Source: Marinobacter sp. HL-58
GTDB taxonomy: Bacteria; Pseudomonadota; Gammaproteobacteria; Pseudomonadales; Oleiphilaceae
DNA: 64,000 nucleotides
Assembly (NCBI RefSeq): GCF_001314605.1
Contig: NZ_LIHP01000004.1
Coordinates: forward strand, 310,001-374,000
Direction of reading: 5' to 3'
Shown: positions 1 to 64,000 of the stretch, piece by piece
How positions within the stretch are numbered: the first letter of the stretch is position 1
How the letters are laid out: every line of letters begins with the position of its first letter
Program-made: the position numbers and the translations under genes
The notes under the pieces: model-generated
What the model was told of the DNA's origin: nothing
Seen by the model: only the letters and a program-made list of their open reading frames with translations
The model's database searches: none

Positions 1-182
1 ATTTCAGCTATCATTATAGTTGCTCACCGTAAAGAGGGCTTTAAATTGGCCTTCCCCTGTTGTCATTGAGTAGCGGTAGAAATCTTATTCTGAAACGGTA
101 TAACCTTAGTCCTTGATTGCATTTGATGACGGATTTATCTTTTTGATGTCAGTTGACAACCCAATCTCGAAAGGAAATCACT

Positions 183-836
183 ATGGATACTCAAGACGCA
201 CCTAACGCTGGCCTCCCGCGCATGAATGAACCGGCACCGGATTTCAAAGCACTAACGACTGATGGCGAGAAGTCCCTCAGCGATTATAAAGGCAAGTGGT
301 TGGTTCTGTTCTCACATCCGGCTGACTTCACCCCGGTTTGCACCACCGAATTCATGGCCTTCGCCGAAGCAGCGCCGGAATTCGCCAGAATGAACTGTGA
401 GTTACTGGGTCTGTCCATCGACAGCATCCATTCCCATATTGCCTGGATGCGCAATATCAAGGAAAAGTGGGGCGTTGAAATACCATTCCCGATCATTGAA
501 GATCTGAAAATGGATGTGGCCAGGGCCTATGGCATGATCCACCCGGGTGCCGCCGATACTTCTGCAGTGCGCGCTACTTTCATCATCGACCCGGACGGCA
601 TTCTTCGGGCCATGGTCTACTACCCGATGAGCAACGGCCGGTCCGTCCCTGAGTTTCTGCGTTTGCTGGAAGCCCTGCAGACCAGCGATGAGCACGGTGT
701 GGCCACCCCGGAAGGCTGGAAGAAAGGTGAGAAGGTTATCGTCCCGCCTGCCAAGACCGCCGAAGGTGCCAACGCCCGTGTTGAGTCAGGTGACTACGAA
801 TGCAAGGACTTCTACTTCTGTACCAGGTCCCTTTAA
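183..836 (+). CDS. 1-Cys peroxiredoxin (Prx6 family)
   Basis: Thiol peroxidase expected to reduce hydrogen peroxide, alkyl hydroperoxides or peroxynitrite in the cytoplasm. The 217-residue length fits the Prx6 family. The peroxidatic Cys is C53 in the motif PADFTPVCTTEF, and the long C-terminal extension typical of Prx6 is present; two further Cys lie close to the C-terminus (YECKDFYFC). I chose ATG 183 because AAAGGA sits just upstream; an in-frame start at 153 would add ten residues without a ribosome site. It precedes a rhodanese and faces the sulfide-oxidation block, so a role in sulfide or oxidant stress is plausible but inferred. A strong terminator follows. Confidence 0.93.
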   Translation: MDTQDAPNAGLPRMNEPAPDFKALTTDGEKSLSDYKGKWLVLFSHPADFTPVCTTEFMAFAEAAPEFARMNCELLGLSIDSIHSHIAWMRNIKEKWGVEIPFPIIEDLKMDVARAYGMIHPGAADTSAVRATFIIDPDGILRAMVYYPMSNGRSVPEFLRLLEALQTSDEHGVATPEGWKKGEKVIVPPAKTAEGANARVESGDYECKDFYFCTRSL

Positions 837-871
837 CGATACCGAACCCTTGAATCCAGTATCTCCAGGGT

Positions 872-904
872 AACCGCCACCGCCTTTGCGGTGGCGGTTT
901 TTTA
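872..904 (+). terminator. Rho-independent terminator after peroxiredoxin
   Basis: A 12-bp GC-rich inverted repeat (AACCGCCACCGC / GCGGTGGCGGTT) with a four-base loop is followed directly by a run of T. It lies 35 bases after the peroxiredoxin stop and separates that gene from the rhodanese. Confidence 0.9.
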
Positions 905-928
905 GATAAATGAATGGGGGTTTTCCTA

Positions 929-1309
929 ATGAAAACTGTTCATGACATGGTTCAGGCTGCAAAGAAAGAAATCCGGGAAGTGCCTTTGGAGAAATCCGAA
1001 GAGACCATCAGAAATGCGGATCTGTTAATTGATGTTCGCGAAGCGGATGAGTTTCATGAGGGCCATATTCCGGGAGCGACCAATATTCCCAGAGGTATCC
1101 TGGAGTTCAAACTCACCAACGATCCCGCCTTTGAAGATCGCGGACTGAACATGGTTATCTACTGTAAAAACAGTGGGCGCTCTGCCCTCTCCGCCAAGGC
1201 CATGAAGGAAATGGGCTATATCCACGTACAGTCGATTGCCGGAGGAATTGAAGCATGGCAGGAAGCTGGTAAGCCGTTGGTCAAACCAGAACTGCCCGAT
1301 TTCGACTGA
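929..1309 (+). CDS. Single-domain rhodanese (thiosulfate sulfurtransferase-like)
   Basis: A 126-residue single-domain rhodanese expected to carry persulfide sulfur on its active-site Cys, in the loop CKNSGRSA, which matches the six-residue active-site loop of the family. No signal peptide, so cytoplasmic. The N-terminal ~35 residues precede the domain, which opens with LLIDVREADEFHEGHIPGA. ATG 929 has a G-rich stretch upstream; ATG 914 in frame would add five residues. It lies next to, and convergent with, the sulfide oxidation block, which suggests it shares the sulfane-sulfur pool, but it is transcribed separately. Confidence 0.9.
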   Translation: MKTVHDMVQAAKKEIREVPLEKSEETIRNADLLIDVREADEFHEGHIPGATNIPRGILEFKLTNDPAFEDRGLNMVIYCKNSGRSALSAKAMKEMGYIHVQSIAGGIEAWQEAGKPLVKPELPDFD

Positions 1310-1339
1310 TCAACTATTCAGTAGCAAGGCATAGATACG

Positions 1340-1376
1340 AACAAGCCGCCTCCTGACCGGAGGCGGCTTGTTTTTA
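1340..1376. terminator. Bidirectional terminator between rhodanese and cioB
   Basis: A 14-bp inverted repeat (AACAAGCCGCCTCC / GGAGGCGGCTTGTT) with a five-base loop and a T-run on the plus strand. It sits exactly between the convergent rhodanese and oxidase genes and can end transcripts from both sides. Confidence 0.88.
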
Positions 1377-2378
1377 TCAGTGATAACCCTCACCTGCGCG
1401 AACCTTGCCTCGGAAGACCCAATAGGTCCAGGCGGTGTAGGTGATCACGATGGGTACCACCAGCAGCGTGCCCAGGAGCAGGAACATCTGGGAGCCATAG
1501 GCCGAGGCCGCGTCCCACAGGGTGTAATCCGGCGGCACCACGTAAGGCCATCGGCTGACCACCAGGCCCAGGTAGGTGGTGATGAACAGTCCCATGGTGG
1601 CCACGAACGGCATGCCCTCGAAGCGGTTGCGCACCGATCGGAAGATCTGGAACGCGCACAGCAGGGTCAGCACCGGCAGGATCCAGATCACGGTCAGGTT
1701 CGAGAACCATCGGTCACGCACCAGGTCGTCCACGAACGGGGTCCAGACACTGATAATTCCGAAGATAATCAGCACCGTGGTCAGCAACGGCAGGGTGATT
1801 TTGTAGGCCCATTCCTGCAGTCGTCCCTCGGTCTTCATGATCAGCCAGGTGGAACCGAGCAGGGAGTAACCGGCGAGCATGCCGAGGCCAGTCAGCACGG
1901 TGAACGGGGTCAACCAGTCAAGCGCCCCGCCGACGTAGACGCCGTCGACGGTGTTGAAACCCTGAATGTAGGCACCGACCACTGCTCCCTGGGCAAAAGA
2001 TGCCACGGTGGAACCGCCGGCAAAGGCCCAGTTCCAGAGATAGCGAGAGGTCCGGGCCTTGAACCGGAACTCGAAGGCCACACCCCGAAAAATCAGGCCG
2101 GCCAACAGCAGGAACACGCCAATGTACAACGCCGGCAGGAAGATGGTGTAGACCATCGGGAAGGCGGCCAGCAGGCCGGCCCCACCGAGCACCAGCCAGG
2201 TCTCGTTGCCGTCCCACACCGGGGCTACCGAGTTCATCATGGTGTCCCGGTCACCCTCACTCGGGGCGAACGGGAAGAGAATGCCGACCCCGAGGTCGAA
2301 GCCGTCCATCAGCACATACATGATGATGCCGAAGCCGATAATGAATGCCCAGATCAGGGGCAGATCGAACAGTTCCAT
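1377..2378 (-). CDS. cioB: bd-type quinol oxidase subunit II (cyanide-insensitive type)
   Basis: Subunit II of a cytochrome bd-family quinol oxidase in the inner membrane. The N-terminus (FGIIMYVLMDGFDLGVG) is diagnostic of CydB/CioB, and the 333-residue, multi-helix protein matches the shorter CioB class of Pseudomonas-type cyanide-insensitive oxidases. It starts two bases after the cioA stop; the ribosome site GGAGGT lies inside the cioA end, so the two are translationally coupled. Its position at the end of a sulfide oxidation block suggests it helps drain electrons from sulfide-reduced quinol under conditions that poison haem-copper oxidases. Family assignment is firm; the cyanide-insensitive subtype is inferred from the short Q-loop of the partner. 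Confidence 0.92.
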   Translation of the reverse strand: MELFDLPLIWAFIIGFGIIMYVLMDGFDLGVGILFPFAPSEGDRDTMMNSVAPVWDGNETWLVLGGAGLLAAFPMVYTIFLPALYIGVFLLLAGLIFRGVAFEFRFKARTSRYLWNWAFAGGSTVASFAQGAVVGAYIQGFNTVDGVYVGGALDWLTPFTVLTGLGMLAGYSLLGSTWLIMKTEGRLQEWAYKITLPLLTTVLIIFGIISVWTPFVDDLVRDRWFSNLTVIWILPVLTLLCAFQIFRSVRNRFEGMPFVATMGLFITTYLGLVVSRWPYVVPPDYTLWDAASAYGSQMFLLLGTLLVVPIVITYTAWTYWVFRGKVRAGEGYH

Positions 2379-2380
2379 AG

Positions 2381-3811
2381 TCAGTGACCTCCCTGACTGG
2401 CCGGTTTGCTAGGTTTGTCTTCGCCGTATTCGAACGGCACGTGGGCGGCGGAGAGCGGGCGGGCCGGACGATCCGCGTCGTGCTCTTCCTCGTCAGACCG
2501 ATCTTCCAGCCCCACGTACAGCACCCGCATCAGGTAGTAGACCCCGGCAGAGAATACCGCCGCGTAGACCGCGATATAGCCGATCAGGGTGAACAGGGCC
2601 ATGCCGCCGCTGAGGGACGGTGTCACCGATGAGGCCTGGTCCATGATGCCGTATACCAGCCACGGGGCCCGGCCCACCTCGGTGACGAACCAGCCAGTCA
2701 GCACCGCAATGAACGGGGCGATACTCATTACCCGCAATACCTGCAGGAACCAGTTGGATTGGAAGTAGCGGCCACCGCGACGCAGCGCCAGGCCGGTCAG
2801 GCCCACGATGATCATCAGGGTGCCAATGCCAACCATGATCCGGAACGACCAGAACACGATGGCCACCGGCGGCTGCTCCGCACGCGGAACGTCCTTGAGG
2901 CCGGGCACCACGCCGTCCCATTCGTGGGTCAGGATCAGACTGGCCAGGCTCGGAATTCCGATCTCGAAATGATTGGTCTGGGCTTCCTGATCCGGGATAG
3001 CGAACAGCAGCAGAGGCACGTTGGAAGAAGTCTCCCAGTTGCCTTCCATTGCCGCCACCTTGGTGGGCTGGTGCTCCATAGTATTGAGGCCGTGGAAATC
3101 CCCTACCACCAGCTGCGCCGGAGCAATAAACAGGATAAGCCACAGGCACATGGACAGCGCCTTGCGGTTTGCTTCAACTTCCCGCCCCTTGAGCAGATAC
3201 CAGGCACTGACGCCGGCCACCACGAAGCTACCGGTCAGGAACGAGGCCAGGCCCATGTGCGTGAAGCGGTACCAGAAAGATGGATTGAAGATTGCCTCAC
3301 TCCAGGAAGTAACATGGAAAACCCCGTCAACAATTTCAAAGCCGGCCGGAGTCTGCATCCAGCTGTTAGCCGAGAGAATCCAGAACGAGGAGATGAAGGT
3401 GCCGGTGGCTACCATGATGGCGGCGAACAGATGTACACCGGGCGGCACCTTATTGCGTCCGAACAGCAGCACACCGAGGAACGCCGCTTCCAGGAAGAAG
3501 GCGGTGATCACCTCATAGCTGAGTACTGGCCCAAGGAAGTTGGCGGTGGCCTGTGAGAAGTTGCTCCAGTTCGTCCCGAACTGGAACGACATCACGATGC
3601 CCGAGACCACGCCCATCCCGAAGACCACCGCAAAGACCTTGGTCCAGAAGCCCGAGAGCTTGAGCCACACCGGATTGCCGGTTTTAAAGCCCAGGCCCTC
3701 CAGCACCGCAATGTAGGAAGCCAGCCCGATGGTAAACACCGGGAAGATGGCGTGAAATGACACCACAAACGCGAACTGGATTCGCGATAGTAAGACAGGA
3801 TCGAGTTCCAT
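2381..3811 (-). CDS. cioA: bd-type quinol oxidase subunit I (cyanide-insensitive type)
   Basis: Catalytic haem-bearing subunit I of a bd-family quinol oxidase, 476 residues, about nine membrane helices. The N-terminal haem-ligand region (VVSFHAIFPVF, H20) and the segment GLNTMEHQPTKVAAMEG match CydA/CioA. The periplasmic quinol loop is short and lacks the long insertion of E. coli CydA, which is the mark of the CioA class. Start ATG 3811 has GGAG six bases upstream. It lies 20 bases after the SulP gene and is coupled to cioB, so it appears to be part of the sulfide block. No cydX-like or cydDC gene is beside it. Confidence 0.92.
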   Translation of the reverse strand: MELDPVLLSRIQFAFVVSFHAIFPVFTIGLASYIAVLEGLGFKTGNPVWLKLSGFWTKVFAVVFGMGVVSGIVMSFQFGTNWSNFSQATANFLGPVLSYEVITAFFLEAAFLGVLLFGRNKVPPGVHLFAAIMVATGTFISSFWILSANSWMQTPAGFEIVDGVFHVTSWSEAIFNPSFWYRFTHMGLASFLTGSFVVAGVSAWYLLKGREVEANRKALSMCLWLILFIAPAQLVVGDFHGLNTMEHQPTKVAAMEGNWETSSNVPLLLFAIPDQEAQTNHFEIGIPSLASLILTHEWDGVVPGLKDVPRAEQPPVAIVFWSFRIMVGIGTLMIIVGLTGLALRRGGRYFQSNWFLQVLRVMSIAPFIAVLTGWFVTEVGRAPWLVYGIMDQASSVTPSLSGGMALFTLIGYIAVYAAVFSAGVYYLMRVLYVGLEDRSDEEEHDADRPARPLSAAHVPFEYGEDKPSKPASQGGH

Positions 3812-3831
3812 GGGAATCTCCAGTGAGATCG

Positions 3832-5571
3832 TCAGTCAGGTTTAAAAAGGATACTTGGCTTCTTCACGAGCGCTTTCCAGGCTTCGTAAGTACTGAGGAA
3901 AATCTGACCTTTCAGCTCCTCACAGAAATGCGTCCGTTTCAGGCGGTCCATGACCGGCCCTTTCACTTCGGCAAGATGCAGATGGATTCCCGCGTCCTCC
4001 AATCGAACATTAATCGCTTCGAGGCTTTCCAGGGCCGACGCATCTATTTCATTAACTGCCTGGCACGCCAGCACGAGATTCTTTATCTCCGGGTTCTCTG
4101 CAACGAGCTCCAGTACTGTTTCCTCAAGATATCGGGCATTGGCGAAATACAGGCTCTCGTCCACCCGGAGAATGGCGGTGGTTTTATCAATCTCCACCTC
4201 GTGCCGCCGCACATTCCGGAAATGTTCTGTGCCGGGAATACGCCCTACAATGGCGCTGTGAGGACGGCTCGTGCGATACAGATACAATCCGATTGAGAGG
4301 GCAACACCCACAACGATGCCGGCCTCGACGCCGTGCACCAGCGTCAGGATAACTGTTGCCAGCATAGCCACCCCGTCCGCCTTCGAATAGGCCATGGTTC
4401 TGCGGATAGCCGGCAGGTCAATCAGTGTACTGACCGCGATAATAATCGTTGCTGCCAGGGTGGCTTTCGGCAAAAACGCGAGAAATCCGGTCAGCGTGAG
4501 GGTCGCGATGGCAATACCCACAGCGGTCAGGGCTCCGGCAATCGGCGTCTCGGCTCCTGCTTCAAAGTTGACTACGGATCTCGAAAAACCGCCGGATACC
4601 GGAGAACCTCCACTGACCCCCGCTGCCACATTGGCGAGCCCGAGGGCGATCAGTTCAGAGTCCGGGTCTATCCTTTGCCGCCGCTTGGCGGCGAGCGTCT
4701 GAGCGACGGACACAGATTCCACAAAACCCACCAGGCTGATCAGGATGGCGGCAGGAACCAGAGTGCTCCAGATGGCGGGATCCATGGACGGAAGACTGAT
4801 CTCGGGAAGACCACTCGGTACCTCTCCGACCAGGTTTACACCTGCTGCGCCGAGATCGAAATACCAGGCGGCTGCCGTAGTAACGATCACCGCGGCGACC
4901 GGAGCCGCCTTGGTAGTGAGATCCGCAAGCCGTTTTGATAACCCGATACCGATCAGGCCCTGCGTGAGAAAATTTCGGCATAAGTAGAGAAATAGCAAGG
5001 CGCCGCCACCAATCATCAGGGTGAAAGCGTTCACCTCGCCCATCTGTTGCCAGAGCCCTTGCCCCATTTCCAACAGATTGTGACCTCCGCCCTGGATACC
5101 CAGGATACTACCCAGCTGGCTGCCTGCTATCAGAATGCCGGATGCTGTGACAAACCCCGATATCACCGGGTGACTGAGGAAGTTGGCCAGAAAGCCCAGT
5201 CGCAGAAGGCCCATGGCGAAAAGCATCAGGCCGGATAGCGAGGCCAGAACCAGAGCGGCCCCTACGTATTCCGGTGTTCCCGGTTCGGCAATTCCTCCAA
5301 GCGCAGAGGCTGTCATCAGGGATGCCACGGCCACAGGCCCAACAGCGAGCGTGGCACTTGTTCCGAGCAGGGCATAAACCACCAGCGGGATCATACTGGC
5401 ATAAAGCCCAACCTCGGGCGGCAGGCCTGCCAGTAAGGCATAAGCCAAAGCCTGGGGTACCAGCATTAAAGTGACAATCACTGCCGCGAGGCCGTCGCTG
5501 ATAAACGTGTCGGCCCTGTAGTCTCTCAACCAGTTCAGGATTGGCAGATAGCGGATCAGCTTACCGGACAT
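3832..5571 (-). CDS. SulP-family anion transporter with STAS domain
   Basis: Inner-membrane anion carrier of the SulP/SLC26 family, 579 residues: N-terminal sulfate-transporter core with about 12 to 14 helices (signature near VPQALAYALLAGLPPEVGLY) and a C-terminal cytoplasmic STAS domain from about residue 430. Substrates in the family include sulfate, bicarbonate and dicarboxylates. Start ATG 5571 has AGGGAG eight bases upstream; a GTG three codons earlier overlaps that site and is less likely. Position between the sulfide:quinone reductase gene (18-base gap) and cioA suggests it moves sulfate, sulfite or thiosulfate produced by sulfide oxidation. Direction of transport cannot be read from sequence. 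Confidence 0.9.
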   Translation of the reverse strand: MSGKLIRYLPILNWLRDYRADTFISDGLAAVIVTLMLVPQALAYALLAGLPPEVGLYASMIPLVVYALLGTSATLAVGPVAVASLMTASALGGIAEPGTPEYVGAALVLASLSGLMLFAMGLLRLGFLANFLSHPVISGFVTASGILIAGSQLGSILGIQGGGHNLLEMGQGLWQQMGEVNAFTLMIGGGALLFLYLCRNFLTQGLIGIGLSKRLADLTTKAAPVAAVIVTTAAAWYFDLGAAGVNLVGEVPSGLPEISLPSMDPAIWSTLVPAAILISLVGFVESVSVAQTLAAKRRQRIDPDSELIALGLANVAAGVSGGSPVSGGFSRSVVNFEAGAETPIAGALTAVGIAIATLTLTGFLAFLPKATLAATIIIAVSTLIDLPAIRRTMAYSKADGVAMLATVILTLVHGVEAGIVVGVALSIGLYLYRTSRPHSAIVGRIPGTEHFRNVRRHEVEIDKTTAILRVDESLYFANARYLEETVLELVAENPEIKNLVLACQAVNEIDASALESLEAINVRLEDAGIHLHLAEVKGPVMDRLKRTHFCEELKGQIFLSTYEAWKALVKKPSILFKPD

Positions 5572-5589
5572 ATCGTTCACTCCCTGATA

Positions 5590-6852
5590 TCAGGCCTGAC
5601 GTGCTGCCGGCGCTGCCAACCATTCCCGGCCTTTGAGCATGCCGTTCCAGTAAAGCCAGGGTAGCTGTTTAGCTTTTAGAAACCAGGCCATCCGGGTTGC
5701 CTTGGTACCATCGTTGATCCAAGACGGGAAACTTGGCTGCAGTTTGCCTCCGTAACCGAATTCAGCGAGAACGATTCTGCCCCTTTCCACCGTTAGCGGG
5801 CAGGATCCGTACCCCAGATAAGCGGCGGTCAGTAGCCTGTCTTCCAGTGAGGCAACGAGATTCTGCGCCACAACGGGAGCCTGTTTTCTCACCGCGGCCA
5901 TGGTCTTAGCATTGGGTGTGCCACTGGCATCCCCCAGTCCGAAGATAGTGGGGTGCCTGACGTGTTGCAGAGTCTCCGGGTCGAGATCAATCCAGCCGTC
6001 GATATTGCCCAGTCCGGACTGCGCAATGAAGCCGGGAGGCCGCTGGGTGGGAACAACGTGAAGCATATCGAAGGTCCGGTCCACAGTTTCCTGTTGATCA
6101 CCGGACTGTTTTACGAAGCGGGCTGTCCTTGTCTTGCCATCAACGGCCACCAGCCGCTCTTCAAAGCATAGATCAATGCCGTACCGGTCAATATATTTCT
6201 GCAGCTCCGGTACGTAATCCTCCACTCCGAACAGAACCTTGCCGGCGGAATGGTAAGAGACGTCAATATCGGCAAGCCGGCCCTTGCGTCGCCATTCATC
6301 TGCTGCCAGGTACATGGCCTTCTGGGGTGCGCCGGCACACTTTATCGGCATGGGCGGCTGAATGAACAGCGCTTTGCCTTTCTCCAGCTGCTCCACCAGG
6401 GACCAAGTGTAGGGTGCAAGATCGTATCGATAGTTGGAGGTCACCCCATTCATGCCGAGGGTTTCACTCAGGCCTTCAACACTTTCCCAGTCCATAACTA
6501 GGCCGGGGGCCACGACCAGCCGTCGATAACCAATACAACTGTGGTCAGTGAGCTTTACGACCTGTGCGCGAGGATCAACGCAATCGGCTGTTGCACGATA
6601 CCAGCGACAGCCATCAGGTATAACAGATTCGGTTTTCCGGCGGGTGCTGCCAGCGGAAAATACACCTCCGCCGACCATGGTCCACCCTGGTTGGTAGTAG
6701 TGCAGTTCGCTGGGATCAATGATTGCGATATCCAGGTCCTTCTGGCGCTTCAGGAGACTGGCAGCGGTTGCAACACCGCCGGCGCCTGCTCCAATGATCA
6801 CAACATCATGAATTATGATGGAGGACTGATATGCGTTTTGGGTAGGTTTCAT
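5590..6852 (-). CDS. sqr: Sulfide:quinone oxidoreductase (mitochondrial-like type)
   Basis: FAD flavoprotein of 420 residues that oxidises sulfide to sulfane sulfur and reduces quinone at the inner membrane. It has an N-terminal dinucleotide fold (VVIIGAGAGGVATAASLL) and the two Cys-containing motifs expected of the SQRDL-like type: PIKCAGAPQKAMYL and GYGSCPLTVERG. The C-terminal stretch before the end is hydrophobic and aromatic, as in membrane-associated members. Neighbours make the function convincing: a persulfide dioxygenase-type enzyme and a DUF442 sulfurtransferase upstream, a SulP carrier and a bd oxidase downstream. Start ATG 6852 has GGAG about eleven bases upstream. A different flavoprotein role is unlikely. 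Confidence 0.92.
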   Translation of the reverse strand: MKPTQNAYQSSIIIHDVVIIGAGAGGVATAASLLKRQKDLDIAIIDPSELHYYQPGWTMVGGGVFSAGSTRRKTESVIPDGCRWYRATADCVDPRAQVVKLTDHSCIGYRRLVVAPGLVMDWESVEGLSETLGMNGVTSNYRYDLAPYTWSLVEQLEKGKALFIQPPMPIKCAGAPQKAMYLAADEWRRKGRLADIDVSYHSAGKVLFGVEDYVPELQKYIDRYGIDLCFEERLVAVDGKTRTARFVKQSGDQQETVDRTFDMLHVVPTQRPPGFIAQSGLGNIDGWIDLDPETLQHVRHPTIFGLGDASGTPNAKTMAAVRKQAPVVAQNLVASLEDRLLTAAYLGYGSCPLTVERGRIVLAEFGYGGKLQPSFPSWINDGTKATRMAWFLKAKQLPWLYWNGMLKGREWLAAPAARQA

Positions 6853-6906
6853 CTTGGTTTCAACTCCGCATTGCCATGGAACCTCCCTGTCCTTCGAAAT
6901 CAGTGT

Positions 6907-7329
6907 TCAAGAGTTACTTTCCAGCATTTCCTGAATTGGTTGGGGGTCGTGGCCAGCCCTGTGGGCGGCCTTCAGTAACAGCGGGATATTGCACTGAGGC
7001 TCTCTGGCGCGGGCATGGGCCCACATGTGAACGGCACGGCGACCAGTGCGGCAAAAGCCGAGAATTGGCGATGGCGCCCTTTCCAGTGCCTTGCCGAAAG
7101 CATCAATGTCTGCGTCCGAGTACTGACCGGAGGCGACAGGAACAGATATCCATTCCAGGCCGGCTCTGGCCGCAGCCTCCGCATAGGCATCCTCTCCCAC
7201 AAAGCCTTCTTCTCCGGGACGCCGGTTACAGATAATGGCACGGAAGCCCTGGTCCCTGATTTCGGGCATGTCTTCCGGAGCTACGGTGTCCGCGACTGCA
7301 AACGCAGGTTCAAGGTAATGAATCTTCAT
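6907..7329 (-). CDS. DUF442 / TIGR01244-type sulfur transferase
   Basis: A 140-residue protein with the fold of dual-specificity phosphatases and rhodaneses; the family occurs fused or linked to Blh-type persulfide dioxygenases. The catalytic loop is FCRTGRRAVHMWA, with the Cys near residue 96. Expected role: accept sulfane sulfur made by sulfide:quinone reductase and pass it to glutathione or another acceptor. Start ATG 7329 has a strong GGAGGT five bases upstream. It follows the metallo-hydrolase gene by 13 bases and precedes sqr by 54 bases, in one transcript. The N-terminus (HYLEPAFAVADTVAPEDM) shows the usual DUF442 opening. Confidence 0.85.
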   Translation of the reverse strand: MKIHYLEPAFAVADTVAPEDMPEIRDQGFRAIICNRRPGEEGFVGEDAYAEAAARAGLEWISVPVASGQYSDADIDAFGKALERAPSPILGFCRTGRRAVHMWAHARAREPQCNIPLLLKAAHRAGHDPQPIQEMLESNS

Positions 7330-7342
7330 GTCACACCTCCTG

Positions 7343-8209
7343 TCACAAGAGATTGATCGGAACTTTCAGGTAGATCTGTCCATTTGATTCCGCAGGAGGC
7401 ATTTCTCCAGCACGCATATTGACCTGTACCGATGGCAGGATCAGCCGTGGCATGTTCAGAGTGGCGTCGCGCTCGGTTCTGAGCTTCACAAAGTCCTCTT
7501 CTGTCATGCCTTCACGTACATGAATATTGTTGGCGCGCTGCTCAGCAACACTGGTTTCATGCTGAAACTCTTCGCGCCCCGGTGCCTTGTAGTCGTGGCA
7601 AAGGAAGATGCGGGTCTGTTCAGGGAGCGCAAGCACTTTCTGAACGGAGCTATACAGTGTATGAGCATCACCACCCGGAAAATCACACCTTGCCGTACCA
7701 GCATCCGGTGCAAACAGTGTGTCGCCTACAAAGGCGGCATCGCCAATAACATAAGTCAGGCAAGCGGGCGTATGGCCGGGAGTATGCAGAACCCGTCCTT
7801 CCAGGCTGCCGATCCTGAAGCTGTCACCTTCCTCGAACAGGCGATCAAACTGGCTACCATCACGCGCAAACTCGGTGCCTGCGTTAAAGGCCTTACCAAA
7901 GATCTCCTGGACGTCGATGATTTTCTTTCCGATGCCGGTATTGCCCCCGAGCTTCTCGTGCAGATAAGGCGCGGCGGACAGGTGATCAGCATGTACATGG
8001 GTTTCCAGGATCCATTCGACGTTCAGGCCATTGTCCTGTACGTATTGAATGATCTCGTCGGCGGAGCGCACATCTGTGCGCCCGGCTGCATAATCGAAAT
8101 CCAGAACGGAATCGAGAATTGCGCACGCATTACTTTGTGGATCCGTTACTACGTAACTGAAAGTATTGGTCGGTTCATCAAAGAAATGCTTGACCAGGGG
8201 CTTTTGCAT
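7343..8209 (-). CDS. Persulfide dioxygenase-type metallo-beta-lactamase fold enzyme
   Basis: A 288-residue metal-dependent enzyme expected to oxidise glutathione persulfide to sulfite with oxygen. The metal-binding motif THVHADHL, the second site HTPGHTPACL, the block FVGDTLFAPDAGTARCDFPG with its R-x-D signature, and the late His in LCHDYKAP are all present. These match the ETHE1/Blh persulfide dioxygenase group better than glyoxalase II. Start ATG 8209 is preceded by GGAGGA seven bases upstream; a longer frame from 8251 has no such site. It is the first gene of the sulfide block, so the block's promoter should lie upstream near 8210-8310. Confidence 0.88.
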   Translation of the reverse strand: MQKPLVKHFFDEPTNTFSYVVTDPQSNACAILDSVLDFDYAAGRTDVRSADEIIQYVQDNGLNVEWILETHVHADHLSAAPYLHEKLGGNTGIGKKIIDVQEIFGKAFNAGTEFARDGSQFDRLFEEGDSFRIGSLEGRVLHTPGHTPACLTYVIGDAAFVGDTLFAPDAGTARCDFPGGDAHTLYSSVQKVLALPEQTRIFLCHDYKAPGREEFQHETSVAEQRANNIHVREGMTEEDFVKLRTERDATLNMPRLILPSVQVNMRAGEMPPAESNGQIYLKVPINLL

Positions 8210-8269
8210 AGTCGTTCCTCCATTTGGAGCGTCTGTCGTTAGCAGCCTCACTAAACCATACTTTTAGTT

Positions 8270-8279
8270 CTATGCATAG
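8270..8279. promoter_or_regulatory. Palindrome in the control region of the sulfide block
   Basis: CTATGCATAG is a perfect 10-bp palindrome about 60 bases upstream of the first gene of the sulfide block, set in a markedly AT-rich stretch (8255-8310) that also holds related half-sites (ATAGTGCTAT, TAGCTATA). It is a candidate operator for a sulfide- or persulfide-responsive repressor. No regulator gene is adjacent. The call rests on symmetry and position only. Confidence 0.3.
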
Positions 8280-8456
8280 TGCTATTAGCTATATGTGATG
8301 TTATGACGTTAATAGCCAAACTTGATGGCGGGCATTCCGGGAACTGACCTCGAAATCCTATGAGTTACCCGAAATTGGGTTCATACTGGATGTTGAAAGC
8401 ATTGGCATCACGCAGAGTTATGCCAAAGTACCCGTAACCAGAGGTGGACAGATCCC

Positions 8457-8573
8457 ATGAGTAAAGGCCAGGACAGGAAAAAAGACAGTAAGAAGAAACC
8501 GCTTTTAACGCCCAAGGAAAAGAAAAAGGAGAAGAACGCAAAGAAAAACGAGAAAGACGTACTGGGACACTGA
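8457..8573 (+). CDS. Lysine-rich small protein (38 residues)
   Basis: A short reading frame starting MSKGQDRKKDSKKK and ending with KNEKDVLGH. More than a third of residues are Lys. GAGGTGG lies about nine bases before the ATG. I recall similar small proteins opening with MSKGQD and rich in Lys in other proteobacteria; their function is unknown. It is probably cytoplasmic and could bind nucleic acid, but this is a guess from charge. The opposite strand reads as a Phe/Ser-rich frame, which is a by-product of the AAA/AAG codons. It lies alone between the sulfide block promoter and the end of selO. Confidence 0.6.
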   Translation: MSKGQDRKKDSKKKPLLTPKEKKKEKNAKKNEKDVLGH

Positions 8574-8614
8574 TCTGAGGAGTATCTGCAAGCTGTCATC
8601 CCGATAACTTCCAA

Positions 8615-10330
8615 TCACGATGAACAGCTAAGATGGGACGCCCCGCCAACGCCAAACAGCTCCGGCGGCTTCAGCCTGTAATAGTTTTTCTCCACGTCCT
8701 CCGATTGCTCGGCGTATGGCTGGGTCATGACGTCCTGCAGCTCCCGCAGCAAAGCGTAGTTCCCCGATTCGGCTTGCTGGTAGGCAGGCATAAGGAACCA
8801 CTCTTTCAAGCTGTACTTGGGGTTGACCCTCTTCATCTGGCTGGAAAGTTCCTCACGGGAAGGATGTTGCGTGAGCGATTTCCAGTTTGTCAGCCAGGCT
8901 GACCAGCGCCCGTCCAGCCCGTCGGGATCTGCCGCATAGCTCCGGCCCCGATAGAAGCTTTTCCTGAGCGGTTCAATGTCCTCAGGCAACGACGAGAGTT
9001 CCCGGAAAAACAGGGTGTAGTCCACAGGCGTTTGCACCATCAAAGTTGCCAGCTCACTGAACAGATCCGGGTTGAAGGCTTCAAGCCCGAGTTTGGCCGC
9101 CCACATAATCTCCAGCTGCTTCTGCATCACGTTCGGGAACTCACTGTGAATCTCGTCGAGCTGCCGCAGACAGTCCGGATGCGCCGTCAACAACGGTCGT
9201 AGCGCTGAACAGAATGAGTAGAAGTTGCGTTCTGCCGCCATTGGCTGGTTCAGGAACGCGAAGTGCTGGCCACCACCGGTCCAGGGCTGGTACTGCGGAT
9301 CAAACACTTCACAGAATCCAAACGGACCATAATCGAGCGTGAAGCCACCTGCGGCGCAGTTGTCGCTGTTGAAGTTGCCCTGGCAGTAGCCAACACGGAT
9401 CCAGTTTGCCACAAGGGACGTCAGCCGGCTGCGGAACGCGCGTGCCAGCAACACCACTTTTTCCGCGGTTGGCAGTGTCTGGTCGATAACACCGTCATAC
9501 TCACGATCGATCAGGTGCAGAACGAGCTTTTCGAGCTCTTCCATTGCCTGTGGGTGTTCATTTTTGCGGGCACGGCGCCCAAAGAGTTCCAACTGCCCTA
9601 CCCGAATGAACGACGGCGCAACCCGCGTAGAGATGGCCACCGGCTCGGATACCAGCACGTCCGGATCAATGGAGCGTGAGCCCGGCGAATACCAGGGCCG
9701 CCTGACTTTCTCGGTTTTCGATACGTACAGGCTCAAAGACCGTGACGTTGGCACACCCAGCGCGTGCATATGCTCCTGTGCCAGGAACTCCCGCACACTG
9801 GAGCGCAGAACCGCCCGGCCATCCGCGCCGCGGCAGTAGGGTGTGCGCCCTGCCCCTTTCAACTGCATTTCCCACCGCTGGCCGTTGATAACGGCCTCAA
9901 GCACCGAAATCGCGCGACCGTCACCGTAACCGTTGCCGGTCTGGAAAGGGCATTGTTGGGTGAACTCGTTGCCGTAGATAGACAGTGCATAGCCGCACGC
10001 CCAACCGACCTTGAGCATGGGCTCCGGAACACGGGACAGGTCGCCGGAGAACATACGGACAAAATCGTGCGACTGCGCCAGGCTGTCGGCAAAGCCCAAT
10101 TCGCCAAACAGGTGCTGGCTGTGCGCCACGTATTCAGGGTTTTCGATGGGAGTGGGTCTGACCGGAACATAGTGACCCGAGAAGACCTGTCGGGGGGCGT
10201 GGTCGGCTCCATCCGCCCTACCCTCAGGGTCACCGTTGAGGGTATCCATGAACGAGTAATCTGCCAGGGTTGCGAGATCGTCGAGAGTCGCAATATTGGC
10301 ATGTGCTTCCCGGGACAGTGGTTCTAGCAT
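8615..10330 (-). CDS. selO: Protein adenylyltransferase SelO (YdiU family)
   Basis: Pseudokinase-fold enzyme that transfers AMP from ATP to Ser, Thr or Tyr on proteins; linked to redox stress. The protein has the family's features: [11 protein letters not shown] region, [20 protein letters not shown] (ATP-binding), [20 protein letters not shown] (catalytic/metal-binding), and the C-terminal SCSS, where the conserved Cys replaces the selenocysteine of eukaryotic members. The 571-residue length is longer than E. coli YdiU (about 480). ATG 10330 has GAGGAG five bases upstream, so I prefer it to a frame start at 10372. It lies 25 bases after an ACT-domain gene in the same direction. Confidence 0.92.
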
Positions 10331-10355
10331 AGGGACTCCTCGAGCGTGGGCCTGA

Positions 10356-10760
10356 TCATGGATTGCTGGCAAGCTCCTTCAGTGCGTCCATGGCCTCGTC
10401 GATGCGATCGCTGGGCACGAACATGTGGTCGTGATAGAAGCCGGCGATGACGTTCGTGGTGATTCCCCGGTCGGCCAGCAGACTGGTGACAACGGATGTA
10501 AGGCCCAGGGCTTCGAGGCTGGAGTGGCCCTCGAGCGTAATGCGGCGGAAAACCCGGTAATAGTCCAGGCCCTCATCCTGAGCCTGTTGCAGAGGAATAA
10601 CCAGGGTAAGCCCCTCCAGTTCGGCAATACAGACAATCGGTTTGAGCTTTTCAAGCTCGCCGTACTTTGCGCGGGGCACTGTGCAGTAGACATAGGAGGT
10701 CGAGTCAAGCGTTGGCGATAGCTGCTTGATCAAATCCTGGAGAAACTGTGGTCGCTTCAT
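10356..10760 (-). CDS. ACT-domain protein
   Basis: A 134-residue cytoplasmic protein made almost wholly of tandem ACT-like units, as in the small stand-alone ACT family (DUF2241-like). ACT domains usually bind amino acids and regulate partners. The C-terminal half ([22 protein letters not shown] and [14 protein letters not shown]) has the beta-alpha-beta pattern of an ACT domain. No catalytic domain is attached. It sits 25 bases upstream of selO, so the pair may be co-transcribed. Ligand and partner are not known. Confidence 0.78.
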
Positions 10761-10957
10761 TTTTACCTGTCCTCTGGCCGAATGTCGTCGGCTTCTTTTG
10801 GGGAATGTCTGGCTTATCTTCTGTCCGTGGTAAGTTTGGCATCCGGTGCATCATCGGCCGGTCATGATATACGCATGGCAGAGCTGTCCGTTTCAGTCTA
10901 GTCGCTGTCCGGCCCGAATGCAGGTGATGTCGGTTATACGGGTTTTGTCGCGCACAA

Positions 10958-10986
10958 ATAAACAAGGGGCCGTTTCCGGCCCCTTG
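10958..10986 (-). terminator. Terminator after the DUF4168-like gene
   Basis: On the minus strand AAGGGGCC and GGCCCCTT flank a six-base loop, followed by GTTTATTTG. It lies 28 bases beyond the stop of the gene at 11014, the right place for a rho-independent terminator, although the T-run is interrupted. Confidence 0.75.
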
Positions 10987-11013
10987 GTCAGTCTGCGGCA
11001 AGACAAAAACCGT

Positions 11014-11421
11014 TTACATGCTCGCCGCAACCTTGTTCAGCTCATCCATCAGATCATCGTCATCCTTGATCAGATAACCGATCTCCTTGTATTCGGTGAC
11101 GGAAAGGTCGTTCTCCTCGACGATACTGGCCATTTCCTCCCTGGCCTCCTCCATCAATTCGGCAATCTTGTTCTCGTCACCGTCAGCCTCCATCATTTTC
11201 CCGGTGTAATCCTTCCGGGCCTCGGTCAACTCCCTGGATGACTTCAGGAAAGCCTCCAGATGGTCGCTTTTCACGTCATCGGCAGTGAGCTCTTCGGCTT
11301 TATCAGCCACCTCATCGAGGTACAGGTTATCGTGCTCGTCCGCGAGAGCCGTCGCACTGGCCCCGAACATCAGGCCAGCGGCACACATAAGCGAAGCAAT
11401 ATTCCGAGTATACACGTTCAT
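11014..11421 (-). CDS. Secreted DUF4168-like protein
   Basis: A 135-residue protein with an N-terminal signal peptide (hydrophobic core SLMCAAGLMFGASATALA, cleavage expected after ALA) and a very acidic, all-helical mature part. The segment from about residue 55 (HLEAFLKSSRELTEARKDY) to LSVTEYKEI resembles DUF4168, a periplasmic or secreted domain of unknown function. AAGGAG lies seven bases before ATG 11421. It is a monocistronic gene with its own terminator. A haloadapted acidic composition is evident; nothing points to an enzyme. Confidence 0.72.
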   Translation of the reverse strand: MNVYTRNIASLMCAAGLMFGASATALADEHDNLYLDEVADKAEELTADDVKSDHLEAFLKSSRELTEARKDYTGKMMEADGDENKIAELMEEAREEMASIVEENDLSVTEYKEIGYLIKDDDDLMDELNKVAASM

Positions 11422-11795
11422 CTAACCACTCCTTGACCACTCCAGGCAGTCATGTGAGCCACAATCTCGGTGGCTCGTGAATGTACATTTCAATGTGTAT
11501 ATCGTGCCGACGTACGGGGTCAATGAAAGTGGATAGATGTTCATTACAGGGAAATGGTTTGTTGTCCCCGAAAATATGCTGCCTGTGAATTACACGATCA
11601 GCATGATCGGAAAAGGCCTGTAACGAAATCTTACAATTCTGAAGAGGGTAAATAAGTGAAAGCCGATACAGAGGTCATTATGCCGTTAAAACGATTGCCT
11701 GCACCCTTATGAGTCCCTAGAATTCGCGGCATTGAACGCTTCTGACGGCACTCGGTGAGGCGCAAGCGGCAATTTAAAATCTAAGGCATTACCCC
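11422..11795. other. Divergent intergenic region, 374 bases
   Basis: No gene is visible here. The region carries the upstream control sequences of two divergent genes. A 7-bp inverted repeat GAGCCAC/GTGGCTC with a seven-base loop (11456-11476) falls in the leader of the minus-strand DUF4168-like gene. The half near 11780 leads into the small membrane protein gene at 11796, with AAGGC as a weak ribosome site. I found no convincing sigma-70 box pair or RNA gene. Confidence 0.5.
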
Positions 11796-12005
11796 ATGGA
11801 ACAAGTGAATCAAATCAGTGCCGTTGAACCCGAGAAGGTTTCCCTCGACGCCGTTGAGATCGCAGGGCTCATCGTTCCGCTGCTATTTGCGATCATGGCT
11901 ATTGTTCTGGTGGCACTGGCACCAGATTCTGCAGAAGCACCCTCAAAAGATTCGAAAACCGAATCCCAGCGGGTTGAGTTGATCGAGCAAATCCAGAGGC
12001 GGTAA
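11796..12005 (+). CDS. Small single-span membrane protein (69 residues)
   Basis: An unrecognised 69-residue protein. Residues about 23 to 43 (IAGLIVPLLFAIMAIVLVAL) form one membrane helix; the C-terminal part is charged (Lys, Glu, Arg). There is no lipobox or signal-peptidase site, so it is probably an inner-membrane anchored small protein. It stands alone between a divergent secreted-protein gene and the convergent dehydrogenase gene, ending 15 bases before the latter's stop. No function can be proposed. Confidence 0.6.
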   Translation: MEQVNQISAVEPEKVSLDAVEIAGLIVPLLFAIMAIVLVALAPDSAEAPSKDSKTESQRVELIEQIQRR

Positions 12006-12020
12006 GAGCTCGCCTGCTAT

Positions 12021-13763
12021 TCAGCCCTTCAGCAGGCTGTCCTCCACAGCGTTCAGAAAACCTCCCATATCCACCACCTGTTCGGAGCCCGGGTCGACCG
12101 TCTTGCCCTTGAGATCCGCCGTAACTATGCCCCTGTCGACGGTATCGGTCAGCGCTGCCTTGAGGTTGACCGCGTATTCGGACAGAGGCGCATTGCCCTC
12201 ACGCTCGCCCAGGGTTTCCAGGGCATTGGCCAGGGCAAAGATCAGCGCGGAAGGATTAAAGTGAGCTTCGCGACCATCGCTCTCAAGGTATTTCAGGTAC
12301 AGGTCGTGGGCCGTGCCATGGGGTGCCTCGAAGAGCATGGTGCCGTCCTTGCTCTCGATAATTGAGCTGGCGGTGGCGAGACTGCCACCGAGTGCCGCAG
12401 AAATGTCCGAGAAGATGTCCCCGTCCAGGTTCTGGGACGGATAGAGCGCGTTCCTCGGTGGATCCGTGATCATTTTCTTGAGCTGGCTGGAGGGCCGCAT
12501 GATCATGAATGACGGCGGAGGCGTATGTTCCCGGGCCAGGTCCCTCCTCACTTCGGTAATCACATCGCTGTAGACTTCATCGTATTCCATGTACTCGCGT
12601 TTGAGGCCGAAATACACTTCCTTGTCCTTCCGGGACGCATCGCGAAACACCTGCATTACCCAGTCCTTGATCGCTTCGCGGTCATTGGACATAAGCAACA
12701 TCGGGTCGCCCTTGCGGACACGGCGGGCGTGCTTCTCGTCGCCATCAACGATCACTTTGAGAATACCGTCTTCCTGCGCCGGCATGTTGAAGCTGCCGTA
12801 CTGGTCGCCACCGCCAGCGCTCATGCGGGAAATGGATACATGGGCACCCCGGCTGGGAATGCCAAGCTTCCGCAACTGGTTCACCAGTTTGAAAAGCTTG
12901 CGCCCGGTGGTGTTGTCAGGCACGCCCCACAGCGCCCGGTCCGGCGGGTTCGAAACAATGCGAGCGGCCTGGGCATCGATGAGCTCGTAATAGTAATTCA
13001 GCCCCAGATCCCTGATCTTCTGGCGGTAGTCATTTTCGTAAATGTCTTCGATAACCGAGCGCATGGCGCCGTCATAACCGGGGATTACGGTATCTTTCAG
13101 ACCCAGGTAAACATCCCGTTTCTCGTCGATCGCGCGCTGGAAGAAGCGGTGTGCCCAGGCTTTGACGTCTTCTATGTCGTTGGTGGCCAGTAGCCAGGGA
13201 TCGCCCTTGCAGATCTCGCGCCGGTGCAATTCCACCGGGTCACCGCTGCTGCCCACGAACATCAGCTTGACCACGCCGGTGGCCAGGGAAAGCTGGTTGA
13301 AGCTGTCCTTGATCCCGCCATGCTCCATGGTGTCGACTTCTATGTCGCGGCCGATCCAGTCGGGCCGGCTGATCTTCAGGTTACGGAACTGGATGTCCTC
13401 GCGGGTGATGTTGCCGCTGATTCCCTTGCGGATGGCACCATTGGGGGACTTTGTAGCCAGGGGGTTCAGGTTGGAGGCATCCACTTCCGGGTGCTTGCGG
13501 AGCAGTTCATCCAGTTGCTGGCGGTTGACGGTCATGCCGGCATTCTTCACCCCTACCCCATAACGCCGAAGCGCCTCGATGGCTTCAGTCACGGCTTTGC
13601 CATTGGTCAGCAGGCGGTGTTCCGCCGACAGGTCAATTTCTTCAAGCTGTATGTCCAGCCGTGCCGTCACGAATTTCTGGAGTATCTGCTCAAAAGCCAC
13701 CTGCGCCATTTCGTCACCGTGGAGAATGACCAAAGGCGACGCTACACGAATCCTGCTGTCCAT
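12021..13763 (-). CDS. Isocitrate dehydrogenase homologue (type II) with internal duplication
   Basis: A 580-residue member of the decarboxylating dehydrogenase family, closest by eye to type II (eukaryote-like) isocitrate dehydrogenase, which has about 410 residues. The substrate motif SPNGAIRKGISGNITRED (S106, N108, R112, R121) and the C-terminal cofactor region APHGTAHDLY are single. The central region is duplicated: residues about 128-285 and 300-445 each match the large-domain/clasp part of the enzyme (compare KGDPWLLATND with KGDPMLLMSND). Copy A keeps the Lys (K223) and the LID Asp (D263); copy B keeps the metal Asp pair D449 and D453. D487 replaces the Arg that normally binds the NADP phosphate, so NAD is the likely cofactor. 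AGGGAG lies six bases before the ATG. mqo is 36 bases upstream in the same direction, which fits a TCA-cycle role. Confidence 0.8.
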   Translation of the reverse strand: MDSRIRVASPLVILHGDEMAQVAFEQILQKFVTARLDIQLEEIDLSAEHRLLTNGKAVTEAIEALRRYGVGVKNAGMTVNRQQLDELLRKHPEVDASNLNPLATKSPNGAIRKGISGNITREDIQFRNLKISRPDWIGRDIEVDTMEHGGIKDSFNQLSLATGVVKLMFVGSSGDPVELHRREICKGDPWLLATNDIEDVKAWAHRFFQRAIDEKRDVYLGLKDTVIPGYDGAMRSVIEDIYENDYRQKIRDLGLNYYYELIDAQAARIVSNPPDRALWGVPDNTTGRKLFKLVNQLRKLGIPSRGAHVSISRMSAGGGDQYGSFNMPAQEDGILKVIVDGDEKHARRVRKGDPMLLMSNDREAIKDWVMQVFRDASRKDKEVYFGLKREYMEYDEVYSDVITEVRRDLAREHTPPPSFMIMRPSSQLKKMITDPPRNALYPSQNLDGDIFSDISAALGGSLATASSIIESKDGTMLFEAPHGTAHDLYLKYLESDGREAHFNPSALIFALANALETLGEREGNAPLSEYAVNLKAALTDTVDRGIVTADLKGKTVDPGSEQVVDMGGFLNAVEDSLLKG

Positions 13764-13799
13764 AGATTTCTCCCTGCGGTTGGGCCTTTCAGGTCGGTC

Positions 13800-15263
13800 T
13801 TATTCTGGCCCTGGCTGAGTAATCCCGAGCTTTTCGTTAACGGCATCACGAATCTCCCGGTAGCGATCAGGCTGGTTGATCAGCGTGTTCAGATCATCCT
13901 CGGGAAAGATCCTGTTTCTCTTTTCCAGCGCGTCCTCTCTGGAAAAGATAGCCGGTAAAAGCTGTTCCAGACAGCGCAACATCACCTCCGGTGAGACGGA
14001 AGCACCTGGCGAGGCTCCGAGCAGGGTTCCATAGGTCTTGTCCTGGGACACAAGGATTTCCGTGCCCATCTGCAAATCCCCATCCTTGATGATCTGGACC
14101 CGCTGGCCGGCTTCTATCGGTTTCCAGTCAAACTTTTTGCTCAGGCCCGGGGCGAAGCTCTCAAGTTCTTCAAGCATGCTTTTTTCGCCTTTAAAGGTTT
14201 CCGAAACCAGGTATTTAACCAGGGGAAAGTGCTCCAGGGCGACGTTCAGCAAGCCGGGAAGATCATGCAGGCGGATCGAGCTGAGGTAATCAAAGAACCC
14301 GCGGCCTTTTTCGAGAACCGGTTTGAACGACGCAAAAGGTCCAAACAACAGGTAATGCTTGCCATCCACAACCCGCAAGTCCAGGTGCGGAACAGACATG
14401 GGAGGCGCGCCAACCTTGGCTTTGCCGTAGGTTTTGGCCCGGTATTTCTGGGCCTGCTCTTCGGTAATTGAAGCCTTCAGGAAGCGCCCACCCACCGGGA
14501 AGCCGGCAAACCGGTTCCGGAACGGCAGGTGGCTTTTCTTCAGCAGTGGAAAGGCACCGCCCCCGGCGCCCACGAAAAGCACGTCTGCCCTGTGCTGGAC
14601 CGGAGTTCCGTTGGTAACGGCTTCAATCAGCCAGCGCCCGGTCGGGCTTCTGTGAACACGCTTCACGTGGGTGCCGTACTCGATTTTCACACCCAGCTTA
14701 TTCACCGCATAGGCCGCCATATACTCGGTTAAAGCACCGAAATTAACGTCTGTGCCGGTTTCAATAACGGTCGCAGCCATTTTTTCGTGGCGCGGGCGCT
14801 CCTCCATGGTGTAGGGAATCCAGCTTTTTATCTCATCGAAGTCTTCCGAGTAACGCATATGCTCGAAGAAATGATGGGCTGACATTTCCTTGAATCGCAG
14901 CCGCAGTTCCTCGATGGAGGATTCGGACACAATGGTGCAGTGCCTGGTCTGGTTGATGAAGGTCTTCGGGTCTTTTACAACGCCTTTGTCGAGCAGATAG
15001 GCCCAGAACTGCTTGGCCACGTTGAACTGGGCATGAATTTTAAGGGCTTTTTCAACAGAAATGACTTCTTCGTCGACCGGGGTATAGTTCAGCTCACAGT
15101 TTGCTTCATGGCCCGTACCGGCATTCCAGAATGCCGAGGAGTTTCCCGCACCGGCCTTGTCCAGCCTCTCAAGGATGGTAATGTCCAGATCCGGTGCCAG
15201 CTCTTTTGCCAGAGTGGCAAAGGTGGTACCCATGATCCCTGCGCCAATGATCACTACGTTCAT
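13800..15263 (-). CDS. mqo: Malate:quinone oxidoreductase
   Basis: Peripheral membrane FAD enzyme oxidising malate to oxaloacetate and reducing quinone, the TCA-cycle step that replaces or supplements NAD-malate dehydrogenase. The 487-residue length, the N-terminal FAD fold (NVVIIGAGIMGTTFATLAKE), the segment SSAFWNAGTGHEANCELNYT and the C-terminal LLGASPGASVSPEVMLRCL are all family hallmarks. The ribosome site before ATG 15263 is weak (GGCGGG). The gene runs toward the isocitrate dehydrogenase homologue and the two may share a transcript (36-base gap), giving two TCA-cycle enzymes side by side. Confidence 0.93.
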   Translation of the reverse strand: MNVVIIGAGIMGTTFATLAKELAPDLDITILERLDKAGAGNSSAFWNAGTGHEANCELNYTPVDEEVISVEKALKIHAQFNVAKQFWAYLLDKGVVKDPKTFINQTRHCTIVSESSIEELRLRFKEMSAHHFFEHMRYSEDFDEIKSWIPYTMEERPRHEKMAATVIETGTDVNFGALTEYMAAYAVNKLGVKIEYGTHVKRVHRSPTGRWLIEAVTNGTPVQHRADVLFVGAGGGAFPLLKKSHLPFRNRFAGFPVGGRFLKASITEEQAQKYRAKTYGKAKVGAPPMSVPHLDLRVVDGKHYLLFGPFASFKPVLEKGRGFFDYLSSIRLHDLPGLLNVALEHFPLVKYLVSETFKGEKSMLEELESFAPGLSKKFDWKPIEAGQRVQIIKDGDLQMGTEILVSQDKTYGTLLGASPGASVSPEVMLRCLEQLLPAIFSREDALEKRNRIFPEDDLNTLINQPDRYREIRDAVNEKLGITQPGPE

Positions 15264-15353
15264 AAGGTCTGCCCGCCAGGCTGATAACAGAGAAAATTAA
15301 TCAGAAATTATATCTCTCTCAACGGTACCATGCTTCTGGCGCACCCTGTAAAC

Positions 15354-18300
15354 CTAACGGTGGTCCACGTCGACAAAGTGTTCGCGGCGGTCATCAACCA
15401 GCGGAATACGCATGTCCTGCTGTTCGTTTCCGTCCACCGTAACGCGTTCATCCTGCCCAGACGATTCGCTCATTCGCCTGATGGTGATGTGGTACACCGT
15501 CTCGCGGAAACGGTAGTGAATCTTGTAGGCATCCCAGTCATCCGGGAAGCACGGCGTAATGCGCAGATGATCCACTTCCAGTTGCAGTCCCAGCAGGGTT
15601 TCCACGGTCAGCCGGTACATCCAGCCCGCAGCGCCGGTATACCAGGTCCAGCCACCGCGGCCGATGTGTGGTGACACGCCGTAGATATCCGCGCACATTA
15701 CGTAAGGCTCGACCTGGTAGCGTGCAATCGCTTCAGGCGTACTACCGTGATTGACCGGGTTAAGCATGGCGAAAAATTCCCACGCGCGCCCGGTATCGCC
15801 CAGCATCGCAAAGGCCATGGTGGTCCAGATTGCGGCGTGGGTGTACTGGCCGCCGTTCTCCCGCACACCGGGGATATACCCCTTGATGTAACCGGGTTCC
15901 AGGCCGGATTTGTCGAAAGGTGGGTCGAGCAGCTGGATGATCTGTTTGTCGCGCCGCACCAGACGCTCGTCCACCGCCATCATCGCCTGCCGGGCCCGCT
16001 GTGGGTCTCCGCCTTTCGAGATCACGGCCCAGCTCTGGCTGATGGAGTCAATCTGGCATTCATCGTTACTGCTGGACCCCAGTGGAGTGCCGTCATCAAA
16101 ATAGGCCCGCCGATACCAGTTGCCGTCCCAGGCATGGGCCTCAAGATTGCTTCGCAGTTGTTCGGCCTGAGCGCTGCATAGTTCGCTGAATTCGTGGTCG
16201 TCGCGGTCCCTGGCCAGGCCAGCAAACAGCTCGAGATTCTCCAACAGGAACCAGCCCAGCCAAACGCTCTCGCCACGGCCGTCTTTGCCAACAAGATTCA
16301 TGCCGTCGTTCCAGTCACCACAGCCCATCAGTGGCAGACGGTGGGCGCCGAAGCGCAGGCCATATCTGAGAGCCCGCACACAGTGCTCGTAAAGGCTGGC
16401 TGCCTCGGATGAGCGTTGAGGCTGATCGTAGTAGGCTTCCTCCTCTTCATACAACTCCCGCCCTTCAAGGAAATGGACGGATTCGTCCAGTACACCGGTA
16501 TCGCCGGTCGCACGGATATAGCGGCAGGTGGCATAGGGCAGCCACAGATAGTCGTCGGAAAAATGGGTGCGCACACCCTGCCCGTTTGGTGGATGCCACC
16601 AGTGCTGCACGTCGCCCTTGAGAAACTGACGACCGGCGTGCAGGATCAACTGTTCACGGGCGAGCCCGGGTTTTGTGTGGATCAGCGCCATGGTGTCCTG
16701 CAGCTGGTCCCGGAAACCATAGGCGCCACCCGACTGATAGTAGCCACTGCGTCCCCACAATCGGCATGACAGTGTCTGGTACACCAGCCAGCCGTTGGCC
16801 AGCACGTTCAGTGCCTTGTCCGGCGTGTCAACGTTGACCGCACCCAGGGTTCGGTTCCAGTGTTCCCAGACGGCTTCCAGCGCCTGCCGCGCGCCCGCCT
16901 GGCCGCAAAATTGCTGAATGAAATGCCGTGCTTCATCGCCGTTGGCTGCAGCGCCGAAAACAAACACAATCTCCTGCTCCTGGCCGGGATCCAGCTCGAC
17001 CCGGGTCTGTAAAGCAGCGCAAGGATCAAGGCCGGCCCCTATCCTTCCCGAGAGGCGTTTGCGGCGCATGGCTGCAGGCGCCGAGAGCATACCGTTACGA
17101 CCAATGAACTCAGAGCGATTTCCGGTGATTGACCGTTCCCGCCCGCTGACCTGCGCGAACACTACCCGGTTGGCACATTCGCGGCCATAAGCATTGCGGG
17201 CGAACAGCGCACCGGTGTGCAGATCGGTTTCCGTGACAATGTGCATCAGGTTTGCGTGTCGCCACTCGCCAAGTACCAGTTCCCAGTATCCGGTCAGCGA
17301 CAGGCTGCGAGGACGATCCGATTGATTGCGCAGCTTGACCACCAGGAACTTGACGGGGGCATCCATCGCTACATAGGTGAACAGCTCCGACGCAATATCC
17401 TGTTCAGAGTGCTCGAACACGCTATACCCGAAGCCGTGCCGGCACACATAACCGGATTGGCCACAGGCAGGCAGTGGTGTCGGCGACCAGAATGCCCCGG
17501 TTATTTCATCACGGATGTAGAGCGCTTCGCCGCTGGAATCCGACAGCGGATCATTGTGCCAGGGGGTGAGGCGGAATTCGTGAGCGTTACCTGCCCAGGT
17601 ATAGGCACTGCCGCTTTCGCTGACAACGGTACCGATATGGGGGCTGGCAATGACATTGGCCCAGGGCATGGGCGTGGTTTGCCCGGGTTCCAGCGTGATC
17701 ACGTATTCGTGACCGTCCGGCGTGAATCCGCCGAGGCCATTGCAGAAAATGCGTTCGCGGGGGGCCAGTGGGCGAACGGTGTGTGTTTTTTTCTGCTGAG
17801 GCGGTTCCAGCAGATCTGACGTGCGCTCCGACGATACCCGGCGATCCACCTGTTCGATCAGGGTGTCTGCGGTATCGCTGAAGACGATACGGGCAACGGT
17901 CTGCAGAAGCACGCGTTCGTCCTCAGAGAGCTCCTCGGCACGCCGCAGGAAAACCCCGCCCGGTTTATCAATGACCTGCGCTTCAGGGCCGGCATTGATC
18001 AGTCCCATGATCTGGTCCTGCAGCTCTGCCCGATAGCCTGAAAACCCTTCATTGAGAATCACCAGATCGGCGGCGAGGCCCTTCATTCGCCAATAGGCAT
18101 GTGCCTGCACCACCTGTTTGACCAGGTCAATGCGGTTGAGATCGCCAATCAGCAGAAGCACGATGGGCAGATCCCCCGAGATGGCAAAACGCCACAATCC
18201 GGCCTGCCCCAGGCGGTTTCGGGCAATGATACTGGATGCCGCGCGGCGCAGTGGATTGCCGTAAATGACAGAATTGGCCAGCCGGCCGAAGACCTGTGCA

Positions 18301-21300
18301 TCGGCCTCTGTAGCATTCAGGTGCCGCAATACCTCCTGGCTCTGGAACCAGGCCATTTCGAATGCGCGCTCGACGAAGTGTCGGTCGCAGTATTTCTCGA
18401 GCAGCGCCAGTGCTGCCTCACGGGTTTCCGCAACCCCGGAAATAATCTGCACACTGGCCGATTCATCAGGCTGCAAAGTCATTGTGCTGCGGATTGCGAC
18501 GCAGGGGTCAAGCACTGCCCCCTGGGTGTTCGACAGGCTTGCCGAGCGTTGTTTGTTGTCCAGCATCACCGGATTGGCGGCTGTACGGCCACGGCCCAGA
18601 AAGCGGGCACGGTCTGTCTCAAAGGAAGGTTTGTCGGCCACCATGCCCGGTGCAGCCAGTAGGTGAAACAGCCACGGCACCTGCTCGCCCGGCGTACGGG
18701 GGCGCCTGGTGCAGAGAATGGCCTGCTGCCCGGGCAGGATTTCAGTCTGTACGAAAAGATTACTGAACGACCGGTGGGCCAGATCGGCGTTAAGCGGCGC
18801 CAACACAACCTCTGCAAAACTCGTCACTTCAATGCGGCGGGTTCGTTCTGACTGGTTGGTGAGTGTAACGCGACGAATCTCCACATCGTCTTCCGGGGAC
18901 ACACTGATTTCGGTGTGTGCCTCGATGGCATGGTCGCAACGCCGATATTCCGCCCGGGCCTGCACGAAAATCGCTTCATAATAATCGGCCTGTCGCCGAG
19001 TCGGCTGGTATGCGGTGGACCAGAATTGCCCGTCGTCCCGGTCGCGCAGGTAAATAAACGTACCCCAGCCATCGGAGGTGGTGTCCTCGCGCCAGCGTGT
19101 GACGGCAAGGTCACGCCAGCGGCTGGCACTGCCGCCGGCATGGGTTGCCATAACATGGTAGCGCCCGTTCGACAGCAGGTGAACTTCAGGCAACAGCGTG
19201 TCAGGGTCAGTGAACACGCGCATGATGGCTTCAACCTCGGCACCAGGAGGCCGTGCAGCGGCACTCACTTCTGCCGCATGTGGATGCAGCGTATCGCCCT
19301 GCTTGGGCACCCGTTCCTGCAACAGCAGTTCGGTCGCCCGGACCAACGGGTCCGACATGAAACGCCGCTGCATTGGCTGGTCCAGCAATACATGGGCAAA
19401 AGCCAGAAGGCTCATGCCCTGATGATGTGCCATAAAGCTCTGCACGATGGCGTACGCCTTGCCCCTCGGCACGCGCGTGGGCGTATAGTCGATGGCCTCG
19501 TAAAAGCCATGGGTGCCGAGAAACCCCTGCCCGGCAAGCGCCTGCAGATTGCGACAGGCTTGCTGGGGCATCACTGTCAGAGCCAGAGCGCTGGCGTAGG
19601 GAGCGATCACCAGGTCCTCGCCCAGCCCCCGTTTGAAGCCAAGCCCGGGCACACCAAACGCCCGGTACTGGTATACCTGGTCAACATCAGTGGCGTTGTA
19701 GCAGGATTCGGAAATACCCCAGGGTACCGCTCGTTGCCGGCCGTACTCGATCTGCCTTGAAACGGCCGCTTTGCAGGTTTGCGCAAGCAAAGTATCGGGG
19801 TAGCTGGGCATGATCAGCTGGGGCATCAGGTATTCGAACATCGAACCGCTCCAGGAAATCAGGCTGACGTCGCCGCCATGGCTGGTCAGCAGGCGGCCCA
19901 ATGCAAACCAGTGCTTCTGGGGCACCTGTCCCTGGGCAATCAGCAGGAAGCTCGCCAGGCGGGCTTCCGATGCCAGAAGGTCATAACATGCGGGATCGCG
20001 GCGCCGTTCACCCACGTCGTAGCCGATAGTAAGAAGACTGGAGCCGGCATCGTAGAGAAATTCGAAATCCATTATCGCCAGCATCGAGCATCGCTCTGCC
20101 AGATCATCGATGAGCGCACGCTGTGCCTGCTCTGACCCATGCGCCGCAGTGCCGAACTGCTCCCGGAGAGCACCCAACTGGTGCCCGAATGCCCGCACCC
20201 AGTAAACCAGCTCAGGATTCCTGTTGCTATCCGCTGGCAGCCTTTCCTGCAGGGCTGCGCCAATCGGGCCTAACTGGTCCAGCGCGCTGTTGGCGGCGGC
20301 CAGCGTCTTTGGTTCGCCTTCCAGTATTAGCGCCCGCAGGGTTTCCTGAAGCAGACCGATCGTCTCCAGAAGTTCGGGGGCCGGTGAGTCGGGCAGCTCC
20401 TCAACCACCAGTTGCAGGGTATCCTGCAGGCCTTTCATGGCGCTCAGGGATAATGCCGGCTGGTTTTTCAGTTCGTCCAGTCCTGCTTTCAGGGTGAGCA
20501 GACTGCCTGCCAGATTACCGCTGTCCACCGATGAGACATATCGGGGATGGAGCGGCTGAAGCGTTCGGGTGTCGTACCAGTTGAAAAAATGGCCGCGGTA
20601 ACGCTCCAGTGTTTCCATGGTAGTGAAAGTGTTGCCAATACGTTGCAGGCATTCTCCGGCCGTCAGATAGCCGAAATCGACGGCTGCAAGGTCTGCCAGA
20701 AGCGACATGCCGATATTGGTGGGCGATGTGCGCGAGGCAATGGTTGCCTCTGGAGAGGCCTGGAAGTTATCGGGCGGCAGCCAGTTGTCATCCGGGCCGA
20801 CGAAGTCCGCGAAGTAACGCCAGGTTCGCCGGGCTGCGGTTCTCAGGAAGGCCTGCTGGTCAATGCCAAGGTCAGGAGACGGCACAACCAGGGGCAGGCT
20901 GATCCACCAGCCGACAAGCGGCAGCGCCAGCCACAGCAACAGGACGGGAACCGCAACGAGCCACACCACCGGCGGACTTGCCGCGATGAACATTGCTGCG
21001 CCCACCGCCAGCGCGAGGACCGGCGCAACCCACATCTCCCGGCCAAAGTCAGCCAGTGACCGGCATGCATTCCGGCGCTTGTAACTCGGCAATTGCCAAA
21101 GCAACAGCCCCTTTTTCGTAAACGGCATGCGTAAGCCCGATCGCGCGATCGCCCCCAGGGCAATTCGGGTGTCATAGGGCAAAAAAGCCAGTGTCAGCAG
21201 GGCCAGCACGACAGGGCGACCGGCGGATTTTCCAGTCTGGCTCACGTGCACCAGCCAGTCGCAGTGTTCGGGCTTGCGGATCAGATCAGTCAGTGCGCCC

Positions 21301-23780
21301 AGCAGAACAGGCAGAAACAGCACGGCCGCCACCAGCAGGGACCATACCCACGCCCGGTCCGGGTCAGCAAGCCACCCTGCAACCAGCAGGACCAGTAATG
21401 CCGGCCCAACCAGGCTGCGCCGCAGGTTGTCGAAAATTTTCCACAGGGACAGGGCCGACAGCGGATTCGCCTGCCGCTTCGATGCAATACCAGCCGCATC
21501 AGGCGGCCCCGGCACCCTCGGCAGCAACCATCCGGCCAACTGCCAGTCACCGCGTATCCAGCGGTGACGTCGGCTGGATTCAATGGCGACACTGGCCGGT
21601 TCCTCTTCGATAAGGTCCACATCAGTGACCAGAGTGGAGCGGGCGTAACCGCTCTCCAGCAGGTCATGACTGAGTATAAGATTCTCCGGGAAGCGTCCGT
21701 CGACGGCCTGACGAAATGCGTCGACATCGTAAATGCCCTTGCCAATGAACGAACCCTCCCCGAATACATCCTGGTATACATCCGACACTTCCCGGGTGTA
21801 AGGATCCAGGCCCGAGTCACCGGAGAACAGCCTGGCAAAGCGCGACTGGCTGGCACTGGTCAGGCTGATTGAGGCCCGTGGTTGCAGGATTGCGTAGCCC
21901 TCGACAATTCGGCCTTTGGCCGCGCTGTAGACAGGACGGTTGAGAGGGTGTGCCAGGTTGCCCACCAGGGTGCGTGCGGCATCGCGCGGAAGCTGGGTAT
22001 CGGTATCCAGGGTGATAACGTAGCGGATCGAACCAAGGATGGACTGATCACCAACAATGTCCGAAAAGGCATTGGCCGCTTCGCCCCGAAGCCGGGCATT
22101 AAACTGTTCGAGTTTGCCGCGTTTGCGTTCGTAGCCCATCCACACCCTTTCGAACGGATTCCACCGCCGTGGCCGGTGGAACAGGTAGAAAATGCAGGGC
22201 CGGTCGGCACGATAGGTTTGGTTGAGTTTTTCCACCGAGGCACGCGCGTAGGCGACCAGGGCCGCATCCTCCGGTAGCGATTCCGTCGGGGCATCGTGGA
22301 AGTCCGTCAACAGTGCAAGATAAAGATTGGTATCCCGGTTGCCGAGATAGCGTATTTCCAGGGCCTCGATCAGATCATCGATCTGCTGCTGGCTGCCAAG
22401 CAGCGTGGGGACAATGACCATGGTGCGATGATCGGTGGGAATACCCCGGGAGAAATCCAGTCGCGGCAACGCACGCGGCGGCATGAACAGCGTCACGGCC
22501 TGGTTCACCAGCGCTACCGCCAGTGCAGAGGCGCCAATCATTCCTGTGACCACAAGCACCCAGTAACGCCAGTCAGTCAGTGCAAGTCCGTTGAAGCCAT
22601 GGAGCACGGCCAGGGTCGTGAGCAATGTCAGTAGCAGGATGGAGCCGAGGTACAGTGGCAAACGCACCTGCCTGCTCTGTCTTTTAATGCGTGTTCCCAA
22701 CGACAGTCGGCAACCGACTTTATCCTCCAGTTGTGCTCGCCCGTCGTCAATCAGGAAGTAGCCGACGTGGGTGCTGCGTTCAGCCCCGCCCTGATGCGCG
22801 GCGGCCTGCGCAAGAAGTATGGCTTCCCGTGCAACCTCGATCTCGCCACATGAGCTGCCCCGGGACACATCCTCAATGACATGCCGGTAGCGGTCACGGG
22901 TCGCAAAATCCTGGCGGGAATGCATACCGGAAGGATCGTCGCGCAGGGTCTTTTCAACAACACTGAGTGACTCGACATACCCTTTCCAGTCCATGGTGCC
23001 GATGAAACGGAGACTGCCTATGCTGTTGGCAATGGATATCTGGTTGGCCGCATCCGTTCGCCCGGCCGCCTCGGACAGCTTTGTTGCCGTCACCCCCTGC
23101 TCCAGCAGCTTCTGCTCGACCCAGGTCTGCACAAAGGCCATAACGGCTCCCTGTGCCTGAAGCCGGTCGTAGAACTCTTCCACAAACGGCGCCGTCAGGG
23201 GTACATCGGCATGGGCGAACTCAGCCAGCAACTGGATCAGCTGCTTTGGGTCGGTCTCGGCGGCGGCAAGCATGCGGTCCGCCCAGGTGATAGCGGCATC
23301 GCGCTCCTCACGGCGCTGGGCGATTCGTACCCCCACACGGCGCAGGTTCTCCAGCAATGCCAGTTGCAACATGATGGGGAAAGCCCACAATTCACCGAGT
23401 TTCAGGGGGGCGACGGTCTGATAGGCAGCAACAAACTGGGTAACGTTGTCGCTGTCGACGCGGCCATCCATGTGGGAGATCAATTCCAACGCCAGGTCGT
23501 AGATGCGGGGGAATCCCGCCGACGGGCCGTCCGCCAGGCGTGGTAGCTGCCGGCTGTAGCCGCGCGGAAGGTGTCGGCGTGCCTGGCCGATCTGCTGCTC
23601 AATCAGATAGAAATTGTCCAGCAGCCAGGCCTCGGTGGGCACAATTCTTTGTCCCGGCGTCGCAGCGGCCGTAACAACATCGTAAGCCGCCAACAGCACA
23701 CGCGCATTATCCGCCAGCCGCGGCAATAACCTGTCCGCCCCGGAACGTGGGTCTGTTCGATGCTGCCCCGCCAGAGTCAC
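15354..23780 (-). CDS. ndvB: Cyclic beta-1,2-glucan synthase (GT84-GH94)
   Basis: A giant inner-membrane enzyme (2808 residues from GTG 23780) that builds cyclic beta-1,2-glucan, a periplasmic osmoprotectant, from UDP-glucose. Order of parts: N-terminal cytoplasmic region; membrane segments (about 380-430); GT84 glycosyltransferase with TLDTDTQLPRDAARTL and RHRWIRGDWQLAGW; more membrane segments (about 770-960); a large region holding two family-36-like carbohydrate modules; C-terminal GH94 phosphorylase-like domain (SGGAYGFRDQLQDTMAL, GDWNDGMNLVG, GGQYTHAAIWTTMAFAMLG), which sets chain length. The GTG has no ribosome site, and in-frame sequence upstream encodes a recognisable extension (LLRAEQFSIEQLKRHA), so the true start is probably further upstream; see 23781-23891. 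A secreted esterase and an acyltransferase lie next door. Confidence 0.93.
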   Translation of the reverse strand: MTLAGQHRTDPRSGADRLLPRLADNARVLLAAYDVVTAAATPGQRIVPTEAWLLDNFYLIEQQIGQARRHLPRGYSRQLPRLADGPSAGFPRIYDLALELISHMDGRVDSDNVTQFVAAYQTVAPLKLGELWAFPIMLQLALLENLRRVGVRIAQRREERDAAITWADRMLAAAETDPKQLIQLLAEFAHADVPLTAPFVEEFYDRLQAQGAVMAFVQTWVEQKLLEQGVTATKLSEAAGRTDAANQISIANSIGSLRFIGTMDWKGYVESLSVVEKTLRDDPSGMHSRQDFATRDRYRHVIEDVSRGSSCGEIEVAREAILLAQAAAHQGGAERSTHVGYFLIDDGRAQLEDKVGCRLSLGTRIKRQSRQVRLPLYLGSILLLTLLTTLAVLHGFNGLALTDWRYWVLVVTGMIGASALAVALVNQAVTLFMPPRALPRLDFSRGIPTDHRTMVIVPTLLGSQQQIDDLIEALEIRYLGNRDTNLYLALLTDFHDAPTESLPEDAALVAYARASVEKLNQTYRADRPCIFYLFHRPRRWNPFERVWMGYERKRGKLEQFNARLRGEAANAFSDIVGDQSILGSIRYVITLDTDTQLPRDAARTLVGNLAHPLNRPVYSAAKGRIVEGYAILQPRASISLTSASQSRFARLFSGDSGLDPYTREVSDVYQDVFGEGSFIGKGIYDVDAFRQAVDGRFPENLILSHDLLESGYARSTLVTDVDLIEEEPASVAIESSRRHRWIRGDWQLAGWLLPRVPGPPDAAGIASKRQANPLSALSLWKIFDNLRRSLVGPALLVLLVAGWLADPDRAWVWSLLVAAVLFLPVLLGALTDLIRKPEHCDWLVHVSQTGKSAGRPVVLALLTLAFLPYDTRIALGAIARSGLRMPFTKKGLLLWQLPSYKRRNACRSLADFGREMWVAPVLALAVGAAMFIAASPPVVWLVAVPVLLLWLALPLVGWWISLPLVVPSPDLGIDQQAFLRTAARRTWRYFADFVGPDDNWLPPDNFQASPEATIASRTSPTNIGMSLLADLAAVDFGYLTAGECLQRIGNTFTTMETLERYRGHFFNWYDTRTLQPLHPRYVSSVDSGNLAGSLLTLKAGLDELKNQPALSLSAMKGLQDTLQLVVEELPDSPAPELLETIGLLQETLRALILEGEPKTLAAANSALDQLGPIGAALQERLPADSNRNPELVYWVRAFGHQLGALREQFGTAAHGSEQAQRALIDDLAERCSMLAIMDFEFLYDAGSSLLTIGYDVGERRRDPACYDLLASEARLASFLLIAQGQVPQKHWFALGRLLTSHGGDVSLISWSGSMFEYLMPQLIMPSYPDTLLAQTCKAAVSRQIEYGRQRAVPWGISESCYNATDVDQVYQYRAFGVPGLGFKRGLGEDLVIAPYASALALTVMPQQACRNLQALAGQGFLGTHGFYEAIDYTPTRVPRGKAYAIVQSFMAHHQGMSLLAFAHVLLDQPMQRRFMSDPLVRATELLLQERVPKQGDTLHPHAAEVSAAARPPGAEVEAIMRVFTDPDTLLPEVHLLSNGRYHVMATHAGGSASRWRDLAVTRWREDTTSDGWGTFIYLRDRDDGQFWSTAYQPTRRQADYYEAIFVQARAEYRRCDHAIEAHTEISVSPEDDVEIRRVTLTNQSERTRRIEVTSFAEVVLAPLNADLAHRSFSNLFVQTEILPGQQAILCTRRPRTPGEQVPWLFHLLAAPGMVADKPSFETDRARFLGRGRTAANPVMLDNKQRSASLSNTQGAVLDPCVAIRSTMTLQPDESASVQIISGVAETREAALALLEKYCDRHFVERAFEMAWFQSQEVLRHLNATEADAQVFGRLANSVIYGNPLRRAASSIIARNRLGQAGLWRFAISGDLPIVLLLIGDLNRIDLVKQVVQAHAYWRMKGLAADLVILNEGFSGYRAELQDQIMGLINAGPEAQVIDKPGGVFLRRAEELSEDERVLLQTVARIVFSDTADTLIEQVDRRVSSERTSDLLEPPQQKKTHTVRPLAPRERIFCNGLGGFTPDGHEYVITLEPGQTTPMPWANVIASPHIGTVVSESGSAYTWAGNAHEFRLTPWHNDPLSDSSGEALYIRDEITGAFWSPTPLPACGQSGYVCRHGFGYSVFEHSEQDIASELFTYVAMDAPVKFLVVKLRNQSDRPRSLSLTGYWELVLGEWRHANLMHIVTETDLHTGALFARNAYGRECANRVVFAQVSGRERSITGNRSEFIGRNGMLSAPAAMRRKRLSGRIGAGLDPCAALQTRVELDPGQEQEIVFVFGAAANGDEARHFIQQFCGQAGARQALEAVWEHWNRTLGAVNVDTPDKALNVLANGWLVYQTLSCRLWGRSGYYQSGGAYGFRDQLQDTMALIHTKPGLAREQLILHAGRQFLKGDVQHWWHPPNGQGVRTHFSDDYLWLPYATCRYIRATGDTGVLDESVHFLEGRELYEEEEAYYDQPQRSSEAASLYEHCVRALRYGLRFGAHRLPLMGCGDWNDGMNLVGKDGRGESVWLGWFLLENLELFAGLARDRDDHEFSELCSAQAEQLRSNLEAHAWDGNWYRRAYFDDGTPLGSSSNDECQIDSISQSWAVISKGGDPQRARQAMMAVDERLVRRDKQIIQLLDPPFDKSGLEPGYIKGYIPGVRENGGQYTHAAIWTTMAFAMLGDTGRAWEFFAMLNPVNHGSTPEAIARYQVEPYVMCADIYGVSPHIGRGGWTWYTGAAGWMYRLTVETLLGLQLEVDHLRITPCFPDDWDAYKIHYRFRETVYHITIRRMSESSGQDERVTVDGNEQQDMRIPLVDDRREHFVDVDHR

Positions 23781-23891
23781 CGCATGGCGCTTGAGTTGCT
23801 CAATGCTGAACAGTTCCGCGCGTAACAGCTCGGTATCCCGGTCATGACGCAGCTCATTCCGTGTGCGTGCCCAAAACCTGAAAGCTTTGAT
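23781..23891 (-). other. ndvB: Probable N-terminal extension of ndvB, with a non-canonical ATC start
   Basis: The ndvB frame stays open upstream of GTG 23780 to a TAG at 23907-23909. The 37 extra codons read IKAFRFWARTRNELRHD and on to RAEQFSIEQLKRHA, which resembles the usual start of these synthases. No ATG, GTG or TTG occurs in this stretch. AAGGAG (23900-23905) lies eight bases before ATC 23889-23891, ideal ribosome spacing. Either ATC starts translation, another near-cognate codon (CTG, ATT) does, or a base is wrong in the assembly. Confidence 0.6.
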
Positions 23892-23899
23892 GGTTGCTG

Positions 23900-23905
23900 C
23901 TCCTT
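23900..23905 (-). promoter_or_regulatory. Ribosome binding site that decides the ndvB start
   Basis: AAGGAG on the minus strand, eight bases from ATC 23889-23891. It is the only good ribosome site upstream of the ndvB frame; none lies before the GTG at 23780. Confidence 0.6.
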
Positions 23906-23999
23906 GCTAACCCGGTGCCGTTACTGATTTTCAGGGTGTGGAGCATAGCTGTCTGTGCGATAGCGAACGCTTCCCGGGGCAGGCATTACGCCGTTTTGT

Positions 24000-24896
24000 C
24001 TATGGCTCTCGCTCAAGCACATCCTGTACCGGCGTGGGCAGGGGCTCCCGCAAATAGCGATCAATGAAAAGAAGCCCCCGGGGCAAGCTTGACCTCCAGA
24101 CACCCCAGGTATGCCCGCCTGGCAGTACCTGGCGCTCTACCAACCCGGGCTGGTGTGGCTTCAGCCTGTTTTCGAGAACCAGTGTGTGTTCAGAAGCATT
24201 CAGTGGGTCCCTGTCACCCGCAGTGAGGTAAAGCGGAACGGTGTGCTGCTGGGAAAGATAATGGTCAAGATAGGCCGTGTAGTTACGCCTTGCCCAGAGC
24301 TCCCCGTCAAACATTCCGTCCTTCAGGAATGACGGATGGCGCCACGCGGTGGAATTTGATGGAGGAAGTGGATCGTATATCGCAGGGCTGAAGGCCGCAG
24401 CCGCAACGAATTTTTCGGGATGCGCCATCGCGAAATTGATCGCGCCATAGCCACCGGCGGAGAGGCCTGCAACGGCGCGCCACCCCCGGTCTTCCACAAC
24501 GCGGAAGGTCTCTTCAATGTGAGGCAGAAGTTCTTCCATAAAGGCAGATCCCGCATCCTCATTATGGCCGTCAATCCACCAGCTTTTGCTACCGGGCATC
24601 ACAATAATCACCGGCGCTATCCGGCCACTGCGAATCATACGGTCAACAGTGCGTTTGAGCCTTCCTTTTCTCTGCCAGTCCTTGTGCCCCCCGAAGGATC
24701 CATGCAAAAGGTAGATCACCGGGTACCTATTGTTGTGGCTCGTTTCGTATCCTTCCGGAAGGTAAACCATGTACGGATAGGATTTTCCCAGCAGGTCTGA
24801 CTCGAACCGGCCCTCGGTAACGTTCCCGCCAGCCCGGACGGATTGGGACACAAAAATGCTCATAAGTAGAAGAACAGCGGCTACTTGACGTATCAT
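24000..24896 (-). CDS. Secreted esterase-D-type alpha/beta hydrolase
   Basis: A 298-residue serine hydrolase of the putative-esterase (EstD/FrmB-like, Fes-like) family with an N-terminal signal peptide (AAVLLLMSIFVSQSVRAGG), so periplasmic or secreted. The nucleophile elbow is VAGLSAGGYGA; the oxyanion region is YLLHGSFGGHKDW; the late Asp (TAGDRDPL) and His (LPGGHTWGVW) complete the triad. GGAG lies about nine bases before ATG 24896. It lies between the cyclic glucan synthase and a divergent acyltransferase, so trimming acyl groups from periplasmic glucan is a reasonable idea, but it may equally hydrolyse exogenous esters. Confidence 0.82.
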   Translation of the reverse strand: MIRQVAAVLLLMSIFVSQSVRAGGNVTEGRFESDLLGKSYPYMVYLPEGYETSHNNRYPVIYLLHGSFGGHKDWQRKGRLKRTVDRMIRSGRIAPVIIVMPGSKSWWIDGHNEDAGSAFMEELLPHIEETFRVVEDRGWRAVAGLSAGGYGAINFAMAHPEKFVAAAAFSPAIYDPLPPSNSTAWRHPSFLKDGMFDGELWARRNYTAYLDHYLSQQHTVPLYLTAGDRDPLNASEHTLVLENRLKPHQPGLVERQVLPGGHTWGVWRSSLPRGLLFIDRYLREPLPTPVQDVLEREP

Positions 24897-25033
24897 TCAG
24901 TCCGTCTCCAACGCCTGGTGCAAAAGAAAATCGCTCAAGTCGCAACTACGCCCCTGAGTATGAATTGGATCTGAAGCCATCGGGCCAGGAACAGCTCAGG
25001 GACCCCGGGTATACGTTGTACCGAGAGGAGCCC

Positions 25034-26053
25034 ATGAAGCAAATCGAGGAAATCTACTGGTTGCGGTTCTACGGCTGTCTGGCTGTGTTCACTTTCCACC
25101 TCATAGACAGGATTGAACGCAACTACCTCGAACACGTGGTGCTTGACCTGGCCTATATACCCACTGTTGTTGGCACGCCAATCTTTATCTTCATCTCGAT
25201 TTTCCTGTTTTCGGCCCGCTACGGCGAAAATATTCCCCATCACTTCCTGGCCAGACGTTTCAAGTACATGATGGTTCCGTACGTTGTTTACGGATTGATC
25301 TATTCGATGGCGGAATATGTTCGCCTATGGCTGTCGGACGAACCGGTAGCATTGCTGCCACATCTGGTTGAATACCTGCTTTTTGCGGGCTGGCATGGTT
25401 ACTTCCTCGTTGTTGCCATGCAATTCTATATTCTGTTCTGGTGCTACAATCAGTTCCGTGCCTGGCGCTGGTTACCACCTGGCCCGTGCCTGATTGTGGC
25501 GTCATTTATCAGCATCGGATGGTGGGGATTCTTCCGCTGGCAGTCAATCGAACCGCCGGGTTACCTGCACTGGGTGGCCCCTGTGGGCTGGCTCTACCTG
25601 TTCTTCCTCGCACTGCTTCTTGTCAGGCACTATCCGGACCTGGAATCGCAACGGTGGTTCCGATTTGTAACCCGCCCCATATGGCTGATCGGCGTTCTGG
25701 CGGGCATACTGTTCTTTTCTCTCCAGGGACAACTGGAGTATTCCTCGAAAGAAACCTGGGTAGTTCCATTGTTTATCCTGGCACTGCTCTGGTCCCTGCC
25801 CCGTCTGGCGGATCGCAAAGCGACAGCGCTGGTCAAACGGGTCAACCAGGCATCATTCGGGATCTATCTGGCCCATCCATTGTTCTTCTCGGTGGTTGAT
25901 TTTGTCACCTGGCATGTAAGCATTCCTCTCTGGTTATATGTCATCTCCATGGTGGTGGTTGGCATTACCGGCTCCCTTCTGCTCAACAACCTTGCCAATC
26001 GCGCTGAATGGAGTGCGGTGATGTTTGGCAAGCAGTTGCGGTTAAAGCACTGA
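25034..26053 (+). CDS. Acyltransferase-3 family membrane protein (OpgC-like)
   Basis: A 339-residue integral membrane acyltransferase with about ten helices. The N-terminus EIYWLRFYGCLAVFTFHLID carries the conserved Arg and His of the acyltransferase-3 family; the second conserved block is YMMVPYVVYGLIYSM. Family members transfer acetyl or succinyl groups to sugars; OpgC succinylates osmoregulated periplasmic glucans. ATG 25034 has GAGAGGAG just upstream; an in-frame TTG at 24965 is poorer. Divergent from the esterase and two genes from ndvB, which supports a role in decorating cyclic glucan. Confidence 0.82.
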   Translation: MKQIEEIYWLRFYGCLAVFTFHLIDRIERNYLEHVVLDLAYIPTVVGTPIFIFISIFLFSARYGENIPHHFLARRFKYMMVPYVVYGLIYSMAEYVRLWLSDEPVALLPHLVEYLLFAGWHGYFLVVAMQFYILFWCYNQFRAWRWLPPGPCLIVASFISIGWWGFFRWQSIEPPGYLHWVAPVGWLYLFFLALLLVRHYPDLESQRWFRFVTRPIWLIGVLAGILFFSLQGQLEYSSKETWVVPLFILALLWSLPRLADRKATALVKRVNQASFGIYLAHPLFFSVVDFVTWHVSIPLWLYVISMVVVGITGSLLLNNLANRAEWSAVMFGKQLRLKH

Positions 26054-26171
26054 CAAGAAAAATCACCGGGTTTGCGCATGTGTTAACTGCGTCATAGGCG
26101 ACATATCCAATTACTGATACTTTCAATACTCAACAAAATAATAGCGAAGCGTATCAGGGAGAGATTCACTC

Positions 26172-27116
26172 ATGAGGCATTCACGCTTTACCGGGGCGCA
26201 GGGCTTTATCGCGATTGCGATGACAGCATCCCTTGGTGCCGTCGCTCAGGCGGCCGGGCCGGAAAGAACCATTTTTGCTGCGGAAAATGCCCTGTATGGG
26301 GCTGGTTTTGATGTGGGTAAAGCGGACGGCTGGATGGATAACGCCCTGCGCTCAGCAATTCGTGATTTTCAGTCCGGCCATGATGATCTGGAGACCACCG
26401 GCAACCTGGATTCGAAGACGTTATCTGCATTGGGCGTAGCAGCAACCGACAACAACACCATCACCGGCAATGCTGTTTCGGACCGCAAAGACGCCATGGC
26501 TGCAATTGGCCTGGAACCCGAGCGCTTTGCATCGTCAGGACCGACCCGATCCGTTGCCGCAGCGCCGGAACCAGAACCGGAACCAGAAGTGGAACCAGTA
26601 GCGGAAGCGCAGCCGGAACCTGCCCCGGTTGCACAACCTGAACCGGATACTACCGAAGTAGCTGAATCCACAGAGGAAAACACGGTTCAGGAGCCCGTGG
26701 ATGAACCAGCTCCGGAACCAGAGGTTGCCGCCACCGAACCGGCCGCTTCGCCTGCCGATGCCGAAGTCACTAAACAACCTGCGGAGCCACAACCGGTACC
26801 GGAAGTGTCGGAGGTAGTCACTGACGATAAGGAATCCCCAGAAGAAAGAGCCGAAGCGGAACCGGCTGTGGAAGAGGAAGCCGAAAGCGCCACCGTCGAG
26901 ATCGTAGCGGTCGAGGAAGTCCCGGACATCGAGTCACAACTGCCCGACGAGCCAACAGGTGCCGGCAATCCGGAGGCATCGGAGCCTGCCCAGGTGGCCA
27001 GGACGTCGACCGACAAGGTCAACGAAACCAGTACAGCGAACAACGGAACGACGCACCAGAGCAGCGGCGGATTTTTCAGCTCGATCTTCGACTTCCTGTT
27101 CGGCTGGTTGATCTGA
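26172..27116 (+). CDS. Peptidoglycan-binding-domain protein with Pro/Glu-rich linker
   Basis: A 314-residue exported protein in three parts. A signal peptide (residues 1-28, ending AVAQAAG) leads to a single peptidoglycan-binding-1 domain (about 30-90: AENALYGAGFDVGKADGWMD and LRSAIRDFQSGHDDLETTG). From about 125 to 280 runs a low-complexity acidic linker of Pro-Glu and Val-Glu-Pro repeats. The last 18 residues (GGFFSSIFDFLFGWLI) are hydrophobic and could insert in a membrane. The design suggests a wall-spanning strut between peptidoglycan and a membrane. No catalytic residues are evident. It stands alone, followed by an MFS gene. Confidence 0.75.
   Translation: MRHSRFTGAQGFIAIAMTASLGAVAQAAGPERTIFAAENALYGAGFDVGKADGWMDNALRSAIRDFQSGHDDLETTGNLDSKTLSALGVAATDNNTITGNAVSDRKDAMAAIGLEPERFASSGPTRSVAAAPEPEPEPEVEPVAEAQPEPAPVAQPEPDTTEVAESTEENTVQEPVDEPAPEPEVAATEPAASPADAEVTKQPAEPQPVPEVSEVVTDDKESPEERAEAEPAVEEEAESATVEIVAVEEVPDIESQLPDEPTGAGNPEASEPAQVARTSTDKVNETSTANNGTTHQSSGGFFSSIFDFLFGWLI
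26565..26650 (+). repeat. Short coding repeat (Pro-Glu units)
   Basis: Imperfect tandem hexamers of the form CCGGAA / CCAGAA encode PEPEPEPEVEPV and related units in the linker of the peptidoglycan-binding protein. Such tracts are prone to length change between strains. Confidence 0.7.
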
Positions 27117-27240
27117 CCAACACCCCGACACGGCCCCGAATCTGATCGGGGCATACGCGTATTCCGAAATGTCATGGAATGGCGCAGAATACACGGCCTT
27201 GTTTCAAACCCACTGATGTCTCGCCAAGGCCAACCGTCCC

Positions 27241-28461
27241 ATGCCCGCTTTAACGCAGGAAGCTCCCCACTCTCCCGCCCGGATCATGCTGATTGTCTTT
27301 TCACTCGCCATGGGTGGTTTCGGAATAGGCACCGGAGAATTCGCCATTATGGGGCTAATGCCCGGTGTGGCTCAGGACCTGGGCGTGACCGAGCCACAGG
27401 TGGGTCACCTGATCAGTGCCTATGCCCTGGGAGTTGTTATAGGCGCGCCATTGCTTGCCATCGGTGGTGCAAGAGTTTCTCGCCGGCACCTGCTGATCCT
27501 GTTGATGGGTTTCTACGCCATTGGCAATATTGCCAGCGCCCTGGCACCGGGATACGGGTCGCTGCTGGCCTTCCGCTTTATCGCCGGCCTGCCTCACGGT
27601 GCCTATTTTGGTGTTGCGGCGCTGGTGGCGGCGTCACTGGTACCGGTTAATCGGCGGGCAAAAGTGGTCAGCCTCGTGATGATGGGGCTTACCACCGCCC
27701 TGTTGATAGGAAATCCCCTCGCGACGGTTCTGGGCCAGAGCCTGGACTGGCGTTACGCATTCGGTTTTGTTGGAGCCATTGCAACGCTGACCGGCCTGCT
27801 GATCATTCTTTTCCTGCCCCTGGATCGGAGCGAAGTCAGGCAAAGTCCGTTTTCCGAGTTGAGAGCTTTTAACAGGCCCGAGATCTGGTATCCGCTGGCG
27901 ATCGGATCTATCGGCTTTGCAGGTATGTTCTGTGTGTTCAGCTACATGGCCCCCACACTGCTGGAAGTGACCGGGGTCAGCCGTTTCTGGATACCCATTG
28001 CGCTGGCCGTATTCGGGTTGGGCGGATTCGTGGGCAATATCCTGGGAGGCTGGCTCTTCGACAGGCTCAGATTCAGCAGTATCGGATGGATGCTGGTGTG
28101 GAGTATCAGCATGTTGCTGCTGTTCCCCTACGCCACTGAAAACCTCTGGACGATGCTGCTCATCTGCTTTCTGGTGGCACTTATGGTCGGGCTTGGCCCT
28201 GCCCTGCAAACCCATCTCATGGATGTGGCAGATGGCGCCCAGACCCTCGCCGCCGCGTCACACCACGCGGCATTCAATGTCGCCAATGCGCTGGGGCCGT
28301 GGCTCGGAGGCATGGCAATCAGCGCAGGACTGGGATGGCAATCGACCGGCTATGTGGGCGCTGCAATGGCGGTGGCAGGGCTGGGCATATTCCTGCTGGC
28401 CTGGCGCCAGCAGGCGGCTGTTCGCAATGAACCTGAAACCGCATTCAGCCACGAGGGCTGA
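27241..28461 (+). CDS. MFS transporter (arabinose-efflux/YdhP-like)
   Basis: A 406-residue, 12-helix major facilitator of the drug:H+ antiporter-1 group. The loop after helix 1 (GGFGIGTGEFAIMGLMPGV) and the segment GARVSRRHLLILLMGFYAIG match the AraJ/YdhP/NepI-like subgroup, typically exporters of sugars, purines or drugs. ATG 27241 has AAGG eleven bases upstream. The stop ends one base before the convergent small DUF1127-like gene. No regulator is adjacent; the substrate cannot be told. Confidence 0.85.
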   Translation: MPALTQEAPHSPARIMLIVFSLAMGGFGIGTGEFAIMGLMPGVAQDLGVTEPQVGHLISAYALGVVIGAPLLAIGGARVSRRHLLILLMGFYAIGNIASALAPGYGSLLAFRFIAGLPHGAYFGVAALVAASLVPVNRRAKVVSLVMMGLTTALLIGNPLATVLGQSLDWRYAFGFVGAIATLTGLLIILFLPLDRSEVRQSPFSELRAFNRPEIWYPLAIGSIGFAGMFCVFSYMAPTLLEVTGVSRFWIPIALAVFGLGGFVGNILGGWLFDRLRFSSIGWMLVWSISMLLLFPYATENLWTMLLICFLVALMVGLGPALQTHLMDVADGAQTLAAASHHAAFNVANALGPWLGGMAISAGLGWQSTGYVGAAMAVAGLGIFLLAWRQQAAVRNEPETAFSHEG

Positions 28462-28614
28462 TCAGAACTTCCAGAAAGGTGTTTTCAGGCGCTGCTCGAC
28501 AACTTCCGGCGGATATCCAACGTCCTGGAGAAGGCGTGGTTCCATGGTATGAACCAGGTGGAGGAAGTTACGCTTCATTCTCCACCCTTTGTAAAGTGAT
28601 ACTGCTCTGCTCAT
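28462..28614 (-). CDS. DUF1127-like small protein (50 residues)
   Basis: A short gene overlooked by length filters. It encodes MSRAVSLYKGWRMKRN and ends VVEQRLKTPFWKF. The Arg/Lys-rich, amphipathic start followed by LLQDVGYPPEVVEQRL (the LxDIGL-like core) resembles DUF1127 proteins; in alphaproteobacteria small members bind RNA or affect phosphate and carbon metabolism. Ribosome site is weak (GGATGA). It is convergent with the MFS gene with no gap, and a nested inverted repeat lies 18-62 bases upstream. Confidence 0.65.
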   Translation of the reverse strand: MSRAVSLYKGWRMKRNFLHLVHTMEPRLLQDVGYPPEVVEQRLKTPFWKF

Positions 28615-28631
28615 TTCAATCATCCATTCTG

Positions 28632-28676
28632 AGGTAACAAAAGGGGCAAACCGTAACCGGTTTTAATTAGTTACCT
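28632..28676. repeat. Nested inverted repeat upstream of the DUF1127-like gene
   Basis: Outer arms AGGTAAC (28632-28638) and GTTACCT (28670-28676) enclose inner arms AAACCG (28648-28653) and CGGTTT (28658-28663) around a TAAC loop. It could be an operator, a leader RNA hairpin of the small gene, or the terminator of the upstream ydcH-like gene. Confidence 0.5.
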
Positions 28677-28762
28677 ATTTTATGGATGACGCGTTCCGGG
28701 CCACATACTTGGAAACCACTACTCAGCCTCTTTTCAGGGCCCGGACGGCTAATGACTTATAC

Positions 28763-29017
28763 CTATCCTGCGCCGTTGGACTTCTTCACGAGCGTTTTAT
28801 AGAGATCATCCTTCAATTGCAGACGTTTTTGTTTCATCTGGTGCAGCTTGTCATCACCAATCGGAGAATCCCTGAGCTCGAGACCCTCGATTTCCTGGTC
28901 CAGCTCTGCGTACTGTTGAAAATGTTCCTTGAACGTCTGGTCGCTGTTTCTTAACTCGTCAATCAACTCCTGAAATTGCGGAAATTCTTTGTGAAGCTCG
29001 TGGTTGGAAATACCCAT
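28763..29017 (-). CDS. YdcH-family (DUF465) protein
   Basis: An 84-residue cytoplasmic helical-hairpin protein. The opening HELHKEFPQFQELIDELR and the block ELDQEIEGLE and LHQMKQKRLQLKDDLY are typical of YdcH/DUF465, whose role is unknown. AAGGAG lies eight bases before the start region. Monocistronic by spacing; it lies 92 bases downstream of an unknown protein gene on the same strand. Confidence 0.88.
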   Translation of the reverse strand: MGISNHELHKEFPQFQELIDELRNSDQTFKEHFQQYAELDQEIEGLELRDSPIGDDKLHQMKQKRLQLKDDLYKTLVKKSNGAG

Positions 29018-29109
29018 TACCTCGTCTCCTTCTTGTCGCAGAGTGGTTGGTCAGCATGCCATTCCTGGCCCGGATTTGTGAACAGTTACGGTTCCTCTGA
29101 ACAGAAAAC

Positions 29110-29892
29110 CTACAAATCCGAGTCCAGCGGCTCCAGCCCCAGGGATTGTTTGAACTCCCGGTATTGATCACGGTAAACAATGGCACCCAACGCCATTGCA
29201 GCCTTGGTAGCCATGCGATCAAAGCTATCACGAATCAGGCCGGGTATGCTTGTTTTCAGCCTTACGCTGGCCGTTTCGATCAACACCGCCCCCATGACCA
29301 GCAATGCATCAATTCGCCGGTTGTCACGGTCGCCATCAAGAATCTGCCGGGCCAGGGATTGCGCATCGCCCAGTATGATGCTTTCTTCCTCGTTCAGGCT
29401 GGCGCCGTCGAACGCCATGAAGCTTTGATAGCGCCTGGCCCGCTTCAGCATGAAGGCTTCTTTTACTGCCGGGTCCGGTTCATCGGGTTCTTGCCTGGTA
29501 TTGAGAAGCCCGTGCAGGCGGAAATCGATTTCTCCGGCAGCGCGCTTTTCGTCGAAGACCTGCCTGATATCGGCTCGGGCAATGCTGGATGTGGTCTCCA
29601 TGGCTTCGGCAATAACGGCATCGAAGGTGGATTTCTCCACCACATCCAGCACCCTTCGGATGGTATGGATGGACTTCATGACATCCGGCCAGAGGCGTGG
29701 ATCGGCCTGCCCCGGTTCCTCCGGAAGCCGTGCCTCCATGGCCCGGGCACTGAAAAAGGCATTCTCTACATCGCGAACCGCAATGCCGGGTTCGTTAGCA
29801 ACCCATTTGACGCCGTAGTCATTGAGGTCTTCAATCAGGCTTGAGGTGAGAATAAGCAGGTAATACTTCATGCCGAGGGGAAGGTCTGTCAC
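29110..29892 (-). CDS. Conserved-looking protein of unknown function (260 residues)
   Basis: I do not recognise this protein. It is a soluble, mostly helical 260-residue protein with no signal peptide after the likely start. Visible blocks: KYYLLILTSSLIEDLNDYGV, an Arg/Asp-rich middle (DGDRDNRRIDALLVMGAVLI) and FDRMATKAAMALGAIVYRDQ. I chose GTG 29892 because AAGGAG lies eight bases upstream; a GTG at 29901 overlaps that site and ATG 29871 has none. Codon use matches its neighbours, which supports a real gene. It precedes ydcH on the same strand. Confidence 0.65.
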   Translation of the reverse strand: MTDLPLGMKYYLLILTSSLIEDLNDYGVKWVANEPGIAVRDVENAFFSARAMEARLPEEPGQADPRLWPDVMKSIHTIRRVLDVVEKSTFDAVIAEAMETTSSIARADIRQVFDEKRAAGEIDFRLHGLLNTRQEPDEPDPAVKEAFMLKRARRYQSFMAFDGASLNEEESIILGDAQSLARQILDGDRDNRRIDALLVMGAVLIETASVRLKTSIPGLIRDSFDRMATKAAMALGAIVYRDQYREFKQSLGLEPLDSDL

Positions 29893-30098
29893 CAGCAACA
29901 CTCCTTCACAACAAGGGTACCTGTTTACAGGTATAGCTGATTATGGCATGACTACCAATGTTCCGGCCTGCTCTGCGCCGTTTTGATCCGCCGCGGGGGG
30001 CAGCCTTTGACAAACCGCTAATAGCTGGGAGCGATCAATAAGGTATAGGATGATTGAAAGAATCTGAGCATTGACCGGTCTACCTGAGGAATATTCAC

Positions 30099-31067
30099 AT
30101 GACGTACGCGCGAATTGTCGGCACGGGCTCCTACCTGCCCGAGAATGTCATGACAAACGAAGACATGGAAAAGATTGTCGACACCAGCGACCAGTGGATT
30201 CGTGAGCGTACCGGAATCGAGCAGCGCCACATTGCGGTGGAAGGCGAAACCACCGTCGATCTTGCCGAAAAAGCCTCACGCCTGGCTATTGAAGCAGCGG
30301 GCATGAAGCCAACCGATATCGACCTGATCATCTTCGCCACATCCACGCCGGACAAGATTTTCCCCAGTTCTGCCTGCATCCTCCAGGCCCGCCTTGATAT
30401 TCACGGCTGCCCGGCTTTCGACATTCAGGCGGTATGCAGCGGTTTTGTCTACGCCCTCTCGGTGGCGGATAAGTTCATCAAGACCGGCAGCAGCAAACGG
30501 GTCCTGGTTGTTGGCGCCGAGCTGTTTTCCCGCATCCTGGACTGGGAAGATCGCGGCACCTGCGTGCTCTTCGGCGATGGTGCCGGCGCTGTGGTGCTGG
30601 AGGCGAACGAAGAAACCGGGATTCTGTCTACCCATATCCACGCAGACGGCAAATACGAAGACCTTCTCCATGTACCCTGCGGTATCGGCGATGGCTTTGA
30701 CCAGGTCCGGGCCGGCAAGGGGCACGTTCATATGAAAGGCAATGAGGTGTTCAAGATTGCGGTGAACACCCTAGGCCGGATTGTGGATGAAACCCTGGAG
30801 GCCAACCAGATGCAGAAGTCCGATGTAGACTGGCTGGTCCCCCATCAGGCCAACCTCAGGATCATTGCCGCCACAGCCCGCAAGCTGAATATGTCCATGG
30901 ACCAGGTGGTGATTACCGTGAACAAGCACGGCAACACCTCTGCCGCCTCCATCCCCCTGGCGCTTGATGTGGCCGTTCGTGACGGACGCATCAGGAAGAA
31001 CGAGGTCATCCTGCTGGAGGCCTTTGGCGGTGGATTTACCTGGGGCTCAGCCCTGATCCGGTTCTGA
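30099..31067 (+). CDS. fabH: Beta-ketoacyl-ACP synthase III
   Basis: A 322-residue thiolase-fold enzyme that condenses acetyl-CoA with malonyl-ACP to start fatty acid synthesis. The catalytic triad is complete: C113 in [12 protein letters not shown]249 in VPHQANLR, N279 in [13 protein letters not shown]; the end [14 protein letters not shown] is standard. No signal or membrane segment. It is not in the usual plsX-fabH-fabD-fabG cluster: the flanking genes are an unknown protein (divergent) and dabA (convergent, nine-base gap). It may therefore be a second FabH with its own chain-length or primer preference. Confidence 0.92.
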
Positions 31068-31076
31068 CCCCCGGAT

Positions 31077-33518
31077 TCAGGACTGCCATTGCCCATCGCG
31101 ATACAGTTCACCGCCCTGGTCAGTCAGGCGATACAACCAGACCCACTGGTTTTCCACCAGGGCTTCTACATCCGGATTCTGCCGGATGGCGGCCTCTATT
31201 TTCCCGGCGGGCGCATCAACCACGACTGTCAGCCGAACCGGCTCGTGCCGCCAGTAGGTGCCATCGTGGACGGACTGGAGCGGTAGACCGATGCGCAAAT
31301 CGGTTCCGTTGCCTTCGATCACGCCCACATTGCCGCCAACCACCGAGTGCAGCAGTTTGTTGCCGGCGCCGTAAACATCCAGCATGGTCACCGAGCCGAA
31401 ATACTGCATGTTGATCCAGTTGGCGACGATCATGGGTGCGGAAAGCAAGGCCGCCAGTATGTCACCATCGTGATCCTGCTCCGGGTCATAATCATGCAGG
31501 AAGACCCGTCCTCCCAGGTTTCTGGCACGGGTTTTGTCCCGTTTTGCAAAGATGATGGCGGCATTGTTGGCCAGCCCCCACTCGGGCCTGACTTCAGTCC
31601 AGTCCGAGGTTCTGCTCTTAAGCTGCTGTAATAGCTCGCTATCTCCGAAGCCATTCAGCTTGAGAGCCGTTGCCCGTTCTCTCCGCGTCTTTTTCCCGGC
31701 TTCGGCAAACCCGCGTTCAAGATCGGCAATCAATGGCCCATGGGACTCCGGCAGCTTGTGGGCATCAAACAGGGTGACCTCATCGGTCACAGTGCAGTGT
31801 TCTGCGGCTACAGCCCAGCTGTCTCCGGGGATGGAAATGCCCTCCTCCGCCAGCGCCACGCGCACCTGGGGATCGTTGAACAGTTGTGCCGCAAGCCGGG
31901 CATTCAGGCCTCCGTTCTGGCCACCACAGGCACCGCAGGCCAGGCCTGCATGATGGGGGTTATTCTCTGTGTGGGTACCGTGGCCGGTGAAAACCAACAG
32001 TGGTGCGAAGTTGCGGGTCAGGGACATGCCCCGGAGAAATCCGGCCACCAGCTCAACCCTGGTGGTCTCAAACAGCGGGTCTCCACCCTGGAGATACACC
32101 AGCCGTGTTTCCGCCGGATCGGGTTTGTCTGCCGTGTTTTTGCGGGCCGACAGGTTGAGGGAATCCTTGACCATTTTCCAGGCCCAGGCCAGCCCGGTGG
32201 TTTCCACCAGTGTGAACGTGGACAGGCTTCCGTACTTGGCCTTGCGCACTGATTCCCGCGTCATTTCACGCTGATCCAGGACCCTGCTCAGGGCAGCATC
32301 GCGCTCGTTGCTGCCCTGGGTATCCACCACACGATAGGCCGGCCCCAGGATACCTGGCAGCTTTTCCATGGGGCGATAAGGCCCGTGCCGGTGGTGAACG
32401 ACAGGCAACCCGAAGAAACCGGCAAACCCGATGGTCTGGATACCCGGATGCGCCTCCTCCAGGTGGCGGCGCATGATCTCGGAGCGAACATCAATACAGA
32501 ACACGGCCTGCACATCGGGGCGCCCGGCAGTTTTATCGCCATCGGGCCGGGGCCGCTCATTATTGCCCAGAGCCTGCCACAATGTGCGCTGGTATCCGAT
32601 CTCGAAAGCCCGCTGCCAGACCCAGAGCCAATCCGATTCCCCCAGAGAGCTGCGAGAAACCAGAGCCTCGCGCTGGCTTGCCGCGGTATTGATCTGTTCC
32701 GGGGTGGCATGGGCAGACGCTGCCCACTCCCAGATCAGCAATACCGACAGCAGCTCTTCGCAAATGCCTGAGTCTTCTCCCTTCAGGTTCGCCCGCCAGT
32801 CCACGCCCCGGCACCAGCCGGCCCAGCCCGGTATGCGCAGCAAAAGGCCGTGGCAGAGCGCCTCCAGCGTGTCCGCATCGACACCAAGTGCTTCAATGGC
32901 CTGGCCGGTTGCCTCCAGCCGGTCGTCCGGCAGTGCCCTGAACCAGGCCCTGACCCCGCGAATGCCGGTGCGGAAGTCCAGGGACACATCCATGCGTGCT
33001 GATTTCAGCCAGAAATCAAACAGGCTTTCTTCACCGGAGCGTGTTGACCAGCGGGACTGCCTTTTATCAAAGAAGGCGCCGCAGGTTCGACCAATCTGGT
33101 CAACCACGGCTGCCATCGGCCGCTCGCCCTGATCAGCGGCAGGGAGAATGTCCAGCAGCGAGTAACCCGGCGGTGCAGGCGGGCGCTCGGGGCGGTAGAG
33201 CCGCTTACAGTAGAACTCGGCAGAGTCACTGATGCCCGCCTCTTCCAGGCTCGCCAGAAGATCATCCCGGCTGATTCTGCCGCCTTCCCACGCCTCGCGA
33301 TAGAAAGCCGCCGGCATCAACAGGGATTCCGAGCGCCGGCGCCGCAGCAGATGGTCGGCGTGGGTCGCCGGATAATGCCGTAAACCCCAGAACGGGTTTA
33401 CAGCGATCCACTGATCCAGCGGCCAGACCGGAGCAATCCTGTGACAGGCGTTCGTCAGCGTTACCTGCCACTGGTCGACGGACGCATTGGCAGCGGAGCT
33501 TTGAGCGAGACCGTTCAT
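31077..33518 (-). CDS. dabA: Inorganic carbon transporter subunit DabA (DUF2309)
   Basis: An 813-residue protein with the beta-carbonic-anhydrase-like zinc site of DabA: C341 and D343 in VFCIDVRSE, then H513 and C528 in TGHGTHTENN and HHAGLACGACGG. DabA with DabB forms an energy-coupled pump that turns CO2 into bicarbonate in the cytoplasm. The start overlaps the dabB stop by four bases (ATGA), so the two are translated together. It is convergent with fabH. The gene set lacks RuBisCO here, so the likely job is feeding bicarbonate to carboxylases at low CO2. Confidence 0.92.
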   Translation of the reverse strand: MNGLAQSSAANASVDQWQVTLTNACHRIAPVWPLDQWIAVNPFWGLRHYPATHADHLLRRRRSESLLMPAAFYREAWEGGRISRDDLLASLEEAGISDSAEFYCKRLYRPERPPAPPGYSLLDILPAADQGERPMAAVVDQIGRTCGAFFDKRQSRWSTRSGEESLFDFWLKSARMDVSLDFRTGIRGVRAWFRALPDDRLEATGQAIEALGVDADTLEALCHGLLLRIPGWAGWCRGVDWRANLKGEDSGICEELLSVLLIWEWAASAHATPEQINTAASQREALVSRSSLGESDWLWVWQRAFEIGYQRTLWQALGNNERPRPDGDKTAGRPDVQAVFCIDVRSEIMRRHLEEAHPGIQTIGFAGFFGLPVVHHRHGPYRPMEKLPGILGPAYRVVDTQGSNERDAALSRVLDQREMTRESVRKAKYGSLSTFTLVETTGLAWAWKMVKDSLNLSARKNTADKPDPAETRLVYLQGGDPLFETTRVELVAGFLRGMSLTRNFAPLLVFTGHGTHTENNPHHAGLACGACGGQNGGLNARLAAQLFNDPQVRVALAEEGISIPGDSWAVAAEHCTVTDEVTLFDAHKLPESHGPLIADLERGFAEAGKKTRRERATALKLNGFGDSELLQQLKSRTSDWTEVRPEWGLANNAAIIFAKRDKTRARNLGGRVFLHDYDPEQDHDGDILAALLSAPMIVANWINMQYFGSVTMLDVYGAGNKLLHSVVGGNVGVIEGNGTDLRIGLPLQSVHDGTYWRHEPVRLTVVVDAPAGKIEAAIRQNPDVEALVENQWVWLYRLTDQGGELYRDGQWQS

Positions 33519-35134
33519 GCTTTTTCTTCCACGGTGAATGGACGGTGAGGCGCCCGGTTAAGGGCTGCGGGCGCATTGAGTGCCTGCGACGCCAGACGCC
33601 GGGTAAGCTGATCGAAAGGCAAATCAAGATACAGCCCCTGGCTGAAATGCCTGTGCAGAGACGCCACAGGCCGGGCCCGGGGTGCCAGTGCCACCATGAG
33701 CGACAGCAACACCAGGGCGGCCAGTAATCCGAACCCGATTCCCAGGGCCACGCCCGGCAACGCAAACGTTGCGTGTTCCGGCACCGCAGAGCCCAGCAAA
33801 GCGTGGAGAATGGCATAGACAGGCACCAGCAACAGCGCCAGGCCGGCGATTCTCATCCTTGCCGCCAGTCGGGTGCCCCGCGGCATGCCCATGGCCGCAC
33901 TGGCTACGGCAAGTACAAGCAAGGCGCCGAACACCGGGTTGCCCTCCACCAGCCAGGGCTGCCACAGCAGCATCGCCGAGGCCAGTGCCGCTGTTGAGCC
34001 GGCCCAGAAAAGCCGGTTACCGGCCGTTGACTCGGGAAACACGTCCACGGCAGACACGCTGACGGTGCGCCCCGCAGCGAGGAAGGAATGGGCCTTGTAG
34101 ACGGAGTGAGCCAGCAGGTGCAGCAACGCCAGGGTGTAGGCTCCCATGCCGATCTCGAACAACATGAAGCCCATCTGTGCGCAGGTGGACCAGGCCAGCG
34201 CATGCTTCACCGAGTAATGGGTCATCATGGTAATCACGGCGATAACCGCGGTGGTTCCGCCCACGACCAGGAGAATCATGTGCCCGGCGGTAAAGCCTTC
34301 GAAAACCGGAAACAGGCGCAGCCAGAGGAAACCACCCAGGTTGATGACGCCGGCATGCAGCAGCGCGGATACCGGTGTTGGTGCTTCCATAACCCTGAGC
34401 AACCAGCCATGGAAAGGAATCTGGGCGCACTTGAGTACTGCCGCCAGCGCCAGCAGGATGGCCGCTGTATTGAGCGCGGCGGAATCCCCCGGGTTGGCAG
34501 CCTGCATGGCCACCATATCCGGCAACCGGAAGGAACCGTAATGGTGATACAGCAGGAGCACACCGCCGATCACCAGGGCATCCCCGACGCGGCTCACAAT
34601 AAACTTCTGAACCGCGGCAATCCGTGCCTGGGGGCGATCGGGATAGAGCGTCAGCAGATTATGAAGGGCCAGGCTCACTCCTACCCAGGCACCCGCCAGC
34701 ACCAGAAGATTATTGGTAAACGCCAGGACCATCACGCAGGTAACGGTGGTCAGGAACCAGGGCAAAAACCGATCACGGCCCGGATCACCCCGCAAATAGT
34801 TTTCCGCAAAGCGAAGAATCGCCCAGCCGATGAACGCCACCATCAGCGCCATCCAGAGCGCCACTCCATCGGTGTACAGTCCCAGCCGGTGAGCTGCGCC
34901 GGTCAGACTGTCGCTGCTGCCAGTCAACGCCTTTTCCGCCATCAGAAGGGCGGCAATCACGATCGTGAGGACCATGGACGCCCTCAACAGCTGACTTGCA
35001 ACCCGCCAGCAATGATTGAGTTTGAGAACATCACCAGATCGGGCGCTGAACAAGGCAACGGCAAACAGGCAGACCGGAATCATCAGCCATAATCCAAGTG
35101 CCAGAAAAGCCAGTGCAGGCATCAGTAAGTTCAT
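33515..35134 (-). CDS. dabB: Inorganic carbon transporter subunit DabB (NuoL-like)
   Basis: A 539-residue integral membrane protein of the NuoL/MrpA antiporter superfamily, about 14 helices, with the conserved block QIPFHGWLLRVMEAPTPVSA and the Lys/His region THYSVKHALAWSTCAQMGF. As DabB it would couple the cation gradient to DabA. ATG 35134 has GGAGGG seven bases upstream, better than an in-frame start at 35158. Alone it could be taken for a NADH dehydrogenase L subunit, but the overlapping dabA settles the assignment. Confidence 0.92.
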   Translation of the reverse strand: MNLLMPALAFLALGLWLMIPVCLFAVALFSARSGDVLKLNHCWRVASQLLRASMVLTIVIAALLMAEKALTGSSDSLTGAAHRLGLYTDGVALWMALMVAFIGWAILRFAENYLRGDPGRDRFLPWFLTTVTCVMVLAFTNNLLVLAGAWVGVSLALHNLLTLYPDRPQARIAAVQKFIVSRVGDALVIGGVLLLYHHYGSFRLPDMVAMQAANPGDSAALNTAAILLALAAVLKCAQIPFHGWLLRVMEAPTPVSALLHAGVINLGGFLWLRLFPVFEGFTAGHMILLVVGGTTAVIAVITMMTHYSVKHALAWSTCAQMGFMLFEIGMGAYTLALLHLLAHSVYKAHSFLAAGRTVSVSAVDVFPESTAGNRLFWAGSTAALASAMLLWQPWLVEGNPVFGALLVLAVASAAMGMPRGTRLAARMRIAGLALLLVPVYAILHALLGSAVPEHATFALPGVALGIGFGLLAALVLLSLMVALAPRARPVASLHRHFSQGLYLDLPFDQLTRRLASQALNAPAALNRAPHRPFTVEEKA

Positions 35135-35235
35135 TTTGAATCCCTCCAGATTTCCCATTACTTTGCCTTTTTCTGAACGTTAATTAAAATAGATATAAAT
35201 GAACCAAACGTTCTCTTTTATAGATACCTCTGCCC

Positions 35236-36147
35236 ATGAAACTGAATTACCACCACCTCTATTACTTCTGGATGGTCGCCCGAACCGGGCATCTGACCCG
35301 GGCTGCCAGAATGCTGCACGTCTCGCAATCGGCACTGTCGGGTCAGATTCGCAAACTGGAAGACAGCCTTGGCCACGATCTGTTTATCCGCGAAAGCCGC
35401 AAGCTGACACTCTCGGAGGCGGGAAGGATGGCGTTTTCCTACGCAGAGGAAATATTCCGCCACGGGGAGGAACTCACCGCCCTTTTTGCGTCCGGGTCCA
35501 AGCCCAACCGGGAGGTCATGCGCATAGGCGCCGTGGCGACGTTATCGCGGAATTTCCAGGAGGCGTTTCTGCAACCGTTGCTGGGGCGGGATGATCTTGA
35601 GTTGTGCCTGCAGAGCGGGCATATCGATGAGCTGTTGCGGAGGCTATCGGCCCACCGGCTCGATATTATCCTGTCCAACCAGGCGGTGAGAGGCGACGAC
35701 CAGAATCCCTGGCGCTCGCGGCTCATCGCCCGGCAACCTGTCAGCATCATCGGCCCACCGGGAGCGGCCAACGGAAGCGGGTTTCCTGACTTTCTGACCG
35801 GCCGGAACCTGATTGTACCCGGCCCCGAGAGCAATATTCGCCAGGGCTTTGACCAGCTTTGCGAATATCACAGAATCTATCCGTCCATATCGGCCGAAGT
35901 TGACGACATGGCCATGATGCGGCTGCTCACCCGGGACAGTGGTCATTACGCGGTCCTGCCACCGGTGGTGGTTCGTGATGAGCTTAATACGGGTGCCCTG
36001 GTTGACTATGGCGCCTTACCGGGCATCTTCGAGGAGTTCTACGCCATCACCATAAGGCGCCGCTTCGAGAAACCGGCGCTGCAGGAAATACTCGCACAAC
36101 CGGCCGAGAATTTTCTGGCAATGCCGGTTGTTGAGCTTTCTGACTAG
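35236..36147 (+). CDS. LysR-family regulator, likely of dabBA
   Basis: A 303-residue LysR-type regulator: N-terminal winged helix-turn-helix (NYHHLYYFWMVARTGHLTRA and VSQSALSGQIRKLE), then a co-inducer-binding domain. The helix-turn-helix opening resembles NhaR-like members. It is divergent from dabB with about 100 bases between the starts, the usual layout for a LysR regulator and its target. It likely senses carbon status, by analogy with regulators next to other DAB operons, but the ligand is not evident. Confidence 0.85.
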   Translation: MKLNYHHLYYFWMVARTGHLTRAARMLHVSQSALSGQIRKLEDSLGHDLFIRESRKLTLSEAGRMAFSYAEEIFRHGEELTALFASGSKPNREVMRIGAVATLSRNFQEAFLQPLLGRDDLELCLQSGHIDELLRRLSAHRLDIILSNQAVRGDDQNPWRSRLIARQPVSIIGPPGAANGSGFPDFLTGRNLIVPGPESNIRQGFDQLCEYHRIYPSISAEVDDMAMMRLLTRDSGHYAVLPPVVVRDELNTGALVDYGALPGIFEEFYAITIRRRFEKPALQEILAQPAENFLAMPVVELSD

Positions 36148-36233
36148 CCGGCCTGTCAGGAAAAGTCATCCATTATAGGGATATGGGCCCGTATACTGGC
36201 TGCTCAATCACGTTTCAGCCGGGCCAACTTGCC

Positions 36234-37715
36234 ATGAACCAATCTGCAAAAGCTGCGTCCCCCTCCCTGTTGATCATCGGTACCGGGTTTGGCGGCCTTG
36301 GCATGGCAATACAGCTCAAAAAGGCCGGCATACATTCATTCCTGATGCTGGAGAAAGCCAACGCAGTCGGCGGCACCTGGCGCGACAACACCTACCCCGG
36401 CGCAGCCTGCGATGTGCAGTCTCACTTGTACTCGTTTTCATTCGAGCCCAAACACGACTGGTCCCGGAAGTTCGGACTACAGCCGGAAATTCTCGGCTAC
36501 ATGCAACACTGTGTCGAGAAGTACGACCTGGCGGGGCACATCCGTTTCGGCAAGGAAGTAGCCAGTGCGGTCTTTGATGAAACCGAAAACACCTGGACTG
36601 TCACCACCACCGATGGTGACTCGTTCCGGGCCGACATCGTCGTGACCGCCACCGGCCAGCTGAATCAACCCGCCTGGCCCGACATTCCCGGCCTGGAAAG
36701 CTTCACCGGCAGGATGTTCCACTCCGCTCGCTGGGATCACGATTACGATCTGAACGGGAAAAACGTGGCGGTGATTGGCACCGGCGCCAGTGCCATCCAG
36801 TTCGTACCGGAAATTGTTCCGAGGGTGAAGTCCCTCAGCCTGTTCCAGCGTTCCGCAGCCTGGGTGCTGCCGAAACCGGACCGGTCATTCCATCGGTGGG
36901 AGCAGGCACTGTTCCGCAGGATTCCGGCCTGGGACCGCCTCTACCGTTACCTGATCTACTGGAAAAACGAGAGCCGCGCCCTGGCCTTCACCCGCTTCAG
37001 CAGCCTGCTGGAAATCTTCGCCTGGCAGGCCAAACGCTTTGCCGGAAGTGAGGTGAACAACCCTGAAAAACTCAGGCAGCTGATTCCGGACTACAAGATT
37101 GGCTGCAAACGCATCCTCATCTCCAATGACTGGTACCGGGCTGTCGACCAGGCCCATGTGAACCTGGTTACCACAGATATTGAACGGGTAACAGAAAACG
37201 GTGTGATGACCACCGACGGCGCTTTGCACAAAGTGGATGCCATCATCATGGGAACCGGCTTCGCCGCGTCCGAGTTCCTTTCACCCATGAGTATCACCGG
37301 TCGCCATGGCATGTCACTGAACCAGGCCTGGGCCGATGGTTCCGAGGCGTACAAGGGCATTACCGTGTCCGGCTTCCCCAACCTGTTCATACTCTACGGC
37401 CCCAACACCAACCTCGCTCACAACAGCATTGTCTACATGCTGGAGTCCCAGATCCGTTATGTGCTCAGCTGCATCGACTCGCTGCGTACAACCCCCGGCA
37501 CTGCCATGGACGTCAGGCCGGACCGGCTCAGGGCGTTTTCCGCCACGGTGCAGGAGAAGCTTCAACGCAGCGTGTGGGACTCCGGCTGCCAGTCCTGGTA
37601 CCTGGACAAGAACGGCAGGAATACCGTGAACTGGCCGGGATTCACCTTTACCTACCGCAAGGCGACCCGGCAGGTGGACCCAGACGACTACGTGTTTCTT
37701 CCGCCCCCGCGCTAG
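36234..37715 (+). CDS. Flavin monooxygenase, Baeyer-Villiger type
   Basis: A 493-residue FAD/NADPH monooxygenase. The first dinucleotide motif is LIIGTGFGGLGMA, the second VAVIGTGASAIQ, and between them lies FTGRMFHSARWDHD, which fits the Baeyer-Villiger fingerprint FxGxxxHxxxW(P/D). Such enzymes turn ketones into esters or hydroxylate heteroatoms and are common in hydrocarbon and steroid degraders. The frame could start at 36183, but ATG 36234 opens the natural N-terminus. It stands between the LysR gene and a GntR-controlled transporter; substrate unknown. Confidence 0.87.
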   Translation: MNQSAKAASPSLLIIGTGFGGLGMAIQLKKAGIHSFLMLEKANAVGGTWRDNTYPGAACDVQSHLYSFSFEPKHDWSRKFGLQPEILGYMQHCVEKYDLAGHIRFGKEVASAVFDETENTWTVTTTDGDSFRADIVVTATGQLNQPAWPDIPGLESFTGRMFHSARWDHDYDLNGKNVAVIGTGASAIQFVPEIVPRVKSLSLFQRSAAWVLPKPDRSFHRWEQALFRRIPAWDRLYRYLIYWKNESRALAFTRFSSLLEIFAWQAKRFAGSEVNNPEKLRQLIPDYKIGCKRILISNDWYRAVDQAHVNLVTTDIERVTENGVMTTDGALHKVDAIIMGTGFAASEFLSPMSITGRHGMSLNQAWADGSEAYKGITVSGFPNLFILYGPNTNLAHNSIVYMLESQIRYVLSCIDSLRTTPGTAMDVRPDRLRAFSATVQEKLQRSVWDSGCQSWYLDKNGRNTVNWPGFTFTYRKATRQVDPDDYVFLPPPR

Positions 37716-37749
37716 CAATCTCCTGATTTGAGACCAGTTTCAGCCGTAT

Positions 37750-37779
37750 TTGACAGCGTCCCGTTATTCATAGGATGAT
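37750..37779 (+). promoter_or_regulatory. Sigma-70-like promoter of the GntR/SBF operon
   Basis: A perfect -35 box TTGACA (37750-37755) and a -10-like GATGAT (37774-37779, four of six matches) are separated by 18 bases. The -10 box is the left arm of the inverted repeat at 37774-37788. Confidence 0.5.
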
Positions 37780-37788
37780 TGGATCATC
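37774..37788. promoter_or_regulatory. Candidate GntR operator
   Basis: GATGATTGGATCATC is a perfect 6-bp inverted repeat around TGG. It overlaps the -10 box and lies 19 bases before the regulator's start codon, so binding there would block transcription of regulator and transporter. Confidence 0.5.
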
Positions 37789-37807
37789 AGCTGTCAGGAT
37801 CATAAAC

Positions 37808-38488
37808 ATGCAACTTGCAAGAATCACAAGAGGCTCTCTGGTGGAAACCGCCATCGAGAGCCTTCGCCACGCCATTGAACAGGGCCACTGGACCATCGGT
37901 GACCGGTTGCCAGTGGAGGCGGACCTGTCACAGTCACTGGGCGTCAGCCGCAATACCGTTCGGGAAGCTGTCCGGGTTCTGGTTCATGTGGGCATGCTGG
38001 AAACCCGCCAGGGGGACGGTACCTACGTACGCGCCACAAAGGATGCCGGGGAAACCCTGCGCAGAATTGGCCGCTCCCAGCTCCGGGACAAGCTGGAGGT
38101 ACGTATTATGCTGGAAACCGAAGCAGCAAAACTGGCGGCGAAACGGCGGGACGCAAAAGACCTGGAGAAGATGACGCTCGCCCTGGACGAACGCGCTAGA
38201 GCCGGCGATGACCTCAAGGAGCGAATCCGCCATGACCAGGCATTTCACACGGCGCTGGTAGCGGCATCCCACAACCCTGCCCTCACAGAGCTGTACGACT
38301 ATTTCGCCCATGCTGTAGCGCTGACCATCGAGCAGACAGAACTGGACTCGGACCTGCCTGAGCCGACCCAGGAAGACCATGAGCTGTTGCTGGCCGCCAT
38401 TCGGCGGCAGGACGACGCGAAGGCCGAAGCACTGGCAAAAGCGCTGCTCCAGCCAAGCCTGGATGCCCTCGGGAATGGGCTGTCATGA
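37808..38488 (+). CDS. GntR-family regulator (FadR/FCD subfamily)
   Basis: A 226-residue regulator: N-terminal winged helix (about 10-75, including LPVEADLSQSLGVSRNTVRE and RVLVHVGMLETRQGDGTYV) and a helical FCD ligand domain with metal-binding-type residues (RHDQAFHTALVAASHNPAL). ATG 37808 follows an AGGA nine bases upstream; the longer frame from 37775 would begin inside the operator. It overlaps the transporter start by four bases (ATGA), so it likely represses its own operon until a small carboxylate-type ligand binds. Confidence 0.86.
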   Translation: MQLARITRGSLVETAIESLRHAIEQGHWTIGDRLPVEADLSQSLGVSRNTVREAVRVLVHVGMLETRQGDGTYVRATKDAGETLRRIGRSQLRDKLEVRIMLETEAAKLAAKRRDAKDLEKMTLALDERARAGDDLKERIRHDQAFHTALVAASHNPALTELYDYFAHAVALTIEQTELDSDLPEPTQEDHELLLAAIRRQDDAKAEALAKALLQPSLDALGNGLS

Positions 38489-39489
38489 AATTCAGGCTGG
38501 ACACCTTCACGATTCTGCTTCTGGGCGCCATTGTACTCGCCACCTTTTTGCCGGTACGTGGTAGCGCCGCTGACGCTTTGGCAACCACCGGCACCCTAGC
38601 GGTCGCACTGTTATTCTTTCTTCACGGTGCCGCGCTGTCCCGGGAACAGATCATCGCCGGGGCCACCCACTGGCGCCTGCACATCATTATCACGGCGTTT
38701 ACGTTTGTGTTTTTTCCACTGGTGGCACTGCCGATTAACGAAATCAGCCGCTTTGCGCCCCAATGGATGCCACCGGATCTGGGCCTCGGGTTCCTTTACC
38801 TGGGGGTTCTGCCATCAGCTGTCTCCTCATCCATTGCCTATACCGCCATGGCAAAAGGTAATGTGCCTGCAGCCATTTGCAGCGCCGCGGCGTCCAACGT
38901 TTTCGGTATGATGCTGACACCCTTCCTGCTGTTGCTGCTGGTGAGTACATCCGGAGATGGCAGTTTTTCAGTGGCCGAAGCCCTCAGGGACATCGTGCTT
39001 CAGTTACTTCTCCCCTTCGCGGTGGGCCACGGATTGCGGCCTTTGCTGGGTGGCTTTCTGGCCCGCCACGAAACGCTTACTTCCCGATACGACCAGTGCG
39101 TGATCTGGCTGATTGTCTATTCGGCTTTTTCTCACTCGGTTGCCAGCGGCCTCTGGCAGAATCTGCCGCTGAACGCCATCTTGCTGGCTATTGCCCTGTG
39201 CTTTGCACTGCTCGGTTTCTTCATGGTGATGGCAATGTGGGTGGTGCGCAGATTGGGGTTCAGCCTGGAGGACGAAGCCGCTGTAGTGTTCTGTGGCTCC
39301 AAGAAAAGCTTGGCTTCGGGATTGCCCATGGCCAAGGTATTGTTCTCCGGGCATCCCGGTTTCGGCATGATCGTACTGCCGATTATGTGTTACAACCAGA
39401 TTCAGGTGATTGTCGGGGCCATGCTGGCGCAGAAGTACCGGAGCAAAATCGAGGCGGCGTCAGCCACCACCGCCCATTCCACTGAATAG
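38485..39489 (+). CDS. SBF/BASS-family transporter (YfeH-like)
   Basis: A 334-residue, ten-helix inner-membrane carrier of the bile acid:sodium symporter-like group (YfeH type). Recognisable parts are ALLFFLHGAALSREQII, the helix-break region GVLPSAVSSSIAYTAMAKGN and FCGSKKSLASGLPMAKVLF near the end. Substrates of the group are organic anions; for YfeH-like members they are not established. It is translationally coupled to the GntR gene. Its 3' end overlaps the convergent membrane protein gene by 30 bases. Confidence 0.85.
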   Translation: MKFRLDTFTILLLGAIVLATFLPVRGSAADALATTGTLAVALLFFLHGAALSREQIIAGATHWRLHIIITAFTFVFFPLVALPINEISRFAPQWMPPDLGLGFLYLGVLPSAVSSSIAYTAMAKGNVPAAICSAAASNVFGMMLTPFLLLLLVSTSGDGSFSVAEALRDIVLQLLLPFAVGHGLRPLLGGFLARHETLTSRYDQCVIWLIVYSAFSHSVASGLWQNLPLNAILLAIALCFALLGFFMVMAMWVVRRLGFSLEDEAAVVFCGSKKSLASGLPMAKVLFSGHPGFGMIVLPIMCYNQIQVIVGAMLAQKYRSKIEAASATTAHSTE

Positions 39490-40149
39490 CGTGGCAAGGA
39501 TGGCCAGCCCCACAATCCAGCCTATGACCGCGGGCCAGAAGTTCACCATCTGGGGCGGCAACTCCTCCCGGGGCTCCTGTTCCGCGCCTGCCTGATCTGA
39601 AAATGTCTCGTCTTCCGGTTGCGCCTCAGGAGCATCACGGAGACTGTACCAGTCAAACCAGCCTGCCAGGAACTGCACCACGGGAGACGGAAAACTGCCG
39701 TTCTCGGCCATGGGGCGAACCTGCTGCTCCAGTGCCTTCCCGATTTCCCGGCGAAGACGGGGCTGGTCCGCCGGCGGTTCTCCAAGGATGGCTTTCCAGA
39801 TCTGGGGGTCGCTGCTTCGGCGGGAATCATTCATCAGTGCGCGAATCTGGATGATCACCTCCCGCACAATCTGCTGCTCGGATGCATCCAGCTCCGACTC
39901 TTCCTGCGCACGCGCTTCGGAAACGGCCTGATCGGATGCTCCGGAGGGCACGCTTTCACCAACTGGCGGTTCTGCCTGCACCGAGGCTGGTTCAGCCCCG
40001 GTAGCTTCACGATAGGCCTCTCGCAGGCGCTGGAGCTCCTCATCTGAGGCGAATTTTTCCTGGCGCTCGTAAGCGGCGTCAATCAGGGCCCGGTCACGGG
40101 TGGGTTCAATTCCGAGTATTTCCCAACAATTCATAGAGTTGCAACTCAT
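39460..40149 (-). CDS. Degenerate J-domain-like membrane-anchored protein
   Basis: A 229-residue protein. The N-terminus CWEILGIEPTRDRALIDAAY, followed by LQRLREAYREATG, follows the J-domain pattern, but the HPD tripeptide needed to stimulate Hsp70 is absent and the region is shortened. An acidic, Gln/Ala-rich middle follows. The C-terminus (FWPAVIGWIVGLAILATLFS) is one membrane helix, making a tail-anchored inner-membrane protein. An internal ATG at 40134 could also be the start. Its end overlaps the SBF gene. The role is unknown; similar J-like proteins act in assembly, not chaperoning. Confidence 0.65.
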   Translation of the reverse strand: MSCNSMNCWEILGIEPTRDRALIDAAYERQEKFASDEELQRLREAYREATGAEPASVQAEPPVGESVPSGASDQAVSEARAQEESELDASEQQIVREVIIQIRALMNDSRRSSDPQIWKAILGEPPADQPRLRREIGKALEQQVRPMAENGSFPSPVVQFLAGWFDWYSLRDAPEAQPEDETFSDQAGAEQEPREELPPQMVNFWPAVIGWIVGLAILATLFSGMGGGG

Positions 40150-40264
40150 TCAGCGGATAAACATTACATTTTCGAGAGACAAACTTAATCTTGTCACTTA
40201 GGATAAGGATCATGCAGTCAAACTAAAAAAACTCCTACACTCGGCAAAGTATAAAACGACACCC

Positions 40265-42457
40265 ATGTCCGTTACGAACGATCCCGCTAAAAATCCGGAG
40301 TTTTCCGGTTGTTGCGCCCTGCCCCTGCGTATCATTCCTGTTGTTCTCGCAGGCATGTTACTGCCCCTTGCAACATCTGCAAATGCAGACGACAGCGCTG
40401 AGTCATACGAGCTGGCCGCAACTGGCGATGCCCCCGAAGCCTTTTCAATGAACTCGGCGATTCCTGAGGTTCTGACTACCACCAGGCTCAGGCAACCAAA
40501 ATCCAGGGTTCCCGGCACAACAACTATCATCACCGGCGATATGATTCGCGATCTGGGCATCATGAATCTGGTTGAGGTTTTCCGCCTGGTGCCTGGCATG
40601 ACCGTGGATGCGGTAGGCAGTAACCAGCCGGTAACCAGCTATCACGGGACCGTGCATTACGAGCAACGCAGGCTCCAGGTTCAGGTTGACGGCCGTACCT
40701 CGTATCAGGCCAGCCTGTCGGACATGGACTGGAACACCATGCCGGTGCCACTGGACCTGATTGAACGAATCGAGATAAGCCGCGGCCCCAACAGTGCAGC
40801 CTATGGCATCAATGCCTTTCTGGGCACCATCAACATCATTACCCGGGCACCGGAAGACAGTGCGGGCGTCGAATTGAGGGCCATTTCCGGCTCGCGAGGT
40901 TACGGTCGGGCCTTTGGCTCCGCGGGCAATACCAATGATGACTACACCTGGCGCGTTGCCTACGAAAAGCGCAAGTCAGACGGGTTCGATGAACAGGAAG
41001 ACGACGGCCAGATCTACCCGTTCAACAATGGGTTCGATATTAATACCTTCAATTACGACAGCAACCTCACAATCAGCAGTGATTATGACCTGGATATACG
41101 GGCGGGAGTTGTTGATGGCGTGGATGAAGAAGATGCCCGCAAGAACGGTAAGTTCGGAGCCAATGCAAACCCCGATATTCTGGTGGACGATTATTACCTG
41201 CAGACACGCCTCAACGTAGCGGCATCAAACCGCCACTTCTTCCATTTGCAGGCCTCGTTCCAGAATTACGACCGCCGCCAGAGGTGGAGGGTGTGTATTC
41301 CACAGGACCTGTTCAACGACATTCTCGATCCGGATGAACCAACACCGGACCTCAGGCCCTGCACCCCCGAGGATAACGACCCTTTCCTGGCCGACCTGAA
41401 CGAAGACACTGAAGAATCCCGTCTGGAGTTCGAGCTTCAGGATACCATTCTGTTCAATCCGGACCTGAAACTCGTCTCCGGTCTGGGCTATCGCAAGGAT
41501 ACCTACCGCTCCGAGACCTTCTTCAACGGCCGCGGCAACAATTACCAGTCGCGGGTATTCGGTAATCTTGAATACTCGCCCTTTCGCTGGCTGACACTGA
41601 ACTCCGGAGCAAACTGGGAAAGAACAACCACGACGGATGAGGGCTATTTCTCCCCGCGGCTTGCTGCGAACTTCATCCTGTCCAATAACCATACCCTGCG
41701 ATTTGTCTACTCCAGGGCGGTCCGCACACCCGATGCCTTTGAGCAGAATCCCAACTGGTCCTATCGTCCCAGGGACGTTGCTCCCCCATACGAATTCCTT
41801 GAAGGAGAACGTTTCCTGGTAGAGAGCCTGGTTAACCAAACCACATCCACTTTTGGCAAAGATCTTGAAGAAGAGCGTATAACTTCCCGGGAAATAAGCT
41901 ATTTTGGCCAATACTATCTGGACTCTTCCATATTCTCGATGGAAGTCCGCTACTTCAATGACCAGTTAAGAGACATGATCAGCGGCATTATCAATGAAGA
42001 AGAATGGACCATTGATAACAACGTCGCCCTTGACCAGGAAGGCTTCGAGGTAGAAGCATCCCTGGACTTTCCTGGCACTCAACTGCGCCTGGGCTATGCT
42101 TACCTGGATCAGGACGGTCGCTACACGGGAGCAAACGACCGAGATGCCGGCGACAAGCGTTACGCCGTCGAACTGCTGGGCCGCCTGTCTGTCAGGCACT
42201 CGGGAAGTTTCACCTGGATTCAGGATCTTCCCTTTGACCTGACATCCTCGGCAGCCTTCTATTTCGCCGATGAATTCCGTCGTGCCCACTTCGAACGTGC
42301 GGATTTCCGACTTGCGCGGCGCGTGCATGCAACCGGTTACAGTTACGAACTCGCACTGACCATGCAACACTACCTGAACACAGACCCGACTCTCAGCCCG
42401 GACAATATCATCAGAGACCACAACCAGTTTTTCGTCGAAGCTGGCGTCAGGTTCTGA
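40265..42457 (+). CDS. TonB-dependent outer-membrane receptor
   Basis: A 730-residue outer-membrane barrel protein. Signal peptide (IIPVVLAGMLLPLATSANA), plug domain (KSRVPGTTTIITGDMIRDLG and IERIEISRGPNSAAYGINAF), then a 22-strand-type barrel ending in an aromatic residue (FFVEAGVRF). The plug is typical, but no clear TonB box stands out. It heads a three-gene cluster with a periplasmic binding protein (32-base gap) and a hybrid histidine kinase, with no permease or ATPase, which suggests sensing as well as, or instead of, uptake. The substrate is unknown. Confidence 0.88.
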   Translation: MSVTNDPAKNPEFSGCCALPLRIIPVVLAGMLLPLATSANADDSAESYELAATGDAPEAFSMNSAIPEVLTTTRLRQPKSRVPGTTTIITGDMIRDLGIMNLVEVFRLVPGMTVDAVGSNQPVTSYHGTVHYEQRRLQVQVDGRTSYQASLSDMDWNTMPVPLDLIERIEISRGPNSAAYGINAFLGTINIITRAPEDSAGVELRAISGSRGYGRAFGSAGNTNDDYTWRVAYEKRKSDGFDEQEDDGQIYPFNNGFDINTFNYDSNLTISSDYDLDIRAGVVDGVDEEDARKNGKFGANANPDILVDDYYLQTRLNVAASNRHFFHLQASFQNYDRRQRWRVCIPQDLFNDILDPDEPTPDLRPCTPEDNDPFLADLNEDTEESRLEFELQDTILFNPDLKLVSGLGYRKDTYRSETFFNGRGNNYQSRVFGNLEYSPFRWLTLNSGANWERTTTTDEGYFSPRLAANFILSNNHTLRFVYSRAVRTPDAFEQNPNWSYRPRDVAPPYEFLEGERFLVESLVNQTTSTFGKDLEEERITSREISYFGQYYLDSSIFSMEVRYFNDQLRDMISGIINEEEWTIDNNVALDQEGFEVEASLDFPGTQLRLGYAYLDQDGRYTGANDRDAGDKRYAVELLGRLSVRHSGSFTWIQDLPFDLTSSAAFYFADEFRRAHFERADFRLARRVHATGYSYELALTMQHYLNTDPTLSPDNIIRDHNQFFVEAGVRF

Positions 42458-42489
42458 ATCAACATGGACGACATCAGACCCCGGATGGT

Positions 42490-43470
42490 ATGAAAGCAAC
42501 AGAGAACCCGAACATGGCGGCAAGAACAGGCTTCCCTGTAACCAGATGGCCCCTGGTCATCCTTGCCCTTTTTCTGATCACCACCACCTCTGTCCAGAAC
42601 GTTGCCGCACAACCGGCGGCCGGCTCAGTGGTTTACCTTGCCGGCTCCGGGAATTCAGCTTTGAACCGCCGCATGATGACCCTTCTTGAGAAGGAGCTGG
42701 GAAGCTCCACCGTTATACGCTCGTTCAGCGCCGGACAAACCTCACAGGACACGACAACACCGGTTATCGCGCTGGGCCCTGAAGCCTTTGCCAGGGTGCG
42801 CCAGGAGGATAAGAATGTACCCATCCTGGCATTGCTTGTGGACCAGTCGTTTATCGAAGGCTACGCGGAGCGTTCCGGTGGGTCTGTCTCCGGCATTCTT
42901 TATAACCCGCCGCTGCTGAGGCAGGCGATTGCCGGCCAGGTTATTCTGCCTCAGGCCACAAGAGTAGCGATGCTGGCACGCCCTGATACGGTTGAGCTGT
43001 ATGAACCGGTAACCGAGCAGCTTTCCGCGTACGGGCTTAAAGGGAAGGTTTTTGTTGTAAGCTCTGATGAGAAACTGATCCCCACCCTGATCAGGGCTCT
43101 GAACTACGGAGATTTCATCCTCGCAGCCCCTGACAACAACATCTATAATACCAGAACCATCAAGCACATTTTGCTGACCGCTTACCGCCGTAACCGTATT
43201 GTCATCGGCCCGAGCCAGGCTTATGTAAAGGCGGGGTCACTGGCCTCCACCTACACGCCACTGACCGAAATTGCGGAACTGGCAGCCAGTTTCATAGAAC
43301 AGTACCGGTCCGACGGCCGGTTCCCACCTCCCGCCTACCCCGATAATTTCAGTATCGAGCTGAACCAGCAGGTTGCCCGGTCACTGAATATTCCGTTACC
43401 GGAGAAGCAGGAGATTATCAGGTCGGTAATGGAACGGCTTGCCGACCCCGAGGAGGCTGCCGATGAGTAA
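42490..43470 (+). CDS. Periplasmic ABC-type substrate-binding-like protein
   Basis: A 326-residue exported protein with a signal peptide (LVILALFLITTTSVQNVAAQ). The rest has the two-lobe pattern of the ABC substrate-binding family (TrpX/DUF534-like): VVYLAGSGNSALNRRMMTLL opening, repeated alternating beta-alpha stretches, and YRRNRIVIGPSQAYVKAGSL in the second lobe. No ABC permease or ATPase is present nearby. Its end overlaps the kinase start by eight bases (ATGAGTAA). Together with the kinase it may deliver a ligand signal across the inner membrane. Confidence 0.8.
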   Translation: MKATENPNMAARTGFPVTRWPLVILALFLITTTSVQNVAAQPAAGSVVYLAGSGNSALNRRMMTLLEKELGSSTVIRSFSAGQTSQDTTTPVIALGPEAFARVRQEDKNVPILALLVDQSFIEGYAERSGGSVSGILYNPPLLRQAIAGQVILPQATRVAMLARPDTVELYEPVTEQLSAYGLKGKVFVVSSDEKLIPTLIRALNYGDFILAAPDNNIYNTRTIKHILLTAYRRNRIVIGPSQAYVKAGSLASTYTPLTEIAELAASFIEQYRSDGRFPPPAYPDNFSIELNQQVARSLNIPLPEKQEIIRSVMERLADPEEAADE

Positions 43471-45415
43471 GCAGTTACAGGTGCAGTCCCAGGCCCCGCT
43501 CTCCAGAAAACTCCTGCTTCTGGGGGCGGCCCCGGCCATTGTCATGTTCATTGTGCTGATGGTTTTCTTTACCTCCGCACGCCTTGATGATGCCCGCAAG
43601 GACCTGGCCGACAGCAGCCAGATGCTGGCGGACAGCCTTGCACCGGCCGTGGAATACGCTGTTGTTTCCGGCAACACCGCTGCCCTTGAGCAGATTCTCT
43701 CCCAGTCGCTGAGGCGCAGCCGGGCACAGTGGATCAGGGTATCCAACCTGATGGGTAAAGAGGTGGGCTATGTCTCCACCGAACAACCGCAGCAAACCGG
43801 GGAAAATGCCACGTTCGACGTGTTTGAGTCGGAAATCCTGCAACAACCACTGGACCTGGGCGAAGACCGCCAGACGGAATGGTTCGAACCGGATTACGGA
43901 TTCGGGGGCGGCGCCCTGAGAGTGGGTACCATCCAGGTTGGTGTCAACAAGGAGCAACTGGCCGCCCGTCGTCAGGACATTCTCTGGACGTCACTTGCGG
44001 TTGGCTTTTCACTTCTGCTGTTTACCCTGTTGATTGTCAACCACTCCCTGAACAGCATTATCGCCCCCATTCGCGGCCTGTCCCGGCGCGTAGCAAGGCT
44101 CACCACCCGTGATTACGAAGAGGTACCCGTCAGCCGAACCGGCACCACCCGCGAAATCAGGGAACTTGAGGAAAGCCTGAACTCACTGGCCAGCCATCTC
44201 CGGACACTGAAGCAATCAAGAGACGAGACCCTGGCGTCGTCCGAGAAAGCCAGGGAGCGGGCGGAACAGGCCAATCGCGCGAAGTCGGAATTCCTGGCCA
44301 CCATGAGCCATGAATTGCGCACACCGCTCAATGGCGTGCTGGGCATGATCGAACTGGTTACCGAGGAACCGCTGAGCCCACGGCAGAACGACTATTTGCA
44401 AACCGCCCGGCAGTCCACGGAAGACCTGCTGACGGTGATCAACGATATTCTGGATTATTCCCATATCGACCGTGGCACTCTGGCGCTTGAAAACCGGGAG
44501 TTTGACCTGCAGCAACTGATCACAAACTGTACCGCGAGTTACCGCCATATTGCGGAACAGCAGGGCCTGACACTATCCACCAGGTTCGTGGGGGAATGGC
44601 CGGACCACCCGGTGGTTCTCGGGGATGCTTCCAGGCTGCGGCAGATCCTCGCCGGGTTGATTGATAACGCCATCAAGTTTACCGGCGATGGCTACATCAA
44701 TGTTCAGGCTGGCTGGTTCTCGCTGGAAGACAACTGCATGGTACTGAATTGCACGGTCAGCGACTCCGGCTGTGGCATCCCCGTTGAAAGAATTCAGGAT
44801 ATTTTCAATTCATTTGAACAGGTAGAAACAGGCAACTCCCGGCGCTATGGGGGAACCGGCATGGGGTTGTCGCTGGTGCAGAGGCTGGTCGAACTGATGG
44901 GTGGCCACGTCCGGGTTGAAACCGACCTTGGCAAGGGTTCCTCGTTCCGGTTTGAGCTTCCCTTTGAACTGGCGCCCCAAACCACGCCTGCCCTCACCTC
45001 GGGGGCACCGGGGCCGCTGGTAACCGGGGAAAGCAAGGCACGGGCGCTGGTGGTCGAAGACAACATTGTAAATCAGAGAGTGGCCACTGCCCTGCTCAAG
45101 CGACTGGGATTCGGCGTCGACGCCGCAATCAATGGCGAGGAGGCTCTGGAGATGGTCAAGACCAATCATACCGGTTACGACGTCATTCTGATGGATTGCC
45201 AGATGCCGTTGATGGATGGCTATGAGACCACGCGCTGCATCCGTGAGTGGGAAAAGAGTAACGGCCAGGGCGGCACGCCTATCATTGCACTGACAGCCGA
45301 TGCGCTTCCGGGCACAGAGGCCACGTGTCGGGAATCGGGGATGAACGATTACCTTTCAAAGCCTGTCCGAAAAGAAAACCTCAGAAAGGTACTCAGCCGC
45401 TGGATAAACCTGTAA
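43463..45415 (+). CDS. Hybrid sensor histidine kinase/response regulator
   Basis: A 650-residue inner-membrane kinase of the BarA type. Helix about 17-37, periplasmic sensor region 38-173, helix 174-194, HAMP 197-250, dimerisation/phosphoacceptor H283 in SEFLATMSHELRTPLNG, ATPase with N402 (DNAIKF) and glycine boxes (DSGCGIP, GGTGMGLSLV), then a receiver domain with D578 (ILMDCQMPLMDG) and K633. There is no Hpt domain, so it must pass phosphate to another protein. ATG 43463 has GAGGAG seven bases upstream; an in-frame TTG at 43439 is unlikely. It overlaps the binding protein gene, implying linked function. Confidence 0.9.
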   Translation: MSKQLQVQSQAPLSRKLLLLGAAPAIVMFIVLMVFFTSARLDDARKDLADSSQMLADSLAPAVEYAVVSGNTAALEQILSQSLRRSRAQWIRVSNLMGKEVGYVSTEQPQQTGENATFDVFESEILQQPLDLGEDRQTEWFEPDYGFGGGALRVGTIQVGVNKEQLAARRQDILWTSLAVGFSLLLFTLLIVNHSLNSIIAPIRGLSRRVARLTTRDYEEVPVSRTGTTREIRELEESLNSLASHLRTLKQSRDETLASSEKARERAEQANRAKSEFLATMSHELRTPLNGVLGMIELVTEEPLSPRQNDYLQTARQSTEDLLTVINDILDYSHIDRGTLALENREFDLQQLITNCTASYRHIAEQQGLTLSTRFVGEWPDHPVVLGDASRLRQILAGLIDNAIKFTGDGYINVQAGWFSLEDNCMVLNCTVSDSGCGIPVERIQDIFNSFEQVETGNSRRYGGTGMGLSLVQRLVELMGGHVRVETDLGKGSSFRFELPFELAPQTTPALTSGAPGPLVTGESKARALVVEDNIVNQRVATALLKRLGFGVDAAINGEEALEMVKTNHTGYDVILMDCQMPLMDGYETTRCIREWEKSNGQGGTPIIALTADALPGTEATCRESGMNDYLSKPVRKENLRKVLSRWINL

Positions 45416-45434
45416 CCAGCGGCCGAATATCCCT

Positions 45435-46796
45435 TTACGCGACGGGGTCACGCATGGTGACGAATTCTTCAGCGGAGGTGGGGTGAATGCCTATGGTGCT
45501 GTCAAATTGCGCCTTGGTTGCCCCTGCCTTGATGGCCACCGCAATGCCCTGGGTAATTTCCCCGGCATCCGGCCCCACCATATGGGCTCCCAGCACACGA
45601 TCTGACTCATCATCCACCACCAGCTTCATCAGCGATCGTTCGTCGCGACCACTGAGTGTATGCTTCATGGGTTTGAATTCGGAGCGGTAAATACGCAGTT
45701 TGTGTCCGGCCTCCCGCGCTTCTGCTTCGGTGAGGCCCACGGTGCCTATGTTAGGCTGGCAGAACACCGCTGTCGGGATACTGGCGTAATCCATTTCACC
45801 CTTGCCATCCCCGAACAGCCTCCGGGAGAGCACCATGCCCTGGGCAAGAGCCACCGGGGTCAGTTGCGGCGTACCAATCACGTCACCCAGAGCCGTGATG
45901 GAGGGGACCGCCGTCTGGAAATAATCATCGACAACCACGTGGCCGGATGCACTGAGCTGAACCCCCAGCTCTTCCAGGCCAAGACCATCCACCAGCGCCC
46001 GACGCCCTGTTGCCGCCATGACCAGACCCGTGTTCATGCGGGTACCATCTGTCAGGTTGACGGCGTAATGGGAGCTCTCACTCTCTATGGATTCGATATT
46101 CACCCCGAAACGAAGGTTGATCCCCTTCTTGCGCATCTCAGCCGCCGTAAATTCCCTGATATCGTCATCGAACCCACGAAGGAAAAGCTCACCCCGGTAA
46201 AGCAGGGTTGTTTCCACCCCGAGCCCGGCAAGAATACCGGCGAACTCTACTGCAATGTAACCACCACCCCAGACCACGGCCTGCTTGGGCAATTGCGGCA
46301 GGTAAAACATCTCGTTGGAGGTGAGCACGCATTCCTTGCCGGGAACATCGGGAACCACGGGCCAGCTGCCGGTCGCAACGGTAATATGCTTGCTGGTGAA
46401 GGCCCTGTCGCCGACCACAACGGTATGGGCGTCCGCGAGTGAGGCAGTACCTTCGATAACCGTTACCCCGGCATTCTCCAGCATTCGGCCATAGATGCCA
46501 TTCAGCCGTTCAATTTCGGCATTCTTGTTGGCAACCAGCCGGGTCCAGTCAAAAGTGACCTGATCACCGGGAACATTCCAGCCGTAACCGGCAGCATCCT
46601 CGATGTCTTCACCGGCGTGGGAGCCGTACACGAACAGTTTCTTGGGAACGCAGCCCACATTGACACAGGTTCCACCAAGATACCTGGATTCAACAACGGC
46701 CACACGGGCCCCTTTGGCAGCAGACATCCTGGCCAGCCGGACTCCACCGGAACCGGCGCCAATTATGATCAGATCGAAATCCTGCTTGTCAGACAC
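45435..46796 (-). CDS. gor: Glutathione-disulfide reductase
   Basis: FAD/NADPH enzyme of 453 residues that regenerates glutathione in the cytoplasm. The redox-active disulfide is C44-C49 in [14 protein letters not shown]; the NADPH fold is [16 protein letters not shown]; the C-terminal interface has the catalytic His-Glu ([10 protein letters not shown]). The start is ATG 46796. It is convergent with the hybrid kinase gene and 32 bases beyond the acetyltransferase gene, so may be read from the type II secretion side. Glutathione supply also serves the persulfide enzymes at the other end of the window. Confidence 0.92.
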
Positions 46797-46828
46797 AGCG
46801 TCTCCTGTCTTGGTAAAGGACTGCTCGC

Positions 46829-47494
46829 TCAGCCCGGGGCTACCGCGGTTTCTCCGGCGCGGACTTCGCGAAACAGTACATGATCTTCAAAATCACCCAG
46901 CCGGATAGTCCCGAGGCTGCGGAACCCTTCCGACTCATAGAATGGCAGATAACGGCTATTGCCGGTATCAAGAACCAGGCCGCTGCCGCGGGGATTCTCT
47001 GCACAAAGCTTCTCTACGGTGGACAGTAACATCCGCCCGAAGCCCTTGTTCTGGTACTTGGGATTGACCCCCATCAGCGGTAGCTGATGGGCAAGCGGCT
47101 GCGGCAGCATTTCCTTGATTTTCTCATGGTAGTCAAGGTACCTGCGGGTACAGGCGAAACCGGCGGTCAGCACCATTCGGATGCGCCAGCTGATCTGCTC
47201 GGCCAGGTTCAGCCTCAGTTCAGGCTCGCCAATAAACGCAACCGCCACCAGCGTATCATTTACCATTACGCCAATGGCGTCCTGGTCCAGTTCGAAGTAC
47301 AGATCAATCAGTTCCCGTACCGTGGCCCTCACCCGCTGTTCGTAGCCGGGCCGTCGGTGATCAAACAGGTACTGGAACGTTGGCTCGTTCCGATAGGCGC
47401 TGACCAGTATCGATATCGCTTCGTTACGGGCGCTGGTATCAAGACGGACTATGGTTGGCTCGGGGCTGTTCTTGTTGTCTCTACCGTCAGTCAT
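46829..47494 (-). CDS. GNAT-family acetyltransferase
   Basis: A 221-residue acetyl-CoA-dependent N-acetyltransferase. The acetyl-CoA loop is [18 protein letters not shown] (Q/R-x-x-G-x-G/A pattern), followed by [19 protein letters not shown], the late helix of the fold. ATG 47494 has GGAG eight bases upstream; an ATG at 47515 lies upstream of it without a site. It lies 22 bases downstream of gspM, so it could ride on the gsp transcript, with no evident link to secretion. Substrate unknown. Confidence 0.82.
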
Positions 47495-47516
47495 CCTGCG
47501 TTCTCCAGTGGTCATG

Positions 47517-48044
47517 TCAGATTTTCAGTGTCAGGCGTACGGACACCATGCCGGGATCGTCTCGTCGATCCATCGAAGCCTGATCGATCTGAACACCGTG
47601 CCCGGTATTCAGTTGTTCCAGCCAGCTTGCCACCTCCGTAAAGGGTACGCCGTCGAGCCAGACCCGTATGGCGTTGTCTCCGCTTGGCTCGAAGCGCTGA
47701 AGCGACAGGCCTGCCTCCGAGGCGCTCCGGGTTACCAGCGACATCAGCGCACGGCCGTCTTCCGGGGCGTCAACGCTGGTACTTCCCTGGCCGCCGGCCC
47801 CGGACAGCTTCTCCAGCGAATCACGATTGGCTTCTAGCCAGGCCAGAAGTTCGGTGGAGCTCTCCCGCTCATCCAGGGCCTCGTCGTGGAAACTGGCAGC
47901 CGGAACCCAGACTGCAAAATAGAGAATCCCCAGAAAGATGGCAACCGCCAGAACCGTCAGGGCCTGCTGATCCCTGCGCGGTAGCTGGTCATACTGGGCA
48001 ATCATCTTGCCCACCGCCGGCTGTTCCCTGATTCTGTTCAGCAT
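47517..48044 (-). CDS. gspM: Type II secretion protein GspM
   Basis: Inner-membrane assembly-platform protein, 175 residues: short cytoplasmic start, one helix (ALTVLAVAIFLGILYFAVWV) and a periplasmic ferredoxin-like domain (QRFEPSGDNAIRVWLDGVPF). It contacts GspL. It starts four bases after gspL and ends the gsp cluster; no gspN follows. Confidence 0.88.
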   Translation of the reverse strand: MLNRIREQPAVGKMIAQYDQLPRRDQQALTVLAVAIFLGILYFAVWVPAASFHDEALDERESSTELLAWLEANRDSLEKLSGAGGQGSTSVDAPEDGRALMSLVTRSASEAGLSLQRFEPSGDNAIRVWLDGVPFTEVASWLEQLNTGHGVQIDQASMDRRDDPGMVSVRLTLKI

Positions 48045-48048
48045 GGCG

Positions 48049-49353
48049 TTATCCTCCTGAAACCGTCAATCGGCCGCGAGCACCATCGGATTCATTCACT
48101 ACCGATCCGATGTCAGCCTTCAGCCCCTGGTCTGTGAGACCGTTCCGGAGGGCGCTCAACTTGTTGTAGCTGTCCGCCCGAACATCCACGACCAGCTCTC
48201 CACGGTTACTGCTGTAATTCACCGAGTTGAACATGACCGAACCGGTGTCGGGTACCTTCGAATACTGTTCACCGGTGTATTTCATCAGGGTAATGAACCC
48301 GGCATCGGGGCCATCAGATTGCATTTGCCTTAGCTGGCCCTGAACAACCCGGCGCACGTTCCCGGCATGAGTTCTGGAATCGTCCGGAAATGCCTCCCGG
48401 TATATCGCCATGGCCTCGCCGCGGGTCTGCTCTGCCTTCTGAAGGTGGTAAAAGCCCATGCCCAGCTCAACGCCGATCTGAATCACGAACCAGACACTGG
48501 CCACTGCGATAAGTGGCCTCCAGGCCGTCAGCGCTCCGGACCTGCCTGTGCGTATGCTGTATTCCCCCTGGCAGAGATTGATCGGCTGGCACAGATGGTG
48601 ATGGTGGGAGTAGGCCAGCAGTTCCAGCGGCATCAGTTCCAGCGTTTCCTCGCTCACCGCCAGGCGTTCGGAGGACCTGAGCTCGCTGAGATCCGCCTGC
48701 TGGTGCTCGAATTCCTGCTCTGTGCCATAAATGGTAACCGGCACTTCCGCCACGACCTCATCGGAAGGAGGCAAGACCAGGGTCTGGGCGAACATGGCCA
48801 GGTTCCGAGCCTGAACACTGAGCCACTCGCCCTGGTCGCTCGCCAGCATGGCGGTTTCACCATCCAGGCAGATGGACCAGCCGCCGTCGGTGATCGGCAA
48901 CAGCCCCGCATCGGGATAGATTGCCTCCAGCTTCAGATGTTCCCATCCGCTGAACATGGCAACCCATTCCGCCATCCGCTCATGGTCGACAGCAGCAACC
49001 CGGAAGCCCTTTTCAGTGCGGTTACCCAATGCCAGGTGAACGCTCTCGATATCCTGGGCAATCTGTTCCTCAACGGCATAAGGCAGCGCCTGGTGCACAA
49101 ACCGGGTTTGCTTTGCCGGAATATCCGCCAGACAGAAGAGTGCCTCTTCACCCGGAATCAGACCAACCAGCAGCACCTGCTCCAGATCATTCTGGGCCAG
49201 TGTCTGTTCAATATCCTCTTTCCGATCCGCGGTGCCGCGGACCTGGGCATCTCCGCTGGCATCAAGCAGAACCCAGTTGTACAGCTGGGCTTCCGGTGTG
49301 ACATCAGGCGCCGCCAGCGGCGGCAGAGGCCTGACATAAAGGCGATATGACAT
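48049..49353 (-). CDS. gspL: Type II secretion protein GspL
   Basis: A 434-residue platform protein: cytoplasmic actin-like region that binds the GspE ATPase (about 1-265), one membrane helix near residues 278-300 (PLIAVASVWFVIQIGVELG) and a periplasmic ferredoxin-like domain that contacts GspM. The cytoplasmic part carries the family block FLADIPAKQ-like and LPYAVEEQIAQDIESVHLAL. ATG 49353 has AAGGA upstream. A 69-base gap separates it from gspK. Confidence 0.88.
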   Translation of the reverse strand: MSYRLYVRPLPPLAAPDVTPEAQLYNWVLLDASGDAQVRGTADRKEDIEQTLAQNDLEQVLLVGLIPGEEALFCLADIPAKQTRFVHQALPYAVEEQIAQDIESVHLALGNRTEKGFRVAAVDHERMAEWVAMFSGWEHLKLEAIYPDAGLLPITDGGWSICLDGETAMLASDQGEWLSVQARNLAMFAQTLVLPPSDEVVAEVPVTIYGTEQEFEHQQADLSELRSSERLAVSEETLELMPLELLAYSHHHHLCQPINLCQGEYSIRTGRSGALTAWRPLIAVASVWFVIQIGVELGMGFYHLQKAEQTRGEAMAIYREAFPDDSRTHAGNVRRVVQGQLRQMQSDGPDAGFITLMKYTGEQYSKVPDTGSVMFNSVNYSSNRGELVVDVRADSYNKLSALRNGLTDQGLKADIGSVVNESDGARGRLTVSGG

Positions 49354-49422
49354 TCTGTGCGGTTTCCTTTTCAGCCCTTCCGGGGCCGCATTGTCGTTAT
49401 CAATGGTGGTTCAGGTGCCCAG

Positions 49423-50442
49423 CTACTCTTCGGAGATGCTGAATGGCTCTTTCGTTATCCGGTTTTTCTGGCCGGTATCCCGATGGACCGTCTGCATTTC
49501 ACCCTCGGGACTGCGGTAAACCGTGCTCACCAGGTTCGTCACCCGGTCATCGTAGGTAATCCGGGATGCCACTTCAAAAAAACGTGTCTGCAGTCCAAGG
49601 CCCGTTGCTTTCAGCCCCAGGCCCGAGAACTCCGGCAGCGCCAGGAAATCCTGTACGCTCTCGAAGCGCTCTTCCTCGCGCCTCTCCAGAATAGCGTCTG
49701 CCTGGGCCTGTGTCAGTTCTTCGTGCAGGGAACGCAACACAGCCGCCGAAGCGGTATTAACGTTAATACCCAGGCCCGCAACCGGCAAGGCCGCGACATG
49801 AGGCCGTAAAGCCTGGTATGCCTCTTCGGTCATGCCATCGATCAAACGCAGTTCCGAGACTGACACAAACGGCTGATTTCCGGCCCGATAGGCAGGATCC
49901 TCCATCAGATACTGGCCATCCTCGGCCCCGTAGGCGCTGACGGTTTCGTCGTCTGCATCAATCCAGTCTATCAGGGCATCAACGTTTACCGTTGTAATCT
50001 CCAGAACCTGAAGCAGGCGGGTTATCCGGTCCCGGACGACCGGATCAACCTGTCCGGTGCCCCGCACCAGGTCGTTGAGGTTGATCCTGCCGCCCAGGTC
50101 ATCAATCTGCACTTCCGCTACACCATTGTCATCAAGAGGCAGTATCGCTGCGTTCTGCGCCCAGAACTCATCGGAACTGTCCACCATCACGCCGTTTTCC
50201 TTGTCCTCCTCGAAATCCCGGATCAGGATCTGGCGCGCAAAGGCTTCCGCTCCGAGGGCCACACTCTGGCCTTGCTGCTGGGCAAGATAATGGCTGGCAC
50301 GGAACACACGCACACTCTGTTGCTGGGTCATGCCGGTGGCGAGCATGACCACCAGGGCCATGGCCAGCAGCACCATGATCAGCGCCACGCCTCCCTGGCG
50401 ATTGATCGGGCTATGGCCCACCAGCGGATTAGCCTCCGGCAT
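49423..50442 (-). CDS. gspK: Type II secretion minor pseudopilin GspK
   Basis: A 339-residue minor pseudopilin that caps the pseudopilus. After a short leader the prepilin site is QGGVALIMVLLAMALVVML, which lacks the Glu at position +5, as usual for GspK. The large periplasmic domain includes LNDLVRGTG and VNTASAAVLRSL (helix-hairpin-helix-like repeats). I set the start at ATG 50442 (GGAGGG nine bases upstream, overlapping the gspJ end); the open frame runs to 50601 but the extra residues read like the other frame of gspJ. Confidence 0.88.
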   Translation of the reverse strand: MPEANPLVGHSPINRQGGVALIMVLLAMALVVMLATGMTQQQSVRVFRASHYLAQQQGQSVALGAEAFARQILIRDFEEDKENGVMVDSSDEFWAQNAAILPLDDNGVAEVQIDDLGGRINLNDLVRGTGQVDPVVRDRITRLLQVLEITTVNVDALIDWIDADDETVSAYGAEDGQYLMEDPAYRAGNQPFVSVSELRLIDGMTEEAYQALRPHVAALPVAGLGINVNTASAAVLRSLHEELTQAQADAILERREEERFESVQDFLALPEFSGLGLKATGLGLQTRFFEVASRITYDDRVTNLVSTVYRSPEGEMQTVHRDTGQKNRITKEPFSISEE

Positions 50443-51220
50443 TGCCAGCACCCTCCTGCCCGTTGTTCTGCTGGGCATCGTCTTCTTCCTGCTGCTCTGT
50501 ATTGTCCTCATCCGTGTCGGATTCGTTGGCGGCATTGATGGTGCCCTGGGCCTGGCTGTTATTGAAATCAGGCAGCGAGAACGTGCGTACCAGTTCGCCA
50601 AAGCGCTCGTGCTCCACCGTGATTTCGATACCCAGGGGTAACGAAATGTCCGGCCGGGTTCCGGGATTCAGGTTTGCCATACTGTCGTCATCAGGCCAGC
50701 TGTCCCGCCAGTTACGCTGTTCATCCAGAAAACGCACGGTAAAGTCTGTGACATCCGACAGAAGCACGATGTCCTGACTGTTGTCTTCCTGGGCCTGGTC
50801 AACGGAAACCCAGTAGCGGCGACGCAGTTCATCGCCTGTGTATTCCCAGCCCACCCGCTGTAACGAGCTGCGGCGGGTACCCAGTGGGTTACGCCATCCC
50901 TGTCGGGTGAGCATCAGTGCAAAATCGTCTTCGCGGCTGGTCAGCGCCGGATTGAAGTCGCCGTATATGTCACGGCCGGGCCGGTTGACGATCTGCGTGA
51001 TATCGCGCTCCAGAAGCAGCATGGTGCGCTGAACCGCATCAAACTGGTCTGCAACTTCGTTGACCCGGTCCCGGGATGTCACCACGTTGCCCAGTACCTG
51101 CCAGACACCCAGGCCAATCACAGCCGTGATGGTGACTGCGATCAGCATTTCCATCAGGGTAAAACCATTGCGGACAATCGGCCGCCCTGCCCTGGACTGC
51201 ACAAGTACTGGAACCGACAT
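50429..51220 (-). CDS. gspJ: Type II secretion minor pseudopilin GspJ
   Basis: A 263-residue minor pseudopilin with prepilin motif NGFTLMEMLIAVTITAVIG. The periplasmic domain (DITQIVNRPGRDIYGDFNPA and YTGDELRRRYWVSVDQ) is typical. The C-terminal 40 residues are an acidic Gln/Glu/Asn-rich tail, an unusual feature, overlapping the start of gspK by 14 bases. Its start shares one base with the gspI stop (TGATG). Confidence 0.88.
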   Translation of the reverse strand: MSVPVLVQSRAGRPIVRNGFTLMEMLIAVTITAVIGLGVWQVLGNVVTSRDRVNEVADQFDAVQRTMLLLERDITQIVNRPGRDIYGDFNPALTSREDDFALMLTRQGWRNPLGTRRSSLQRVGWEYTGDELRRRYWVSVDQAQEDNSQDIVLLSDVTDFTVRFLDEQRNWRDSWPDDDSMANLNPGTRPDISLPLGIEITVEHERFGELVRTFSLPDFNNSQAQGTINAANESDTDEDNTEQQEEDDAQQNNGQEGAGNAGG

Positions 51221-51594
51221 CAGTTTTCACCAATGAAGGCAGACAGTGTATGGACCGGTGGCGGCTCGGATTCATTGCCACGGAAGCGTGCAACAGTGAC
51301 TTCAACGCGCAGTATGGAGGGGTCTTCAGTGCCTATTACCGCAGTGGTGACCTGCCAGCGGAACGGGCCGTATTCTGTCTCCTCGGTATTTTCGGAGATT
51401 GATGGCAGGTTTTCCTGCAACCTCAGTTCATTGATCCGGTTATCGGCCACCCAGCCGGCCAGAGTTTTGTCACGTATGCGCTCATAACTGGAAATATACT
51501 GGCTGCCAACCTCGGCGGCGGCCGTTGCAATCAGGCCGAACACCAGAAGCGCGACCAGTACCTCGATCAGTGTAAAGCCACGCTGGGTAGTCAT
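51220..51594 (-). CDS. gspI: Type II secretion minor pseudopilin GspI
   Basis: A 124-residue minor pseudopilin with a very short leader: MTTQRGFTLIEVLVALLVFG contains the prepilin peptidase site and Glu +5. The domain NRINELRLQENLP and GPFRWQVTTAVIGTEDPSIL matches GspI. It overlaps gspH by four bases and gspJ by one, so the pseudopilin genes are tightly coupled. Confidence 0.9.
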   Translation of the reverse strand: MTTQRGFTLIEVLVALLVFGLIATAAAEVGSQYISSYERIRDKTLAGWVADNRINELRLQENLPSISENTEETEYGPFRWQVTTAVIGTEDPSILRVEVTVARFRGNESEPPPVHTLSAFIGEN

Positions 51595-52145
51595 ACCTCA
51601 TCGTTTCCTTCGCTTCCCGGATATCGCCATTCCATCGGGGAAAAACCGTTGGAGGCGATGGTGTGCATCCTGGAATCGTCCCTGCCAAGGGTAAATTCCA
51701 GCTCAAAGGGCGTGGTTTCGCCACTGGAGAAAAACACGACATCAGGGCGCAGGCGGTCTTCCTCAGACGCCAGCCTGGGGGTGTCATTCTCGATGTATTC
51801 GGTGACTGTGATCCATTCCGGAAAGCTGCGCAGCCGGAACATCGGCTCGCCGGGAACCTTCCATTCGCCACTCTGGTCTTCCCAGGCAACAAAGCGATAG
51901 CCGTCATCCTCCAGAATCAGGCCAAGCTCGGTGTTATTGAGCACAGCCTGCTCCGAGACAGTTTGCATCAGCAGATACAGTTCCCGTATTTCGTTCTCCA
52001 TTTCCCGGTCCCGGGAGCTTCCGCCCATGGTCATTACCGCCAGGGCCGCCAGCAAACCCACCACAACCAGAACAACAAGAATCTCAATCAGCGTGAAGCC
52101 TGAATGCCGCGCCCTGGCCTGCACAATCAGTCCCTGACATTCCAC
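51591..52145 (-). CDS. gspH: Type II secretion minor pseudopilin GspH
   Basis: A 184-residue minor pseudopilin; prepilin motif HSGFTLIEILVVLVVVG after a 15-residue leader. The segment EIRELYLLMQTVSEQAVLNN and LGLILEDDGYRFVAWE fits GspH. Its start lies inside the gspG end (19-base overlap) and its end overlaps gspI. Confidence 0.87.
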   Translation of the reverse strand: MECQGLIVQARARHSGFTLIEILVVLVVVGLLAALAVMTMGGSSRDREMENEIRELYLLMQTVSEQAVLNNTELGLILEDDGYRFVAWEDQSGEWKVPGEPMFRLRSFPEWITVTEYIENDTPRLASEEDRLRPDVVFFSSGETTPFELEFTLGRDDSRMHTIASNGFSPMEWRYPGSEGNDEV

Positions 52146-52579
52146 ACACTGATATCGGCATCGTCGCCATCACCGCCTTCGCGACCATCGGCACCGTAGG
52201 AGAACAGATCATAAGGCCCTTCGCTTCCCGGGCTGATATACTGGTACTCATTGCCCCAGGGATCTTCCGGTACGCTATTGAGGTAGCCCTCGGGGTTCCA
52301 GTTTTTCGGTTCGGGGCTGCCGCTGGGCTCTTCAACCAGTGCCTCCAGCCCTTGCTGTGTTGAGGGGTATTGACTGTTATCGAGACGATACAGGTCGAGG
52401 GCATTGGCGATATTGCTCAATTGGGTTTCCGCTACCGTTACCCTGGCCTGATCACTGCGTCCCATGATGTTGGGAGCCACGATGGCAACCAGCAGTCCCA
52501 GGATGACCATGACCACCATGATCTCGATCAGGGTAAAGCCCTTGTTGGAATTCCGGTTTTTCATTGTCTTGCTCTTCAT
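52127..52579 (-). CDS. gspG: Type II secretion major pseudopilin GspG
   Basis: Main subunit of the pseudopilus, about 150 residues. Prepilin motif NKGFTLIEIMVVMVILG, then the canonical GspG sequence (TQQGLEALVEEP, GYLNSVPEDPWGNEYQYISP, with the calcium-binding-type loop near the end). Several in-frame starts exist (52642, 52579, 52564); I chose 52579, giving a short positively charged leader, but 52564 is almost as good. It is 55 bases downstream of gspF. Confidence 0.9.
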   Translation of the reverse strand: MKSKTMKNRNSNKGFTLIEIMVVMVILGLLVAIVAPNIMGRSDQARVTVAETQLSNIANALDLYRLDNSQYPSTQQGLEALVEEPSGSPEPKNWNPEGYLNSVPEDPWGNEYQYISPGSEGPYDLFSYGADGREGGDGDDADISVWNVRD

Positions 52580-52634
52580 TGTTGCATGTCTCTGGGTTTG
52601 AAAATGGGCCTGCCGGCAACCGTTGATAAACGGA

Positions 52635-53846
52635 TTAGCCAACCAGGTTACTCATGTTGAGAATCGGGAGCATGATGGCCAGCACAATAATGAGCACCAC
52701 CACGCCCATCAACAGCAGCATCATGGGTTCAAACAGGCCCACAATCGCTGCAATCTTCGACTGCAGGGTATTCTCCTGCATGGTCGCTGTCCGCTCGAGC
52801 ATGCTGTCCAGTTCGCCGCTGGCCTCGCCACTGGCAATCATGTGCAGCATCATCGGAGGGAAATACCCGGTCTGGTCCAGTGAACGGTGCAGTGACCCGC
52901 CTTCACTTACCTTTCTGGCCGCATCCCTCAGTTCCTGGCGCAGATAGTCGTTGGATAATACCTCGCCGGCAATCCGCATGGCTTCCACCAGCGGAACGCC
53001 ACTGGTGGTGAGTATGCTGAGGGTGCTGGCATAGCGCGCCGTATTCACACCCCGCACCATGCCGGCAAACAGTGGCATGTTCAGAAGGCTTTTATGGAAT
53101 CGCAACCGGAACGCCGGCTTGCGTAACGACCACCGGAACGCCGCGATACCTGCCACAATCAGTATCAGCAAGTAGACACCGTAATTGCCCAGAAAATCCG
53201 ATACCGCCAGCATGGCTGACGTCAGTGCCGGCAACTCCTGGCCCTGCTTCACAAAGACTTCAATAATATCCGGCACCACATAGGTCAGCAGGAACACCAC
53301 AATGGAGATGGCAACCACACTGAGAATGATCGGATAGATGGCCGCAAGCTGGATTTTCTGGCGCGATTCCTGGCGCGCCTCGGTGTAATCCGCCAGCCGG
53401 TTCAGCACCAGGTCCAGATGCCCGGCATGTTCACCGGCCGCCACCGTAGACCGGTAAAGCCTCGGAAAAGCGCGGGGAAACTCACCCAGGCTGTCAGCAA
53501 GACTATAGCCCTCCATGACCTTTGCCCTTATGGCAATCAGCATACTCCGGATGCGGGGGCTGGATGACTGCTGGGCGGCTGCCGACAGCGACTGCTCTAT
53601 GGGGATACCCGACTGGATCAGTGTCGCCAGTTGCCGGGTAACCAGTGCCAGGTCGGCGGTGGCAAGGCCCCCCCGACTGCTCAGGGGGTTGCTGCGGGTC
53701 TGTTTTTCGGTGGCGGGTTCCACTGCCAGCGGTGTCAGCCCCCGGTCCCTGAGCTGCTGGCGTACCGCCCTCGGAGCATCCGCTTCAACGACGCCCTGTT
53801 TCTGTTTGCCGCGGCTATCTAGCGCTTTGTATTCGAACGCTGGCAT
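52635..53846 (-). CDS. gspF: Type II secretion platform protein GspF
   Basis: A 403-residue polytopic platform protein with two repeated helical cytoplasmic domains and three membrane helices. The first domain holds RQLATLIQSGIPIEQSLSAA, the second STLSILTTSGVPLVEAMRIA, and the C-terminal helix is FEPMMLLLMGVVVLIIVLAI. It starts four bases after gspE, the ATPase it contacts. Confidence 0.92.
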   Translation of the reverse strand: MPAFEYKALDSRGKQKQGVVEADAPRAVRQQLRDRGLTPLAVEPATEKQTRSNPLSSRGGLATADLALVTRQLATLIQSGIPIEQSLSAAAQQSSSPRIRSMLIAIRAKVMEGYSLADSLGEFPRAFPRLYRSTVAAGEHAGHLDLVLNRLADYTEARQESRQKIQLAAIYPIILSVVAISIVVFLLTYVVPDIIEVFVKQGQELPALTSAMLAVSDFLGNYGVYLLILIVAGIAAFRWSLRKPAFRLRFHKSLLNMPLFAGMVRGVNTARYASTLSILTTSGVPLVEAMRIAGEVLSNDYLRQELRDAARKVSEGGSLHRSLDQTGYFPPMMLHMIASGEASGELDSMLERTATMQENTLQSKIAAIVGLFEPMMLLLMGVVVLIIVLAIMLPILNMSNLVG

Positions 53847-53850
53847 GTAT

Positions 53851-55359
53851 CTACCTGCTCCGGTGGGTCACACGAAGGACCTCTTCGACCGTGGTCACCC
53901 CATCCAGGATTTTCTGAACGCCATCGGCATGAATGCTCGGGCCATGGAGCCGGGCCTCATGTTCCAGATCCAGTTCCCCTGCCCGCTTGTGGATCAGCGA
54001 GCTGATCTCTTCGTTCACCTCAACCACCTCATAGATACCGATACGGCCCCGGTACCCCAGCTGGTTGCAGTGCTCACACCCCCTGGCGCGGTATATGGTG
54101 GGCGGATTATCCGCATTCTGCTGAAGAAACTCGCAATGCTCCTCACTGGGCTCGTAGGGTTCACGGCAGTCCTTGCACAGCACCCGCACCAGACGCTGGG
54201 CAACAATTCCCACGAGACTGGACGAAATCAGGAACGGCTCAATGCCCATGTCCATCAGGCGGGTTATCGCGCCAACCGCGGTATTGGTGTGCAGGGTCGA
54301 CAGCACCAGGTGGCCGGTCAGGCTGGCCTGCACCGCAATTTCCGCAGTTTCAAGATCGCGGATCTCACCTATCATCACCACGTCCGGATCCTGGCGGAGG
54401 ATGGCTCTCAGGCCCCTGGCAAAGGTCATGTCAACCTTGGTATTGACCTGGGTCTGGCCGATACCCGGCAGATTGTACTCGATGGGGTCTTCCACCGTCA
54501 GGATATTGCGGCTGCGGTCGTTGATCTCCTGCAGCGATGCATACAGGGTGGTGGATTTACCGGAACCGGTCGGGCCGGTGACCAGAAGAATACCGTAGGG
54601 GCGATAGATCAGTTTGCGCAACACCTTCAGGTCATTGCCGGCCATGCCCAGTGACTCCAGGCGAATGTTGCCAGCCTGTTTGTCCAGCAGACGCAGCACC
54701 ACCCTTTCGCCACTCGAGGAAGGCATGGTCGAGACACGGATATCCACTTCCCGGCCGGCCACCCTCAGGGCAATACGACCGTCCTGGGGAATGCGTTTTT
54801 CAGCAATATCCAGTTTCGCCATGACCTTGATACGGGATACCAGCAGTGGCGCCAGGGCGCGCTTGGGCTGCACCACTTCCCGCAGCACACCGTCCACCCG
54901 GAAGCGCACCACAAGTCGGGTTTCATAGGTTTCAATATGCACATCGGAAGCGCTGGTCTTGACCGCTTCGGTCAGGATGGCGTTGATCAGCCGGATAATC
55001 GGGGCGTCGTCTTCCTGTTCCAGGAGGTCTTCGGTTTCCGGAACCGAGTCCGCCAGGGACGCCAGGTCCATGTCGTCGCCGATGCCTTCAACCATTTGCA
55101 TGGCTTCCGCGGAATCGTTCTGATAGGCCGCATTCAGCGCGGCGTCGAACCTGGCCGGCTCTATGGTGGAAAACCGGGCACGCCCTCCACTGATGCGATT
55201 GGCCTCCGCCAGCGCGGAATGGCCCGCTCCCGGACGCACCAGGATAACCGGCTCACCGTTGTCATCGCGGGTCAGAATCACGCCATTACGTTTGGCGAAC
55301 GTGAAGGGAAGACGGCCCAGGGGGGCATCCTGGGCCTGAAGTTCTGTGTCTGTGTCCAC
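53851..55359 (-). CDS. gspE: Type II secretion ATPase GspE
   Basis: A 502-residue hexameric ATPase that powers pseudopilus assembly. Walker A is GPTGSGKSTTLY, followed by the Asp box (VEDPIEYNLPGIGQTQ) and Walker B (LRQDPDVVMIGEIRDLETAE). The C-terminal zinc region has CKDC and CEHC pairs. The start is GTG 55359, with GAGGA six bases upstream; there is no better ATG. It heads the minus-strand gsp operon; the divergent gspC gene lies 194 bases away. Confidence 0.93.
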   Translation of the reverse strand: MDTDTELQAQDAPLGRLPFTFAKRNGVILTRDDNGEPVILVRPGAGHSALAEANRISGGRARFSTIEPARFDAALNAAYQNDSAEAMQMVEGIGDDMDLASLADSVPETEDLLEQEDDAPIIRLINAILTEAVKTSASDVHIETYETRLVVRFRVDGVLREVVQPKRALAPLLVSRIKVMAKLDIAEKRIPQDGRIALRVAGREVDIRVSTMPSSSGERVVLRLLDKQAGNIRLESLGMAGNDLKVLRKLIYRPYGILLVTGPTGSGKSTTLYASLQEINDRSRNILTVEDPIEYNLPGIGQTQVNTKVDMTFARGLRAILRQDPDVVMIGEIRDLETAEIAVQASLTGHLVLSTLHTNTAVGAITRLMDMGIEPFLISSSLVGIVAQRLVRVLCKDCREPYEPSEEHCEFLQQNADNPPTIYRARGCEHCNQLGYRGRIGIYEVVEVNEEISSLIHKRAGELDLEHEARLHGPSIHADGVQKILDGVTTVEEVLRVTHRSR

Positions 55360-55553
55360 GATCGTCCTCGTTTTGTTACCGGGGCCGGAAGGCGAAAGTT
55401 CCAGAAACCCTTTTTATTCAATTAATTCAGAAAGGCTACCATAGGATATGGAACCGCTGAATAACTCTATACACTATACTGCCAATAAAACTATGCAGTC
55501 TGATAACCTGTGAGCCTTTTGCCGGCTCTCACCAGCTCTTTCCGGGACAATCA

Positions 55554-56210
55554 ATGCTTCTAACCAGCTCGAGGTTACCACTCTTACTCGCTATCGTCGC
55601 AGGCATCGGCATGATCACTGTGACAGCCTGGCAGGGATATCGTTTCTGGCAGAATGAAAACGATACGGCCACCTCGCCTTCCATCAATGTACAGACAAAA
55701 ACCGACATCCCGCAGGAACCGGAGGTTAATCTGGCCTCTCTTGACCTTTTCGGCAAAGCCGGAGAAGCAAAAAACCAGGTTGAACCGGACACCGAAAACC
55801 TTCCGGAAACCAATCTGCGGCTGTTCCTGAGGGGGGTGCTTGCGGCCTCCGGAGAGTTCCCCGGCAGCGCGCTGATTGAAGACGACAAAAGCAAAACCGA
55901 AGCCTACCTTGTGGGCGATGAACTGCCCGGAGACGCAACGCTCCGTTCGGTGCGCGCCAACCGCGTTATCATCGAGAGAGGCGGCAAACTCGAAAACCTT
56001 TATTTCCCCGAGGATGAGGATCGTTCCGGGGTATCTCTGGCTTCCGGGCAGGAATCCAGCCGCGAAGAAGAACAGGAGCAGCCCCGGGTGGAGCCAGTCA
56101 GCTCAGGCCAGCCCTCATCCTCCGACGCCAGCGGGGACAGTGAACAGCGCCGGGAAGAAATCCGCCGGCGGCTGGAGCAGCTTCGTGAACGCCTGAGAAA
56201 CAATAACTGA
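55554..56210 (+). CDS. gspC: Type II secretion protein GspC (HR domain, no PDZ)
   Basis: A 218-residue inner-membrane protein that links the platform to the secretin. One helix at residues 8-27, a linker with DLFGKAGEAK, and the homology region (TNLRLFLRGVLAASGEFPGS, AYLVGDELPGDATLRSV, VIIERGGKLENLYFP). In place of the usual C-terminal PDZ or coiled-coil domain there is an acidic Ser/Glu stretch and a short Arg/Glu-rich helix. It is divergent from gspE. The partner secretin gspD, normally next, is not here; a LapG-like gene follows at seven bases. Confidence 0.85.
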   Translation: MLLTSSRLPLLLAIVAGIGMITVTAWQGYRFWQNENDTATSPSINVQTKTDIPQEPEVNLASLDLFGKAGEAKNQVEPDTENLPETNLRLFLRGVLAASGEFPGSALIEDDKSKTEAYLVGDELPGDATLRSVRANRVIIERGGKLENLYFPEDEDRSGVSLASGQESSREEEQEQPRVEPVSSGQPSSSDASGDSEQRREEIRRRLEQLRERLRNNN

Positions 56211-56217
56211 GGCCTTC

Positions 56218-56880
56218 ATGGAGACGGCCATTCCGATTCCCCGAAGCCGTTGCTCCCTGCTCTCCATGGTCCTGATGGTTACCACGTTGACGGTGGCTGC
56301 TTTTGAGCTCAGTGACCGGCTGATGGATTACGTAAGGACCGAATTCGGTGAAGAGGCCCACAGCCGCCTTGAAACCTGGCAAAACCTTCACAACATGGCG
56401 GCCAATGCGCCCGTGGACCGGCAACTCAGACTGGTCAATTCCTTCTTCAATCGCGCCAGCTTCGTGACCGATATGGAGCACTGGGGCGAGGAAGACTACT
56501 GGGCAACACCGGTGGAGCTGCTGACCACCAACGGTGGTGACTGTGAGGATTTCTCCATCGCCAAGTACCTGACCCTCAAATCCATGGGTGTGCCGGATGA
56601 ACAGTTACGCATTGTCTACGTCAAGGCCCTTGAGCTTAACCAGGCCCACATGGTTCTGGCCTGGTACCCGGAACCGGATGCCGACCCGCTGATACTCGAT
56701 AACCTGATCAACGACATCAAACCTGCCTCCCAGAGACCGGATCTCGAACCGGTATACAGCTTCAACGGCGATGGCCTGTGGCTGAACCGCAGCGGGGGTG
56801 ACAGCAAGCGCATAGGCGACGCCGAGAAGCTCGCCCACTGGCAGGACCTCAACAGCCGGCTCATCGACAGCCTGCGGTGA
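56218..56880 (+). CDS. lapG: LapG-like periplasmic cysteine protease (BTLCP)
   Basis: A 220-residue bacterial transglutaminase-like cysteine protease with a membrane-anchor/signal segment (LLSMVLMVTTLTVAAFELS). The triad is visible: Cys in GGDCEDFSIAKYLTLKSMG, His in NQAHMVLAWY, Asp in PLILDNLINDI. LapG cuts the giant adhesin LapA at low cyclic-di-GMP to release biofilms. The partner LapD receptor is not adjacent. It lies seven bases after gspC and may share its transcript. Its target could be another surface protein. Confidence 0.85.
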   Translation: METAIPIPRSRCSLLSMVLMVTTLTVAAFELSDRLMDYVRTEFGEEAHSRLETWQNLHNMAANAPVDRQLRLVNSFFNRASFVTDMEHWGEEDYWATPVELLTTNGGDCEDFSIAKYLTLKSMGVPDEQLRIVYVKALELNQAHMVLAWYPEPDADPLILDNLINDIKPASQRPDLEPVYSFNGDGLWLNRSGGDSKRIGDAEKLAHWQDLNSRLIDSLR

Positions 56881-56979
56881 CGCCAAAAGACACTACAGTT
56901 GTCGTCAGGTGACATAGTCCCCGTTGCAATTACCGGTACAATCATCGCCATACCAAACCACACAAAAAGGATGGCCAAT

Positions 56980-58572
56980 ATGCGACGCTGGAACGGCTGG
57001 GGTGATGACCAGTTCAACCTTGAGTTACCCGAGGGAGGACGCCAGTTCCTGGAAGAGCGTATCGGCGCGGCCACGCCGCTCAGGGATATCTCCCTTGAAA
57101 CCGCCTGTTCACAGGTGCCTGACAGCCGCCTGCCCGACCATTCCCATGTGGTTGTAAACCCGGAAGACCGAGTGCGCCACGCCCGGGGACAGAGCCTGGC
57201 TGACTGGCTGGCCATGCGCAGTGGCGAATTCGGTGTTTTTCCTGATGGCGTGGCCTATCCGGAGTCGTCAAAGGACGTTCAGTCCCTGCTGGCCTATGCC
57301 GAAGCAAATGATGTCTCACTGATTCCCTACGGTGGCGGCACCAGCGTTGCCGGGCATATCAACCCCGTTGCCGGGGGGAAACCGGTACTGACAGTGGATA
57401 TGGGCCGCATGAACCGGCTCATTGACCTGGACCGGGAAAGCCAGATTGCCACCTTCGGAGCGGGCACGCCCGGCCCGCTGGTTGAATCCCAGCTGCGGGC
57501 ACACGGCTATACCCTTGGCCACTTTCCCCAGTCGTTCGAGCTGTCCACGGTTGGCGGCTGGGTGGCAAGCCGCTCCAGTGGCCAGCAGTCCCTGCGTTAT
57601 GGCCGTATCGAGCAGCTGTTCGCCGGTGGCCGCATTGAAACCCTCAGGGGCACACTGGACATACCTACCTTTCCGGCCTCCAGCGCCGGCCCGGATATCC
57701 GCGAGATGATTCTGGGCTCGGAGGGCCGTATCGGCCTGATCACGGAAGTGAAGGTGCGTGTTACCCCCCTGCCGGAGCATGAAAGCTTCCACGTGGTGTT
57801 TTTCCCGACCTGGGACAAGGCAAGAACCGCCTGCCGCAAGCTGGTGCAGAACCGCACGCAGCTTTCCATGCTGCGCCTGAGCAACGCCACCGAAACAGAA
57901 ACCCAGCTTGCCCTGGCGGGCCATCCCGGGCTGATCGGCATGCTGGAGTCCTACCTGTCCCTGCGCGGCGCAAAGGCTGGCAAATGCATGATGACCTTCG
58001 GCATTACCGGCAGCAGGCGCCAATGCAGCAATGCCCTCAAGGAAACCCGCGCCATCTGTGGCGAGTATGACGGAATCTATACCGGCAAAAAGCTGGGCGA
58101 CAAATGGGCGGCCAAACGCTTCACCATGCCCTACCTGCGGGAGGCGCTCTGGGAACTGGGTTATGCCGTTGACACCCTGGAAACCGCAACCGACTGGGAT
58201 AACGTGGACAATCTCTTAAAGCAGATTGAAGAAAACCTTCGTAACCGGTTGAATAAAAACAAGGAGTCGGTGCACGTATTTACCCATCTCTCGCACTTCT
58301 ACACCCAGGGCTGCAGCATCTACACCACCTATGTATTCCGTGTTGCAGGCAGCTACAGCGAAACCCTGGACCGCTGGAAGGCCCTGAAAGACAGCACCTC
58401 TTCCGTTATCGTCAATAATCGGGGCACCATCAGCCACCAGCATGGCGTCGGCAAGGATCACGCCCCTTTCCTGCCGGTGGAAAAAGGCGAGCTGGGCATG
58501 CTGGCGATCGGCTCCCTGTGCAGGACCTTCGACCCGGCAGGCCTGCTCAACCCGAAAACCCTGGTTGAATAA
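56980..58572 (+). CDS. Alkyldihydroxyacetonephosphate synthase-like FAD enzyme
   Basis: A 530-residue FAD-linked oxidase of the vanillyl-alcohol-oxidase fold. It resembles alkylglycerone phosphate synthase rather than glycolate oxidase: the start MRRWNGWGDD, the FAD region LIPYGGGTSVAGHINPV, the block TLGHFPQSFELSTVGGWVAS, GSEGRIGLITEVKVRV, and the C-terminal His motif TISHQHGVGKDHAPF. True AGPS swaps an acyl group of acyl-DHAP for an alkyl chain to make ether lipids. ATG 56980 has AAGGA eight bases upstream. It precedes glpD by two bases and the FGGY kinase, forming one operon. The function may be ether-lipid formation or breakdown; a D-2-hydroxyacid oxidase cannot be ruled out. Confidence 0.82.
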   Translation: MRRWNGWGDDQFNLELPEGGRQFLEERIGAATPLRDISLETACSQVPDSRLPDHSHVVVNPEDRVRHARGQSLADWLAMRSGEFGVFPDGVAYPESSKDVQSLLAYAEANDVSLIPYGGGTSVAGHINPVAGGKPVLTVDMGRMNRLIDLDRESQIATFGAGTPGPLVESQLRAHGYTLGHFPQSFELSTVGGWVASRSSGQQSLRYGRIEQLFAGGRIETLRGTLDIPTFPASSAGPDIREMILGSEGRIGLITEVKVRVTPLPEHESFHVVFFPTWDKARTACRKLVQNRTQLSMLRLSNATETETQLALAGHPGLIGMLESYLSLRGAKAGKCMMTFGITGSRRQCSNALKETRAICGEYDGIYTGKKLGDKWAAKRFTMPYLREALWELGYAVDTLETATDWDNVDNLLKQIEENLRNRLNKNKESVHVFTHLSHFYTQGCSIYTTYVFRVAGSYSETLDRWKALKDSTSSVIVNNRGTISHQHGVGKDHAPFLPVEKGELGMLAIGSLCRTFDPAGLLNPKTLVE

Positions 58573-58574
58573 TC

Positions 58575-60182
58575 ATGTCTCTGACCCGCGCACAGAAACT
58601 GGAACAGATCCGGAACGCTGACCACGGATTTGACATCGTGGTGATCGGTGGCGGCATTACCGGCGCCGGCGTCGCCCGGGAAGCGGCCGGCAGCGGCCTG
58701 CGCACCCTGCTGGTGGAACAGAAGGATTTCTCATGGGGTACCTCCAGCCGTTCCTCGAAAATGGTTCACGGCGGCCTGCGCTACCTGGGAAGCGGCCACT
58801 TCAACCTGACCCGGGATGCGGTTCGTGAGCGGGAGCGGCTGATGGCAGAGGCACCGGGGCTGATCGACCCTTTGCGTTTTGTCATGCCGCACTACCGCAA
58901 ACAGTTTCCAGGCCCGCGGCTGTTCCAGATACTTTTGCGTGTGTACGACCGGATAGCGGGCCATCCCACACGACAACGGCTGTCCCCCGCCGAAACCCTG
59001 CAATGGGTGCCGGGGCTGGCCACAGACAACCTGGTTGCCGCCAGCGGATTCACCGACGCCGTTACCGATGATTCCCGATTGGTACAGAGGCTTATCGAGG
59101 AAGCCGAGCATGATGGGGCCCTGAGCCTGAACTACCTGCAGGCGGATGCCGTCCTGCGTGATGGCGACAGTTCCGCCGTGACCGGTATCCGGCTTCGTGA
59201 TACCAGTGCTGACGGGCCTGCGTTCGATGTGGACACCCGCCTGGTTGTCAATGCTACCGGCGCCTGGGCCCGTAACCTGCAGCAGCTGGACGACGACAAA
59301 ACCAGCATCAGGCCCCTGCGGGGCAGCCATCTGGTTCTGCCGTTCAGCAGGCTGCCGGTTTCCTGCTCGGTATCGCTGTTTCATCCCCACGACCGGCGCC
59401 CGGTTTTCGCATTTCCCTGGCAGGGCACCACCGTGCTGGGCACCACCGATCTGGATCATGGCAAGGACCTTTCCGAGGAGCCAGCCATCACCCGGGAAGA
59501 GCTGGATTACCTGCTGCAGATCTCGGAGACGCTTTTTCCGTCCAGCGCTATCACCGAAGCCGACATCATTGCGACCTGGGCCGGCGTCAGGCCCGTGGTC
59601 AGCGAGAAAAACACGGGGGCCAAACGGGTAAAACCCTCGAAGGAAAACCGGGAGCATGTTATCTGGTCCGACAACGGGCTGATCAGCATCGCCGGCGGCA
59701 AGCTCACCACCTTCCGCCTGATTGCGCGGGAAGTGCTCACCAAAGCGCAGAACCTGATGCCGGGGCTGGCACTGAGAAAGGAAGATGCGCCGGTTTTCGC
59801 ACCACCCCGAGACCTTGCGCGGCCACGATCCATCAGCCACTGCACCTGGGACCGCCTCAAGGGTTTCTACGGGCCGGCCCTGGAGCAGGTGCTGGATGCC
59901 GGTTCCCACGACAGGATTGCCGGCACCGATACTCTTTGGGCGGAACTGGCCTGGGCTGCAGCCAATACTGGTGTTGTACACCTGGATGACCTGCTGTTAC
60001 GCCGGACCCGGCTGGGCCTGATCCTGCCGGCAGGGGGTAAGTCCCTTCTGCCGGAAATAAGAGCCCTTTGCCAACCCATCCTGGGCTGGGATGACGACAC
60101 CTGGAACCATGAGCAGGCCCGTTACCTCGGCATCTGGCAGGCCAGTTATTCGCTTCCCGTAAACGATGGCAAACCGACATGA
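58575..60182 (+). CDS. glpD: Glycerol-3-phosphate dehydrogenase (GlpD-type)
   Basis: A 535-residue FAD enzyme that oxidises sn-glycerol-3-phosphate to dihydroxyacetone phosphate and reduces quinone. N-terminal FAD fold VVIGGGITGAGVAREAAGS with the family segment WGTSSRSSKMVHGGLRYL; substrate-binding region includes TWAGVRPVVSE and SIAGGKLTTFRLIARE. It lies between an AGPS-like gene and a kinase gene, with two-base and four-base spacing, so the dihydroxyacetone phosphate it makes could feed the AGPS-like enzyme. It could also be the ordinary glycerol catabolic enzyme; no glpF or glpR is adjacent. Confidence 0.9.
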   Translation: MSLTRAQKLEQIRNADHGFDIVVIGGGITGAGVAREAAGSGLRTLLVEQKDFSWGTSSRSSKMVHGGLRYLGSGHFNLTRDAVRERERLMAEAPGLIDPLRFVMPHYRKQFPGPRLFQILLRVYDRIAGHPTRQRLSPAETLQWVPGLATDNLVAASGFTDAVTDDSRLVQRLIEEAEHDGALSLNYLQADAVLRDGDSSAVTGIRLRDTSADGPAFDVDTRLVVNATGAWARNLQQLDDDKTSIRPLRGSHLVLPFSRLPVSCSVSLFHPHDRRPVFAFPWQGTTVLGTTDLDHGKDLSEEPAITREELDYLLQISETLFPSSAITEADIIATWAGVRPVVSEKNTGAKRVKPSKENREHVIWSDNGLISIAGGKLTTFRLIAREVLTKAQNLMPGLALRKEDAPVFAPPRDLARPRSISHCTWDRLKGFYGPALEQVLDAGSHDRIAGTDTLWAELAWAAANTGVVHLDDLLLRRTRLGLILPAGGKSLLPEIRALCQPILGWDDDTWNHEQARYLGIWQASYSLPVNDGKPT

Positions 60183-61741
60183 GCCGGGACCAGTCGCTGA
60201 TAATGGCCATCGACAATGGCACCCAGAGCGTTCGCGCGCTGCTGTTTGATACCCGGGGAAACCTGGTGGGCAAAGGCAAGCAGGACATTGAACCCTACTT
60301 TTCCGAACAACCCGGCTGGGCCGAACAACATCCGGAGTATTTCTGGGAATCCCTGGGCAAGGCGTGCGACCTGTTATGGCAGAACTGCACTGCCCAGCCG
60401 TCACAGGTAGCCGGTGTTACCGTCACCACCCAGCGGGGAACCGTGATCAACCTGGACGGCAACGGCAACCCCCTGAGGCCGGCCATCATCTGGCTGGACC
60501 AGCGCCACGCCAGTGTGGACGGGCCCGTACCCGGCCCCTGGGGCTGGCTGTTCAGGCTGACGCGGCTGGAGCCCACCGTTGACCGTTTTCGCGAGAAAAC
60601 CCAGGCCAACTGGATTGCCCAGAATCAACCGGATGTCTGGTCCCAAACCCGCCATTTCCTGTTGCTTTCCGGCTACCTGAACTACCGCCTGACCGGCCGC
60701 TTCCGGGACTCAACCGGCAGCCAGGTGGGTTATATCCCCTTTGATTACAAGCGCCATCGCTGGGCCGGCAAGCACGATTTCAAATGGCAGACCATGCCCG
60801 TTCGGCCTGACATGCTGCCGGAACTGGTCCCGCCCGGCGAACGAATCGGCGACCTCACCACCGAAGCCGCTGCCCACCTGGGCTTGCCCGAAGCCCTGCC
60901 TGTTATTGCCGCGGCTTCCGACAAGGCCTGTGAAATCCTGGGTTCCGGTGGCCTGGGCCCGGATATCGGCTGTATGAGTTACGGCACCACGGCCACCATC
61001 AATACCACCAGCGCACGCTATGTTGAGCCGGTCCGGATGATGCCCCCATACCCGTCCGCACTCCCGGGCCACTATTCCACAGAGGTCATGATCTACCGTG
61101 GGTTCTGGATGGTCAGCTGGTTCAAACGGGAATTCGGCCTCAGGGAACAGAGACTGGCCGAACAGAAAGGTATTGAGCCGGAAGCCCTCTTCGACGAACT
61201 GGTTCGCGCCGTACCCCCGGGTTCCATGGGGCTCATGCTGCAGCCTTACTGGTCACCCGGAGTCAGGCAACCGGGGCCGGAGGCTAAAGGCTCAATCATC
61301 GGCTTTGGCGATGTACACACCCGCTCACACATCTATCGCGCCATACTGGAAGGGCTGGCCTATGCACTCCGTGAAGGCAAGGAGCGCATCGAAAAACGCA
61401 GCGGTATACCGATTCGCAGATTGCGGGTGGCGGGCGGCGGCTCCCAGAGCGATGCCGCCATGCAACTGACCGCGGATGTTTTCGGGCTGCCCGCCGAGCG
61501 CCCCCATACCTATGAAACCTCCGGCCTGGGTGCGGCCATCGACGCTGCCGTGGGCCTGGGCCTTCACCCGGATTTTGAGACAGCCGTTAACGCCATGACC
61601 CGGGTCGGTGATGTTTTTCACCCGCAGGAGGAGTCCCGCAAGCTCTATGAACGGCTCTACCGGGAGGTGTATCTGAAAATGTACCCGCAGCTGCAACCGC
61701 TGTACCGGAAGATACGGGACATCACCGGCTACCCGAAGTAA
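60179..61741 (+). CDS. FGGY-family carbohydrate kinase
   Basis: A 520-residue kinase of the FGGY (glycerol/xylulose kinase-like) family. The ATP/substrate motifs are IMAIDNGTQSVRALLFDTRG at the start, AASDKACEILGSGG (catalytic Asp region), YGTTATINTTS (phosphate loop) and RLRVAGGGSQSDAAMQLTAD. It overlaps glpD by four bases (ATGA). It is not classic GlpK: the substrate-binding segment differs (PGPWGWLFRLTRLEPT). A glycerol, alkylglycerol or ribulose-type sugar is a possible substrate; position favours glycerol-like compounds. Confidence 0.86.
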   Translation: MSRDQSLIMAIDNGTQSVRALLFDTRGNLVGKGKQDIEPYFSEQPGWAEQHPEYFWESLGKACDLLWQNCTAQPSQVAGVTVTTQRGTVINLDGNGNPLRPAIIWLDQRHASVDGPVPGPWGWLFRLTRLEPTVDRFREKTQANWIAQNQPDVWSQTRHFLLLSGYLNYRLTGRFRDSTGSQVGYIPFDYKRHRWAGKHDFKWQTMPVRPDMLPELVPPGERIGDLTTEAAAHLGLPEALPVIAAASDKACEILGSGGLGPDIGCMSYGTTATINTTSARYVEPVRMMPPYPSALPGHYSTEVMIYRGFWMVSWFKREFGLREQRLAEQKGIEPEALFDELVRAVPPGSMGLMLQPYWSPGVRQPGPEAKGSIIGFGDVHTRSHIYRAILEGLAYALREGKERIEKRSGIPIRRLRVAGGGSQSDAAMQLTADVFGLPAERPHTYETSGLGAAIDAAVGLGLHPDFETAVNAMTRVGDVFHPQEESRKLYERLYREVYLKMYPQLQPLYRKIRDITGYPK

Positions 61742-61848
61742 CATCCCGGGCCAACAATCGCTTGAATTTACCCGTCAGTCCGGTAAAACTCTGAACCTGC
61801 TATAACAACAATTCGCTGGTTCCGTTCCAGAGCATTAAGGCACGCCCG

Positions 61849-62691
61849 ATGTCCGTTACAGACTATCTGATTCCCTATGATTTCTCCCCCGTAACGATAC
61901 TGAGCTTTGCGCTTGTGCTGGGTTTTTACGGCTACGGGCTGCTGAAAATGCCGGAAGCGGACCGGCCAGGCAGTGGCCGCATCCTGGTGTTCCTCATCGG
62001 AGTCATCATGTGCTACGGCGTTATGCAGACCCGATTCGACTACTACTCCCAGTACATGTTCTTCGTTCACCGGGGCCAGCACCTGATTCTGCATCACCTG
62101 GGGCCATTCCTGATCGCGCTGTCCAACCCGCTGCCGGTGATGCGTTACCTCTTCAGCCGCATCAAACCCGGCATCAGGAAGGCGTTGACGCCCCTGGGAT
62201 GGATATACCGGTTCCTGCAACACCCGGCCATTGCCTCCTTCCTGTTTGTCGGCCTGATCTACTTCTGGCTGTGGCCGCCCATTCATTTTGACGCCATGCT
62301 CAGCCGGGATCTCTACTGGATCATGAACTGGAGCATGCTGCTGGACGGGCTGCTGTTCTGGTGGCTGATCTTCGACCCACGCTCACCGGTAGCCAGTGAT
62401 GCCCTGGGCTATGGCAAACGCATCCTGCTGCTGGCCCTGGTCGCCCTGCCCCAGATGGTGCTTGGTGCCACCATAGTGTTCTCCCGGGGCATGGTTTATG
62501 ACGTATATGAAGTCTGTGGCCGGGCCTGGCCCATGCCTCCCGAGACAGACCAACTGCTGGGTGGCCTGCTGACCTGGATTCCGCCGGCCATGATGAGCAT
62601 CCTTGGTATATTGATCATTCTTCGTCGCGCCATGCGCGAAGATGGTAAACCGGCCCCCTATTCCGAAGAACTGAAGGCAACTCATTCATGA
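61849..62691 (+). CDS. ctaG: Cytochrome c oxidase assembly factor CtaG (caa3 type)
   Basis: A 280-residue membrane protein of the caa3_CtaG family with about seven helices (for example TILSFALVLGFYGYGLLKM, HLILHHLGPFLIALSNPLP, LALVALPQMVLGATIVFS). Members help deliver copper or assemble haem-copper oxidases. AAGG lies nine bases upstream of ATG 61849. It overlaps the Sco gene by four bases (ATGA), a natural copper-delivery pair. No oxidase subunit gene lies in the window. Confidence 0.87.
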   Translation: MSVTDYLIPYDFSPVTILSFALVLGFYGYGLLKMPEADRPGSGRILVFLIGVIMCYGVMQTRFDYYSQYMFFVHRGQHLILHHLGPFLIALSNPLPVMRYLFSRIKPGIRKALTPLGWIYRFLQHPAIASFLFVGLIYFWLWPPIHFDAMLSRDLYWIMNWSMLLDGLLFWWLIFDPRSPVASDALGYGKRILLLALVALPQMVLGATIVFSRGMVYDVYEVCGRAWPMPPETDQLLGGLLTWIPPAMMSILGILIILRRAMREDGKPAPYSEELKATHS

Positions 62692-63305
62692 CAACCCAGA
62701 CCCTGTCACGACTGCTCAGAATGCTGCCAGTCACCGCCATGATTGCCGCAACAACCATGCTGGCAGGCTGCCTTGGCGACGAAGAGTCCTGGCGCGGAAA
62801 GGACATTAGCGGCCTGATGCCGGAACTGGCGTTCGAGCTGACCGGCACATCCGGCGACACAGTGACTGCCGACGACACAAACGGTGAAATCCGGATGGTG
62901 TTCTTCGGCTTCACCTCCTGCCCCGACGTTTGCCCCGCAACGCTCCAGAAGCTGTCACGTGCCGTGAAGGACATGCCGGATGAGTTGCAGGACGACACCC
63001 GGATCGTGTTCGTAAGCGTTGACCCGCAGAGGGACACCCCGGAACGGATCCGGAGTTACGTGGATTTCTTCAGTGAACGAGCCATCGGCGTCACCGGCGA
63101 AGAGAAGGCACTGCGGGAACTGAGCAAACGTTACCGCACCACCTTTGGCTACGACGATCCTGATGCCGAAGGCAACTACAACGTTTCCCACAGCGGCGCC
63201 GTGTATGTTTTCGACCGCAACGGCAACGCCCGCCTCCTGTTCAGGCCGGACATGAGCGTAGAGGATATCCGGACCGATCTGGTTACGCTGGCCGAAGAAA
63301 GCTGA
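62688..63305 (+). CDS. SCO1/SenC-type copper chaperone lipoprotein
   Basis: A 205-residue thioredoxin-fold protein that binds copper for the CuA site of cytochrome oxidase. The lipobox is LAGC (mature Cys near residue 25), so it is a lipoprotein. Copper ligands are the two Cys of SCPDVCPATL and the later His in HSGAVYVFDRNG. It is translationally coupled to ctaG. Its stop lies in a hairpin shared with the convergent phaC gene. Confidence 0.9.
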   Translation: MTTQTLSRLLRMLPVTAMIAATTMLAGCLGDEESWRGKDISGLMPELAFELTGTSGDTVTADDTNGEIRMVFFGFTSCPDVCPATLQKLSRAVKDMPDELQDDTRIVFVSVDPQRDTPERIRSYVDFFSERAIGVTGEEKALRELSKRYRTTFGYDDPDAEGNYNVSHSGAVYVFDRNGNARLLFRPDMSVEDIRTDLVTLAEES

Positions 63306-63327
63306 CCTGTAGATTACAGGGTCAGCT
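63300..63327. terminator. Shared hairpin at the Sco/phaC convergence
   Basis: AGCTGACC and GGTCAGCT form an eight-base stem around an inner TGTA/TACA stem, overlapping both convergent stop codons. There is no T-run, so it may act as a weak bidirectional terminator or transcript-end block. Confidence 0.5.
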
Positions 63328-64000
63328 CACCTTGGCGGTTTTCCTGGCCCTTCGGGGCTTTGCCGCACCGGTGGAGGCCGGTTTCCTGCGCCGGGTAGCG
63401 CCCACGGCACGGGTTTTCCTGCGCTGTGGTATTGCCGGGGCCGGCTTGTTGCGCAGGTAAGACCCGGGAGCAGGCTCGATGACTGGCAATTCACCCTCGC
63501 CCGGGGTCCTTGCCGGCACCTCACCACCGCCGAACTGCGCGGCCCATTCGACCCAGTCCGGCCACCAGGACCCCTCGAACTGTTCAGCCCCCTTGAGCCA
63601 CTCCTCCGGCGCCAGGTCAGTGTTCTCGTTGGTACGGTAGCCGTATTTGTGCTTCGCCGGCGGGTTGATGATCCCGGCAATGTGTCCGGACCCGCCCAGC
63701 ACGAATCTTACAGGCCCTCCAAGATAACGGGAGCCCCGGTAACAGGACACCCAGGGCGCGATATGGTCTTCAATCGCGGAAACAAAGTAGGCAGGGGTTT
63801 TGACCTTTCCGAGATCGATGGGGGTATCTTCAAGGGTGATGCCGCCAGGTTCGCGAAGACGGTTCTGAAGATACATGTTGCGCAGGTAAAAGCTGTGCAT
63901 GGCCGCCGGCAGGCGCGTCGAGTCCGAGTTCCAGTGCAGCAGGTCGAACGCGGGCGTTTCATTGCCCAGCAGGTAATTGTTGATAAAGAAGGACCATATC
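63322..64000 (-). CDS. phaC: PHA synthase, C-terminal part (truncated by the window edge)
   Basis: The last 225 or so residues of a class I poly(3-hydroxyalkanoate) synthase; the gene continues beyond 64000. The segment WSFFINNYLLGNETPAFDLL and HWNSDSTRLPAAMHSFYLRN is diagnostic, and the catalytic Asp (AIEDHIAPW) and His (GSGHIAGIINPP) are present; the catalytic Cys is outside the window. After the usual end (APGSYLRNK) come about 40 extra residues dense in Lys, Arg, Ala and Pro. It is convergent with the Sco gene. Confidence 0.9.
   Translation of the reverse strand, partial: IWSFFINNYLLGNETPAFDLLHWNSDSTRLPAAMHSFYLRNMYLQNRLREPGGITLEDTPIDLGKVKTPAYFVSAIEDHIAPWVSCYRGSRYLGGPVRFVLGGSGHIAGIINPPAKHKYGYRTNENTDLAPEEWLKGAEQFEGSWWPDWVEWAAQFGGGEVPARTPGEGELPVIEPAPGSYLRNKPAPAIPQRRKTRAVGATRRRKPASTGAAKPRRARKTAKVS

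What the first reader, a model, noticed from the sequence alone, without database searches (positions are those of the whole stretch)
12021..13763. Isocitrate dehydrogenase homologue with a duplicated catalytic region
The 580-residue protein carries two copies of a ~150-residue block of type II isocitrate dehydrogenase (residues ~128-285 and ~300-445). Best match: KGDPWLLATND...VYLGLK against KGDPMLLMSND...VYFGLK, roughly a third identical over about 65 residues by eye. The copies are degenerate in a complementary way. Copy A keeps K223, T225 and D263, which in the human homodimer (K212, T214, D252) reach across from the other subunit. Copy B keeps D449 and D453 (human D275, D279), which act within the subunit. 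A single chain could therefore build an active site that normally needs two, hinting at a monomeric or rearranged enzyme made by duplication.
Basis: partly seen in the sequence, partly recalled or inferred. Interest (0 to 1): 0.75.

Follow-up and report, generated by a model that had tools for sequence, protein, structure and literature searches.

The report
Isocitrate dehydrogenase with duplicated active-site half
This marine bacterial gene encodes a predicted NAD-dependent isocitrate dehydrogenase, a central energy-metabolism enzyme, whose single chain carries two copies of a module that its ordinary relatives carry once, so that one chain likely builds by itself an active site that normally needs two partner chains.

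Summary
The 580-aa protein (minus strand, 13763..12021) carries two tandem copies (A, about 138-272; B, about 305-436) of the small-domain-plus-clasp module of type II isocitrate dehydrogenase (IDH). Copy A's profile finds copy B at 54.5 bits (best of 1000 shuffles 4.4), and a type II profile matches the chain twice. In 51 of 51 aligned relatives copy A keeps K223, T225 and D263, copy B keeps R313 and Y322, and D449/D453 follow copy B. The predicted fold aligns with monomeric (type III) IDHs over 530-539 of 580 residues. Best reading: a built-in pseudo-dimer, copy A likely playing the partner subunit.

The enzyme family is in print: ClIDH of Congregibacter litoralis, NAD-specific and hexameric, so 'monomeric' is not supported. 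Its authors treat the extra 163 residues (linker plus copy B) as an insertion needed for hexamer and activity; the word duplication does not occur in their paper. Whether this duplication is the one that made monomeric IDHs is open: a shortened hairpin and most trees say yes, but without active-site columns the trees cannot tell. An unnamed, partly Rickettsiales-labelled family shows the same layout.

The parts
12021..13763 (-). whole gene, 580-aa ClIDH-type isocitrate dehydrogenase (stop codon 12021-12023)
   Evidence: ORF; relatives to 93% identity; family and PDB sequence matches
13353..13763 (-). residues 1-137, first part of the large (nucleotide/substrate) domain
   Evidence: hhalign to type II N part 43% over 123 columns
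13401..13448 (-). residues 106-121 with S106, N108, R112, R121, the predicted isocitrate-binding Ser/Asn/Arg set (roles recalled from human IDH1)
   Evidence: 51 of 51 in alignment A1
12948..13352 (-). copy A, residues 138-272, small domain plus clasp; predicted to take the place of the partner subunit
   Evidence: predicted strands and helices
13089..13097 (-). K223 and T225 (residues 223-225), partner-subunit residues kept in copy A
   Evidence: 51 of 51
12975..12977 (-). D263, partner-subunit metal aspartate kept in copy A
   Evidence: 51 of 51
12852..12947 (-). linker, residues 273-304, with a predicted helix 284-300
   Evidence: linker sequences alone give no significant match to other families
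12456..12851 (-). copy B, residues 305-436, second small domain plus clasp; predicted own-subunit role
12798..12827 (-). R313 to Y322 in copy B (R313, D320, Q321, Y322), own-subunit residues; model confidence low here (312-322 under pLDDT 50)
   Evidence: 51 of 51; pLDDT
12450..12950 (-). stretch matching the ClIDH deletion (residues 272-314 and 319-438), here read as linker plus copy B
   Evidence: PMC4420465; translated deletion primer keeps ARIVS-SAGG-GLYPAQ
12024..12455 (-). residues 437-580, second part of the large domain
   Evidence: hhalign to type II C part 35% over 136 columns
12405..12419 (-). D449 to D453, metal-binding aspartates following copy B
   Evidence: 51 of 51
12300..12305 (-). 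D487-L488, coenzyme discriminator that sets NAD+ use in ClIDH
   Evidence: 51 of 51; ClIDH D487R/L488H switches to NADP+ (PMC4420465)

Best explanation
The gene encodes a predicted NAD-dependent isocitrate dehydrogenase of the ClIDH type whose chain holds two tandem copies of the small-domain-plus-clasp module, and these copies likely pair with each other inside the chain so that copy A stands in for the partner subunit and copy B for the enzyme's own small domain. In ordinary type II IDH each active site takes a lysine, a threonine and an aspartate from the second subunit (recalled from human IDH1). Here copy A keeps exactly these (K223, T225, D263) but has T145 and K152 near or at the places of the own-subunit arginine and tyrosine. 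Copy B keeps Y322 and an arginine (R313), lacks the threonine and aspartate, and leads straight into D449 and D453 of the large domain. One chain would therefore hold one complete active site, as in monomeric type III IDH. By the published relative, six such chains would then assemble into a hexamer. Shown here: the duplication and the residue pattern. Predicted: the fold. Inferred: the pairing within one chain, the activity, the hexamer and the NAD use of this very protein.
Confidence: 0.75

Rival explanations
1. Swapped version: the two copies complement each other, but across neighbouring chains of the hexamer, so that an active site still needs two chains.
For: ClIDH is a hexamer, no dimer fraction was seen, and the variant without copy B is monomeric and inactive (PMC4420465); a single-chain prediction cannot exclude swapping.
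Against: The single-chain model already aligns with monomeric IDHs over both copies, and monomeric IDHs with the same residue split work as one chain (established, recalled; for the residues).
Confidence: 0.17
2. Published reading: the extra 163 residues are an insertion into the small domain whose job is hexamer assembly; activity is lost on deletion because assembly fails.
For: Deletion gives an inactive monomer (PMC4420465).
Against: The segment is a second copy of the neighbouring module and carries the only Y139-like tyrosine and R132-like arginine, kept in 51 of 51. A type II NAD-IDH of a diatom described in print as homodimeric also shows a hexamer peak (PMC7460673 passages).
Confidence: 0.05
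3. On origin: the duplication in this family arose separately from that in monomeric IDHs, and the like layout is convergence.
For: Copies A and B are each other's best profile match (89-91). With 22 active-site columns removed, A and B as one clade fit slightly better (p 0.60) and the second-copy clade is not recovered (p 0.495). Two other aligner settings do not reject A+B (p 0.147, 0.054), nor does the anchored alignment (p 0.119). The large-domain tree rooted with type I puts this family with type II (84/77). Monomeric IDHs are said in print to have evolved independently.
Against: Second copies of the three duplicated families form one clade at 99, 100/99, 88/91 and 98/93 and 63/92; A+B as one clade rejected at p 0.030, separate origin in this family at p 0.049 by AU but not by KH (0.056) or SH (0.19). 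Second copies share a clasp hairpin of 18-20 residues against 21-29 in first copies and type II, without overlap. Copy B scores 61 with the second copy of the 720-aa family and 37 with its first; copy A 60 with the first and 31 with the second.
Confidence: 0.4

Closest known systems
ClIDH, type II homohexameric NAD-IDH of Congregibacter litoralis KT71 (PMC4420465)
   Same: 580 aa, D487-L488, the same extra segment at 272-438; the paper counts Marinobacter and Halomonas proteins (67-89% identical) to its family. Peptides coded by its printed primers match the window numbering.
   Different: The authors read the segment as an insertion for hexamerisation; 'duplicat' and 'repeat' do not occur in the text. 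ClIDH's own sequence was not fetched here.
Monomeric (type III) NADP-IDH, Pfam PF03971 (Azotobacter vinelandii 1itw, Corynebacterium 2b0t)
   Same: Two small-domain copies in one chain, K/T/D in copy 1 and Y in copy 2 (31 of 31); predicted fold alignable over 530-539 residues.
   Different: About 740 aa, extra N- and C-terminal parts, K-H coenzyme motif (31 of 31), large domain barely alike by profile (22 and 19); below the Pfam cut-off (21.2 of 25 bits).
Type II homodimeric NADP-IDH (human IDH1/IDH2, Pseudomonadota icd, NCBIfam NF006156)
   Same: Large domain 35-43% identical by profile alignment; copy A aligns at 25% over 105 columns.
   Different: One small domain per chain; active site shared between two chains; below NF006156 cut-off (222 of 335 bits).
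Unnamed family of about 720 aa (P0121-P0160; L176), two listed members labelled Rickettsiales
   Same: Tandem layout with K253/T255/D310 in copy 1 and R361/D367/Y369 in copy 2 (40 of 40), D-L at the coenzyme site in most members (D 37, L 36 of 40).
   Different: Longer; lies between this family and monomeric IDH in profile scores; its predicted model aligns with monomeric IDHs over 593-614 of 716 residues at 3.6-4.5 A.

Membership tests
ClIDH-type NAD-IDH | length near 580 aa with the extra segment at about 272-438 | tested here: met
   580 aa; segment is linker plus copy B
ClIDH-type NAD-IDH | Asp-Leu coenzyme discriminator at 487-488 | tested here: met
   51 of 51
ClIDH-type NAD-IDH | high sequence identity to ClIDH itself | not tested
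   ClIDH sequence not fetched; the paper names Marinobacter and Halomonas members at 67-89%
ClIDH-type NAD-IDH | NAD+ specificity and hexamer in solution | not testable with these tools
   needs purified protein
Type II homodimeric NADP-IDH | one small domain per chain | tested here: not met
   two copies
Type II homodimeric NADP-IDH | over the curated NF006156 cut-off | tested here: not met
   222.3 of 335 bits
Type II homodimeric NADP-IDH | Arg-His NADP discriminator | tested here: not met
   D487-L488
Monomeric (type III) IDH | two small-domain copies with K/T/D in copy 1 and Y in copy 2 | tested here: met
Monomeric (type III) IDH | over the Pfam PF03971 cut-off | tested here: not met
   21.2 of 25 bits; one close relative reaches 27
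Monomeric (type III) IDH | chain of about 740 aa | tested here: not met
   580 aa against 740-747 in 31 monomeric sequences
Monomeric (type III) IDH | shared descent of the duplication | tested here: inconclusive

The most novel reading that the evidence does not exclude
ClIDH-type enzymes are the surviving link between two-chain type II IDHs and one-chain type III IDHs: a type II enzyme doubled its small domain once, and the one-chain active site arose in that step, before the chain grew to 740 residues and left the multimer. Types II and III would then not have evolved independently, as IDH papers state, and the 163-residue 'insertion' would be half of the active site.
Probability: 0.52. Interest if true: 0.75.

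Novelty: new variant of a known kind. Interest (0 to 1): 0.55.

Why it matters
It turns an unexplained 'essential insertion' of a published enzyme into a testable mechanism: an active site split between two copies in one chain. It also offers a possible intermediate for how an obligate dimer becomes a one-chain enzyme. Passages in four papers say that monomeric IDHs, under or about 10% identical to other IDHs, or the IDH subfamilies in general evolved independently (PMC10380307, PMC8287583, PMC4360740, PMC5979607). Profile scores for the large domain here instead run in steps from type II to this family, to the 720-aa family, to type III.

Tried and rejected
Rejected: a chance repeat (shuffle controls); an insertion unrelated to the rest of the protein; a gene fusion or frame error (one uninterrupted ORF; matches covering residues 1-573 or more in the 80 loci kept). 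A monomeric enzyme is disfavoured by the published hexamer.

Mended on the way: my note that the genome carries three IDHs was wrong. L082 is a tartrate/isopropylmalate dehydrogenase-like protein, under every NCBIfam cut-off. The first small-domain alignment put the wrong aspartate of the 720-aa family's copy 1 in the D263 column; one search uses the LID motif instead and one search shows D310 in 40 of 40. A script printed 23 dropped columns; the alignment went from 135 to 113, so 22 were removed.

Unresolved: one or two duplications. For one: second-copy clade 99; AU: shared p 0.39, three separate 0.013, this family separate 0.049; KH 0.036 and 0.056; SH rejects none; 100/99; A+B clade p 0.030. 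In the tree copy B is not one clade, the longer families nesting inside it, a sign of long-branch trouble. Weaker or against: other aligner settings p 0.147 and 0.054, active-site columns removed p 0.60 with the second-copy clade not recovered (p 0.495); anchored alignment 63/92 and p 0.119 with long-branch warnings. Large-domain tree: this family with type II at 84/77, but grouping it with the two longer families is not rejected (p 0.393). A clade of all first copies was not recovered in the trees and not rejected where tested (p 0.23-0.35). Linker sequences alone give no significant match.

Full report
What is there. The ORF runs on the minus strand from 13763 to 12021 and encodes 580 aa. 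The same stretch on the plus strand has stops. Its best named relatives are Marinobacter proteins at 93% identity; the window lies in contig 21 of an assembly of 4.24 Mb.

The repeat. A type II IDH profile made from 46 sequences matches residues 3-267 (profile 3-255, 124.8 bits) and again residues 319-577 (profile 137-399, 53.1 bits), so profile positions 137-255 are used twice. NCBIfam NF006156 does the same in 3 of 3 genomes with the gene. Comparing the copies directly, hhalign gives 98.4 and 98.6 probability with 31% identity over 125 columns, while five control pairs of other segments stay under 1%; the copy A HMM scores copy B at 54.5 bits against 4.4 for the best of 1000 shuffles, and the reverse is 46.7 against 6.3. 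Against: the type II profile does not find the isolated copy B above shuffles (7.5 against 8.7 bits). In the predicted model copy B repeats nine of copy A's ten strands and helices in the same order; the first strand is missing where confidence is low.

Complementary residues. In 51 of 51 aligned sequences (the others 76-92% identical to the window protein) copy A has K223, T225 and D263; copy B has R313, D320-Q321-Y322, K388, E390 and S425; the large domain has T78, S106, N108, R112, R121, D449, D453 and D487-L488. Roles are recalled from human IDH1: K212, T214 and D252 come from the other subunit; R132, Y139, D275 and D279 from the own one. The tyrosine of copy B shares a column with Y139 in 20 of 20 type II rows; copy A has lysine there in 20 of 20 rows. 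R313 lies one column from R132 with two extra residues, so that equivalence is inferred.

The same split elsewhere. Monomeric IDHs keep K, T and D in copy 1 and Y in copy 2 in 31 of 31 sequences, and a family of about 720 aa found through locus L176 does so in 40 of 40, with an arginine in copy 2 like R313. The split is less clean in monomeric IDHs: copy 1 also has Y in that column in 13 of 20 rows and copy 2 lacks the arginine in 20 of 20. That monomeric IDH arose by domain duplication is established (Yasutake and colleagues 2002; seen here only as a cited reference).

What is in print. ClIDH of C. litoralis is the characterised member: 580 aa, NAD+-specific, hexamer of 350-390 kDa, with D487/L488 setting coenzyme use; a variant without residues 272-314 and 319-438 is an inactive monomer (PMC4420465; parts 1-4 of 6 read; whole text searched for words). 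The deleted stretch is the linker and copy B, so R313 and Y322 go with it. The authors call it an insertion into the small domain needed for hexamer and catalysis; the stems duplicat and repeat do not occur in the text. Searches (open-licence PubMed Central only) listed no paper whose title or abstract start presents it as a duplication, and duplicat does not occur in PMC10380307, PMC8287583, PMC4360740 or PMC7460673. Passages say that monomeric IDHs or the IDH subfamilies evolved independently.

One duplication or two. Profile scores between families run in steps. N part of the large domain: type II to this family 139, this family to the 720-aa family 50, that family to type III 39, type II to type III 14. 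C part: 98, 53, 62 and 17. Copy B scores 61 with the second copy of the 720-aa family and 37 with its first; copy A scores 60 with its first and 31 with its second; yet copies A and B score 89-91 with each other. The clasp hairpin, between anchors that I chose, is 18-20 residues in all second copies (51, 40 and 31 sequences) and 21-29 in all first copies and type II (51, 40, 31 and 46), without overlap. Trees mostly join the second copies, but not once active-site columns are left out, and the rooted large-domain tree leans the other way without significance (figures under Tried and rejected). One shared duplication is favoured but not shown.

The 720-aa family. Its model has pLDDT 92.7 and aligns with the eight monomeric or type III IDH entries listed over 593-614 residues at 3.6-4.5 A. 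Pfam PF03971 matches only its second half in 3 of 4 members scanned and none of the fourth; NCBIfam has no match for P0121.

Setting. A malate:quinone oxidoreductase gene ends 36 bp upstream on the same strand. It is found beside the gene in 17 of 80 loci, all titled Marinobacter, though five or more other Marinobacter loci lack it within the DNA held. The genome also has a monomeric IDH on contig 5 with the K-H coenzyme motif. PF00180 found three places in the genome: this gene, L082 and L081, the last taken as LeuB without a separate test; nothing there passes the cut-off of the E. coli-type IDH model. The two IDHs could share out NADH and NADPH production, as proposed in print for C. litoralis. 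In an even draw of 398 genomes of the phylum, the rows listed show a full-length match only in 4, all of this genus.

Verdict. The repeat is real and the layout is that of a one-chain pseudo-dimer. The enzyme family is known; reading its insertion as a second active-site half is, as far as searched, new.

Noticed in passing
L176 (G063 contig 7, 43500-50500); proteins P0121-P0160: Unnamed family of about 720 aa, two listed members labelled Rickettsiales, that looks like a divergent duplicated isocitrate dehydrogenase; most have no name and only partial or no family match.
   Followed up: partly
13800-15263, minus strand: Malate:quinone oxidoreductase gene 36 bp upstream of the IDH gene, adjacent in 17 of 80 loci, all Marinobacter.
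   Followed up: partly
L032 and L064: Two loci titled Marinobacter sp. ELB17 carry members 90% and 78% identical to the window protein, so that genome may hold two ClIDH-type genes.
   Followed up: no
15354-23780, minus strand: A 2808-aa ORF with two GH94 supersandwich stretches, a GH94 catalytic domain and a glucoamylase domain, like cyclic beta-glucan synthases (name recalled).
   Followed up: no
8615-10372, minus strand: SelO/YdiU-like protein of 585 aa, matching the family but under every curated cut-off.
   Followed up: no
L177 (G000 contig 5): The same genome carries a monomeric type III IDH, so both of its recognised isocitrate dehydrogenases have a doubled small domain.
   Followed up: partly
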